Source: a virus. From it: a stretch of 36,584 nt of DNA. The stretch lies in IMG/VR virus record IMGVR_UViG_3300009173_000043, positions 1 to 36,584 of that record. The stretch is one strand, 5' to 3'. The first letter of the stretch is position 1, and each line of letters begins with the position of its first letter. The notes under the pieces were generated by a model. That model was not told the origin of the DNA, did not search any database, and saw only the letters and a program-made list of their open reading frames with translations. Shown piece after piece: positions 1 to 36,584 of this stretch. Position numbers and translations under genes: made by a program.

Positions 1-1
1 C

Positions 2-937
2 CACGAAACCAACTGTTACCTTCTCCAGCAGCGCGTCCGCGACCCCAAGGGTCAACCGGGCCTGGAGCGGGAGCCAGTCAACTTCGACCTCGTCGGGGAA
101 CTCGGCAAGACCGCATCCAGCAAGACCTCGAGCCCGAATGAGGAAAAGGACATCGTCCACCTGCTTCTTACGGTGGGTAAGGCTGTCCACTACGACGACA
201 TTGAGAATCGGTTTTACCCCTCTGGTACGACCTCCAGATCACTTGAGGCTCTCGAGGGTGAAGGCACCATCTACTGGAACCCAAGCTCGGAGATGATCTA
301 CCTGCGGAATCCAGGCAAGGCCAAGAAGGAGTATGGGCACAAGAGGGTCCGACTCGCCTTCAACAAGTACAACGCCCCCGAGCTCATCGGCCAGCTCCTG
401 ACCGTCCTCAAGAAGGAGGGACTCAAGGATGCGGAGAACCAGATCAGGATGAAGAAGATCCCGCAGCTCATCGAGAAGGCGTGGTCCGAGAGGGACGCCG
501 CAGAACGCCTGGCTGCCACCTGGTTCGGTCGTACATCCACCGATTCCGGAGCTGGTTCGGCCGAGGGGCACTTCTTCGACAACCCCGAGCGCCGCGAGGT
601 CCGGGAGTTCCACGACACGGGGGCCGTGAGCAACGATCCCGCAGCAGCCGCACAGTCCGTGGAGAACATGGAGGAGTACACGGAGGAGGCCAAGGCCCCC
701 TCGGGCGACGTCACCTCCCCCGCCGATGCGGCGCAGGCCGCCAAGGCCGCACCGCCCACACCTGCAGAGATCAGGGAACTCCCCGGCGACGCCGCCGTGA
801 GCACCCTCAATCGTTACATCATAAAGACCGAGGAGCCCGTCACGGGCGTCCCCGAATCCAGGGACGATCTCCCGAAGCACCCCGAGGAGGGTGCCAAGGT
901 GGGCCGGGCTTGGCGGGTCATGAAGGAGGAGAACTGA
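2..937 (+). CDS. Unknown phage protein, 5'-truncated by the window edge
   Basis: The reading frame is open from base 2 with no stop, so the gene starts upstream; a GTG at 173 is in frame but has no convincing ribosome binding site, so I treat the CDS as partial. About 311 residues are visible. The segment around the internal GTG (DIVHLLLTVGKAVHYDDIE) followed by a short beta-like stretch could be a winged-helix fold, but this is only an impression. The C-terminal half is rich in Ala, Pro and Glu and looks disordered. The stop lies one base before the next gene, whose ribosome binding site is inside this gene's end, so the two are co-transcribed. I do not recognise the family. Its place upstream of the terminase suggests a structural or packaging-related role, but that is inference. 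Confidence 0.6.
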   Translation, partial: HETNCYLLQQRVRDPKGQPGLEREPVNFDLVGELGKTASSKTSSPNEEKDIVHLLLTVGKAVHYDDIENRFYPSGTTSRSLEALEGEGTIYWNPSSEMIYLRNPGKAKKEYGHKRVRLAFNKYNAPELIGQLLTVLKKEGLKDAENQIRMKKIPQLIEKAWSERDAAERLAATWFGRTSTDSGAGSAEGHFFDNPERREVREFHDTGAVSNDPAAAAQSVENMEEYTEEAKAPSGDVTSPADAAQAAKAAPPTPAEIRELPGDAAVSTLNRYIIKTEEPVTGVPESRDDLPKHPEEGAKVGRAWRVMKEEN

Positions 938-938
938 C

Positions 939-1475
939 ATGGCAAAGGGAACACAACCACCATTCACCATACTTGTGGCGAACCTGAACTCTCCCTCCGA
1001 CCCGAGTGCGGGCGTAGCTGCGGGGAAGGCGCGCATAGCATTCACGACGCAACTCGTCAGAAACGCTGACGGAAACTGTCGCACTGGGACACTTTCCGGC
1101 GCCGTATCCGGCTGCACGGCCTCCATCACCGTCACCACCGGGGGTGCGGATCCCGTGGCTCCGACAGCGCAGCTTGAGGATGTCATCCACATCGGTGGTG
1201 TTGAGATCATCGAGGACAGAGACTTCACTGTGACTGCCACGAACGCAGACGCCACCGCTACGGCCCTCGCCACCGCCATCAACAACCTGGACGACTTCTC
1301 AGCCGAGGTGAACGGCGTCACGACCAACCAGGTGGACATCACAGGACCCATCGGCCCAGTGAAGATCCCCATCAAGATCGTGACCCGCTCCGGCAACTAT
1401 TCGCTCTCCGGCAACGACGGCGACAATATGACCCAAGGCGGCCCTTCCATCGGCGCCCCCACCATCACTTCATAG
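939..1475 (+). CDS. Probable structural protein, 178 aa
   Basis: An ATG start lies 8 bases after an AAGGAGGAG ribosome binding site at the end of the previous gene. The protein is rich in Thr, Ala, Gly and Val, with few charged residues and a beta-strand-like pattern. Its middle has the segment ATATALATAINN, a pattern I have often seen in phage virion proteins in which a small helix follows short beta strands. There are two cysteines near residues 47 and 59. No catalytic motif or signal peptide is visible. It sits just upstream of the terminase genes, where tail-completion or decoration proteins can occur. I infer a virion protein; the exact role is unknown. Confidence 0.5.
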   Translation: MAKGTQPPFTILVANLNSPSDPSAGVAAGKARIAFTTQLVRNADGNCRTGTLSGAVSGCTASITVTTGGADPVAPTAQLEDVIHIGGVEIIEDRDFTVTATNADATATALATAINNLDDFSAEVNGVTTNQVDITGPIGPVKIPIKIVTRSGNYSLSGNDGDNMTQGGPSIGAPTITS

Positions 1476-1491
1476 CCCCCCTGGGCGGTGA

Positions 1492-1544
1492 CTCTCCTAT
1501 TCTCGGTACGGTGGTAGGGCGTTCAACGTACTGTCCATAGGAGG
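1492..1544 (+). promoter_or_regulatory. Inverted repeat covering the ribosome binding site of the next gene
   Basis: CTCCTAT at 1494-1500 is the exact complement of ATAGGAG at 1537-1543, with a further T-G wobble pair outside (1493 and 1544). In RNA this 7-8 bp stem would bury the ribosome binding site of the gene at 1551. The loop is 36 bases and also contains a CGGTAC box. This is a weaker version of the structure at 22717-22771. The effect on translation is inferred. Confidence 0.35.
1504..1520 (+). promoter_or_regulatory. CGGTAC-N5-TAGGGC element, candidate promoter
   Basis: CGGTAC at 1504-1509 is followed after 5 bases by TAGGGC at 1515-1520, in the 75-base gap before the gene at 1551. 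It resembles three elements with a 6-base spacer at 22710, 26317 and 28429. If TAGGGC were a -10 box the transcript would have a short leader containing the ribosome binding site. No clear -35 is seen. Confidence 0.3.
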
Positions 1545-1550
1545 AATGAC

Positions 1551-2231
1551 ATGCCCAGATCAAAGGGTCAGACAAAGGCCGCAAAGGTCGCAATACTCGC
1601 AAAGGCTCCCGCCGATGCGACCCGGGTAAGGGTGCTCGACGAGTTCGGCAAGGAGAAGTACAGGGGCCTGGATGCCGTCCTGGACACTGACACCATCGAC
1701 GTCAAGAAGGACGGATCCCCCGTGGTCATGAAGGGGAAGCCGGGCCGCAAGGGAAACCCCCGCAACGCCCCCGTGGCGAACCAGGCAGTTGCAGATGCCA
1801 TCCGGCGCAAGGACGACATCCTCGACGAGGATCAAGTCCTGAATGCCGCCAAGCAGGCACCTGAGTCCTCGGAGGTTCTGCATCAGGTCATGATCCAACT
1901 CGCGGAGGAGGCGGCCAGTCTGAAGTTCGAGAGGACGGAGGCCGAGCGCAAGGGTGACGGCACCAGCAACATCTCGCAGCGGCGAGCTCGCATCCTCCAG
2001 GCCGTCGGCGACACCTGGCTGAAGAGGAAGGCACAACTCACGACGCAGGGGTTGAACCTCGATGGTCCCGAGTTCCAGGCTGTCTTCAGTCTCATCTCCG
2101 AGACCTTCAAGGATGCCATGCTCGAGGCGGGCGCTCGACCCGAGATGGTGGAAACCGTTTTCGCCAAGTTCGCAGGAAAACTTACTGATGAGTGGCAGGT
2201 GGAGGCCAAGCACCGCATGAAGGATTCATAG
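1551..2231 (+). CDS. Possible terminase small subunit, 226 aa
   Basis: The ATG lies 6 bases after a strong ATAGGAGG ribosome binding site. The first 20 residues are basic (PRSKGQTKAAKVAILAKA), followed by a short beta-like section and a Lys/Pro-rich linker (KGKPGRKGNPR). Residues 90-226 look mostly alpha-helical. The gene ends one base before the large terminase start, the usual position of a small terminase subunit, which recognises phage DNA and loads the motor. A basic N-terminus with a helical body fits such a protein, but I see no firm helix-turn-helix signature. The assignment rests mainly on position; a packaging accessory or other head protein is possible. Confidence 0.45.
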   Translation: MPRSKGQTKAAKVAILAKAPADATRVRVLDEFGKEKYRGLDAVLDTDTIDVKKDGSPVVMKGKPGRKGNPRNAPVANQAVADAIRRKDDILDEDQVLNAAKQAPESSEVLHQVMIQLAEEAASLKFERTEAERKGDGTSNISQRRARILQAVGDTWLKRKAQLTTQGLNLDGPEFQAVFSLISETFKDAMLEAGARPEMVETVFAKFAGKLTDEWQVEAKHRMKDS

Positions 2232-2232
2232 G

Positions 2233-4056
2233 ATGGGATTGTCAGATGTGGCCCTCTCTGTGGGCAAAGTGGATTCGGGGAATGTGGAGGTGGCTGACAT
2301 CATCACCTTCATTGAAGCTCCCTGGGGGCTCGGGATGAGGTTGTTCCCCGTCCAGAAGATCATTCTCAAGGCCCACTACGGGATCCCCCTCGACGACAAG
2401 GCGACCTTCAAGCTCTCCGACTGGCAGAAGAAGGATTTTCGGGATGTCACCGAGGTCGAGTACCTCCAGATGCTCCACAAGGAGGGCCGCTCCAACATCT
2501 CCGAGGTGGTTGAGGGGGACGAGCGGCGAGAGCTCATCCTCTCCATCGGTCGGCGGTCGGGCAAGACCACTCTGGCAGCCTGTGTGTCCGCCTATGAAAC
2601 ATATAAGCTCATGAAGAAGGGCGACCCGCAGGACTACTACGGCCTACCGAGCTCGAACAACATCCAGATCATCTCCGTCGCTACGGACAAGGATCAGGCG
2701 GGCCTACTCTACCAAGAGGTGTCGGGCCACTACCGCAACTGTGCCTTCTTCCACCCCTACATGGCTAACAACACCATGTCGTATGCGCGGTTCCAGACCC
2801 CTCAGGACATTGAGCGGTACGGCAAGTACGAGGACGACCCCAACGCCAAGGCCACCGTCAAGATCACTTTCCGGAGCTGCGTGGCGAAGGGTCTTCGTGG
2901 TGCTGGTAACCTCGTGGTCATCTTGGATGAGGTCGCCCACTTCACCGACTCCGGCCAGAGCTCTGCGGCGGCGGTCTACAATGCGGTCACGCCCTCGACC
3001 TCGGCCTTTTCACCCAAGGATCCAACCGACTCGAGGATCCCCATCGGTCCAGTCGAGGGACGCATCATCTCCATCAGCTCCCCTCTCGGCCGACAGGGCC
3101 AGTTCTACAAGCTGTTCCAGATCGCCATGCGCGGCGGGGCAGCCTCCAAGAACATGCTCGCCATCCAGGCTCCGACCTGGGAGGTGAACCCCACCGTTCC
3201 AGCAGGTGAGTTTCAGAAGCACTACGTGAAAGATGCCGCTGTGTTCTGGACCGAGTACGGCGGTGTGTTCACCGACCGCACGAAGGGGTGGATCGACAAG
3301 GAGGCCGATCTTATGGCCTGCATCGACCCCGCAGCTCGCCCCGCTCTCAGCGGCAAGGTCAGGCAGCCGCACTTCCTCGGGCTCGACCTCGGCCTTGTGG
3401 GCGATGGATCCGCCATCGCCATCGGGCACATCAACGAGGATCAGAGGATCATCGTCGATTATGTGGACAAGATTCAGGCGGGGTACGGGGAGCACATCGG
3501 TAAGGACCGCCTTGAGTTCGAGGATGTGGCCGACTGGGTGTTGGCCCTCAGCAAGAGGTTCTATCTGGTTGAGGGGATGTTCGACCAGTGGGCGGGTATC
3601 CCGCTCGAGCAGGCACTTGTGAAGAGGGGTCTACGGCAGATGCGGGCTGAGTCAATGACGAAGCCGAAGGTGTCCGAGATGTTCCGCAACTTCAAGGACA
3701 TGATGTTCGACCAGAGGGTCATCCTCTATGACCATCCGATCCCCGAGGGGAAGGATCACTGTCCCTACATTACGGAGATTCTGGAGCTTCAGGCCGAGTA
3801 TCACTCTAAGTATGTCACCACGGTCGAGGCACCGAACATTGAGGGCAAGCACGACGATATGTCGGATGCTCTGGTCCGTATGGTCTGGCTCGCCAGCAAC
3901 GCTCTCGGCAAGCCCCGGTATATCGCCACCCTGAAGGTCCAGCGCGGCGGAGAGTCCCAGACCTCCAGGCGTAGGAGGGCCCGCGTCAAGGCGCTGGCTG
4001 GCGGCACATCTCCTGACAGACAGGCGCCGCCGGGTTCAAAGGGGAGGAAGTGGTGA
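2233..4056 (+). CDS. terL: Terminase large subunit (packaging ATPase/nuclease)
   Basis: This is the DNA packaging motor, which hydrolyses ATP to pump DNA through the portal and cuts concatemers. The N-terminal ATPase shows a Walker A motif GRRSGKTT at about residues 106-113, a Walker B LVVILDE at 227-233 with the catalytic Glu 233, and a coupling-motif-like SISSP at about 280-284. The C-terminal RNase H-like nuclease shows acidic residues in FLGLDLG (D385), FDQW (D451) and KHDDMSDAL (D541, D542, D545). The length of 607 residues is normal for large terminases. The ATG at 2233 has a modest AAGGA ribosome binding site 9 bases upstream and follows the previous stop by one base. The last ~40 residues are basic and probably disordered. 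Confidence 0.95.
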   Translation: MGLSDVALSVGKVDSGNVEVADIITFIEAPWGLGMRLFPVQKIILKAHYGIPLDDKATFKLSDWQKKDFRDVTEVEYLQMLHKEGRSNISEVVEGDERRELILSIGRRSGKTTLAACVSAYETYKLMKKGDPQDYYGLPSSNNIQIISVATDKDQAGLLYQEVSGHYRNCAFFHPYMANNTMSYARFQTPQDIERYGKYEDDPNAKATVKITFRSCVAKGLRGAGNLVVILDEVAHFTDSGQSSAAAVYNAVTPSTSAFSPKDPTDSRIPIGPVEGRIISISSPLGRQGQFYKLFQIAMRGGAASKNMLAIQAPTWEVNPTVPAGEFQKHYVKDAAVFWTEYGGVFTDRTKGWIDKEADLMACIDPAARPALSGKVRQPHFLGLDLGLVGDGSAIAIGHINEDQRIIVDYVDKIQAGYGEHIGKDRLEFEDVADWVLALSKRFYLVEGMFDQWAGIPLEQALVKRGLRQMRAESMTKPKVSEMFRNFKDMMFDQRVILYDHPIPEGKDHCPYITEILELQAEYHSKYVTTVEAPNIEGKHDDMSDALVRMVWLASNALGKPRYIATLKVQRGGESQTSRRRRARVKALAGGTSPDRQAPPGSKGRKW

Positions 4057-4304
4057 GCGACTGGCAACCAAGCGCAACTGCCCATCGGATCATCATGAGG
4101 ATCTTGGAGTCCTCGTTTGCCGACGAGGTGGTGCATATCCAGAAGGAGTATGACCATGTGGTCGGGGCCTTCGAGGCTGGGGGTGGTTCTTGGTATCGCT
4201 TCCATAGGGGATCCATAGAGGACATCCAGCTCTTGAAGAGGCTTGTGAAAGCAGCCGTGAAGAAGGGGCACATTTCAAGGCGGGGATTCCCGAATAGGAG
4301 ATAG
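4053..4304 (+). CDS. Unknown small protein, 83 aa
   Basis: I choose the GTG at 4053 because it overlaps the terminase stop as GTGA and lies about 5 bases after GGGGAGG; a GTG three bases upstream is too close to that site. The protein is small, partly helical and ends in a basic tail (AAVKKGHISRRGFPNRR). I do not recognise a family. Translational coupling to the terminase suggests a role in packaging or head assembly, but that is inference. Confidence 0.65.
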   Translation: MSDWQPSATAHRIIMRILESSFADEVVHIQKEYDHVVGAFEAGGGSWYRFHRGSIEDIQLLKRLVKAAVKKGHISRRGFPNRR

Positions 4305-4306
4305 AA

Positions 4307-4879
4307 ATGAGTGTGCAACTAAATATCACACAGCACGATGTGGACATGATGCTCATGGGGGACACTCTGCCTGTCGAGGCAGGCCCCGTGCTTCGATCCA
4401 ACGGATGGCGCGGGGGGACCTTTGTGGCTTACGCCACCGGCGACGGGCGCGATTTCACCGTGGAGATCTCGGACGGAGTCCTCGCCGTAGGGTTCCTCCT
4501 GTTCCCGAGTGAGGGCTACCCGCCGACCAGGGGCGGTGACCCGCATCAGAACTTCACCGCATACCAACTCGCCACGGCCGGCGTCACCGCCGCAGCCTCC
4601 GGGGCATCCGTCCTCACGATGATCGCGGGCGGCGGGCGCTATCTCTTCAACCAGTTCGAGACCACGGCGCTTGTCGGTGCCGGGACGAGGACGGGGGCCG
4701 CCATCACCTATGCACTCAACGACGATTTGAAGGTTTCCGAGAACGGCCTTTTGTGCAACGACTCCGATGCAAACCTCCTGGCAGCTACGGGAGGGGCCTC
4801 AACTGTGTTCGTGGGGTATTGTTGTGTACCGCCCACCGCTGAAAGCGGTAGCAAGATCGGGGTGGATTTGAAGTTCTAA
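4307..4879 (+). CDS. Probable virion decoration or head-fibre-like protein, 190 aa
   Basis: The ATG follows a GGAGAT-type ribosome binding site and is 2 bases after the previous stop. The protein is Gly/Ala/Thr-rich with a beta-strand pattern, low Lys content and two adjacent cysteines near the C-terminus (VGYCCVPP). Its last third reads as a run of short strands ending in IGVDLKF. That organisation resembles the C-terminal regions of the 753-residue and 180-residue proteins at 29685 and 32752, which I interpret as fibre-tip or decoration domains. There are no catalytic motifs. It lies between terminase and portal, within the head module. Function is inferred from composition and context only. 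Confidence 0.45.
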   Translation: MSVQLNITQHDVDMMLMGDTLPVEAGPVLRSNGWRGGTFVAYATGDGRDFTVEISDGVLAVGFLLFPSEGYPPTRGGDPHQNFTAYQLATAGVTAAASGASVLTMIAGGGRYLFNQFETTALVGAGTRTGAAITYALNDDLKVSENGLLCNDSDANLLAATGGASTVFVGYCCVPPTAESGSKIGVDLKF

Positions 4880-4886
4880 GGGGACA

Positions 4887-5192
4887 ATGATGGCCAAAAG
4901 GATCAGAGCAAATGCATCCCCCCACCCCGTTGACCGGGATGGGATGCGGAGGGTGGCAAGGGCTGAGGCCGAGTTGACCGCCGCTCTGAAGGTCTACTCC
5001 AAGTTTTCCTCTGGTGCAGGCCGCTCCCCCGCTCGTCGGAGAGCGGACGAGGCCGTGGGGGCCATCCGGGAAGCTCTGAAGAGGCTTGGGACTGTCAGGG
5101 GGGTTCACCCAGGGTATGACATGACTGATCCCGATCTTGCACCTGAGGGTACAAAGGTGGTCCGTAGGACCGAGCGGAGGGTTGCAGAATGA
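4887..5192 (+). CDS. Unknown small basic protein, 101 aa
   Basis: Two ATGs in tandem (4887 and 4890) follow an AAGGGGA site; either could start translation. The gene ends in an ATGA overlap with the portal gene, so the two are translationally coupled. The protein is rich in Arg and Ala (RRVARAEAELTAAL, SPARRRADEAVGAI), and residues 20-70 are probably a helical hairpin. I do not recognise a family. Its tight coupling to the portal suggests a head-assembly partner or DNA-binding accessory, which is inference. Confidence 0.6.
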   Translation: MMAKRIRANASPHPVDRDGMRRVARAEAELTAALKVYSKFSSGAGRSPARRRADEAVGAIREALKRLGTVRGVHPGYDMTDPDLAPEGTKVVRRTERRVAE

Positions 5193-6895
5193 GCAAGAAG
5201 AAGATGATGCAGGAGCAGATCGAGGGGGCCGAGGAGGTCGCCAAGGTTCCCGGGCGTGAGAAGGTCTCCACGGGGAAACCCAAGAAGGTCGTCACCACGA
5301 ACCTCCGGGCGAAGACCGCCTCGTTCCCCAACGGGGGCGGGACCATGGGGGGTTCCGGAGGGAACTTCTACAGCCCCGAGCTGTCAACGGACTTCCTCGA
5401 GCTTCCACAGTCTCTCGACGAGCAGCGCAACTACTATCGGTTTTTCTACCGTTCTGACCCCTTCGTAGGGCAGGCCATCGACCTCCACACCGAGCTCCCT
5501 CTCTCGAAGGTCCGCCTGAACATTCCGAAAGCCCAGGATCGGGATCTTGCCAGGAGGTCCCTTGAGTTCTGTGAGAAGTGGGCCCGGGATGTGGGCCTCC
5601 TGCACAGGCTTATTGAGATCGTCCACGACTACTACCTTCTTGGGGAGGTGTTCATCTTCGTGGAGGACGGCAGCCCCGACATGCCCGAGGACATCCGGCA
5701 GGAACTCGTTCGGGTGGTGAACGAGGAGACTGGCGATGCCGTCGAGGAGTGGCGGGATCGTGACGATGCTGATGCCAGAGCTGTTGACTGGCTCAAGAAG
5801 AACTACAAGGGATGGTCCGCCATCCGGGTCCTCCCACCGGAGCAGATCCACATGGAGGCGTTCCCTTTCACGGACGAGCGCATCATCGAGCTCATCCCTG
5901 ACTCGAAGACCAAGGATCTGATCAACCAGGCCGATGCTGGGGATGCACAGGCATTTAGGGTTGTCGATTCTATGCCTGCGGATGTGGTCAGTTCCATCCG
6001 CATGGGGGAGAACATCTCCCTGAACACGGATCCAGAGGCAGGGTCGTTCGTCTACTACATGTCCCGCAAGAAGTCGCAGTACGAGGCCCGCGGACACAGC
6101 ATCCTCGAGCGGTGCATCCGGACCCTTGTCTACCGTGACAAGCTCCGCCAGGCCCAGACCTCTATCGCCTCGAGGCACATGACTCCGATCCGGGTCGTCT
6201 ACGGCGAGGATATGGACATGGGCGATGTTGAGGAGCTCAGGGACCAAGTGGACCTGGCCCTCCAGGACCCCGACTATTCCATCATCGCCAACTTCCAGAT
6301 CAACTGGGAGGAGATGGGGGCCGACTCGAGGCTTCTCGACCTCTCCGGCGAGTATGATCTCACCGACCGGCAGATCTATGCCGGTCTCGGGGTCACCGAG
6401 AGTCTACTGTCCGGAGAGTCCTCCTACTCTGGGGACCGCATCAACCTCGAAGTCATCAATACGCGGTACATGCTCCTGCGGGAGATCCTCCAGGACATGG
6501 TTGAGGAGTACATCCTCAAGCCCATGTGTGCGCGCATGGGCTTCGTGGAGAAGACGGAGTCTGGGGACGAGGTTGTGTTCCCGAGGCTGTCCTTCACCCG
6601 GCTGTCCCTCCGCGACAATGCCGATACCTTCGACGCCCTGTTCAACCTCTATCAGAAGGGGTCTTTGGACATCGACATCATCCTGGAGCTCCTGAACATC
6701 GACCCCGAATCCACAAAGGAGAAGCTCGAGAGGGATCTGTTCGGACTCAACGACGCGACCTTCAACGAGGTTCTGCGCGGGGTTTACGGGGAGGTCGGCC
6801 GTGACTTGGCTGAGAACTCCGATGTCAGCGAGATCATCGCAGAGAAGCTCGGCCTCAAGTATGCGAAACCCTCTGAAGAGGGTGGGCGGTTCTGA
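5189..6895 (+). CDS. Portal protein
   Basis: The portal forms the dodecameric ring at one capsid vertex through which DNA enters and leaves. The 568-residue length suits the family. The early motif YYRFFYRSDPFVGQAIDLHT and the core segment FEDGSP-like (VFIFVEDGSP), PEQIHMEAFPF, the helix region around RCIRTLVYRDKLRQAQ, and the late GLGVTESLLSGESSYSGDRIN segment are typical of phage portals, where a long helix enters the channel and a crown follows. The N-terminal ~50 residues are basic and low-complexity, probably disordered. It starts in an ATGA overlap with the preceding small gene and is separated from the next gene by a 44-base gap with a hairpin. Terminase, portal and protease in this order support the call. 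Confidence 0.92.
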   Translation: MSKKKMMQEQIEGAEEVAKVPGREKVSTGKPKKVVTTNLRAKTASFPNGGGTMGGSGGNFYSPELSTDFLELPQSLDEQRNYYRFFYRSDPFVGQAIDLHTELPLSKVRLNIPKAQDRDLARRSLEFCEKWARDVGLLHRLIEIVHDYYLLGEVFIFVEDGSPDMPEDIRQELVRVVNEETGDAVEEWRDRDDADARAVDWLKKNYKGWSAIRVLPPEQIHMEAFPFTDERIIELIPDSKTKDLINQADAGDAQAFRVVDSMPADVVSSIRMGENISLNTDPEAGSFVYYMSRKKSQYEARGHSILERCIRTLVYRDKLRQAQTSIASRHMTPIRVVYGEDMDMGDVEELRDQVDLALQDPDYSIIANFQINWEEMGADSRLLDLSGEYDLTDRQIYAGLGVTESLLSGESSYSGDRINLEVINTRYMLLREILQDMVEEYILKPMCARMGFVEKTESGDEVVFPRLSFTRLSLRDNADTFDALFNLYQKGSLDIDIILELLNIDPESTKEKLERDLFGLNDATFNEVLRGVYGEVGRDLAENSDVSEIIAEKLGLKYAKPSEEGGRF

Positions 6896-6921
6896 GCCTA
6901 TCCCCCGATACGGGGTAGGAC
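6894..6921 (+). promoter_or_regulatory. Hairpin/TAGNNC box between portal and the 750-aa gene
   Basis: The gap contains CCTATCCCC followed by a 6-base loop and GGGGTAGG. The arms pair as CCTA-CCCC with GGGG-TAGG, leaving one T bulged. The GGTAGGAC part also resembles the TAGNNN boxes in other gaps. A short hairpin with no following T-run is unlikely to terminate efficiently, so a processing or regulatory role is more plausible, but untested. Confidence 0.3.
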
Positions 6922-6939
6922 CCCGTTGAAGGAGGCATT

Positions 6940-9192
6940 GTGCCGGAGGCAGGCAAAATCAGAAGGATGGCGGAGGACGAGATCCCCATGCTCCCCATCA
7001 TGGAGCCTGGGTACAACCTCCGAGAGATGGCGAAGCAACTCGCCCTTCTTGAGGACCACCTGTTCCAGGAGGCCAAGCGATGCCCCGACTGCATCCGCAA
7101 GCACTTCCTCACCGTGGAGGCCCTGCTCGAGGAGGCCGTGACCCTCGACGAGTCCGGCGACCTTGCAGAGCAAATCCCCGAGGTCGTGGACTGGATCCGC
7201 GAGCTCCAGGGTGAGTGGATCGATGGAACCAACCCCGCAGAGATAGCACAGGCCCTCCGAGGACTCCGCAAGCAGGTGTCGGAGGACGTGTTCGACGTCC
7301 GCGAGCTCCAGGCATCCTGTGTAGCAACCAGATACGCCGCCCTCACCTTCACCGTCCACGGGTACGAGTATCCGGATGATGGCCCCCACGCGAAACTCAT
7401 GTCTCAGTACATGGCCCCGCCCGACGACAAGTACAGCGAGGCAAAGTGGAACCTGTACCGGGACTGGGCGAAGAAGCGGCGTGTGAGCAAGGACGACATG
7501 GAGGCCGTCCTGGAGGCGTTCGACAACGGCATGGCCAACTACGTCCTCCGAGGCCCCGCCCGCAAACCGAAGGATCTCGATGAGATCGCACGGCGCCTAC
7601 AGATCAAGGTGGGGACCAAGTCGCCCGCCGAGCGTGAGGACGAAGAGGTCGAGAGACTGGTCCGCAGGAATCCGACGAAGAAGCCGCCACGCCACGACCT
7701 CCGCCGGGAGCGCATCCGGGTGGAGGACGACCCCGACATCGAAGATCTCGGCCAGGAGGGGGACAAGGACATCTCCCGCAACTTCAAGCGCGTGGGGTCC
7801 GAGCTCATCTCGAGTGTGATCCGGCTCCACCACCTCAAACTTGTCACGGCCGTGGTTCGGCGGCGAGTTGGGAGTCATTCACCGGGTGACACTTGGAAGT
7901 CAGATAGCGGTGCCTGGTACGGGATGAGTCCCGCCGGGACCACGCAGGGGTTCGAGGACGATCAGGAAGCTGCCAAGGCCTTCGCCTCCGGCGGCGATGG
8001 GGAAGCACCCGAGGACGAGGCGCCCGAAGATACGGGTCCCTCTCGGGAGGATCTCGAGAAGGAGCTGGCCGAATCCGCCGGAAACGCGCACGACTCCATG
8101 GCGGACGCCGGCCTTCCGGACGCTTTTGACCAGGCCCTATCCGGCCTGGACGAGGCGGGGCAGGCCGAGATGGGCGCCGCGTATGCGGAGGCCCGGGCCG
8201 GATTGGTCGGTGGGGGACTATCTGCCGCCGAAGCGGAGAAGGCCCTGTCGGAACCCTACACGGGTAGCGACCCCAAGAAGCTCGGGGCGGCATTGGCCGC
8301 TGCGGAGTACGCCAAGAAGGTCACCCTGAACCCGCTCATGTCGGGTGGCCCGATGTCGCCCCCGGGAAACATCTCCCCTCCCTCCCCAGAGCAAGTGGCC
8401 CGCCGGACCACCGAATCCTTCGAGAATGCGAAGGACATGTCTACCGACCAGAGGAAGGAGCAGGCGGACGGCCTGCTCGAGGAGATGAAGGGACTCGACG
8501 AGGGAACCGCCAGACATGCGGAGGCCAAGGCCGCCCTCCAGGGGCTCCAGCTCGCTGCAATCGTGGACGGGGTGGACGAGGACGACTTCCCCGGCGGGAA
8601 GGAGGCGGCGCCTCCTAAGGCGTTCCAGTCGATGGTCAAGATGCTGGCCTCGCAGCCCGGCGGCCTCGCACTCCTCACGGCCCCCGCAGAAAAGATGTAC
8701 GAACCGGACCACAGGGCCCTGCTCCAGCAGTCGATGAACGGTCTCTCCGATGAGGCTTTCATGGAGGTCCTGGGCGGCTCCGACAGCGGACCTGGGTCCA
8801 TAGCCAAGATGCTTGAGGACGCCGACGACCCTTCCATGAGGAGGCAACTCCGAGAGATGGCCATGGAGTGGCACATGGACGAGGCATCCATCCTGCCCGC
8901 CATCATCCAGGAGCAGAACCCGAATGCATCCCCACAGGAGATCACGGACCAACTCCGGGAGGCCGAGGACGACCAGGCCGACCTGGAGAGGCGCATCGGC
9001 GAGGGTTACGAAGACGACGGGGCCGATGAGGTTCTCCGGATCATAGAGGAGACAAGGCGGCAGCAAGTGGAGAACATTAGGGGGGAGGACGCCACCGGCC
9101 CTGCATCGGCCAATGCCGATGCATTTCTGGAAACTGGCGACCGCTCACAACTTCTCACAGGGACGGACCCCCCTCTCCCAAGCCCCCTGTGA
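6940..9192 (+). CDS. Large head-module accessory protein with N-terminal cysteine motif, 750 aa
   Basis: A GTG start lies 5 bases after AAGGAGG. The N-terminal ~70 residues are helical and contain CPDCIRKHFLTVEAL (about residues 48-62), a CxxC-xxx-H arrangement that may bind zinc. Around residues 285-350 a second small domain ends in GDTWKSDSGAWYG followed by a FEDDQEAAKAFASGG segment, a pattern I associate with short C-terminal modules of phage proteins. From about 350 to the end the sequence is acidic, Ala/Glu/Asp-rich and probably largely disordered or helical. No protease or nuclease signature is clear. Position immediately after the portal suggests an internal head or head-assembly protein (MuF proteins often sit here, but I do not see that domain). 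Function is unknown. Confidence 0.6.
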   Translation: MPEAGKIRRMAEDEIPMLPIMEPGYNLREMAKQLALLEDHLFQEAKRCPDCIRKHFLTVEALLEEAVTLDESGDLAEQIPEVVDWIRELQGEWIDGTNPAEIAQALRGLRKQVSEDVFDVRELQASCVATRYAALTFTVHGYEYPDDGPHAKLMSQYMAPPDDKYSEAKWNLYRDWAKKRRVSKDDMEAVLEAFDNGMANYVLRGPARKPKDLDEIARRLQIKVGTKSPAEREDEEVERLVRRNPTKKPPRHDLRRERIRVEDDPDIEDLGQEGDKDISRNFKRVGSELISSVIRLHHLKLVTAVVRRRVGSHSPGDTWKSDSGAWYGMSPAGTTQGFEDDQEAAKAFASGGDGEAPEDEAPEDTGPSREDLEKELAESAGNAHDSMADAGLPDAFDQALSGLDEAGQAEMGAAYAEARAGLVGGGLSAAEAEKALSEPYTGSDPKKLGAALAAAEYAKKVTLNPLMSGGPMSPPGNISPPSPEQVARRTTESFENAKDMSTDQRKEQADGLLEEMKGLDEGTARHAEAKAALQGLQLAAIVDGVDEDDFPGGKEAAPPKAFQSMVKMLASQPGGLALLTAPAEKMYEPDHRALLQQSMNGLSDEAFMEVLGGSDSGPGSIAKMLEDADDPSMRRQLREMAMEWHMDEASILPAIIQEQNPNASPQEITDQLREAEDDQADLERRIGEGYEDDGADEVLRIIEETRRQQVENIRGEDATGPASANADAFLETGDRSQLLTGTDPPLPSPL

Positions 9193-9232
9193 CCATCCAG
9201 GGTCCCTCCTTTCGATGGAGCATCTATATGGA

Positions 9233-9264
9233 TTGACAATAATACGAGGGACGTTCGGTAGGGT
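9233..9264 (+). promoter_or_regulatory. Candidate sigma70-type promoter
   Basis: In the 150-base gap before the gene at 9343, TTGACA (9233-9238) is a perfect -35 hexamer. TAGGGT (9259-9264) matches the TANNNT -10 pattern of high-GC bacteria, but the spacer is 20 bases, longer than the usual 17-18. It would give a leader of about 70 bases carrying a CCCC-CGA-GGGG hairpin and the ribosome binding site. Confidence 0.4.
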
Positions 9265-9342
9265 ATCGTTCGACCCGACCCGGGCACAAAATCATGGCTC
9301 CCCCGAGGGGCCTTCAATAGGACAAACGGAGGAACCCCCAAA

Positions 9343-9975
9343 ATGTCACGAATCACTAAGCGGTCCGCTAAGGCCATCACCAATGACCTTGACCGACTCG
9401 CACAACTCTTCGAGAGCGCACACACTGAACTAGGCGTCCCTAAGAAGGTCGCCGCCGACTTCGCATACCGATGCGATCTCCTCTCCGACTATCTTGACAA
9501 GGCCGCTGGCGACGACGAGGACGCAGTCGAGGACATCGTCGATGGCGATGTCGAGAAGGTCACTGAGGCTGACGAGCCCTACATGGCCGACAAGACCGAG
9601 CAGGACGAGCTCACTGAGCTCGGCGACATGGTCGAAAGTGGCGGCCTCGGCAAGGGTGCCAACCTGAAGGCTCTGGCCGCGCAACTCATCCGCCTGGCAG
9701 ACGAGGAAGCCGATGACGAAGAAGCGGATGATGAAGAAGCCGATGACGAAGAGGCTTCCAAGAAGTCCGCCAAGAAGTCCGACGACGACGACGACGACGC
9801 TGACGATGAGGAAGCCGATGAGGAAGCCGACGAGGAAGCATCCAAATCTGCCAAGCGTCTTGCCAAGCATCTGCTCCGCCTCCTGAAGGCCGGTGACGAT
9901 GAGGGTGACGACGATGAGGCTGACGATGAGGAAGCTGACAAGGAAGCGAGTTTCGGCCACGGGTACTCGCTTTAG
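9343..9975 (+). CDS. Acidic repeat head protein, 210 aa
   Basis: The ATG follows GGAGG by about 10 bases and a candidate promoter by about 80. Residues 1-55 form a helical domain (LAQLFESAHTELGVPKK, then FAYRCDLLSDYLDK), followed by a segment containing DEPYMADKTEQDELTELGD and SGGLGKG. From about residue 119 there is a run of the pentapeptide ADDEE interrupted by basic SKKSAKK and SKSAKRLAKHLLRLLK segments, then more ADDEE. The strongly acidic, repeat-rich C-terminus recurs in the gene at 11909, also in the head module. I infer an internal capsid or scaffold-like protein. The repeats are also visible as 15-base DNA repeats. No enzyme motif is seen. Confidence 0.65.
   Translation: MSRITKRSAKAITNDLDRLAQLFESAHTELGVPKKVAADFAYRCDLLSDYLDKAAGDDEDAVEDIVDGDVEKVTEADEPYMADKTEQDELTELGDMVESGGLGKGANLKALAAQLIRLADEEADDEEADDEEADDEEASKKSAKKSDDDDDDADDEEADEEADEEASKSAKRLAKHLLRLLKAGDDEGDDDEADDEEADKEASFGHGYSL
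9700..9951 (+). repeat. 15-base repeats coding ADDEE pentapeptides
   Basis: Imperfect tandem units of GAAGCCGATGACGAA type encode (E)ADDEE. A first block spans about 9700-9840 and a second about 9903-9951. They are in frame within the acidic head protein and are interrupted by Ser/Lys-rich codons. Synonymous variation between units suggests selection on the acidic peptide instead of recent slippage. Confidence 0.7.
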
Positions 9976-9993
9976 CCGAGGGAGGAGTATCCT

Positions 9994-10479
9994 GTGAGTG
10001 CATACACTGACTATCAGACCAGGGCTACGGAGTTCTCTGTGGGGGATGTTGTGTTTCCCTATGAGGCAGGCTCCGACAAGTCGGGGACGATTGTGTCCGT
10101 GTATCCCGCCATCGGGATGGTTGATGTGCAGTTTCCCAACGGCAGCAAGCGGTATCCAGTCGAAGACCTCCAGAGGGCCGATGGCCCTCGTCCGTCTGAA
10201 TATGACTCCGTGCCCGGTGGGGCTGGATCCGTGAGCTTGCCGGGAGGCCCCTCCTCCGAGAAAGTCGCCTTGTACTGGGCCGTGAAGGATCGTGGCTACC
10301 ATGCCACCAAGGCGGAGTGTCCGTCGGGTCCCTACTCGTGCCCCAAGTGCAAGGAGACTCCCCTCAAGAAGGCCATCTACAAGAGGCGCGAAGGGGCCAG
10401 CGAGCATCTGTTCGCTTGTCCTGGGTGCATGTTCCTCATCAAGAATCTGGACATCCACCACCATAGTGAGGGCATGTAG
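9994..10479 (+). CDS. SH3-like domain plus zinc ribbon protein, 161 aa
   Basis: The GTG at 9994 lies 6 bases after GGGAGGAG. Residues 15-62 (FSVGDVVFPYEAG, then GTIVSVYPAIGMVDVQFPNG and RYPVEDLQR) look like a small SH3/KOW-type beta barrel. The C-terminal part has two CxxC pairs, CPKC near residue 116 and CPGC near 143, spaced as in a zinc ribbon, followed by a short tail with HHH. Such modules bind nucleic acids or proteins; neither is proven here. It lies between the acidic repeat protein and the prohead protease, with only 2 bases before the protease gene. I infer a head-assembly or virion protein of unknown precise role. Confidence 0.65.
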   Translation: MSAYTDYQTRATEFSVGDVVFPYEAGSDKSGTIVSVYPAIGMVDVQFPNGSKRYPVEDLQRADGPRPSEYDSVPGGAGSVSLPGGPSSEKVALYWAVKDRGYHATKAECPSGPYSCPKCKETPLKKAIYKRREGASEHLFACPGCMFLIKNLDIHHHSEGM

Positions 10480-10481
10480 AC

Positions 10482-11879
10482 ATGGCTTTCATGAAACACG
10501 CCTACGCACATGTGGTGTCCCCGAAGTTCGATGACCGGGGCTGGGGGCGCATCCGTACCGCATCGGGGTCGCCAGCAGCAGCGGTCACCGAACAGGCTAC
10601 CGAGATCCTCGGAAAGTCATTCAACCCCGAAGAATACCTGCTCACACACGCAACCATCGTGTGCTCCGTGGACGCCGTTGAAGTTCCAGGGGTCAAGACG
10701 GGGGCCGTTGAGGAGGATGGGCAGAAGGTTGTCCGTACCTACACGGATTACCGAATCGCAGCTTCCTGCGACAAGTTCATCAACAACAACATGGATGCCT
10801 GGTCCAGGGATGTGCTGGTCAAGAGCTACAGGACCTTCATCGGAGCTCACAACTTTGTCGAGCACGTCCAGATCGAGGAACTCTCTAAGGGGCGCATCGT
10901 CGATGCCGTCGCCCGGGACATCGGGGACAGCATCTACATCGACATCCTGATCGCCACCGACCGTAGGCACGCCGACCTGGTGGCCGCCATTGAGTCGGGA
11001 GAGATGAGCACCATGTCCATGGGTTGCTCTGTTGACTTCACCATCTGCACCAAGTGTGGGCACGTTGCGGCCGACGAGACCGAGATGTGCAAGCATGTGA
11101 AGTACGAGAAGGGCAACTTCTTCCACGACGACCAGGGCCAGAAGCACAGGGTTGCCGAGCTGTGCGGTCACTCCGCCCTCGACCCCACTGGCGGCGTACA
11201 GTTTATTGAGGCGTCCTGGGTGGCTACACCGGCCTTTACCGGTGCTGTGATGAGGAACATCATCAAGCCGCAGGAGATGAGCGCAAGGGCCGCCAAGCAG
11301 GCCGAGAAGGTGCTCTCCACCCCTCCCGACGCATGGGTGGATCCTTTGGGATTGTCCAAAGCCGCCCGCATCGAGGCCGGATGGGGAGGAGATGATGAGG
11401 ATGAGGCTCCCGCAGCTCCCGCAGCTCCCGCAAAGGGACCCTTCGATGATCTCGAGGATGAGATCGTGGCAAAGATTCTTGAGAGAGCTCAAACTCGTCT
11501 CCAGAAGGATCTCGCCAAAGGGGATGCCGAGGTAGCCCTCTCTCCAGAGAACTCAACCTCAGCCCCCAATGACAACATAGTCAAGGAGGGGTTGAGCAAG
11601 CAGGCATACCTTTCCGGGTTGGGAGCCCTCGTGACCACATCGTCTAGCGATGCTGATCTGGTCAACCGGGTGGCAACTTTCAATGAGTCCGCAGGGATTA
11701 GCATCTCTGTTGGTATTTACCGTGCCGCCCTTTATGCGGGGCACACGGGTCAATATAGTGATTTCAAGGGGTTTCTTGGTGCTTGTGAGAATGCACTGGG
11801 TAGAAGGCCTACAACCGCTGAGTCTATGACATTGATCCGTCTGGGCCGGCTAATCTCGCAACGTACGGATCATCAATAA
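10482..11879 (+). CDS. Prohead (capsid maturation) protease
   Basis: The protease digests scaffold and trims capsid protein during maturation. Residues 112-147 (KSYRTFIGAHNFVEHVQIEE region) carry a candidate catalytic His 128, and GEMSTMSMGC at 173-182 carries the candidate Ser (176 or 179), matching the His/Ser order of the herpes-assemblin-like prohead protease family. Directly after the Ser there is a cysteine-rich insertion (C182, CTKC at 189-192, C203, H205) that could bind zinc. FIEASWVATPAFTGA at 241-255 is the typical strand after the core. The C-terminal ~200 residues are Ala/Pro-rich, then a helical tail, perhaps a linked scaffold segment. At 465 residues it is longer than the protease domain alone. 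Context between portal and capsid protein supports the call. Confidence 0.8.
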   Translation: MAFMKHAYAHVVSPKFDDRGWGRIRTASGSPAAAVTEQATEILGKSFNPEEYLLTHATIVCSVDAVEVPGVKTGAVEEDGQKVVRTYTDYRIAASCDKFINNNMDAWSRDVLVKSYRTFIGAHNFVEHVQIEELSKGRIVDAVARDIGDSIYIDILIATDRRHADLVAAIESGEMSTMSMGCSVDFTICTKCGHVAADETEMCKHVKYEKGNFFHDDQGQKHRVAELCGHSALDPTGGVQFIEASWVATPAFTGAVMRNIIKPQEMSARAAKQAEKVLSTPPDAWVDPLGLSKAARIEAGWGGDDEDEAPAAPAAPAKGPFDDLEDEIVAKILERAQTRLQKDLAKGDAEVALSPENSTSAPNDNIVKEGLSKQAYLSGLGALVTTSSSDADLVNRVATFNESAGISISVGIYRAALYAGHTGQYSDFKGFLGACENALGRRPTTAESMTLIRLGRLISQRTDHQ

Positions 11880-11908
11880 CCCGGCGGAAGCCGCAGAGGA
11901 GCAAGACC

Positions 11909-13054
11909 ATGGCACGTGTACGAATGACACAACGGGGCCGCCGAGCGGCCAACCCACCCGCAAACCCGAGGGAGACCCCGGACCACCCCGCTTTCGAGCC
12001 GGATCCAGAAGTGGGGGACTACGGCATGAGCAGCGACTTCGCTGCAGAGCCTACTACGGGCCCATATCCGAACTCGGCACATCCCGCGACACCTGATGAG
12101 GGACCGTCCGACCATCCTGCAGCCAAGAAGGCAGCACGTGCCAAGTCAGCGCGTCAGCGCCGACGCGCAGCAGAGCGCAAGGCAGCCAAGTGCATCCGCA
12201 TCGCTCAGTCCATGCTCGGCCCCGTCGCCACCACGGCGCAGGTTGAAGACCAGGCGGTCGACCTTATGGATCTGTCGGACAAGGCCATCAACACGGCCCT
12301 CCGTCGTCTGTCCAACTCGTTCCTGTCCGAGGATCAGAATGATCCGGGCGCGGACACCCTGGCCCCTGAAGGCGAGCCTGTCATCCAGTTGGATCCCGTG
12401 GCTGAAATGCCGCTGATGTCCGACCACGACATTGAGGCTGAGGAGCTTCTGGCCCTGATGCTCGCAGAAGAGGCACCTGAGGCACCCGCTGTACCCGCAG
12501 CACCTGCCATGGAATCGCCGATGCCCGCTATGATGGAAGAGCCGATGGCTGACGAAGTCCCCATTCAGGCAGTTGGGGATGTTGTCCTTTCGCCTATGGG
12601 CGAGGATCCCATGGGTCTGGATGCCGCTCCCGCAACCGACGACATTCTCGCGGAGCTGTTCGGAGGCGGGCACATGGCCGCTGACGAGGAAGCTGACGAC
12701 GAGGAAGCGGATGACGAGGAAGCTGACGATGAGGAAGCATCCAAGTCCGCAGCCGACGAGGAAGCTGACGACGAGGAAGCTGACGACGAGGAAGCATCCA
12801 AGAAGTCTGCCAAGAAGGGCGACGACGAGGAAGCTGATGAGGAAGAGGCTGACGACGAGGAAGCTGATGAGGAAGAGGCTTCCAAGAAGTCCGCACGCAA
12901 GGCTGCCTCGAAGCAGCGTCCCCGAGGTCGCAAGGCCAGCAAGGGTGCAAAGACCCTCGGTGCCGTGACCAAGGCCGCAGCCAAGAGTGAGATCAGTGAT
13001 CTCAGCAAGCTGTGGGAAACTGCCCCTGACGTCAGTGACGTCTTCGGCGTGTAG
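11909..13054 (+). CDS. Acidic repeat protein, scaffold or internal head protein candidate, 381 aa
   Basis: The ATG follows GAGGAG by 8 bases. The N-terminus is Pro-rich and probably disordered (ANPPANPRETPDHPAF). Residues 70-140 are basic then helical, with KAAKCIRIAQSMLG near 91-104 followed by a helix-rich stretch. The middle is Met/Pro/Glu-rich. From about residue 257 there are ADDEE pentapeptides interrupted by SKSA, SKKSAKK and SKKSARK, then a basic RPRGRKASKGAK segment and an acidic end. Scaffolding proteins are often acidic, helical and located just before the capsid genes, as here. The gene at 9343 carries the same tract. It is followed by a strong terminator. Confidence 0.65.
   Translation: MARVRMTQRGRRAANPPANPRETPDHPAFEPDPEVGDYGMSSDFAAEPTTGPYPNSAHPATPDEGPSDHPAAKKAARAKSARQRRRAAERKAAKCIRIAQSMLGPVATTAQVEDQAVDLMDLSDKAINTALRRLSNSFLSEDQNDPGADTLAPEGEPVIQLDPVAEMPLMSDHDIEAEELLALMLAEEAPEAPAVPAAPAMESPMPAMMEEPMADEVPIQAVGDVVLSPMGEDPMGLDAAPATDDILAELFGGGHMAADEEADDEEADDEEADDEEASKSAADEEADDEEADDEEASKKSAKKGDDEEADEEEADDEEADEEEASKKSARKAASKQRPRGRKASKGAKTLGAVTKAAAKSEISDLSKLWETAPDVSDVFGV
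12676..12890 (+). repeat. 15-base repeats coding ADDEE pentapeptides (second copy)
   Basis: Tandem units of GACGAGGAAGCTGAC type run through three blocks separated by Ser/Lys codons. They are near-identical in protein sequence to the repeats at 9700-9951 and are in the same reading sense, about 3 kb apart. The two tracts are long enough to allow recombination that would delete the genes between them, yet the arrangement is intact. Confidence 0.7.
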
Positions 13055-13063
13055 CGACCCCCG

Positions 13064-13104
13064 AAGTCCCCCGGTCGGCCCCGTCCGTCCGGGGGACTTT
13101 CGTT
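13064..13104 (+). terminator. Rho-independent terminator after the second acidic gene
   Basis: AAGTCCCCCGG (13064-13074) pairs perfectly with CCGGGGGACTT (13089-13099), an 11-bp stem with a 14-base loop, followed by TTTCGTT. It separates the protease/scaffold group from the decoration and capsid genes, which would then need their own promoter. Confidence 0.75.
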
Positions 13105-13228
13105 AGTCCGCCTATGAAGGACACCAATAGAGTAGGGACGGCCCGTCCCATGAAGGGCACGGTCTGGTTTTCAGACCACAACAACCCACCTCCCCTAACA
13201 GGGAGCACTGCCTTTAGGAGATTTTATC
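13105..13228 (+). promoter_or_regulatory. Structured leader and presumed promoter region of the capsid genes
   Basis: After the terminator the gap holds CCTATGAAGG..AATAGAGTAGGGA, a possible promoter box (TAGGGA at about 13133), then two perfect hairpins: GGGACG-GCC-CGTCCC (13135-13149) and GGTCTG-GTTTT-CAGACC (13161-13177). The ribosome binding site TTTAGGAGATTTT precedes the start. Hairpins in the leader of a highly expressed structural gene could protect the mRNA. The same CTTTAGGAGAT box occurs upstream of the 753-residue gene. Confidence 0.4.
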
Positions 13229-13846
13229 ATGGCACTGCTTGGACAGGCGAGTGGTGGATTTACTGAGAGTAGCTCGGCGCTACGCATTCTTCACGTCGGT
13301 ATTCGTAATACCGTCGGAGTGCTTACCGACGACGCCTTCACTCAGGTCAATCCCCCCATCATTACTACCAACGTTTCCGACCAGGTCGATACGACCGTGC
13401 TCGGTGTCCTTTCGGGCTCCGTCGCGTTCACTCGTCCGGACGAGGGAAGCAACTACATCGGAGGTCCCATCGCGGGCAACGGTGGCGTTCGACCCCTCGG
13501 CGTCTTCATCAACACCGCCAACGGCAACTCGTACGAGAACACGCCCGGCACCAGCTCCGGTAAGGGACCCTACGTCTCCGCCCAGGGTTGCTACGCCAAC
13601 AACCTGTTCGAGACGGCCAACATCGTTGACGCCGGCGCGTTGACCTACGCAACGGGTGACCCCCTGCTCGCCAGCAGGAACGGCTACCTTACCAATGCTA
13701 CAGCAGCGAACGACTCGCATGAGAGGCAGAACACTGCCGCTCTCAGTGAGCTCCTTGTTGCCGAAGCCTCTTCCACCCTCATCGGGATCCTCAAGATGCC
13801 TGCTGACGCAACCCAAGACGAAATCGTCTACGACCAGCGGGTCTGA
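13229..13846 (+). CDS. Probable capsid decoration protein, 205 aa
   Basis: The ATG lies 9 bases after TAGGAG in a structured leader. The protein is rich in Ala, Thr, Gly, Asn and Ser, has little charge, and shows a beta pattern with segments such as VLSGSVAFTRPDEGSNYIGG and GVRPLGVFINTANGNSYENT. A helix near the end (NTAALSELLVAEASSTLIG) precedes a short C-terminal strand. It lies 10 bases before the major capsid gene and shares its transcript; decoration or head-stabilising proteins are commonly encoded there. No enzymatic motif is seen. The name is inferred from position and composition. Confidence 0.55.
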   Translation: MALLGQASGGFTESSSALRILHVGIRNTVGVLTDDAFTQVNPPIITTNVSDQVDTTVLGVLSGSVAFTRPDEGSNYIGGPIAGNGGVRPLGVFINTANGNSYENTPGTSSGKGPYVSAQGCYANNLFETANIVDAGALTYATGDPLLASRNGYLTNATAANDSHERQNTAALSELLVAEASSTLIGILKMPADATQDEIVYDQRV

Positions 13847-13856
13847 GGAGAACATC

Positions 13857-14732
13857 ATGAGCAACGTATCAAATGCAGTGAAGCAAAAGATCATCTCCGA
13901 GTACATCAAGACCCCACAGGGTCGTGCCAAGCTCGCAGCCTCGATGACCCAACCGCTTCGTACCCGTCGGGACTACACCTCCGTTGGCCGTAAGACCTTT
14001 TTGGTCGAGCAGCTTCCGGACGGCGCCCTTCCGATCTACGACAAAGACCCTGATGTGACGGCGTACGTCGTCGGCGAGGAAGGCCAGAACATTCTGGCTG
14101 TCACCAAGCCGCGTCGTGTGATCTTTCCGCTGTTCGAGATTGCCTCGAACCCGGAGATCCCGCTGACCCAGATCAAGGAGCGCAGGTTCGACCTCATCGA
14201 GCGTGCCCAGGATCTTGCCCGTGCGCAGATTCAGGCCGCCGAGGACGAGCGTGTGTTCGCTGTTCTGGACAGTATCGCCGCCGTTGGTTTCGACAGCATC
14301 GCAGGTGGAACGAACGCCGACATTCCAGTCGTCGCTCCGATCACCGGCGCAGTGCTGGCCGACGCCTTCTCCCTCGTGGAGCGCCACGACCTTCGGGTCG
14401 CCCGGATCTTCATGAACGCCCGCGATTACGCTGATTTGCGTAAGTTCGGTCGGGACATCCTGGACATTGAGTCTCAGGCTGCCCTTCTGAAGACGGGTCT
14501 CATGGGAACCCTCTGGGGTGCTCAAGTCATCGTCAGTCGTCTCGTGCCGGTCGGCACGGTGTACGTCTGCTGTGAGCCGGAAATGTTTGGTCGGATTCCT
14601 GTCCGTACCGAGCTGACTGTCCTCTCCGCAGACGACCCGAAGGCCCGCACCATCGGCTTCTCGGTGTTCGAGAACCTTGGCATCGGTGCCTACAACCCCC
14701 GCGGCCTCGCCCGTCTGAGCATCACCCGCTAA
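13857..14732 (+). CDS. Major capsid protein (HK97 fold)
   Basis: This should be the main shell subunit. I choose the ATG at 13857, 6 bases after GAGGAG, over upstream in-frame starts that run into the previous gene; this gives 291 residues, reasonable for a compact HK97-type subunit. Features of the fold are a helical start, an extended loop (VGRKTFLVEQLPDGALPIYD), a long spine-helix region (ERRFDLIERAQDLARAQIQ), and a C-terminal A-domain with MNARDYADLRKFGRD, GLMGTLWGAQVIVSRLVP and the closing strand FENLGIGAYNPRGLARLSI. The gene follows protease and scaffold candidates and is followed by a strong terminator, as expected for an abundant late product. Confidence 0.85.
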   Translation: MSNVSNAVKQKIISEYIKTPQGRAKLAASMTQPLRTRRDYTSVGRKTFLVEQLPDGALPIYDKDPDVTAYVVGEEGQNILAVTKPRRVIFPLFEIASNPEIPLTQIKERRFDLIERAQDLARAQIQAAEDERVFAVLDSIAAVGFDSIAGGTNADIPVVAPITGAVLADAFSLVERHDLRVARIFMNARDYADLRKFGRDILDIESQAALLKTGLMGTLWGAQVIVSRLVPVGTVYVCCEPEMFGRIPVRTELTVLSADDPKARTIGFSVFENLGIGAYNPRGLARLSITR

Positions 14733-14775
14733 CGGTGATGTGAAGCGGACCCGGTTATCTGGGTAGAACCGTACT

Positions 14776-14820
14776 GAAGCCCCCTTCCTGCCTCGGCAGG
14801 TTGGGGGCTTCTTCTATTTT
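14776..14820 (+). terminator. Rho-independent terminator after the capsid gene
   Basis: GAAGCCCCC (14776-14784) pairs with GGGGGCTTC (14803-14811), with an inner CCTGCC-TC-GGCAGG extension, giving a long stem with small internal mismatch. It is followed by TTCTATTTT. This is the strongest terminator in the window. Confidence 0.85.
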
Positions 14821-14911
14821 GGGGGCCCCCCATCCATCCGTCGGTTTATACCCGATAGCTGTCCCCGTGTAGAGATGGGGTTCGCACTCGGAACCTGACT
14901 GGAGGACGGCC
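14821..14911 (+). promoter_or_regulatory. Leader region of the giant fibre gene
   Basis: Because a strong terminator precedes it, the fibre gene probably has a promoter in this 91-base stretch. TATACC (14849) or TAGAGA (14870) could be -10-like, but no good -35 is visible. A GGGGGCCCCC palindrome directly follows the T-run and CCCC/GGGG arms flank TAGAGAT. The start is GTG with CTGGAGG upstream. Confidence 0.3.
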
Positions 14912-17900
14912 GTGGCAAAGAATGATGTGTATAACTCGAACTTCGGGGCACCTACCTTCGAGTCTCTGACCCGGGGAGTTGGCAAGGTGGGGGTCGATGC
15001 GGATTACCGCAACGACGGCCCCGACTATGATGATGCCCCGCAGATCACCTTCTACGGCAACGTAGTCCCGCCGGACATCGACCAGCCCGACACGGTGTCT
15101 CCCGCACTTGAGCTCCTCGACCCCGTCCCAGATACCTATTTAGGCCTCGGTGCGGGTGCCGGTTCCGAGCTGGTTTTCCTCGCTACCTTCAACGAGCAAC
15201 TCCTGAACTTCGAGATCCTTGGCAACTGGGCCCTTTCTGGCCCCGGCTCCACGGGCATGTCCATGAGCTCCGTGGTCCTCTCCTCTGGACCTACCGCCGA
15301 GGGCAAGTGGGTCTATGGGGTCTATGCGAGTCATGGATCCCTCACTGAAGGTATCCTGACTCTGGCCATCAACCCAGGCTCCGCAAACTCAGCAACCACA
15401 ATCCGGGATGCCTTCGGAAACGCTGTGGCTTCCGAGACATTCGACTGGTTCATCGACCTGACCCGCCCTCGGGTGGATGCCATGACCCCAGACCCGGATA
15501 CGCAACCTCTCTTGATACTTGGCAACAACTGGGGCGACGGCTCATCTCTTGTCTGGTTCGACCTGACTTGGAATGAGTACATCCCCAACAATACGGCGGA
15601 CAACACCGCCCGCTACACCATGCATCTCAAGGATGGCGGTGGGAACACCCTCGCATCCGCGGCCCCTATCACGGCGTACCCACTCTCCAGCAACATCCCC
15701 TCCTTCTCGGGCGACGGGGACATGGTCACGCGAGTGAAGTTCACCCAGCCGAGTACGTCCTTGCTGAATCAGACGGCCTCTGTCGAGCTCGTCCTCAATC
15801 AAGTCAATATGATCCTGGACCGTGCCGGTAACGACATGCTCGCCGAGGGCACCACCTATGTGTGGTCCGTGGACACGCAGGCCCCGACTTGGACCAGAGC
15901 GGATCCGACTTGCACCACCGTCACCCCTCCCATTCAACTCTCCCCCGGTGTAGTTGTCGGGCCCGAGTTCACTGAGGTGGAGTTCGATGAGTTCTTTGAG
16001 TCGGTGGACGGTCAAGGCCCCATCTACGATCCCGCCAACTGGATCATAGATGGGATGGCTGCCAACAGCCCCCAGGCCGTGAGTGTGGCCAGCGTGGTAC
16101 GCACCACCAGTTTCGGTGCTTCTCCGTCCAGGTATAAAGCCAACTTCGTTTCAAGCAGTGGTATCGCGTCTAATGAGACGGGTCCCATGACCGTGACTCT
16201 GACCAATGTGGCGGACATTTCTGGGAACGCATTTGTTGGGGCCCCCCTCTCTTTCACTCACCACAGGGTGATTGATGACAATGGTTCGGACTTGGGCGCG
16301 CAGTACCCCACTGCCACCTACACCCCCTCGGGGACCGCACCCCCCGGATGGAATGGTGCTATCCAAGTGGATTTCGTGGGCGTTGTTCAGCCGATGACAG
16401 TTGCCAGAGCGGCAGCCGCATGGGATCTCGATCTTCCCGCCGGCGTTGCCTTTTCGAGGGTGGATCAAGTCACAGGGGCCCACGGGGTTACCGCACACCA
16501 GATCCATTTCACTTGGTCTGGCTTCTCCGGTGTTGGGACTGTCAAAGTCAAACCCGCAGGTCTGAATCTGGCTTGGGACGCCCAAGGACCGGAAGGCGTT
16601 CGGGCCAAAGTCGGATGTGCTGGAGCTGGTGGTCGACCCCTTTCGTATGCCGCACAGAGCTGGGTAGATCCAGCCACTTACTGGCACGAGGTCATCATTG
16701 ACACCACGGGGCCCTCCATCTTGTCTTGGTCACCCTCTGCGGGGGTCACCGCTGCCGCTTCATTCGGGTCGTCAATCACTGTGACGTTCGACAAGCCCAT
16801 CCAAGAGACCGTCTCTGTGTCGATTGCTCCCAATATCGCCAGTGGATCCTCCATCATTGTAGGGGCGGTTGCTTACCCTTCAGCGACTACACTTACGATC
16901 CCCTTGAGCACCTTCACTGTTGAAGCGGGGGATGCTTTCATCATCACCCTTGCGAACGTGCAGGATCTCAACGGGAGCTCACTTGAGGGATCCAACTCAG
17001 CAGCATGGACCCTCGCGGACACCGACTCTCCTTACATTATGAGTACGTTGTCGATCATGTCCACCGTGGACGCAAACGGGGATGTGGAGAGTCCCTGGGG
17101 GCACAGCGCCTCCTGGGATCTGGATTTCACCTCGATCCCAACGAATGACTATCTTGGTGTTCAAGGTGTCGTGATCGGTTGGAATGAACCCACCGTCGGC
17201 TTTCAGTCCACTGGAAGTGGGACCTTCGCGCCTAGCAACTGGGAAGTCACGATGGGCGCCAACGGCGACGCGTTCCCCAGTGACTGCATCGTTGAGATTA
17301 TCGCAGCGGATAGCACACTGGGGACTCCTGACGGCCTGTGGGATCAGTCTGGGAACCCTGCGCTCCAAACTCAGGGCCACACCCTCAGCCAGGTGATGTT
17401 CCTTCATTGTGTGGATCAGGCAGGTGCTCCTCGGATCATCACGGCAGCGGTGGCCGCCGCAGGTGTCCGTATCAAGCCCCTCACTGGGATCGTCGATATT
17501 GCCGGCAACAACGTCGTTGCGGGTCATGCGCCTATCCTTCTTTCCTGCACAGCTCCCGAGGTCGCGCCTACCGCGGCGGTGCTTAGTGGGAGTTTGGATG
17601 CCGGCGGATCGGATTCGGTGGACTTGCAGTTCACAGATTCGGATAACCCACAGGTGGCTCATCACTACAAAATGTTCACGAGCACCGATGGTGGGTCATC
17701 ATGGGTTTTTGGTGAGACCCACTATGCCCCCAGCTCGAGCACGGCGGGCAGCTTGGGGTGGAGTACCCCGTACTCCTTCAAGATCATTTCCTACAACTCT
17801 TCAGAGTCCCTTGCTATCGACAGCAACGTGGTCGCTGTCACCACTCCTGTTGAACCCTCGGTGTATTATTCGCCGGGTGCCCTCTCCTCTAAAGCCCAAC

Positions 17901-20900
17901 CTCTCTCCCCTGAGAACTATGGGGGCAGTGGTTACCTTCCGGACTCCGCTTTCGATGCTTCCGGCAACCTTATTACACCCCTCACCATCTCGGATCTCGA
18001 AGGTATTAGATCTCCTAGTAACGATGCCTACGGCAGTAATGCTGTGACGCTCCGTCCCGACGGTGACGGTCGATGGATCTTTGTTCTGGGTGTAGTCCAG
18101 AGTCCCGCCGAGATTTCAGCGGGAGGCAGTCTGACAGGATCTGCGACTGGAACCGATGCGGAGCTCTACAACGGGTGGTCACTGGCCTCACATGTCGAAT
18201 ACACCTACTTTGACCTCGACGATGTCAACGATGTCGACGGGTTCATGATCAACTCCGGTACGGGTGCTTTACTACCCAACCGTCCAGTGCATACCGTCGC
18301 ACTCACCAAGGGCGCTCAAAACGGCCTGGGGACGAGTGCGAAGCTCGGCTACCTGGTGTTCCCGAACACCGATTCGGAGGACGACTGGAACAACGTGTTT
18401 ACGGATTCTGTGTCCAACTTCGGATCCGCTTCCGCAGGGAACGACAGGTTCTCGTGGCTCCCCCCACTCGCTCCTTCCACACGGTATGTCGTGGCTTTCA
18501 GGACCGTTCACATGGACGGTGCCGCTGCTGGAGCTGCGCAGTATGGCGATTGGATGATCTTCACGGGAGCGGGGAACTCCGGAGTTTCCGCTGTTGATTA
18601 TGCAGGGTCGGGGTGGTCGAACCACATCGACATCATCGCCGGCAACGGAGCCTTCGACGGGGCCCTCGAAGGGGCCGACGGGAGGCTGGTAACTCTGGCA
18701 CCCTATCTACCCGAACACCCTGCAGTAGATGCCCCCGTCCTCGAGATCGAGGACGCAGTGACCTTGAAGGTGTCGTGGCCTCATGCCCCAGTTACCAGCA
18801 AGATGGGTCTGGTCCCCGACAACGACACAGATTTCTTTAGGGCCGAGTTGTTCAAAGATGGGGTACTCGCTGTGGCATCCGATGTTACTTTCCATGGTCC
18901 AGGCCATGCAAGTCCTACGGGAGCTGTGGTGGAGCAGTTTTTCGGCCTCGGGGCCGCACTCTCCGAGAGTCATACATGGCAAGCTCGTGTGTCCGTCCGC
19001 AACTTTGCAGGTGTCCTTTCAGTAGCCACCTCCGCAGTACAGGCATCCGGTCTCGGTGGCATGTCCAACCAGGTGGTCACCACGGAGGTGTACACTAGCA
19101 CTCCGTTTTACGTGGGCATTACAGCGCACAGCATCGGTGGCTCCCCCGTTTCTGTTGGCAGTGCGAATGGCACATCGGCAGTTCAGGACTCCGCCTTTGA
19201 TGGGGTCATCCGGTTCACCTTCTACAACGATTGGGACAACAGCTCCCCGACCACGATGCCCAGCTTCCCTGCGGGCGTTGCATGGGGTGATTGCTACACC
19301 GTGAGGGTTGCCGACGATGTCCTCGGAGTAGATGGTAACTCTGGCAGCGAGACCTCTGTGACTTGGCGACCCCTGACCTCAGGAGAGATCGGATCCGTGG
19401 GGTTTGTGCAGGACGCTTGGTATCACCAGTTCGACTTTTCGGCCCTCAAGCAGCACGGTCGCTGGATTCAGATCGTCATCCACGGTGAGAATGGGGTTGT
19501 CGCCCTTCCAGAGGGCGCAGGGGCATCACCCCACATTATGCTCCCCGCCACCCTGCCCGATTCGCCGAACTGGGTGGGTGAGGCCGCCGGCGCAGGTTCA
19601 CGTCACTGCGAGGAGGCCGCTGTAGGGACTGGGACCGATGCCAATACACACTACATCGGTGAACACTGGTACAACATCGTCTGGCACACCAACGGCCCCG
19701 TTGTCTTGGACCCTGGGTTCACTAGTTCGGGTTCTCCATCGGGCTATCAAGGTGCCGCCGTGTTCCGTCATGTGTGGCACGCCGAAGATGCCACTCTCCA
19801 GTCGACGATGGGAGTGAACTCCAGTGCTGCATCCCAGGGTTGGGTTATGGCTAAGAGCTATGCCCATGGAAATGCCGTCCCAGAGTGGGGTTGGTTCCGG
19901 GGTTATGACCAGCATGATCATAAGAACTGGTACGACGAAGTTGCCTTTGGCTACCCAGTCTCGAATGCTACCTGGGGGGCCATTGAGGATCCCAGCAAAA
20001 CACCTAGCTGGGGAAAGACCTCTGGGTGGGGGGCTCAGGGAAGTAATGCGGTTGCTGCCAATATCGTCATGAGTTTCTGGGCTGTTACGGACTATCCTCT
20101 TGTATCTGGCCCCTACCAGAGTGAGCAACGGATGGTCTACGGGATGGGAACCACAGCCCTCACCCCTTATTATTACGAGGGTGAAGTGTTCGTGGAGGAC
20201 AGTGGCGGCAACCTGGTCACAGCTCGCTCTCAAGGGTGGCTACTCGAGGCACATGGCTTTGTCCATGGAGGCACCCATGCAGGGCGCGGGATCCTTCAGG
20301 TTATTGTTACCGATGCGGGGGGTGCAAGTAGCTCGCCCTTGTGGGATTCAAATCTTGCAGGTGTCTCCCCACCTCTCAAGATCTCCATCTTCGATGTGAA
20401 GAGTTCATTCAACAACACGACTTCCCAGTTCCAGTTCTTGGACTTCCGGGTGGTGGATCTTCAGCGGGCTTCACTCACGGCTTCGGGCAACACCTTCCCG
20501 TGGACCAGTCCCGCCAACCCATCTGATTGGAAGTCACAGGTCGCTTGCACCCTTACCTTCGCACAAGGTTCCGGAACCTACACCCCTTACTGGACTCACC
20601 TGGGGGACAGCACCTACTCGAATGGGGTCACCACCCAGACTATCAGCAACAGCGTCTTGATGGCGGACAACGCGGTCATCGCTGTTTGGACGGCAGCCGC
20701 AACGACTCCTTATGTTGGCATGCATGCCGGCTGGACTTTTGTAGATGCTACGAGCTCGTCTCCCGCCCACCGCAAGATCGTTACGGGGTCCACGGTGTTG
20801 TACTACGAGATCGAATCAGGACTCTACTGGAGCGACACCCATTGGGATCACAGCAAGGTCGCCTCTGGTTCCTACATAATCATTTACTGTGAGCACGGGT

Positions 20901-20902
20901 AG
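14912..20902 (+). CDS. Giant Ig-repeat fibre/adhesin-like virion protein, 1996 aa
   Basis: A GTG start follows CTGGAGG by 8 bases. The N-terminal half is a chain of Ig-like beta-sandwich domains of the SbsA/Big type: recurring pattern of a Pro-rich entry, a VxF strand, an (D)xxGN turn near the end, and a closing W-strand with D-T-x-x-P linkers (for example VDTQAP near residue 319, IDTTGPSI near 594, TDSPYI near 703). A fibronectin-III-like domain follows at about 883-985. The C-terminal 900 residues are beta-rich, Trp/Gly/Ser/Thr-rich, with many aromatic residues, as in receptor-binding fibres, and have no clear family. There is no signal peptide, so it should assemble in the virion. The next gene encodes a separate S74 chaperone. 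Which virion part it forms, and its receptor, are unknown. Confidence 0.65.
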   Translation: MAKNDVYNSNFGAPTFESLTRGVGKVGVDADYRNDGPDYDDAPQITFYGNVVPPDIDQPDTVSPALELLDPVPDTYLGLGAGAGSELVFLATFNEQLLNFEILGNWALSGPGSTGMSMSSVVLSSGPTAEGKWVYGVYASHGSLTEGILTLAINPGSANSATTIRDAFGNAVASETFDWFIDLTRPRVDAMTPDPDTQPLLILGNNWGDGSSLVWFDLTWNEYIPNNTADNTARYTMHLKDGGGNTLASAAPITAYPLSSNIPSFSGDGDMVTRVKFTQPSTSLLNQTASVELVLNQVNMILDRAGNDMLAEGTTYVWSVDTQAPTWTRADPTCTTVTPPIQLSPGVVVGPEFTEVEFDEFFESVDGQGPIYDPANWIIDGMAANSPQAVSVASVVRTTSFGASPSRYKANFVSSSGIASNETGPMTVTLTNVADISGNAFVGAPLSFTHHRVIDDNGSDLGAQYPTATYTPSGTAPPGWNGAIQVDFVGVVQPMTVARAAAAWDLDLPAGVAFSRVDQVTGAHGVTAHQIHFTWSGFSGVGTVKVKPAGLNLAWDAQGPEGVRAKVGCAGAGGRPLSYAAQSWVDPATYWHEVIIDTTGPSILSWSPSAGVTAAASFGSSITVTFDKPIQETVSVSIAPNIASGSSIIVGAVAYPSATTLTIPLSTFTVEAGDAFIITLANVQDLNGSSLEGSNSAAWTLADTDSPYIMSTLSIMSTVDANGDVESPWGHSASWDLDFTSIPTNDYLGVQGVVIGWNEPTVGFQSTGSGTFAPSNWEVTMGANGDAFPSDCIVEIIAADSTLGTPDGLWDQSGNPALQTQGHTLSQVMFLHCVDQAGAPRIITAAVAAAGVRIKPLTGIVDIAGNNVVAGHAPILLSCTAPEVAPTAAVLSGSLDAGGSDSVDLQFTDSDNPQVAHHYKMFTSTDGGSSWVFGETHYAPSSSTAGSLGWSTPYSFKIISYNSSESLAIDSNVVAVTTPVEPSVYYSPGALSSKAQPLSPENYGGSGYLPDSAFDASGNLITPLTISDLEGIRSPSNDAYGSNAVTLRPDGDGRWIFVLGVVQSPAEISAGGSLTGSATGTDAELYNGWSLASHVEYTYFDLDDVNDVDGFMINSGTGALLPNRPVHTVALTKGAQNGLGTSAKLGYLVFPNTDSEDDWNNVFTDSVSNFGSASAGNDRFSWLPPLAPSTRYVVAFRTVHMDGAAAGAAQYGDWMIFTGAGNSGVSAVDYAGSGWSNHIDIIAGNGAFDGALEGADGRLVTLAPYLPEHPAVDAPVLEIEDAVTLKVSWPHAPVTSKMGLVPDNDTDFFRAELFKDGVLAVASDVTFHGPGHASPTGAVVEQFFGLGAALSESHTWQARVSVRNFAGVLSVATSAVQASGLGGMSNQVVTTEVYTSTPFYVGITAHSIGGSPVSVGSANGTSAVQDSAFDGVIRFTFYNDWDNSSPTTMPSFPAGVAWGDCYTVRVADDVLGVDGNSGSETSVTWRPLTSGEIGSVGFVQDAWYHQFDFSALKQHGRWIQIVIHGENGVVALPEGAGASPHIMLPATLPDSPNWVGEAAGAGSRHCEEAAVGTGTDANTHYIGEHWYNIVWHTNGPVVLDPGFTSSGSPSGYQGAAVFRHVWHAEDATLQSTMGVNSSAASQGWVMAKSYAHGNAVPEWGWFRGYDQHDHKNWYDEVAFGYPVSNATWGAIEDPSKTPSWGKTSGWGAQGSNAVAANIVMSFWAVTDYPLVSGPYQSEQRMVYGMGTTALTPYYYEGEVFVEDSGGNLVTARSQGWLLEAHGFVHGGTHAGRGILQVIVTDAGGASSSPLWDSNLAGVSPPLKISIFDVKSSFNNTTSQFQFLDFRVVDLQRASLTASGNTFPWTSPANPSDWKSQVACTLTFAQGSGTYTPYWTHLGDSTYSNGVTTQTISNSVLMADNAVIAVWTAAATTPYVGMHAGWTFVDATSSSPAHRKIVTGSTVLYYEIESGLYWSDTHWDHSKVASGSYIIIYCEHG

Positions 20903-20910
20903 GAGGTCAC

Positions 20911-21552
20911 ATGGCACAACAAGGTACATCCGGGATGTTTTCCGCCGTAATGGCGAACCTGACACCCGCACATCTGTCGGCATACGAGGGTGCGGGGGTC
21001 ACGAACGGCATCCTCGACGCAACATTCGATCCAGCGGAGTCAACTTCTGGGTTTTCCAGTGGCGTGTATGTGTACGATCCTGCTGCGGATGCATCCCTCG
21101 GGTCCTGGCTCGATTGGGACACCCGGATCATCGAACTCGGGGGATCCGATCAGAGTGTGTTCGACCTCGGCACTCCCTCACGCCGCTGGCGCAACATCTA
21201 CACCGAAACTGGGGTGGATGTTCTCTCTGACGGGACCCGCAAGAGGTTCATCCGGGATTGCGAACTCGGTGTCGGGTTTCTCATGCGGCTTCGGCCCGTG
21301 AGCTTCTCTTGGAAGAGGGGAGCTTCGGGAACATTTCACGGGTTCATCGGGCAGGAGGTTGCCGAGGCTACGAAGGGCCTTCCGTTTTCCGGTGTTGCCG
21401 AAAGCGACGGGACATACAGCCTTCGGTACACGGAGCTCTTTGCTCCCCTTGTGAAGGCCGTTCAGGAGCAGCAGGCCACCATCACCTCCCTCAAGGACGA
21501 GCTCGCCGTCCTACGATCCAAACTGGACATCCTGGCCGCCGCTATTGGGTAG
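20911..21552 (+). CDS. Peptidase S74 (intramolecular chaperone) fibre protein, 213 aa
   Basis: The S74 domain promotes trimerisation of fibres and then cuts itself off with a Ser-Lys dyad. Here the segment LGTPSRRWRNIYTETGVDV leads into SDGTRKRFI with candidate S106 and K111, then LRPVSFSWKRG, FIGQEVAEATKG, SLRYTELFAPLVKAVQEQQ and a coiled-coil end, all in family order. The ATG follows AGGAGG closely. The preceding ~90 residues are beta-like, so it is a short fibre with its own chaperone. S74 domains are usually the C-terminus of long fibres; here it is a separate small gene 8 bases after the 1996-residue protein. It may also assist that protein in trans, which is a hypothesis. Confidence 0.85.
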   Translation: MAQQGTSGMFSAVMANLTPAHLSAYEGAGVTNGILDATFDPAESTSGFSSGVYVYDPAADASLGSWLDWDTRIIELGGSDQSVFDLGTPSRRWRNIYTETGVDVLSDGTRKRFIRDCELGVGFLMRLRPVSFSWKRGASGTFHGFIGQEVAEATKGLPFSGVAESDGTYSLRYTELFAPLVKAVQEQQATITSLKDELAVLRSKLDILAAAIG

Positions 21553-21600
21553 TGTGTGACGTGGATTCCACTTGAGGGATCCTCGGAGCATGGAGATCCA

Positions 21601-21882
21601 ATGACGGACAGGAACCTCTTCGAGAAGGTTTTGTTCCCGGAGGGCGTGTCCCACATGGGGACCTATGCCAATGCCTTCAGAGTCACCGACGACGGGGCCG
21701 GGGAGATGTTCCTCGACTTCATGGTCTATTCGGGACAGGAGGAGGAGGCCGAGATGGTGTCGAGGGTCAGGGTGAGGCAGGACTTCGTCCAGTCCATCCT
21801 CGAGCATCTCGCATCATTCGTGGAGGCCGAAAGAGACAGCAGCGGCATATTCCGCCTTGTGTCCGGGCCAGACATCAACTGA
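21601..21882 (+). CDS. DUF3467-like protein, 93 aa
   Basis: I choose the ATG at 21601, 5 bases after GGAG, over an upstream in-frame GTG at 21556 that lacks a good site. The sequence around residues 18-65 (YANAFRVTDDGAGEMFLDFM, then SRVRVRQDFVQSILEHLASF) fits the DUF3467 pattern, a short domain in bacteria and phages with two or three strands and a helix and no known biochemical role. It is soluble and acidic. It lies between the fibre genes and a group of structural proteins. Function is unknown. Confidence 0.65.
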   Translation: MTDRNLFEKVLFPEGVSHMGTYANAFRVTDDGAGEMFLDFMVYSGQEEEAEMVSRVRVRQDFVQSILEHLASFVEAERDSSGIFRLVSGPDIN

Positions 21883-21929
21883 AGGGTATTGTATGTGGGT
21901 CCACCCCGATCCACGGAGGAGAAACAGAC

Positions 21930-22703
21930 ATGGCAAGTATAGAGTTCAAGAAGGGCAACCCCCTCAAGCTGAGGGCCACCACGCAAATCCACCTCGGCAA
22001 GGTTGAGAAATACATCAACGCTGGCGACATCATCGAGTTCGACGGGCAGACCCTCGACCTCGGGGGCGGTGAGATCCATAATCTTCCGCAACTCCGGGGA
22101 GCTGTCCTTTCGGGATGGCTCGTTCCTGAATCCGACACCACCACCGTGTATACGCCGAAGCCGGCAGACATCAAGATCAGGCCGGCCCTGTCCGCTGACA
22201 AGGAGCGGGGTGCCGCCATGAAGGTGGAGAAGGTGGAGCATGAGGAGCGCGTCGTGGGAACCATCGGCAAACCTGCCGAGAACACCGACAGAGGGGCCAG
22301 CGGTGAGGGCGTCCCCGTGGGGCGTGTCATGACACCTGCCGTGCAGACACCCATCGTGAAGGACTCCGCCTCAGCTGCGCGCGAGGCATCCAGACTCGAC
22401 TCGACCACCCCACCAAAGGTCGAGGCCACCGCCACCGGCGACGTCGATCAGCCCATCATTGGGGAGACCCTGACCGACATTCTCCCGAATGCGGCATCCT
22501 CTGGAAGGACAATCGCTGCGAAGCCCTCCGGTAAGAGCGTACGACTCGCCAACGGTGACGATTGGGACATGGGTCGGCACTGGCGCACCCGAGCCCGGGA
22601 CGCCCTGCGTAAGTACTCCGGAGACACCGCAGGGTTGGCCGCTGTGAGGGCCGTTGAGGTCCCTAGCGTCCACAAGTTCATTGACGGCCGGACCAACAAG
22701 TAG
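21930..22703 (+). CDS. Probable virion protein of unknown role, 257 aa
   Basis: The ATG follows GGAGGAG by 9 bases. The N-terminal ~65 residues are a small beta domain (FKKGNPLKLRATTQIHLGKV, then GDIIEFDGQTLDLGGGEIHNL). The middle (70-200) is low-complexity, rich in Lys, Glu, Ala and Thr, probably a flexible linker. The C-terminal 50 residues (DDWDMGRHWRTRARDALRKY region) are helical and basic, ending in VHKFIDGRTNK. Two folded ends joined by a linker suggests a connector or bridging protein, but I do not recognise the family. It precedes a structured intergenic element. Confidence 0.5.
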   Translation: MASIEFKKGNPLKLRATTQIHLGKVEKYINAGDIIEFDGQTLDLGGGEIHNLPQLRGAVLSGWLVPESDTTTVYTPKPADIKIRPALSADKERGAAMKVEKVEHEERVVGTIGKPAENTDRGASGEGVPVGRVMTPAVQTPIVKDSASAAREASRLDSTTPPKVEATATGDVDQPIIGETLTDILPNAASSGRTIAAKPSGKSVRLANGDDWDMGRHWRTRARDALRKYSGDTAGLAAVRAVEVPSVHKFIDGRTNK

Positions 22704-22709
22704 CTGAAA

Positions 22710-22727
22710 CGGTACTCCTCCTATCTC
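22710..22727 (+). promoter_or_regulatory. CGGTAC-N6-TATCTC element, candidate promoter
   Basis: CGGTAC at 22710-22715, six bases, then TATCTC at 22722-22727, in the gap between the 257-residue and 135-residue genes. The same arrangement occurs at 28429-28446 and, with TATACC, at 26317-26334. It overlaps the left arm of the inverted repeat described next. Confidence 0.35.
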
Positions 22728-22771
22728 CCACAAGGTTGTGGGCCCTCGGAGGCCCCCAGAGAGATAGGAGG
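22717..22771 (+). promoter_or_regulatory. Perfect 11-bp inverted repeat burying a ribosome binding site, possible three-way junction RNA
   Basis: CCTCCTATCTC (22717-22727) is the exact reverse complement of GAGATAGGAGG (22761-22771). The right arm contains the ribosome binding site AGGAGG of the gene starting at GTG 22777. The enclosed sequence holds a perfect 7-bp hairpin CCCACAA-GG-TTGTGGG (22727-22742, sharing a base with the arm) and a GGCC-CTCGGA-GGCC hairpin. In RNA this would form a three-way junction with the ribosome site closed. There is no T-run, so it is not a typical terminator. Translational control is inferred. Confidence 0.55.
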
Positions 22772-22776
22772 CCAGA

Positions 22777-23184
22777 GTGTCGGAGAAGGACAGAAAAGCA
22801 AGTAGCCAGGCTGCATGGGCCCTTCTGACCGAGGGCGTTTCGGAAGCTCGCGTCCTCACCCACAGGGTGAGGCACATGCTTGACCGCGCACAGGCCGCCG
22901 CTGCCGAGTCAGCGGACCGGGAGGCGATCTACCGCGCACTCGGGGATCTTCTGGAGGGTGCTCCCGAGAGACTGGACAATCTTGAGCGTGTACTCGACCG
23001 GACCGGGTACGCCCTGTCGAAAATGGGCGAGGAGTTCCTCAAGGGACGTATCCCCCTGGATGACAGGTATGAGGTGGATGAGGCCGTGAAGGCTGTTCCT
23101 GGGTTCTCTCCTGGGACCCGCCGCAAGTCGTCCCCGAGCCCATCAAGGGTCACGGAGAGGTACTTGGTGCGGGGGAGAGGGTGA
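22777..23184 (+). CDS. Helical structural protein of unknown role, 135 aa
   Basis: A GTG start lies 5 bases after AGGAGG, which is sequestered in an inverted repeat. The protein is almost entirely helical in pattern (SEARVLTHRVRHMLDRAQAA, REAIYRALGDLLEGAPERLD, LDRTGYALSKMGEEFL) and ends in a basic Pro/Ser/Arg tail. It overlaps the next gene by GTGA, so synthesis of the large PAP2-SWIM protein is probably coupled to this one. I do not recognise a named family. A partner or chaperone of the downstream protein is possible but unproven. Confidence 0.6.
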   Translation: MSEKDRKASSQAAWALLTEGVSEARVLTHRVRHMLDRAQAAAAESADREAIYRALGDLLEGAPERLDNLERVLDRTGYALSKMGEEFLKGRIPLDDRYEVDEAVKAVPGFSPGTRRKSSPSPSRVTERYLVRGRG

Positions 23185-25208
23185 AGTCCAGGGAAGCCTA
23201 CCGATCTCCTGACTCGCTACCGGGTACGACGACTTACCGGGATGAGGGATCCGCGAAGGGACTCCCGCCAGACAAGGGCGATGGCGGCGGCCATCAAGAC
23301 CCCGATTCCGCCTCGAGGCGGGAGCGTGCGCTCCCCGCGCCCGGTGGATCCGACTCCGAGGAGAAACCCCCCTCCCAGCCAGTCTACAACCTTCCTGGCC
23401 CGTCCGACTCCCACCCCGACGGCAGCCTCCACAAGGACAGGGTCCGCACCAAGGGTGTGCCAGGCGAGCAGTACGATCCAGAGCCCATCGACCAACCTGG
23501 CGGTGGTTTCCGCCGGAGGACTCTCCAAGGAGTAGAGGCCGGCAAGAAGAAGCCCTTCCCGACGAACAAGCAAAAGAAGCAGAAGGGGAAGGCGTACCTG
23601 TACTCTCGCCGCTGGTACAAGAAGAACCGCAAGAAGAAGATCATGAAGGTCAAGCGGAAGTACAGGGTCGAGAAGAACAAGGGCTGGAAGAAGAGAGACA
23701 TCAAGAACCGGAACAACCCATCCAAGGACAAGAGGTTCCAGCGTAAGCCGGGGGGTGGCTACAAGGATCCCGCAGATCGCTCCAAGGATTGGAGGGGCGG
23801 GGACAAGCGGACCAAACTCAAGGTGAAGCGGAAGAACGCCGCATTCGATGAGGGCCTCCTCCGCAGGACCCCACCAGCAGCTTCCACAGTCGGGGCCGAG
23901 CTGGAACTCATGCTCGAGCTCCAGGAGGATCTCCGGGGCGATTTCATGGACTTCATCCTGTGGTTGGAGGATGTCGGACCCGCCGAGGTGTTCTTTGCGG
24001 AGCTGGAGGAACTCGGCCTCGAGATGCCCCTGGATGAGGTGTATGAGATAGCGGAAGGGGCGGCAGCGGTGGCCCGAACCCTCAAGGACACTTTCGCCAG
24101 GCCAAGACCTGTCGACACAGCTCTCGAGTACGGCATCCCTCTGGAGGCCGTGGGGGAGCACCCCTCATGGTCCTATCCGAGTACCCATGTCCTCCAGGCA
24201 GAGCTTCTCGCACGGTACTTGTCCCATATCCATCCAGAGTACGGGGAGCATTTCCGCTCCCTGGCCGACGATGTCGCCCGTTCCAGGGTGGTCGGGGGGA
24301 TGCACTTCCCGAGCGATTGCGAGTACGCAATCGACCTCGCCGATGAGATGGAGGAAGACATGATTCAGGAGTGGGGGTACTCGGACGACGCCGCTGGCCG
24401 TGTGGCCAGGCGGGCCGACTTCTTCCGCGACCAGGAGTGGAACCCTCAAAGGTCCGACGACTCGAGGGAACCGAGCTCCGTCCCCGAAGGCGATGATGTC
24501 CCCTCCCAGTCCCCTTCCGGCCTGACATCGTGGGTAGGTCAGCAGGAGGAGCGGGAGAACGGGACCCCAGCACATGGGCACCCAGTAGACCGAGACCGTC
24601 CTGGAGCTCCAGGCTCCGCCAGGGTGATCCCGAGAGGCCAGGGGTTCTCTGGCCGGACCGCCAACCGCCAGCTCGTGGCAGCCAAGCTCGCCGAGATCAT
24701 GGGCGGCACGGCGCAGAAGGTCCAGCAGAGGGCCGACACCCTGTCGGTCAAGATGACCCGGGTGATCGGGAAGTCCCCCATGTGGCTGTTCAACGTGTCC
24801 GGCGGGGAGAACATCCACCGGGTCAGACTCAAGGCTGTGCGGAAGGGGAACGTCCGGACGCTCGCCAAGGCCGACGTCCTGGTGAGCTGCGACTGCGAGT
24901 TCTGGCGGTGGCAGGGTCCCGAGCACTGGGCGAAGGCCGGGGGGTATCTCTATGGACGCCCCCGGGGATCCGCCTCGAGTCCCGCCGTTCGCGACCCGAA
25001 CGGGGAACACCGGGCCTGCAAGCATGTGGTCGCCGTTCTCCGGAAGGCGAAGGGGTACAGCTTCAGGACGAGGAACCAAGATAAGAAGATGCGGGAGCTC
25101 CGGCGGAATAAGACCGCCTCCCCGTGGGATCTTCTCATATCTGTCTTGATCCCCTCACCGGGTAATGTGGCGGAGAGACACGGGAGGAGGCGAGATGCCG
25201 AACTATGA
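23181..25208 (+). CDS. PAP2-type phosphatase and SWIM zinc-finger fusion protein, 675 aa
   Basis: The start is a GTG in a GTGA overlap with the previous gene. Residues 1-120 are Pro/Gly/Asp-rich and probably disordered. Residues 121-220 are extremely basic (KKPFPTNKQKKQKGKAYLYS, then KKNRKKKIMKVKRKY), suited to binding DNA or RNA. Residues 240-390 are a helical domain with all three PAP2/haloperoxidase motifs: KX6RP (K302, R309, P310), PSxH (P333, S334, H336) and SRX5HX3D (S368, R369, H375, D379). No transmembrane helix is visible, so it resembles soluble members of that superfamily, which cleave phosphomonoesters through a phospho-His. At the C-terminus CDC (570-572) and CKH (613-615) form a SWIM-type CxCxnCxH zinc site. 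A virion protein with an intact phosphatase active site is unusual. The substrate is unknown. Confidence 0.75.
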   Translation: MKSREAYRSPDSLPGTTTYRDEGSAKGLPPDKGDGGGHQDPDSASRRERALPAPGGSDSEEKPPSQPVYNLPGPSDSHPDGSLHKDRVRTKGVPGEQYDPEPIDQPGGGFRRRTLQGVEAGKKKPFPTNKQKKQKGKAYLYSRRWYKKNRKKKIMKVKRKYRVEKNKGWKKRDIKNRNNPSKDKRFQRKPGGGYKDPADRSKDWRGGDKRTKLKVKRKNAAFDEGLLRRTPPAASTVGAELELMLELQEDLRGDFMDFILWLEDVGPAEVFFAELEELGLEMPLDEVYEIAEGAAAVARTLKDTFARPRPVDTALEYGIPLEAVGEHPSWSYPSTHVLQAELLARYLSHIHPEYGEHFRSLADDVARSRVVGGMHFPSDCEYAIDLADEMEEDMIQEWGYSDDAAGRVARRADFFRDQEWNPQRSDDSREPSSVPEGDDVPSQSPSGLTSWVGQQEERENGTPAHGHPVDRDRPGAPGSARVIPRGQGFSGRTANRQLVAAKLAEIMGGTAQKVQQRADTLSVKMTRVIGKSPMWLFNVSGGENIHRVRLKAVRKGNVRTLAKADVLVSCDCEFWRWQGPEHWAKAGGYLYGRPRGSASSPAVRDPNGEHRACKHVVAVLRKAKGYSFRTRNQDKKMRELRRNKTASPWDLLISVLIPSPGNVAERHGRRRDAEL

Positions 25209-25584
25209 GTATCAGTGCGGGAGTTGTGAGCTCCACTTCGAGCAACGCCTCCCTATCGCCCGTCATGATGAGGCCCAGGACTGCCCCGACTGCGGGACGC
25301 CTGAAGCCAACAAGCTCGTGTCCGCCGTGGGGTTCATCCTCAAGGGCGACGGATGGGCGGGCAAGAACAACCGCATCAAGAACCAAATGGCGCAGAAGAA
25401 TCGACGTCTGGACACTAAAGGCGGTGAGATGAAGCGAGATGCTCCAGTGGCCTCGCTGTCTCCCAATGTAGAGGGTGAACAGACGGGGAGCTGGGCGGAA
25501 GCCAAGGCACTTGCAGCCAGTAAGGGCAAGGAAACAACGTCATACGACTCCTATATCCGCAAGGAGAAGGCAGGTAGATCATGA
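25195..25584 (+). CDS. FmdB-type zinc-ribbon protein, 129 aa
   Basis: I choose the ATG at 25195, 4 bases after GGAGG, over an upstream in-frame GTG; it overlaps the previous gene by 14 bases. The start MPNYEYQCGSCELHFEQ, followed by a second pair CPDCG about 28 residues later, is the FmdB regulatory-protein zinc ribbon (CxxC, then CxxC). The rest is basic and low-complexity (AQKNRRLDTKGGEMKRD) with no further domain. In bacteria the family is associated with gene regulation; phages carry it next to structural genes with an unknown role. It overlaps the following gene by ATGA. Confidence 0.75.
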   Translation: MPNYEYQCGSCELHFEQRLPIARHDEAQDCPDCGTPEANKLVSAVGFILKGDGWAGKNNRIKNQMAQKNRRLDTKGGEMKRDAPVASLSPNVEGEQTGSWAEAKALAASKGKETTSYDSYIRKEKAGRS

Positions 25585-26294
25585 GAGGCATCGTAGCTAG
25601 CATCCGGGAGAGACTCCCGAACCACATCGACATGGTGATTCCGGTTGAGGCCGGGGTATCCCAGTACCGCATCCGTGCAGCGAACAACCTGGACACGGCG
25701 GCAACTGGGACCACGGATGTCGTGTTCACCGTGCAGTCGAAGGGTTTCTTCCGCTCTCCGGGCGTGGCTTCCAAGAAGCACCACATCCCCCACGGATCCG
25801 GTCGGGACAAGGCCGTCACCCGCGCCATCTTCGATCCAATGGACTACTACGACCCCACCGTGGGGGCCACCGATGTGATCCCGCAGGATGATGACATTCT
25901 GTTCATGCGGATCGAGCGTTACCTGGACGCCCTGGACAACTGGGAGGCCGCTGGACCGATCAACGTGATCCTCCCCGCTTCGGCCATGAGGGTGGGTCGT
26001 CCGATCCTCACGCTCTACGGCACGGCCCCGCAAGTGGGGGTCGCTGGGAGCAAGCCCCCTGCTACCGCCATGCACCTCCACCTGCCCGCTTATACGGCGG
26101 AGATGAAGATCATCAACCTCGATGCTGCCAACGACCTACTGGTCGCGTTCGGCACGGGACAGACGCTCGCCGTCGTCCCCGCAGGCGGCGACATCCGGCT
26201 CTCGTCGGCGAATGCCACGGAGATTCTGCTCGGAGCTGACACGGGCGCCGTCCTGTTTTCGGCGTTCCTGACTCTGATGAATGGCCCGTCGTAA
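25581..26294 (+). CDS. Structural protein of unknown role, 237 aa
   Basis: The start overlaps the preceding stop as ATGA. The protein is a beta-rich mix with an alternating hydrophobic pattern (NNLDTAATGTTDVVFTV, ILFMRIERYLDALDNWEAAG, INVILPASAMRVGRPILTLY). A conserved-looking central stretch (RSPGVASKKHHIPHGSGRDK, then FDPMDYYDP) is followed by strand-rich sequence ending in FSAFLTLMNGPS. It has no signal peptide, cysteine motif or enzyme motif. The composition suits a tail- or head-decoration protein. I cannot name it. Confidence 0.5.
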   Translation: MRGIVASIRERLPNHIDMVIPVEAGVSQYRIRAANNLDTAATGTTDVVFTVQSKGFFRSPGVASKKHHIPHGSGRDKAVTRAIFDPMDYYDPTVGATDVIPQDDDILFMRIERYLDALDNWEAAGPINVILPASAMRVGRPILTLYGTAPQVGVAGSKPPATAMHLHLPAYTAEMKIINLDAANDLLVAFGTGQTLAVVPAGGDIRLSSANATEILLGADTGAVLFSAFLTLMNGPS

Positions 26295-26316
26295 CGGGGG
26301 GTGCGGTGGACGTGTG

Positions 26317-26334
26317 CGGTACGCCGTCTATACC
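26317..26334 (+). promoter_or_regulatory. CGGTAC-N6-TATACC element, candidate promoter
   Basis: CGGTAC at 26317-26322, six bases, then TATACC at 26329-26334 in the 113-base gap before the gene at 26408. TATACC is close to a -10 hexamer. This is the third 6-base-spaced copy; the others are at 22710 and 28429. Confidence 0.35.
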
Positions 26335-26407
26335 GATGATAAATGATAGGAAGCCGGAGCCAAGTCCAAGTCGGGCAGGGCCATGAACATTCAAGGAGAA
26401 ATCTGAA

Positions 26408-27151
26408 ATGCCTTACATCTGCCTACGACGAACTGACATGGGGGACGCCCTTTCGCAGGGAACCTTCTACGTCGGAGACCTGACCCCCAACGCGGGCCAG
26501 AAGATTCTACACGCTGGAGAGCCCGTCTTCGGGATCGACCCCACTGGGAACAACGTGGAGCCTTCGGCCTATGCTGGACCCATCATCCCCGTGGCGACGA
26601 GCGCTGGTTCCACCGTGCTCACTGAAGACCCGGGCGACACGAGTGGCGTCACCAGTGCCGAGTACACGGGCCTATCGGCCTTCCTGCTCGACAACTGCGT
26701 GGACGGTGCCGATGCGGGCACCCTGTCCGCAGCCGACGCCCTCACCATCTCCACAGCCCTTGTGGCCGAGATGAGGACCAACGGCGGTGCCATGACGAGC
26801 GCAGCTATTGAGACCATCATCCAGGTCACCGACGCTGCGGTCACCGTGGCGGCCTCGGAGATTCAGAACGCTGGCTTCGTTGCCGGCGTCCTGCGTTGTC
26901 TGGCTGGTGCGACCTACACGGTTCCCATCACGACCGAGATCTTCGCTGCTGGTGGTAATGCTACCGCTGCTGGTGGTTCGTTCACTGCTGCGAACACCCG
27001 CCGCTGTGGTCTGATCACTCTGACGGACAGCCTCACGGAGTCCATTCGTGTCGGTCAGCTCGAAGGGTTCATCGCTGCGGGGTTCTCATACCTGGGAACC
27101 GCTGCTGCAGCCGTGGTGGTGTATGACGACGATGGTTCCGTCCTTTCGTAA
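26408..27151 (+). CDS. Ala/Thr-rich virion protein, 247 aa
   Basis: The ATG follows AAGGAGAAATCTGAA. The protein is rich in Ala, Thr, Gly and Val, with almost no Lys. It begins with a short beta module (PYICLRRTDMGDALSQGTFYVGDLTPNAGQ; quoted segments are shorter in the sequence) and continues with a helix-rich middle (ADALTISTALVAEMRTNG). The segment TYTVPITTEIFAAGGN and the closing VGQLEGFIAAGFSYLGTAAA suggest a beta-sandwich or tail-tube-like fold, but this is uncertain. It is followed by a hairpin that could terminate. I infer a structural protein; a tail-tube protein is one possibility. Confidence 0.5.
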   Translation: MPYICLRRTDMGDALSQGTFYVGDLTPNAGQKILHAGEPVFGIDPTGNNVEPSAYAGPIIPVATSAGSTVLTEDPGDTSGVTSAEYTGLSAFLLDNCVDGADAGTLSAADALTISTALVAEMRTNGGAMTSAAIETIIQVTDAAVTVAASEIQNAGFVAGVLRCLAGATYTVPITTEIFAAGGNATAAGGSFTAANTRRCGLITLTDSLTESIRVGQLEGFIAAGFSYLGTAAAAVVVYDDDGSVLS

Positions 27152-27152
27152 G

Positions 27153-27174
27153 TGATCGGGTCTTGATCCGGTCA
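27153..27174 (+). terminator. Weak hairpin after the 247-aa gene
   Basis: TGATCGG (27153-27159) pairs with CCGGTCA (27168-27174), including one T-G pair, around an 8-base loop. It directly follows the stop codon. There is no T-run, so it may be a processing or attenuating hairpin more than a true terminator. Confidence 0.35.
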
Positions 27175-27227
27175 GGGGGCGTTGAAGACGTTCTCTGGCT
27201 TCACTTATGGAGGAGGGCATTCACGGC

Positions 27228-27461
27228 ATGGTAGAAGAAAAGCGATACAGAACCTCGGATCTTTACTACGCAGCATATCTGCGCGTGGCAGGGGTCCCTC
27301 TCATTGAGACTGCTCGTGAGGGCGGCAGGGTCTATTTCGTTTTCGAGTCCGTTGAGGGCCTCCGTGACTTGAAGAACGAGTATTTCAACCGCAAGGCAAA
27401 GGTTCCGGCCTTGAGCTATGCCGACGAGATCAGGTCCATGAAGGCCCTGACCCACATGTAG
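27228..27461 (+). CDS. DUF5659-like small protein, 77 aa
   Basis: I choose the ATG at 27228 because GGAGGAGGG at 27209-27217 serves as its ribosome binding site; an ATG at 27207 would place that site inside the gene. The sequence RTSDLYYAAYLRVAGVPL, then GRVYFVFESVEGLRDLKNEY, fits the DUF5659 pattern of short phage proteins (a helix, a beta hairpin and a second helix). The family has no known biochemical function. It lies among structural genes. A second similar small protein is at 28845. Confidence 0.6.
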   Translation: MVEEKRYRTSDLYYAAYLRVAGVPLIETAREGGRVYFVFESVEGLRDLKNEYFNRKAKVPALSYADEIRSMKALTHM

Positions 27462-27528
27462 GGATCCCCATGCACCCGAGACCAGTCTCCGGCTTCCACC
27501 CGATGGTCACGATTGAGGGGGCCCCCAC

Positions 27529-28422
27529 ATGGCGATAGCATTTTCACCCGGGCAGGAAACGAGTCGGGGCGACCTGGACATCTTCCTTACGAACTCGTCG
27601 GGCAACTCATCGAATGCCTACGCCATCTCCTATGCTGTCTACTTCTTCGACCCCGCCACCGAGGAGGAGGTCCTCATCGGATCCGCCACCAGGACGGCGG
27701 TGAATCCTACGGTCGGGGAGTACTATGCTGCGCTTCTGGTACCCCCTTCAGCGGCGGCCGGGACCTACCGCATCCGGTGGACATTCAACGAGTTTTCCAG
27801 CAGCCCCGCACAGTTGGTCGTTCAGGAGTTCGCAGTCGTGGAGTCTTCAGCTCTGCTTGCAGCCACCTACTCGGATCAAGAGCAGTCGATGATCGACAAA
27901 CTCCGGCTCCTCCTCCGTGACCAGAATCCAGACAAGTTCTATCACTTCAGGCCGCCAGAGCATGAGGGGGCCGTAGGGTCCTACAACCGGGTCTTCGGGC
28001 AGATCTGGGAGGATGCCGAGCTCCTGGAGTACATCGAGCGCGGCCTCGACTGGTGGAACATGTTCCCGCCAGAGACAGAGGAACTCAACACCGTCCACAA
28101 CCTGGTGATCCGGAAGCCCACCTGGCGCACTGCGATTCTGTGGTCGGCCATCACGCACGCCTGCTTCGCCCTCATGGCGAACTGGACCGCCGACGAGTTC
28201 GATTACTCTATTGGGGGCGTCAGCCTCAGCCTCGAGCGGTCGTCCAAGTATGAGAGCTTGAAGTCGAACGCCGAGGGGCAGTTCGACAAGGCCACTGAAG
28301 CTAAGGCCCGCACGGTGAAGATCATGCGGGGGCTCTCGCAACCCAAGTACGGGATCGGTATCCGCTCCGCCTTCGGTCCCCATGTGGGACGTGGCGTCCT
28401 CGGACCCCGCAACTTTCTGTAG
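27529..28422 (+). CDS. Structural protein with N-terminal Ig-like domain, possible head-tail connector, 297 aa
   Basis: The ATG follows GAGGGGG. Residues 1-105 are a beta-sandwich-like domain (ISYAVYFFDPATEEEVL, then GTYRIRWTFNEFSSSP). The rest has a helix-rich core (DKLRLLLRDQNPDKFYHFRP, then WNMFPPETEELNTVHNLV) and a C-terminal tail with IGIRSAFGPHVGRGVLGPRN. Similar C-terminal tails occur in phage proteins I believe belong to neck or structural positions, but I cannot confirm the family. It is not an enzyme as far as can be seen. A neck or adaptor role is a guess from its position among small virion genes. Confidence 0.5.
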   Translation: MAIAFSPGQETSRGDLDIFLTNSSGNSSNAYAISYAVYFFDPATEEEVLIGSATRTAVNPTVGEYYAALLVPPSAAAGTYRIRWTFNEFSSSPAQLVVQEFAVVESSALLAATYSDQEQSMIDKLRLLLRDQNPDKFYHFRPPEHEGAVGSYNRVFGQIWEDAELLEYIERGLDWWNMFPPETEELNTVHNLVIRKPTWRTAILWSAITHACFALMANWTADEFDYSIGGVSLSLERSSKYESLKSNAEGQFDKATEAKARTVKIMRGLSQPKYGIGIRSAFGPHVGRGVLGPRNFL

Positions 28423-28428
28423 ACTCAG

Positions 28429-28446
28429 CGGTACGGCGGCTATCTC
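28429..28446 (+). promoter_or_regulatory. CGGTAC-N6-TATCTC element, candidate promoter
   Basis: CGGTAC at 28429-28434, six bases, then TATCTC at 28441-28446, matching the copy at 22710 except in the spacer. It begins 7 bases after the previous stop. If TATCTC is the -10, a transcript would start about 20 bases before the TTG gene at 28473, just including its ribosome binding site. Confidence 0.35.
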
Positions 28447-28472
28447 TCCGTCATGTACGAGGAGGATGAGCC

Positions 28473-28835
28473 TTGGCACAGCACGGCGATACAGTCACAT
28501 TCCACGTTTTGTTTGTGGATTCGTTCAATGACGGCATGGTCGTCGCGGACGCAACCATCGAGGTGTTCACCTTCAATGCAGATGGTGTACGCACGGTTCT
28601 TGCTGCTGCGGGCACCGCCATGGACGCGGACGCCGAGAACGGCCACTACAGTTACCAGTTCGAGGTGGACGGTGACTGGACCGGACTCGGCTACAGCCCC
28701 CGCATCCATGCCCTCATGCAGGCCACTGACCCCGTGGGCGGCGGTAAGATCCTGGCAGAAGACTCCGCCGATATTTACCCAAAGGGGGGTACTTCCAGCA
28801 CGGGCGGGGGGATGACCGCCAAACTTGTTCAATAG
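28473..28835 (+). CDS. Small beta-rich structural protein, 120 aa
   Basis: The TTG at 28473 lies 7 bases after GAGGAGG, and no better start exists in frame. The sequence GDTVTFHVLFVDSFNDG, then ATIEVFTFNADGV and YSYQFEVDGDWTGLG, resembles a single Ig-like or transthyretin-like beta-sandwich, with a flexible Gly/Ser tail. It shares this style with the N-terminal domain of the preceding 297-residue protein, which may indicate they form the same structure. No enzymatic motif is present. Confidence 0.55.
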   Translation: MAQHGDTVTFHVLFVDSFNDGMVVADATIEVFTFNADGVRTVLAAAGTAMDADAENGHYSYQFEVDGDWTGLGYSPRIHALMQATDPVGGGKILAEDSADIYPKGGTSSTGGGMTAKLVQ

Positions 28836-28844
28836 GAGGCGCCA

Positions 28845-29084
28845 TTGTCCGACACCCTCAAACTGACCGACTTCCGGATGGCGGGGTTCCTGCTCGCCAG
28901 GGATGTGCAGTTCAAGGGTACGGAGTCCGACGGGTCTGATGTCGTGTTCGTGTTCGATGATACGGGCGGCATCGCATCCAAGACCCTCGACCTATATCCG
29001 GGGTCTGCCGAACAGAAGTATGATGCGGCCTGCAAGACCATGCACGACATGGTCAAGATCAGGAAACGGTCGAGGAGGCGCTGA
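28845..29084 (+). CDS. Small protein resembling DUF5659, 79 aa
   Basis: A TTG start lies 5 bases after AGGAGG, which overlaps the previous stop. The pattern LTDFRMAGFLLARDVQFKG, then DVVFVFDDTGG, then a helix with a basic end (HDMVKIRKRSRRR) resembles the 77-residue protein at 27228, with a helix, a FVF beta strand and a second helix. The match is weaker than for that protein. Its stop shares one base with the next ATG. Function is unknown. Confidence 0.5.
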   Translation: MSDTLKLTDFRMAGFLLARDVQFKGTESDGSDVVFVFDDTGGIASKTLDLYPGSAEQKYDAACKTMHDMVKIRKRSRRR

Positions 29085-29512
29085 TGGACATCGGATACCG
29101 GGAGTATGTGGCCGTCCTCGAGCATGAGCTCCACGAGGCCGCCGAGAGGATTCAAGCTCTCGACGCCAGTCAGCAGGAGGTCAACGCCCGCCACCAGGCC
29201 GTCGTACACACGACCGATGTTGAGATCGAACGCCTGATGAGGGATGCCGGGATACTGGACCAGGTGCAGGAGCAGCGCACGCACAGGCGGGAGAGCTTGA
29301 AGAAATCGCAGGAGGAGCTGGACGAGATCGGCCAGGAGATGGACGAGCTCGCAGCCGTTCGGAAGTACCTCCTACATCGGGGGCGTGAGGCGTCCCACGA
29401 GCTTGAAAAACCTCCGGAAACCCTTTCTGTGGGCCCCACAGAAGACGTTTTGGAGGACGATAAAAAGAAAAACATGCCCTCCGAAGGCGTTAGCCGCGGG
29501 GGTGTTGAATAG
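29084..29512 (+). CDS. Coiled-coil protein, 142 aa
   Basis: The ATG overlaps the previous stop by one base (TGATG). Nearly all of residues 10-105 show heptad-like repeats with Glu, Gln, Ala and Leu (YREYVAVLEHELHEAAERIQ, then LKKSQEELDEIGQEMDELAA), consistent with one long coiled coil or hairpin. The C-terminus is acidic and disordered. Such proteins often act as assembly chaperones or tail rod components. I do not recognise a family. Confidence 0.6.
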   Translation: MDIGYREYVAVLEHELHEAAERIQALDASQQEVNARHQAVVHTTDVEIERLMRDAGILDQVQEQRTHRRESLKKSQEELDEIGQEMDELAAVRKYLLHRGREASHELEKPPETLSVGPTEDVLEDDKKKNMPSEGVSRGGVE

Positions 29513-29516
29513 CCAC

Positions 29517-29537
29517 CCTATACGAGACTACTATAGG
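29517..29537 (+). repeat. Inverted repeat CCTATA/TATAGG
   Basis: CCTATA (29517-29522) and TATAGG (29532-29537) are exact complements around a 9-base centre, extended outward to CACC/GGTG if one C is bulged. The two-fold symmetry and position upstream of an abundant structural gene suit an operator or a promoter with palindromic core. Function is inferred. Confidence 0.35.
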
Positions 29538-29570
29538 TGAGCGGATCCTTCTGAGGACCGTCGGATTGGA

Positions 29571-29660
29571 TTGATTGCCCTATCGGCAGCCGGCTTGCAG
29601 CCGGTGTGGCGGACACCTGTGGTGTTCAAGCCTCGGATTGTTACGCCAATCAACCACCAC
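29571..29660 (+). ncRNA. Structured, tRNA-like leader with competing hairpins
   Basis: TTGATTG (29571-29577) pairs perfectly with CAATCAA (29647-29653), which is followed by CCACCACCA. Inside, GCCGG-CTTGCAG-CCGGT (29589-29605) looks like an anticodon arm with TGC, and GGTGT-GGCGG-ACACC (29603-29617) competes with it for the shared GGT. GATTG (29636-29640) competes with the closing stem for CAATC. A proper D arm and T arm are missing, so this is not a functional tRNA. It may be a leader RNA with alternative folds upstream of the 753-residue gene. Confidence 0.3.
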
Positions 29661-29684
29661 CAACCTCTTTAGGAGATCTTCATC

Positions 29685-31946
29685 ATGGCAGCTATCACAC
29701 GACTTCTCGGCCTTCCCTCGGGATCAGGCCAACTCTCAAGGGCAGCAGGCGGCGCGCTCGCCGGCACTGGCGGCATCGACAGTGCCTCCCTTCTCTTTTC
29801 GTCCTGCAACATCGCAGTTGAGTCGGCGGCCTCTGGCACCACCAACTCCCTCTCACTCGGCTACTACGCCATCAACACCGACGGCACCTCCAGTGTCCCT
29901 CTGGTCTCAATCAACGGCGACCCCAACAACGCCAGCCACCACCTGCTTCTCGGGCCGGCTGCAGCGGATCCAGATGGTGCCAAGGTCGGCATCCGGGCAG
30001 AGACCCTCTTCTTCCAGGCCAAAAGCGGCACTGATGCTACCACGGCTGTCATTGATGGCCACTGGAGCGTCGGCACATCGGCTCTGATGGGCGCAAGCGG
30101 CGGGATTCGCAACGCCGACATCTACGGCGCACTCACTGTTCACGGTGACCTTCTTGTGGATGGCACCACGATCACCGTCAACGCGGAAGATATGCTCGTT
30201 GAAGACAACATGATCCTGCTCAACGCAGGTCCGACTTCTTCCACGGCATTGGCCGGTTGGGCTGTTCAGTCCTACTACTCCGATGTCGCTTCGGAGGCGG
30301 ACCAGAACTTCCACCGTCAGTTCCTTGGTGGGTTCGGAGGCAGTGACCCTGCAATCGGCACTCAGGAGGCTACCCCCGGCGGTTCGGCTCTCAGTGATCT
30401 CGCGAAGATCAACATTCAGGGATTTGCGAGCGCTCTGTCCTCAACCACCAACTACTACAATGGCATGTGGATCAAGATCGATGACACGGGTCATAACGGT
30501 CACGGCGATGTTCGTAAGATCACGGCCTGGGATGCCACCAACAAGCTCCTCACCGTTACCCCGGACTTCTCCGCCCAGGTCGAAGCGACCGCCAAGGTCC
30601 AGATCTACATCGACCAGGTCGGTATGCTTTGGGACGAGTCGCAGGACATATTCAAGCTGGCTTCGGTCAAGCCGGACGGTTCGGCGCACATGCCTGTCGG
30701 ACTCGGACTTGACATGCTCATGTGTGGTTACGGGATCGAGTTGAACTCGAGTGGCCCGAACTCGAATGAGCCTTCTCCCTACAACGACAACGGAACCGTC
30801 TACGCCAAGACCGTCGGCGGCATCGAGGAGCTGTTCTTCGTCTCCATGGACGGTGGCGGCAATACGGTGGGCCCGGTTCAGGTCACCTCGAACGGTGGTG
30901 TGAACGCAGCGATCACAGGCGACCTCTCGGTTGACGGCCAGAACGCCATCATCAACGCAGACGCCGGTGATGACCAGGTCGGTGCCTTGAAGGTTCGCTG
31001 GGATAGTGACAGCGACAACGGGACGCTTGTCCCCTTGCAGGTGTCACTGTCGGGAACGGCCTCGGCGGCTGGCTCCGATGTCGTGGAACTGTCCACCAAG
31101 GCATTGAGCATCCACTCTCAAACGGGTGCCGTCACCGAAGGTGCCACTCAGTCCATGACTCTGCGCCTCGGCGATGGAGTCGACGCTGGTGCTGACCGTG
31201 CAGCGAAGCTCGTCTTCCACGGTCGCGCACATGGCGGAGGTACACAGGTCAACCAGAGTGCTTCCTTCGTTCTGGAGGACAACGGCAACTACGAGGGTGA
31301 CCTCAGCCTTGACAAGCAGCTCCGGATGGCTGGCAACATCCTCCCGGATCGTTCGGCAAGGACTCTCGGGTCTGCTGTCGCTGGCGGCGCCGCTGGTGAC
31401 CAGCGTTGGTCCGATGCCTTCTTCAAGGGGTTGGATGTTTATAGCAACTCGAATAGCATCACCCTCGAGGTCGAGGACGACGGCTCCGCACACCAGTTCC
31501 TGAAGCTCACTTCGGGTCGCATCGCGGGCAACGTCGGCAAACTGGCGGTGATCAACGCAGCCACCGGCAACCTGTCTGCAACGGACCTCGTGTGCATCGA
31601 CCCCGCATCGGGAACGATGGCGAAGGCTGATGCTGGTGCTAGTAGCACCTCGATGCCCATCGGCATCATGTTGGCTGACTGCACGGCGACGGCATCCGTT
31701 CTCGGCAAGGTGTCGCAGCTCGGAACGTGTGCAACGGTCTCTTGTGTTGCACCTAGCAGCACCATGCCGGCTGGATCTCCTGTGTTCCTGTCGGGGACGG
31801 CTGGGAAGGTGCAGTTCACCATGCCCAGCACCGCGGGTGACTACGTGGTGCAGGTCGGGATCTCCCAGGCTTCAGCCGGGACCTCATCGACCAGTGTGGT
31901 CATTTCGTTCCTTCCCGCGTTCATGAGGATCGCTAACGGAAGCTAA
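29685..31946 (+). CDS. Fibre-like virion protein, 753 aa
   Basis: The ATG follows CTTTAGGAGATCTT, the same box as in the 205-residue gene at 13229. The protein is low in charge and rich in Gly, Ala, Ser and Thr. A segment near residue 145 (IYGALTVHGDLLVDGTTITV, then DMLVEDNMILLNAG) resembles repeats of phage fibres in which short strands stack in a beta-helix. A block near 540-590 (NILPDRSARTLGSAVAGG, then WSDAFFKGLDVYSN) is fibre-like too. The last ~150 residues (GNVGKLAVINAATGNLSA, then GIMLADCTATASVLG and AGSPVFLSGTAGKVQF) form a beta domain that also appears in the 180-residue protein at 32752. I infer a head or tail fibre. It ends at a terminator. Confidence 0.6.
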   Translation: MAAITRLLGLPSGSGQLSRAAGGALAGTGGIDSASLLFSSCNIAVESAASGTTNSLSLGYYAINTDGTSSVPLVSINGDPNNASHHLLLGPAAADPDGAKVGIRAETLFFQAKSGTDATTAVIDGHWSVGTSALMGASGGIRNADIYGALTVHGDLLVDGTTITVNAEDMLVEDNMILLNAGPTSSTALAGWAVQSYYSDVASEADQNFHRQFLGGFGGSDPAIGTQEATPGGSALSDLAKINIQGFASALSSTTNYYNGMWIKIDDTGHNGHGDVRKITAWDATNKLLTVTPDFSAQVEATAKVQIYIDQVGMLWDESQDIFKLASVKPDGSAHMPVGLGLDMLMCGYGIELNSSGPNSNEPSPYNDNGTVYAKTVGGIEELFFVSMDGGGNTVGPVQVTSNGGVNAAITGDLSVDGQNAIINADAGDDQVGALKVRWDSDSDNGTLVPLQVSLSGTASAAGSDVVELSTKALSIHSQTGAVTEGATQSMTLRLGDGVDAGADRAAKLVFHGRAHGGGTQVNQSASFVLEDNGNYEGDLSLDKQLRMAGNILPDRSARTLGSAVAGGAAGDQRWSDAFFKGLDVYSNSNSITLEVEDDGSAHQFLKLTSGRIAGNVGKLAVINAATGNLSATDLVCIDPASGTMAKADAGASSTSMPIGIMLADCTATASVLGKVSQLGTCATVSCVAPSSTMPAGSPVFLSGTAGKVQFTMPSTAGDYVVQVGISQASAGTSSTSVVISFLPAFMRIANGS

Positions 31947-31954
31947 TCCATAAC

Positions 31955-31970
31955 GGTGTCCTCGGACACC
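31955..31970 (+). repeat. Small hairpin GGTGTCC-TC-GGACACC
   Basis: A perfect 7-bp stem with a 2-base centre (the loop would open to about 4 bases in RNA) lies 8 bases after the fibre stop, upstream of the main terminator. There is no T-run. It may stabilise the 3' end of the fibre mRNA. Confidence 0.5.
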
Positions 31971-31989
31971 ATTGGATGACAACCTTGAG

Positions 31990-32028
31990 ACCCCCGTCGG
32001 GATTCGTTCCGGCGGGGGTTTCTTCGTT
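31990..32028 (+). terminator. Rho-independent terminator after the 753-aa gene
   Basis: ACCCCCGTCGG (31990-32000) pairs with CCGGCGGGGGT (32009-32019), an 11-bp stem with one T-G pair and an 8-base loop, followed by TTTCTTCGTTT. It separates the fibre gene from the small genes that follow. Confidence 0.8.
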
Positions 32029-32064
32029 TGCGCCCCTATCCCCCACGCCATTCGACACGGGTAG

Positions 32065-32070
32065 TGTTCC
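32065..32070 (+). promoter_or_regulatory. Possible -10 box TAGTGT before the 106-aa gene
   Basis: The terminator at 31990 implies a new promoter. In the remaining gap, TAGTGT follows CGACACGGG and fits the TANNNT pattern. CCTATCCC upstream could pair with GGGTAG in RNA. No convincing -35 is seen. Coordinates are to within a base or two. Confidence 0.25.
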
Positions 32071-32085
32071 AACTGGAGGATGTTC

Positions 32086-32406
32086 ATGGCGGTCAAGAAG
32101 AATAGCGAGAAGCAGGTCCGGATGGGCCTCGGGGAGGCGGTCAAGCGTCTTCTCAACCTGGAGATCAGGTTCAATCAGGGCCCACGTACGGACGAGCTCG
32201 TAGCCGAGAGGGAGATGCTCCTCACAGCTCTGAACGCCGTGGAGCTCGACCTCGGGTTCGACTGCAACGAGGACGGGGTGCCGGACACCGTGGAGATCTT
32301 CCAGAAGTCGGCGGCGACATCCTGCTGCCGCATCCTTCCCACAGACGGGAGTCGCCGGAAGGCGGCCCCCAAGCGAGCTCGCAAGAGCTCGAGGAGCAAG
32401 AAATAA
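32086..32406 (+). CDS. Small protein with DxNxDGxxD calcium-loop-like motif, 106 aa
   Basis: I choose the ATG at 32086, 6 bases after GGAGG, over an ATG at 32080 too close to it. The first half is helical and basic (QVRMGLGEAVKRLLNLEIRF, then LVAEREMLLTALNAVELDLG). Residues ~60-72 contain FDCNEDGVPDTVEIF, an Asp/Asn-rich loop like those that bind calcium in dockerin or thrombospondin repeats, followed by a CC pair and a basic tail. The gene ends on the A that begins the next ATG. Function is unknown. Confidence 0.55.
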   Translation: MAVKKNSEKQVRMGLGEAVKRLLNLEIRFNQGPRTDELVAEREMLLTALNAVELDLGFDCNEDGVPDTVEIFQKSAATSCCRILPTDGSRRKAAPKRARKSSRSKK

Positions 32407-32750
32407 TGGATGTACTGCTTTGGCTGGCCGCGACCTATGGCCTCTGCTTCGGAATCATGAACGATAAGGGGAGGATCCTGACCAACCTTCTGCGGAGGAT
32501 CCCAGTCGGCAGGGATGACGACGGCGTATCATTCTTCGACCGGATGTTCGCCTGTTCGTACTGTACGGGCGCCCACTGCGGGTGGGTGGTCTGGCTACTG
32601 TTCTGGGGCTCCACGGGTGAGCCTCCGGCGGAGGGGTGGCACGCTGCGGCCTCCGTACCGCTGTGGATGATCGCCTCCGGTGCATGGTGCTACCTGGCCG
32701 ACTCCCTGGGTCGGCTGGCCGAAGGACACACGCCCATCGAGGGAGGCTGA
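32406..32750 (+). CDS. DUF1360-like small membrane protein, 114 aa
   Basis: The start overlaps the previous stop by one base. There are three hydrophobic stretches, at about 1-18 (MDVLLWLAATYGLCFGIM), 56-69 (GAHCGWVVWLLFWG) and 83-99 (VPLWMIASGAWCYLADS). FACSYCTGAHCGW has the CxxCxG motif that marks the DUF1360 family of small membrane proteins, whose role is not known. In a phage, a small multi-span membrane protein could be a holin candidate or a virion/entry factor; neither is proven. Confidence 0.55.
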   Translation: MDVLLWLAATYGLCFGIMNDKGRILTNLLRRIPVGRDDDGVSFFDRMFACSYCTGAHCGWVVWLLFWGSTGEPPAEGWHAAASVPLWMIASGAWCYLADSLGRLAEGHTPIEGG

Positions 32751-32751
32751 T

Positions 32752-33294
32752 ATGCCCATCGCCAGTGCAGGAGGAGCCGGAGGAGGCGGAGGAGGGGGGA
32801 CCCCCGATCCCACCGTATCCGGAGCTGTGACGCTGTCGACGGGCGAGGCTGCATCAGCCGTGACCGTCCCAGAGACGCAGGTCGTCTCCACCGTGGATCC
32901 CAACACAGGCGAGGTGACGGAGGAGGAGGTGGCCGTGGATTTCTCACAGGGAGCTGCGGTAGCCCTCATCAACACTGGGGCGACCCAGGAGTTCAGACTC
33001 TGCTCGGCCTTTCCAGGCACGGGGTTCGCGGGATCGTTCTTCGGGTTCCTGTTCCAGGCTGTCGATGCGGACTCGAGTGGAGCCATCATCGTGTCGGCGA
33101 GGGGGTCGAAGGTGACAGCTCTGGTGGTGGGTGATGCGGACCTCGTCCCTGGAAACCCGGTGTTTCTGGGTGAGGTGGCGGGTCGCGTGACGCAGACACC
33201 CCCGGAGACTGTCGGCACGCATCTGTTGAAGATCGGGTTCGCCGTGGCCGTGGATCAGATCATCCTCGCCCCCGACTTTCCCATCCTCGTGTAG
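32752..33294 (+). CDS. Fibre-tip-like virion protein, 180 aa
   Basis: I choose the ATG at 32752, about 6 bases after GGGAGG, not the upstream in-frame start at 32680 that would overlap the membrane gene. The first 25 residues are a Gly-rich hinge, followed by an acidic Val/Thr segment and then a beta domain (AVALINTGATQEFRLCSAF, then GFLFQAVDADSSGAIIV, PGNPVFLGEVAGRVTQTPPE). That last part resembles the C-terminal domain of the 753-residue protein in its GNPVFL-G-xVT order. It is likely a small virion protein. Its stop codon abuts the 3' end of the convergent tRNA gene. Confidence 0.5.
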   Translation: MPIASAGGAGGGGGGGTPDPTVSGAVTLSTGEAASAVTVPETQVVSTVDPNTGEVTEEEVAVDFSQGAAVALINTGATQEFRLCSAFPGTGFAGSFFGFLFQAVDADSSGAIIVSARGSKVTALVVGDADLVPGNPVFLGEVAGRVTQTPPETVGTHLLKIGFAVAVDQIILAPDFPILV

Positions 33295-33371
33295 TGGCGT
33301 CCCCGGCAGGAGTCGAACCTGCGGCCTACCGCTTAGGAGGCGGTCGCTCTATCCGTCTGAGCTACGGGGAC
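33295..33371 (-). tRNA. tRNA-Arg (anticodon CCU)
   Basis: On the minus strand the 77-base gene folds into a full cloverleaf. The acceptor stem is GTCCCCG/CGGGGAC with discriminator G and an encoded CCA end. The D arm contains AGCTCAGACGGATAGAGC. The anticodon arm is ACCGC-CTCCTAA-GCGGT, giving CCU, which reads AGG. The T arm is GCAGG-TTCGACT-CCTGC. It lies at the 3' end of a minus-strand gene cassette. AGG codons are common in the phage structural genes, so it could support their translation. Confidence 0.95.
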
Positions 33372-33382
33372 TCGTCCAGACT

Positions 33383-33730
33383 CTACTCAATGGCCCTGAA
33401 CCGTTCGAGCTTCTCGGCGAAGCCTGAATGGGGTTGCGTCGATCCATAGGCGAGCCACACCTTGCGACCCTCCTGCGTCGGGTCGATGATCATGCGGGTG
33501 TACCCATCGTCCGAGAGGTAGACAATCCATGTTCCTCCGTAAGAGGCATCCTCGGCATCGGCATCGTCGTTGTTACGGCAAATCGTCCTGCCTGTGAGGT
33601 ATTCGTCGATGGTGCGGGCGGATGCCTTCAGGACGGCCTGTGCATCGCTCTGTGGCCTGTCCAACTCGAGCTGTGTGCAGACCTTCACAATCGCTGCAAG
33701 AGCCTCACGCGCTTCCTGGTGGCCTACCAT
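33383..33730 (-). CDS. Unknown small protein, 115 aa (minus cassette)
   Basis: I choose the ATG at 33730 (minus), which overlaps the stop of the upstream gene and is preceded by GAGGACGGA. Residues 1-50 are helical (GHQEAREALAAIVKVCTQLE, then AVLKASARTIDEYLTGRTI). The second half has short strands (GGTWIVYLSDDGYTRMIID, then KVWLAYGSTQ). It ends 12 bases from the tRNA. I do not recognise a family and cannot suggest a reaction. The cassette's orientation suggests a function outside virion assembly. Confidence 0.6.
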   Translation of the reverse strand: MVGHQEAREALAAIVKVCTQLELDRPQSDAQAVLKASARTIDEYLTGRTICRNNDDADAEDASYGGTWIVYLSDDGYTRMIIDPTQEGRKVWLAYGSTQPHSGFAEKLERFRAIE

Positions 33731-34401
33731 CGTCCGTCCTCGACTCGCTTGGCCCACTTCTCCATGGTCTCGCACAGTCGCTTCCGGATCTCCTCCCCGA
33801 CGTTCTTGGAATCCTCGGACTCAAAGGCGTACGCCCGTAGGTTCTCCCGGACGACGTCGAAGCCCCATTCCTCCGCTCTGGTGTAGAGGATGAACCACTC
33901 GAAGGGGTGCAGGGATAGCCACATGCGTGTGAGGGTGATGGTCTCGTCGCACCACGGGTGCTCGCACTCGTCGAGATCCTTGCGGTTCCACTTTCTGAAA
34001 TCCTCGGGGTCGTGTTCCCACTCCGCCCGTTGCTCGTCGGATGCCTCCTTGATGGCGTCCTCCAGAGATTCAGAGAGAATATCGACGCTCCGTCTGTTCC
34101 AGTCCGAGATCGCCTTCTCGACGGTCTGTGGGAGGCCCACCTGATTGCCGGTGTCGCCCAGGATCCAGTCGAGGCCGAGGATGCACCAGTCTACGACTAT
34201 CGACTCGTCCACGCGGGACGAGTAGTGAGAGAATCCACCCTCAGAGTTGTAGTCCTTGACGGCCTTCTCAACCTCACTGTCATACACATGTCCGTCGCTG
34301 TAGCTCGAGAACAATGGCTGGCAGCGGGCCAGAAAGCGCTTCGCCTCGACCTTCCCGATGTGTCGGGGGTCTGTCGTGTCCTGTGTCTTGGTAGCTTCCA
34401 T
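33724..34401 (-). CDS. Unknown acidic protein, 225 aa (minus cassette)
   Basis: The ATG at 34401 lies 5 bases after ATAGGAGC; a longer upstream start would overlap the previous gene. The protein is acidic and aromatic-rich, largely helical (KVEAKRFLARCQPLFSSYSD, VVDWCILGLDWILGDTGNQV, WLSLHPFEWFILYTRAEEWG). Two Trp-rich helices, and CEHPWCDE around residues 144-151, stand out. No known domain is recognisable. It overlaps the next gene by 7 bases. Function is unknown. Confidence 0.6.
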   Translation of the reverse strand: MEATKTQDTTDPRHIGKVEAKRFLARCQPLFSSYSDGHVYDSEVEKAVKDYNSEGGFSHYSSRVDESIVVDWCILGLDWILGDTGNQVGLPQTVEKAISDWNRRSVDILSESLEDAIKEASDEQRAEWEHDPEDFRKWNRKDLDECEHPWCDETITLTRMWLSLHPFEWFILYTRAEEWGFDVVRENLRAYAFESEDSKNVGEEIRKRLCETMEKWAKRVEDGRW

Positions 34402-34409
34402 GTCCGCTC

Positions 34410-34808
34410 CTATTGACTCCACCCATCGTCGCCGATGTGGTGGTCTGAAAGGGCGCGCACGGCGCCCGTGTACTTGTACTTGTAGGGGAACACCTCGTCA
34501 GAGGCCTTCCCGATCCGCTTGCAGAAGTCGGTGTCGTCCTGCCATGCGAAGCCGCCGTCAGGGAGGAAGACTCCCGTGCCGCAGTGCTCCCCCGAGGAGG
34601 ACTCATCGATCTCAAGCAGGGCATATGCCTCCGTGCCGTCCGCAAAGCGCACGACGCCGTTGACCATGACCACTCCGATGGGGCCTCCAGCGGATGCGGA
34701 GTGCTGCACCTCGTCGAGGAGGTGCCGCTTGCGACCCCCCGCCGTGAAGGTGGGCTTACGCCCCGCTCCGAAGTCGATGGTGATCTTGTTTCCTTTTGTG
34801 GTCTTCAT
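34410..34808 (-). CDS. Unknown small protein, 132 aa (minus cassette)
   Basis: The ATG at 34808 is preceded by the strong site ATAGGAGGAACC. The first 40 residues are basic and beta-like (TTKGNKITIDFGAGRKPTF, then GGRKRHLLDEVQHSASAG). The rest continues in strands (IGVVMVNGVVRFADGTEAYA, then CGTGVFLPDGGFAWQDDTDF) and ends with a Tyr/Lys/His-rich tail. It looks like a single small beta-domain protein of unknown family. Confidence 0.6.
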   Translation of the reverse strand: MKTTKGNKITIDFGAGRKPTFTAGGRKRHLLDEVQHSASAGGPIGVVMVNGVVRFADGTEAYALLEIDESSSGEHCGTGVFLPDGGFAWQDDTDFCKRIGKASDEVFPYKYKYTGAVRALSDHHIGDDGWSQ

Positions 34809-34816
34809 GGTTCCTC

Positions 34817-35185
34817 CTATGCCCGCTTCACGGCGGCGGCGGGGAACTTGTAGCTCTTGCCGGTGCGGATGCACTCTGCGCTGATCGGGTACTTGCGGCG
34901 ACGGGGGTTGATGCCCGTGACACGGTAGGTGCCGTTGTAGGTGGTGAACTCCCGTCCGAAGTCTCCGACGGTGAGGTCGTAGAGGGGGGCGAGGCGGGCG
35001 AAGTCGGCGGGGATGCCGTCCTCCGTCTCACACACGAACGTGAACTTCACGGTGAAGTTGGTGTCGCTGAAGCGTCCAGCCTCCCGCTTGAGGGTCAGTC
35101 CGTACTGCTCGGCGACCATCTGGAGGGCCATTTCGGCGTCGTCCGCGATGGGCTTGATAGTCTGTCGGTTCATTTGAGTGATCAT
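34817..35185 (-). CDS. Unknown small protein, 122 aa (first gene of the minus cassette)
   Basis: The ATG at 35185 follows AAGGAG by 6 bases; an in-frame ATG at 35173 is possible but lacks a good site. It begins with a helix (IADDAEMALQMVAEQYGLTL), continues with strands (NFTVKFTFVCETEDG), then a segment FGREFTTYNGTYRVTGINP and a basic Arg/Lys-rich end (RRRKYPISAECIRTGKSYKF). It has the size and layout of phage proteins encoded with late accessory genes, but I cannot name one. It is the promoter-proximal gene of the minus cassette. Confidence 0.6.
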   Translation of the reverse strand: MITQMNRQTIKPIADDAEMALQMVAEQYGLTLKREAGRFSDTNFTVKFTFVCETEDGIPADFARLAPLYDLTVGDFGREFTTYNGTYRVTGINPRRRKYPISAECIRTGKSYKFPAAAVKRA

Positions 35186-35221
35186 GACGCGCTCCTTCGA
35201 TGGCGTTTTGTTTCATCTTCC

Positions 35222-35248
35222 ACCCTATGTACGGACGGGATTCTCCAA
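35222..35248 (-). promoter_or_regulatory. Candidate promoter for the minus-strand cassette
   Basis: On the minus strand, TTGGAG (35248-35243) is followed 15 bases later by TAGGGT (35227-35222), a TANNNT -10 box identical to that at 9259. The spacer is short. It lies about 37 bases before the first cassette ATG, in the 159-base divergent gap, which also holds a GGACGG/CCGTCC inverted repeat (35233-35238 and 35283-35288). Confidence 0.35.
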
Positions 35249-35344
35249 TGGACCCCCCGCTGGCTCCGCTGAGGGCCAATATCCGTCCTATCCCTCGATA
35301 AGAGTGCGGCCTGAAGTGGCCCCTGCAAAGTCGGAGGCTGGTTG

Positions 35345-35620
35345 ATGACAAGCTCATTTGATAGGATTATGGATGTGGGGACGAAGTTCCTCGCCATCCT
35401 CATCATCCCGACACTCCTCTGGGTGGTGAAACTTGAGGTGGAACTCGCTGTTGCCTCTGAACAGAGACAGGTGATGTCGGTGAAACTGGTGCAGATGGAT
35501 CAAGAGAACAAGGCTGTCCTTCATTCCATCCAGACCAACACCCTGGCTCTCGGCAAGCTGAGTACGAAGATGGACGGCGTGAAGGAGTCCTTGGACGAGA
35601 TCAAGGATAGGTTGCCATGA
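35345..35620 (+). CDS. Small membrane coiled-coil protein, 91 aa
   Basis: I choose the ATG at 35345, 7 bases after GGAGG, over a TTG three bases earlier. Residues ~14-36 (KFLAILIIPTLLWVVKLEVE) are a transmembrane helix, followed by a heptad-rich coiled coil (VMSVKLVQMDQENKAVLHSI, then LGKLSTKMDGVKESLDEIKD). This arrangement occurs in phage holins, antiholins and inner-membrane spanins, but no motif proves one. It overlaps the next membrane protein gene by ATGA, so the pair probably acts together. Confidence 0.6.
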   Translation: MTSSFDRIMDVGTKFLAILIIPTLLWVVKLEVELAVASEQRQVMSVKLVQMDQENKAVLHSIQTNTLALGKLSTKMDGVKESLDEIKDRLP

Positions 35621-35931
35621 GTCCGAAGCAAAAGTCCCGCCTGGGGTGGTACGTGTTCTTGTTCGCCTTCCTCCCCTCGGTGTTCCTCATCCCCTGTATT
35701 ATGAACGGCATCGGCCAATGCGGATCCCAGAAGGCAGAGGCCGCCAGCCCGAGTGGGTTGGCCACTCCGTCCCTGGATACTGTTGAACATCTTCCCGACA
35801 TCGTGGAAGAGGACTTCCCCGGCATCGGTCGGGAACACAGGCGCGTCCTTGTGGAACAGCGCACATTGGTGCAGAGGGCTGTCCAGCAGGTTGAATCCAT
35901 TGAGGATTCCTTGCCGGTCATTGTTGAGTAA
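35617..35931 (+). CDS. Small membrane protein, 104 aa, possible lysis-pair partner
   Basis: The start is in an ATGA overlap with the preceding gene. A basic head (SPKQKSRLGW) precedes a hydrophobic stretch of residues 11-31 (WYVFLFAFLPSVFLIPCIMN), which may be a membrane anchor or signal peptide. The rest is soluble, with a helical end (HRRVLVEQRTLVQRAVQQVE). A two-gene membrane cluster such as this is common near lysis genes, yet no endolysin is seen in the window. The role is therefore uncertain. Confidence 0.55.
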   Translation: MSPKQKSRLGWYVFLFAFLPSVFLIPCIMNGIGQCGSQKAEAASPSGLATPSLDTVEHLPDIVEEDFPGIGREHRRVLVEQRTLVQRAVQQVESIEDSLPVIVE

Positions 35932-36026
35932 CCCCCCCTTGGAAACCACCTGTGGCATGGTCGGTATCATTCCGATGCCCCGTCCGTGTTGGGTGGGAAT
36001 GGTTCACACTCAGGAGGAGATGGAAA

Positions 36027-36215
36027 ATGGATAGCACAACCGAAAATACCGTCACGGCGATGATCAGTACTCTCACCGAGGCACTCAACGATGCGAACAA
36101 GCACGACAGCGGCGTGAAGGCGGCCGGTACTCGGCTCCGCAACGCCATGTTGGAGATCACCAAGGACGCGAAGATCGTCCGAACCCAGGTCCTCAACGAC
36201 CGCAAGGGAGCCTAA
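36027..36215 (+). CDS. Histone H1/Hc1-like small basic protein, 62 aa
   Basis: I choose the ATG at 36027, about 7 bases after AGGAGGAG; an upstream in-frame start would read through the leader. The motif NKHDSGVKAAGTRLRNAMLE, then TKDAKIVRTQVLNDRKGA, matches the core of the bacterial H1-like Hc1 family and its phage homologues (a K-x-x-G-x-K-A-A-G-T-R-x-R turn between helices). These proteins bind and compact DNA. With only 62 residues it is the core domain without a long basic tail. It could help pack or organise the phage genome, but this is inferred from the family. Confidence 0.6.
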   Translation: MDSTTENTVTAMISTLTEALNDANKHDSGVKAAGTRLRNAMLEITKDAKIVRTQVLNDRKGA

Positions 36216-36219
36216 AAAC

Positions 36220-36579
36220 ATGGAGGCCACAGAAATGACCAAGAAGACCAAGGGTGCCAAGAAGGCAGCCGTCAAGGAGGCAGCGGGAGCTGTCGAGGAA
36301 GCAGCCACTGAGGCTGCAGCCACCTTGAATCTTTCCCCCGAGGATCTCCAGATCCTCGCTCGTTACCGTTCCGGCGGTGAGGACTGTCTCCGTGAGATCG
36401 GCCAGATCGAGATCCGAAAGGCCCGTCTGATCGGCTCCTACGGCCAGCTCGAGCAGGCTTCTCAAACGAAGCTCCAGGAAGTCGGTAAGGCACTCGGGAT
36501 CGACGAGGGCGTCGCCTGGTCTGTCCAGCCCGACGGATCCGTCGTACTCCACGAGGGGACGATGACCGAGGGGGGTTAG
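36220..36579 (+). CDS. Helical protein of unknown role, 119 aa
   Basis: The start is ambiguous: ATG 36220 follows GGGAG by 9 bases, and ATG 36235 follows GGAGG by 8. The first 35 residues are Lys/Ala/Glu-rich (KKTKGAKKAAVKEAAGA region) and probably disordered. Residues 37-90 are helical (LSPEDLQILARYRSGGEDCL, then IEIRKARLIGSYGQLEQAS), ending in a strand region (AWSVQPDGSVVLHEG). The gene follows the histone-like one by 4 bases. I do not recognise the family. Confidence 0.55.
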   Translation: MEATEMTKKTKGAKKAAVKEAAGAVEEAATEAAATLNLSPEDLQILARYRSGGEDCLREIGQIEIRKARLIGSYGQLEQASQTKLQEVGKALGIDEGVAWSVQPDGSVVLHEGTMTEGG

Positions 36580-36584
36580 CGTGG

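What the first reader, a model, noticed from the sequence alone, without database searches (positions are those of the whole stretch)
23181..25208. Virion-module protein with an intact PAP2 phosphatase signature fused to a SWIM zinc finger and a highly basic tract
All three PAP2 motifs are present with correct spacing (KX6RP at 302-310, PSxH at 333-336, SRX5HX3D at 368-379), yet no transmembrane helices are seen. Most PAP2 enzymes act on membrane lipids or are soluble acid phosphatases or haloperoxidases. Here the domain sits behind 100 very basic residues and before a CxCxnCxH SWIM finger. A phosphatase tethered to a nucleic-acid-binding protein in a capsid gene cluster could act on nucleotides, DNA ends or host lipids at entry. 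I know of no characterised phage system of this form.
Basis: partly seen in the sequence, partly recalled or inferred. Interest (0 to 1): 0.75.

Follow-up and report, generated by a model that had tools for sequence, protein, structure and literature searches.

The report
Phage DNA-binding protein carrying a phosphatase
A very large bacterial virus has swapped an apparently intact phosphatase enzyme into a probable DNA-binding protein encoded among its head genes; relatives carry other enzyme-like parts in the same protein, so it may be a tool injected into the host with the viral DNA, although nobody has tested this.

Summary
ORF 23181-25208 (GTG, 675 aa) has a basic tract (44 K/R, 7 D/E in residues 121-220), all three PAP2 motifs, and a CxC-x40-CxH SWIM finger. 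PAP2 scores E=8.5e-9 in Pfam. An AlphaFold model of the domain (pLDDT 90) matches soluble class A acid phosphatases (TM 0.72). The six catalytic residues are invariant in 47 phage PAP2 domains.

The protein is the one PAP2-bearing member of a conserved huge-phage family (about 88 proteins): a C-terminal SWIM domain, usually a basic tract, and a fixed place in the head-gene module. The closest relative (L014) has another domain where PAP2 sits, so PAP2 is a swapped-in module. Other members carry ART-PolyVal, DUF4258-like, ParB-like or GNAT-like domains, the pattern of "polyvalent" phage proteins.

In five related contigs PAP2 is instead fused to a giant portal-adjacent protein with topoisomerase IB, a 2H phosphoesterase or a CCA transferase.

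Most likely reading: a DNA-binding carrier, packaged with the genome, that delivers a soluble phosphatase acting on nucleotides or nucleic-acid ends. Packaging, delivery, activity and substrate are inferred. Verdict: new variant of a known kind.

The parts
23181..25208 (+). PAP2-SWIM fusion gene, 675 aa, GTG start overlapping the previous stop
   Evidence: identical protein in a second contig
23181..23540 (+). conserved N-terminal region (residues 1-120), with YN.PGPS and VRT..VPGE.Y motifs shared with relatives
   Evidence: alignments with L003 and L014
23541..23840 (+). basic tract, residues 121-220 (44 K/R, 7 D/E)
   Evidence: tract of at least 30% K/R over 80 aa in 43 of 70 family proteins
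23859..24395 (+). PAP2 acid-phosphatase-like domain (about residues 227-405) in a slot that holds another domain in L014
   Evidence: Pfam E=8.5e-9; AlphaFold pLDDT 90.3; Foldseek to acid phosphatases; L014 comparison
24084..24110 (+). PAP2 motif 1, KX6RP, residues 302-310
24177..24188 (+). PAP2 motif 2, PSTH, residues 333-336
24282..24317 (+). PAP2 motif 3, SRX5HX3D, residues 368-379
   Evidence: catalytic positions of the three motifs invariant in 47 phage PAP2 domains
24612..25055 (+). conserved C-terminal domain (about residues 478-625) that defines the family
24888..25025 (+). SWIM-type zinc finger C570xC572-x40-C613xH615
21930..22703 (+). conserved syntenic neighbour, function unknown
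22777..23184 (+). conserved syntenic neighbour immediately upstream, function unknown
25165..25584 (+). conserved downstream neighbour with an FmdB-type zinc ribbon
   Evidence: Pfam Zn_ribbon_8 E=4e-11; synteny
25581..28422 (+). further conserved neighbours of the module (ORFs at 25581, 26408, 27207, 27529; the last weakly connector-like)
6940..9192 (+). portal-adjacent large protein whose homologues in related contigs carry PAP2 and topoisomerase IB on the N-terminal side

Best explanation
The gene encodes a carrier protein of the huge-phage head module. A long basic tract and a C-terminal SWIM zinc finger bind nucleic acid, and a slot between them holds an exchangeable domain, here a soluble PAP2 phosphatase of the class A acid phosphatase fold. 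Most likely the protein is made late, packaged in the capsid with the DNA through the basic and SWIM parts, and enters the host with it. There the PAP2 domain would remove phosphates from soluble substrates, most plausibly nucleotides, nucleotide signals or nucleic-acid ends, by the PAP2 route (H375 forming the phospho-histidine, H336 as acid, D379 assisting, K302, R309 and R369 holding the phosphate). Shown here: the domains, the intact catalytic residues, the fold match, the domain swap, the conserved gene place, and the recurrence of PAP2 in another head-module protein of the lineage. Inferred: nucleic-acid binding, packaging, delivery, phosphatase activity and substrate.
For: PAP2 domain and fold: Pfam E=8.5e-9; phmmer to acid phosphatase 7f17, E=3e-10 for the domain; AlphaFold pLDDT 90.3, pTM 0.83; Foldseek to 7f18 TM 0.72 and to E. 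blattae, PhoC and PhoN acid phosphatases, probability 1.00. Catalytic positions invariant across 47 phage domains. Domain swap: L014 is 62% identical over the C-terminal part and 44% over the N-terminal part but lacks PAP2. Conserved head-module place between the same neighbours in most related contigs; in the cultured phage Tunturi_5 the family member lies two genes after the major head protein. Variable domains in the family: ART-PolyVal, DUF4258, GNAT-like, ParB-like. PAP2 in 6 of 67 contigs with the SWIM gene, five of them in a giant protein upstream of the prohead protease, with TopoIB and in some 2H phosphoesterase or CCA transferase. Elsewhere PAP2 is fused to a protein that matches capsid maturation proteases (L101). 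Polyvalent phage proteins are predicted to be packaged and injected (PMC5512222).
Against: No virion proteomics was found for any member (Tunturi_5 paper: none located). Nucleic-acid binding by the basic tract and SWIM finger is inferred from sequence only. PAP2 is in only one virus of the SWIM family, so it cannot be needed for the family's shared role. The window's PAP2 sits on a long branch, so its substrate class cannot be read from near relatives. Fusion partners suggest nucleic-acid or nucleotide work but do not prove it.
Confidence: 0.5

Rival explanations
1. The SWIM/basic protein is an assembly or DNA-handling factor that works in the infected cell or in the capsid lumen and is not delivered; PAP2 modifies nucleotides or proteins late in infection or is a local accessory of assembly.
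For: The family has a conserved place in the assembly module, and the smaller members are little more than the C-terminal domain, so its shared role is probably structural or DNA-related. In L101 PAP2 is fused to a protein matching capsid maturation proteases, which act before release.
Against: The variable enzyme-like domains (ART-PolyVal, DUF4258, GNAT-like, ParB-like) fit host-directed enzymes better than assembly factors.
Confidence: 0.25
2. PAP2 acts on host membrane lipids (for example undecaprenyl pyrophosphate or phosphatidylglycerol phosphate) at entry.
For: Many PAP2 enzymes are lipid phosphatases; the PAP2 match in one Acinetobacter phage is annotated BcrC.
Against: No transmembrane helix; the fold matches soluble acid phosphatases (TM about 0.7) much better than the membrane PAP2 enzymes 5jki or PgpB (TM about 0.4); the domain is strongly acidic (net -28 in residues 225-405) and tied to probable nucleic-acid-binding parts.
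Confidence: 0.1
3. The domain is a haloperoxidase-like or inactive PAP2 fold with only a structural role.
For: Vanadium haloperoxidases share the fold and the anion pocket (weak Foldseek matches).
Against: Haloperoxidase matches are much weaker (E about 0.2 or worse) than acid phosphatases (E about 1e-4); all catalytic residues are invariant across 47 phage domains.
Confidence: 0.06
4. The fusion is an assembly artefact joining two genes.
For: No other PAP2-SWIM fusion was found in about 88 proteins.
Against: A separate 60 kb contig encodes the same uninterrupted protein, and both flanks of PAP2 are colinear with L014 in one frame.
Confidence: 0.02

Closest known systems
Polyvalent proteins of phages and conjugative elements (Iyer et al. 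2017, PMC5512222), e.g. P1 DdrB and DarB
   Same: Multi-domain architectures with exchangeable enzyme domains, encoded among virion genes of portal-terminase phages; one relative carries the ART-PolyVal domain.
   Different: PAP2 is not mentioned in the main text of that paper, and SWIM only for SWI2/SNF2 ATPases. The basic tract plus C-terminal SWIM chassis was found here only in huge-phage-type contigs and one cultured jumbo phage. Packaging is untested.
Bacterial class A non-specific acid phosphatases (7f17/7f18, PhoN, PhoC, E. blattae)
   Same: PAP2 fold, three motifs, soluble, best sequence and structure matches.
   Different: Internal domain of a large phage protein, no secretion signal, and WSYPSTHV instead of the GSYPSGHT signature.
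SWIM zinc-finger proteins (PF04434)
   Same: CxC...CxH ligands; several family members exceed the Pfam cut-off.
   Different: x40 between the ligand pairs; not attached to a SWI2/SNF2 ATPase or a transposase.
T4 Alt and other internal, ejected head enzymes
   Same: The proposed working mode: an enzyme carried in the head and ejected with DNA.
   Different: No sequence relation was tested or claimed; ejection is not shown here.

Membership tests
PAP2 superfamily (PF01569) | Score over the curated cut-off | tested here: met
   35.7 bits against 27.2
PAP2 superfamily (PF01569) | Three motifs KX6RP, PSGH-like, SRX5HX3D | tested here: met
   motif 2 is PSTH
PAP2 superfamily (PF01569) | PAP2 helical fold | tested here: met
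   AlphaFold and Foldseek
PAP2 superfamily (PF01569) | Phosphatase or haloperoxidase activity | not testable with these tools
   needs an assay
Class A non-specific acid phosphatase | Closest fold and sequence among solved PAP2 proteins | tested here: met
Class A non-specific acid phosphatase | GSYPSGHT signature (recalled from PROSITE) | tested here: not met
   the window reads WSYPSTHV; so it is not filed as a class A member
Class A non-specific acid phosphatase | Secreted periplasmic enzyme of about 25-27 kDa (recalled) | tested here: not met
   internal domain of a 675-residue protein whose first 120 residues are polar
SWIM zinc finger (PF04434) | CxCx(n)CxH | tested here: met
   n = 40; present in 69 of 70 family proteins
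SWIM zinc finger (PF04434) | Score over the curated cut-off | tested here: inconclusive
   window 13.5 bits against 19.6; L005 23.2, L008 21.6, L018 21.6 pass
SWIM zinc finger (PF04434) | Zinc and nucleic-acid binding | not testable with these tools
   needs biochemistry
Phage polyvalent proteins | Two or more distinct functional domains in one polypeptide | tested here: met
   PAP2 plus SWIM plus basic tract; other combinations in relatives
Phage polyvalent proteins | Encoded next to virion structural genes of a portal-terminase phage | tested here: met
   terminase, portal, major head protein in the window; synteny
Phage polyvalent proteins | Carries domains typical of polyvalent proteins | tested here: inconclusive
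   ART-PolyVal E=1.7e-7 only in L034, a relative without the conserved neighbours; the window protein itself has no such domain
Phage polyvalent proteins | Packaged in the virion and delivered into the host | not testable with these tools
   no proteomics found for any member

The most novel reading that the evidence does not exclude
A lineage of huge phages uses a basic-SWIM protein of the head module as an interchangeable chassis for packaging enzymes with the genome. A soluble PAP2 phosphatase is one such cargo, carried either by this chassis or by the giant portal-adjacent protein with topoisomerase IB, so that a phosphatase (perhaps aimed at nucleotide signals or nucleic-acid ends) is injected at the start of infection.
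Probability: 0.4. Interest if true: 0.75.

Novelty: new variant of a known kind. Interest (0 to 1): 0.55.

Why it matters
It adds a phosphatase to the enzymes found in polyvalent-type phage proteins and points to a conserved, domain-swapping carrier family in phages with contigs of up to about 600 kb. If the protein is packaged, it is a natural system for loading enzymes with viral DNA and delivering them into bacteria, and possibly a phage counter to nucleotide-signal defences. A cultured phage (Tunturi_5, gp336) carries a family member without PAP2, so the packaging step can be tested now.

Tried and rejected
Full-length single-sequence AlphaFold: mean pLDDT 42, not used. Tree of 53 PAP2 domains to ask whether the window's domain came from the portal-adjacent proteins: the window sits on a long branch, unresolved. 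Search for a member near the major head protein genes of Bacillus phage G, Mycobacterium phage I3 and Rctr197k, whose head proteins are related: the SWIM profile finds only Tunturi_5. Literature search for PAP2 with jumbo phages and for SWIM with phage capsids: nothing relevant. NCBIfam: no match. Annotated phages similar to a solo PAP2 protein (L109): none. Assembly artefact: rejected. Chance motif: rejected.

Full report
1. Observation. Window 23181-25208 on the + strand is an open frame of 675 codons that starts with GTG right after GGGGAGAGG and overlaps the stop of the preceding gene. In 200,000 shuffles of the protein no sequence carried all three in order and spacing. Pfam gives PAP2 at E=8.5e-9, above its cut-off. 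No stretch is hydrophobic enough for a membrane helix. Residues 121-220 hold 44 K/R and 7 D/E. C570xC572-x40-C613xH615 is the only CxC...CxH in the protein. A longer contig from IMG/VR (60 kb, 99.96% identical over 14 kb) encodes the same protein.

2. The PAP2 domain. By sequence its best solved relatives are bacterial acid phosphatases (7f17, E=3e-10 for the domain; PhoN and others weaker). AlphaFold on an alignment of 47 phage PAP2 domains gives an all-helical model with pLDDT 90.3 and pTM 0.83. Foldseek puts soluble class A acid phosphatases first (7f18, TM 0.72, probability 1.00), with membrane PAP2 enzymes (5jki, TM 0.42) and haloperoxidases (E about 0.2 or worse) behind. The columns of K302, R309, P310, P333, S334, H336, R369, H375 and D379 are invariant among the 47. 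The strict class A signature (GSYPSGHT, recalled) is not met (WSYPSTHV), so I say 'class A fold', not 'a class A enzyme'.

3. The protein is a family. The C-terminal domain was first found again in LR745208.1, a 485 kb uncultured phage, in a 521-residue protein with the same N-terminal region, basic tract and C-terminus but no PAP2. Scans of viral contigs then gave 75 loci, and a later scan 18 more. In 70 non-redundant proteins the SWIM ligands are nearly invariant (C570 and C572 invariant, C613 and H615 at 90% or more), 69 have the motif, mostly with the same 46-residue span, and 43 have a tract of at least 30% K/R over 80 residues. Pfam matches SWIM in 41 of the 70 at E up to 0.01, several over the cut-off. 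In most of these contigs the gene lies among the same neighbours as in the window, and near the major head protein where that is held. In cultured phage Tunturi_5 the member is gp336, two genes after the major head protein.

4. PAP2 is a swapped-in module. The closest relative, L014, is 62% identical over the C-terminal part and 44% over the N-terminal part; at the place of PAP2 it has a different, shorter stretch. None of the other family proteins, about 88 in all, carries PAP2 in the SWIM gene. Other members carry other domains: ART-PolyVal in L034 (E=1.7e-7), DUF4258 in two members and a similar N-terminal motif in about 20 loci, a weak GNAT match in L012 and a weak ParB match in L057. L034 lacks the conserved neighbours, so it is a more distant case.

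5. PAP2 elsewhere in the same phages. Of 67 contigs with the SWIM gene, 6 have a PAP2 match over the Pfam cut-off: the window's own virus and five others, two of which are near copies. In all five others PAP2 lies in a frame of 1226-1714 residues that is homologous, in its later part, to window ORF 6940-9192 and lies upstream of the prohead protease gene, and downstream of the portal gene where that gene is found. These proteins also carry topoisomerase IB, and some a CCA-transferase head domain or a 2H phosphoesterase. In the window that large protein is shorter (750 aa) and its PAP2 is in the SWIM gene. So in these contigs every PAP2 over the cut-off is part of a large head-module protein, in one of two carriers. 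The contigs are mostly fragments, so absences are not proven. The tree does not tell whether PAP2 moved from one carrier to the other or was captured twice. In other phages PAP2 is found alone, with HNH, with a CCA transferase, or with a protein matching capsid maturation proteases.

6. How it most likely works. Basic tract and SWIM finger suggest nucleic-acid binding; the place in the head module suggests assembly or packaging with DNA; the exchangeable enzyme domains suggest a cargo aimed at the host. This is the logic of polyvalent proteins, which are predicted to be packaged and injected, with P1 DdrB and DarB as known head components (PMC5512222). The company of topoisomerase IB, 2H phosphoesterase and CCA transferase in the sister carrier, and the soluble fold, point to nucleotides or nucleic-acid ends as substrates more than lipids. 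Everything from binding to substrate is inference; I put the whole chain at about 0.5.

7. Known or new. The PAP2 fold, the SWIM finger and the polyvalent principle are known. I found no earlier description of PAP2 in such proteins: the 2017 polyvalent paper and the 2021 jumbo-phage review (PMC7824862) do not contain the word PAP2 in their main text, and the review does not mention SWIM; supplements and subscription papers were not searched. I file it as a new variant of a known kind.

Noticed in passing
window 6940-9192; G029, G032, G033, G035, G038 (loci L173-L176, L178): The portal-adjacent gene is a second domain-swapping carrier: homologues of 1226-1714 aa with PAP2 and topoisomerase IB, some with a CCA-transferase head or 2H phosphoesterase, fused ahead of the conserved part.
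   Followed up: partly
G007 (contig of L019), about 53573-56857 and 42681-45362, - strand: Both the portal and the prohead protease matches are split in two within one long open frame (1100 and 903 aa), with about 1.2-1.6 kb in between: inteins or inserted domains are likely.
   Followed up: no
L101:1507-4194: An 895-aa protein with an N-terminal PAP2 domain whose later part matches capsid maturation protease/MuF fusion proteins of Streptomyces phages.
   Followed up: partly
L078: The SWIM gene lies on the opposite strand to all its conserved neighbours, although they stay on both sides of it: an inversion or relocation of a single gene within the module.
   Followed up: no
L088 (Tunturi_5, PP885688.1), gp336: Annotated 'tail protein', but it is a SWIM-family protein two genes after the major head protein; the annotation is doubtful.
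   Followed up: partly
L018, L020, L021, L024, L025, L027, L030, L032, L035, L036, L041, L045 and others: About 20 SWIM-family loci carry an N-terminal domain with a HAQYRM-like motif that weakly matches DUF4258 (the BrnT-like group).
   Followed up: partly
window 9343-9975 and 11909-13054: Two proteins on either side of the prohead protease gene have long DDEEA repeats, perhaps scaffold-like acidic regions.
   Followed up: no
window 33295-33371: A single tRNA-Arg (CCT) on the - strand, downstream of the structural genes.
   Followed up: no
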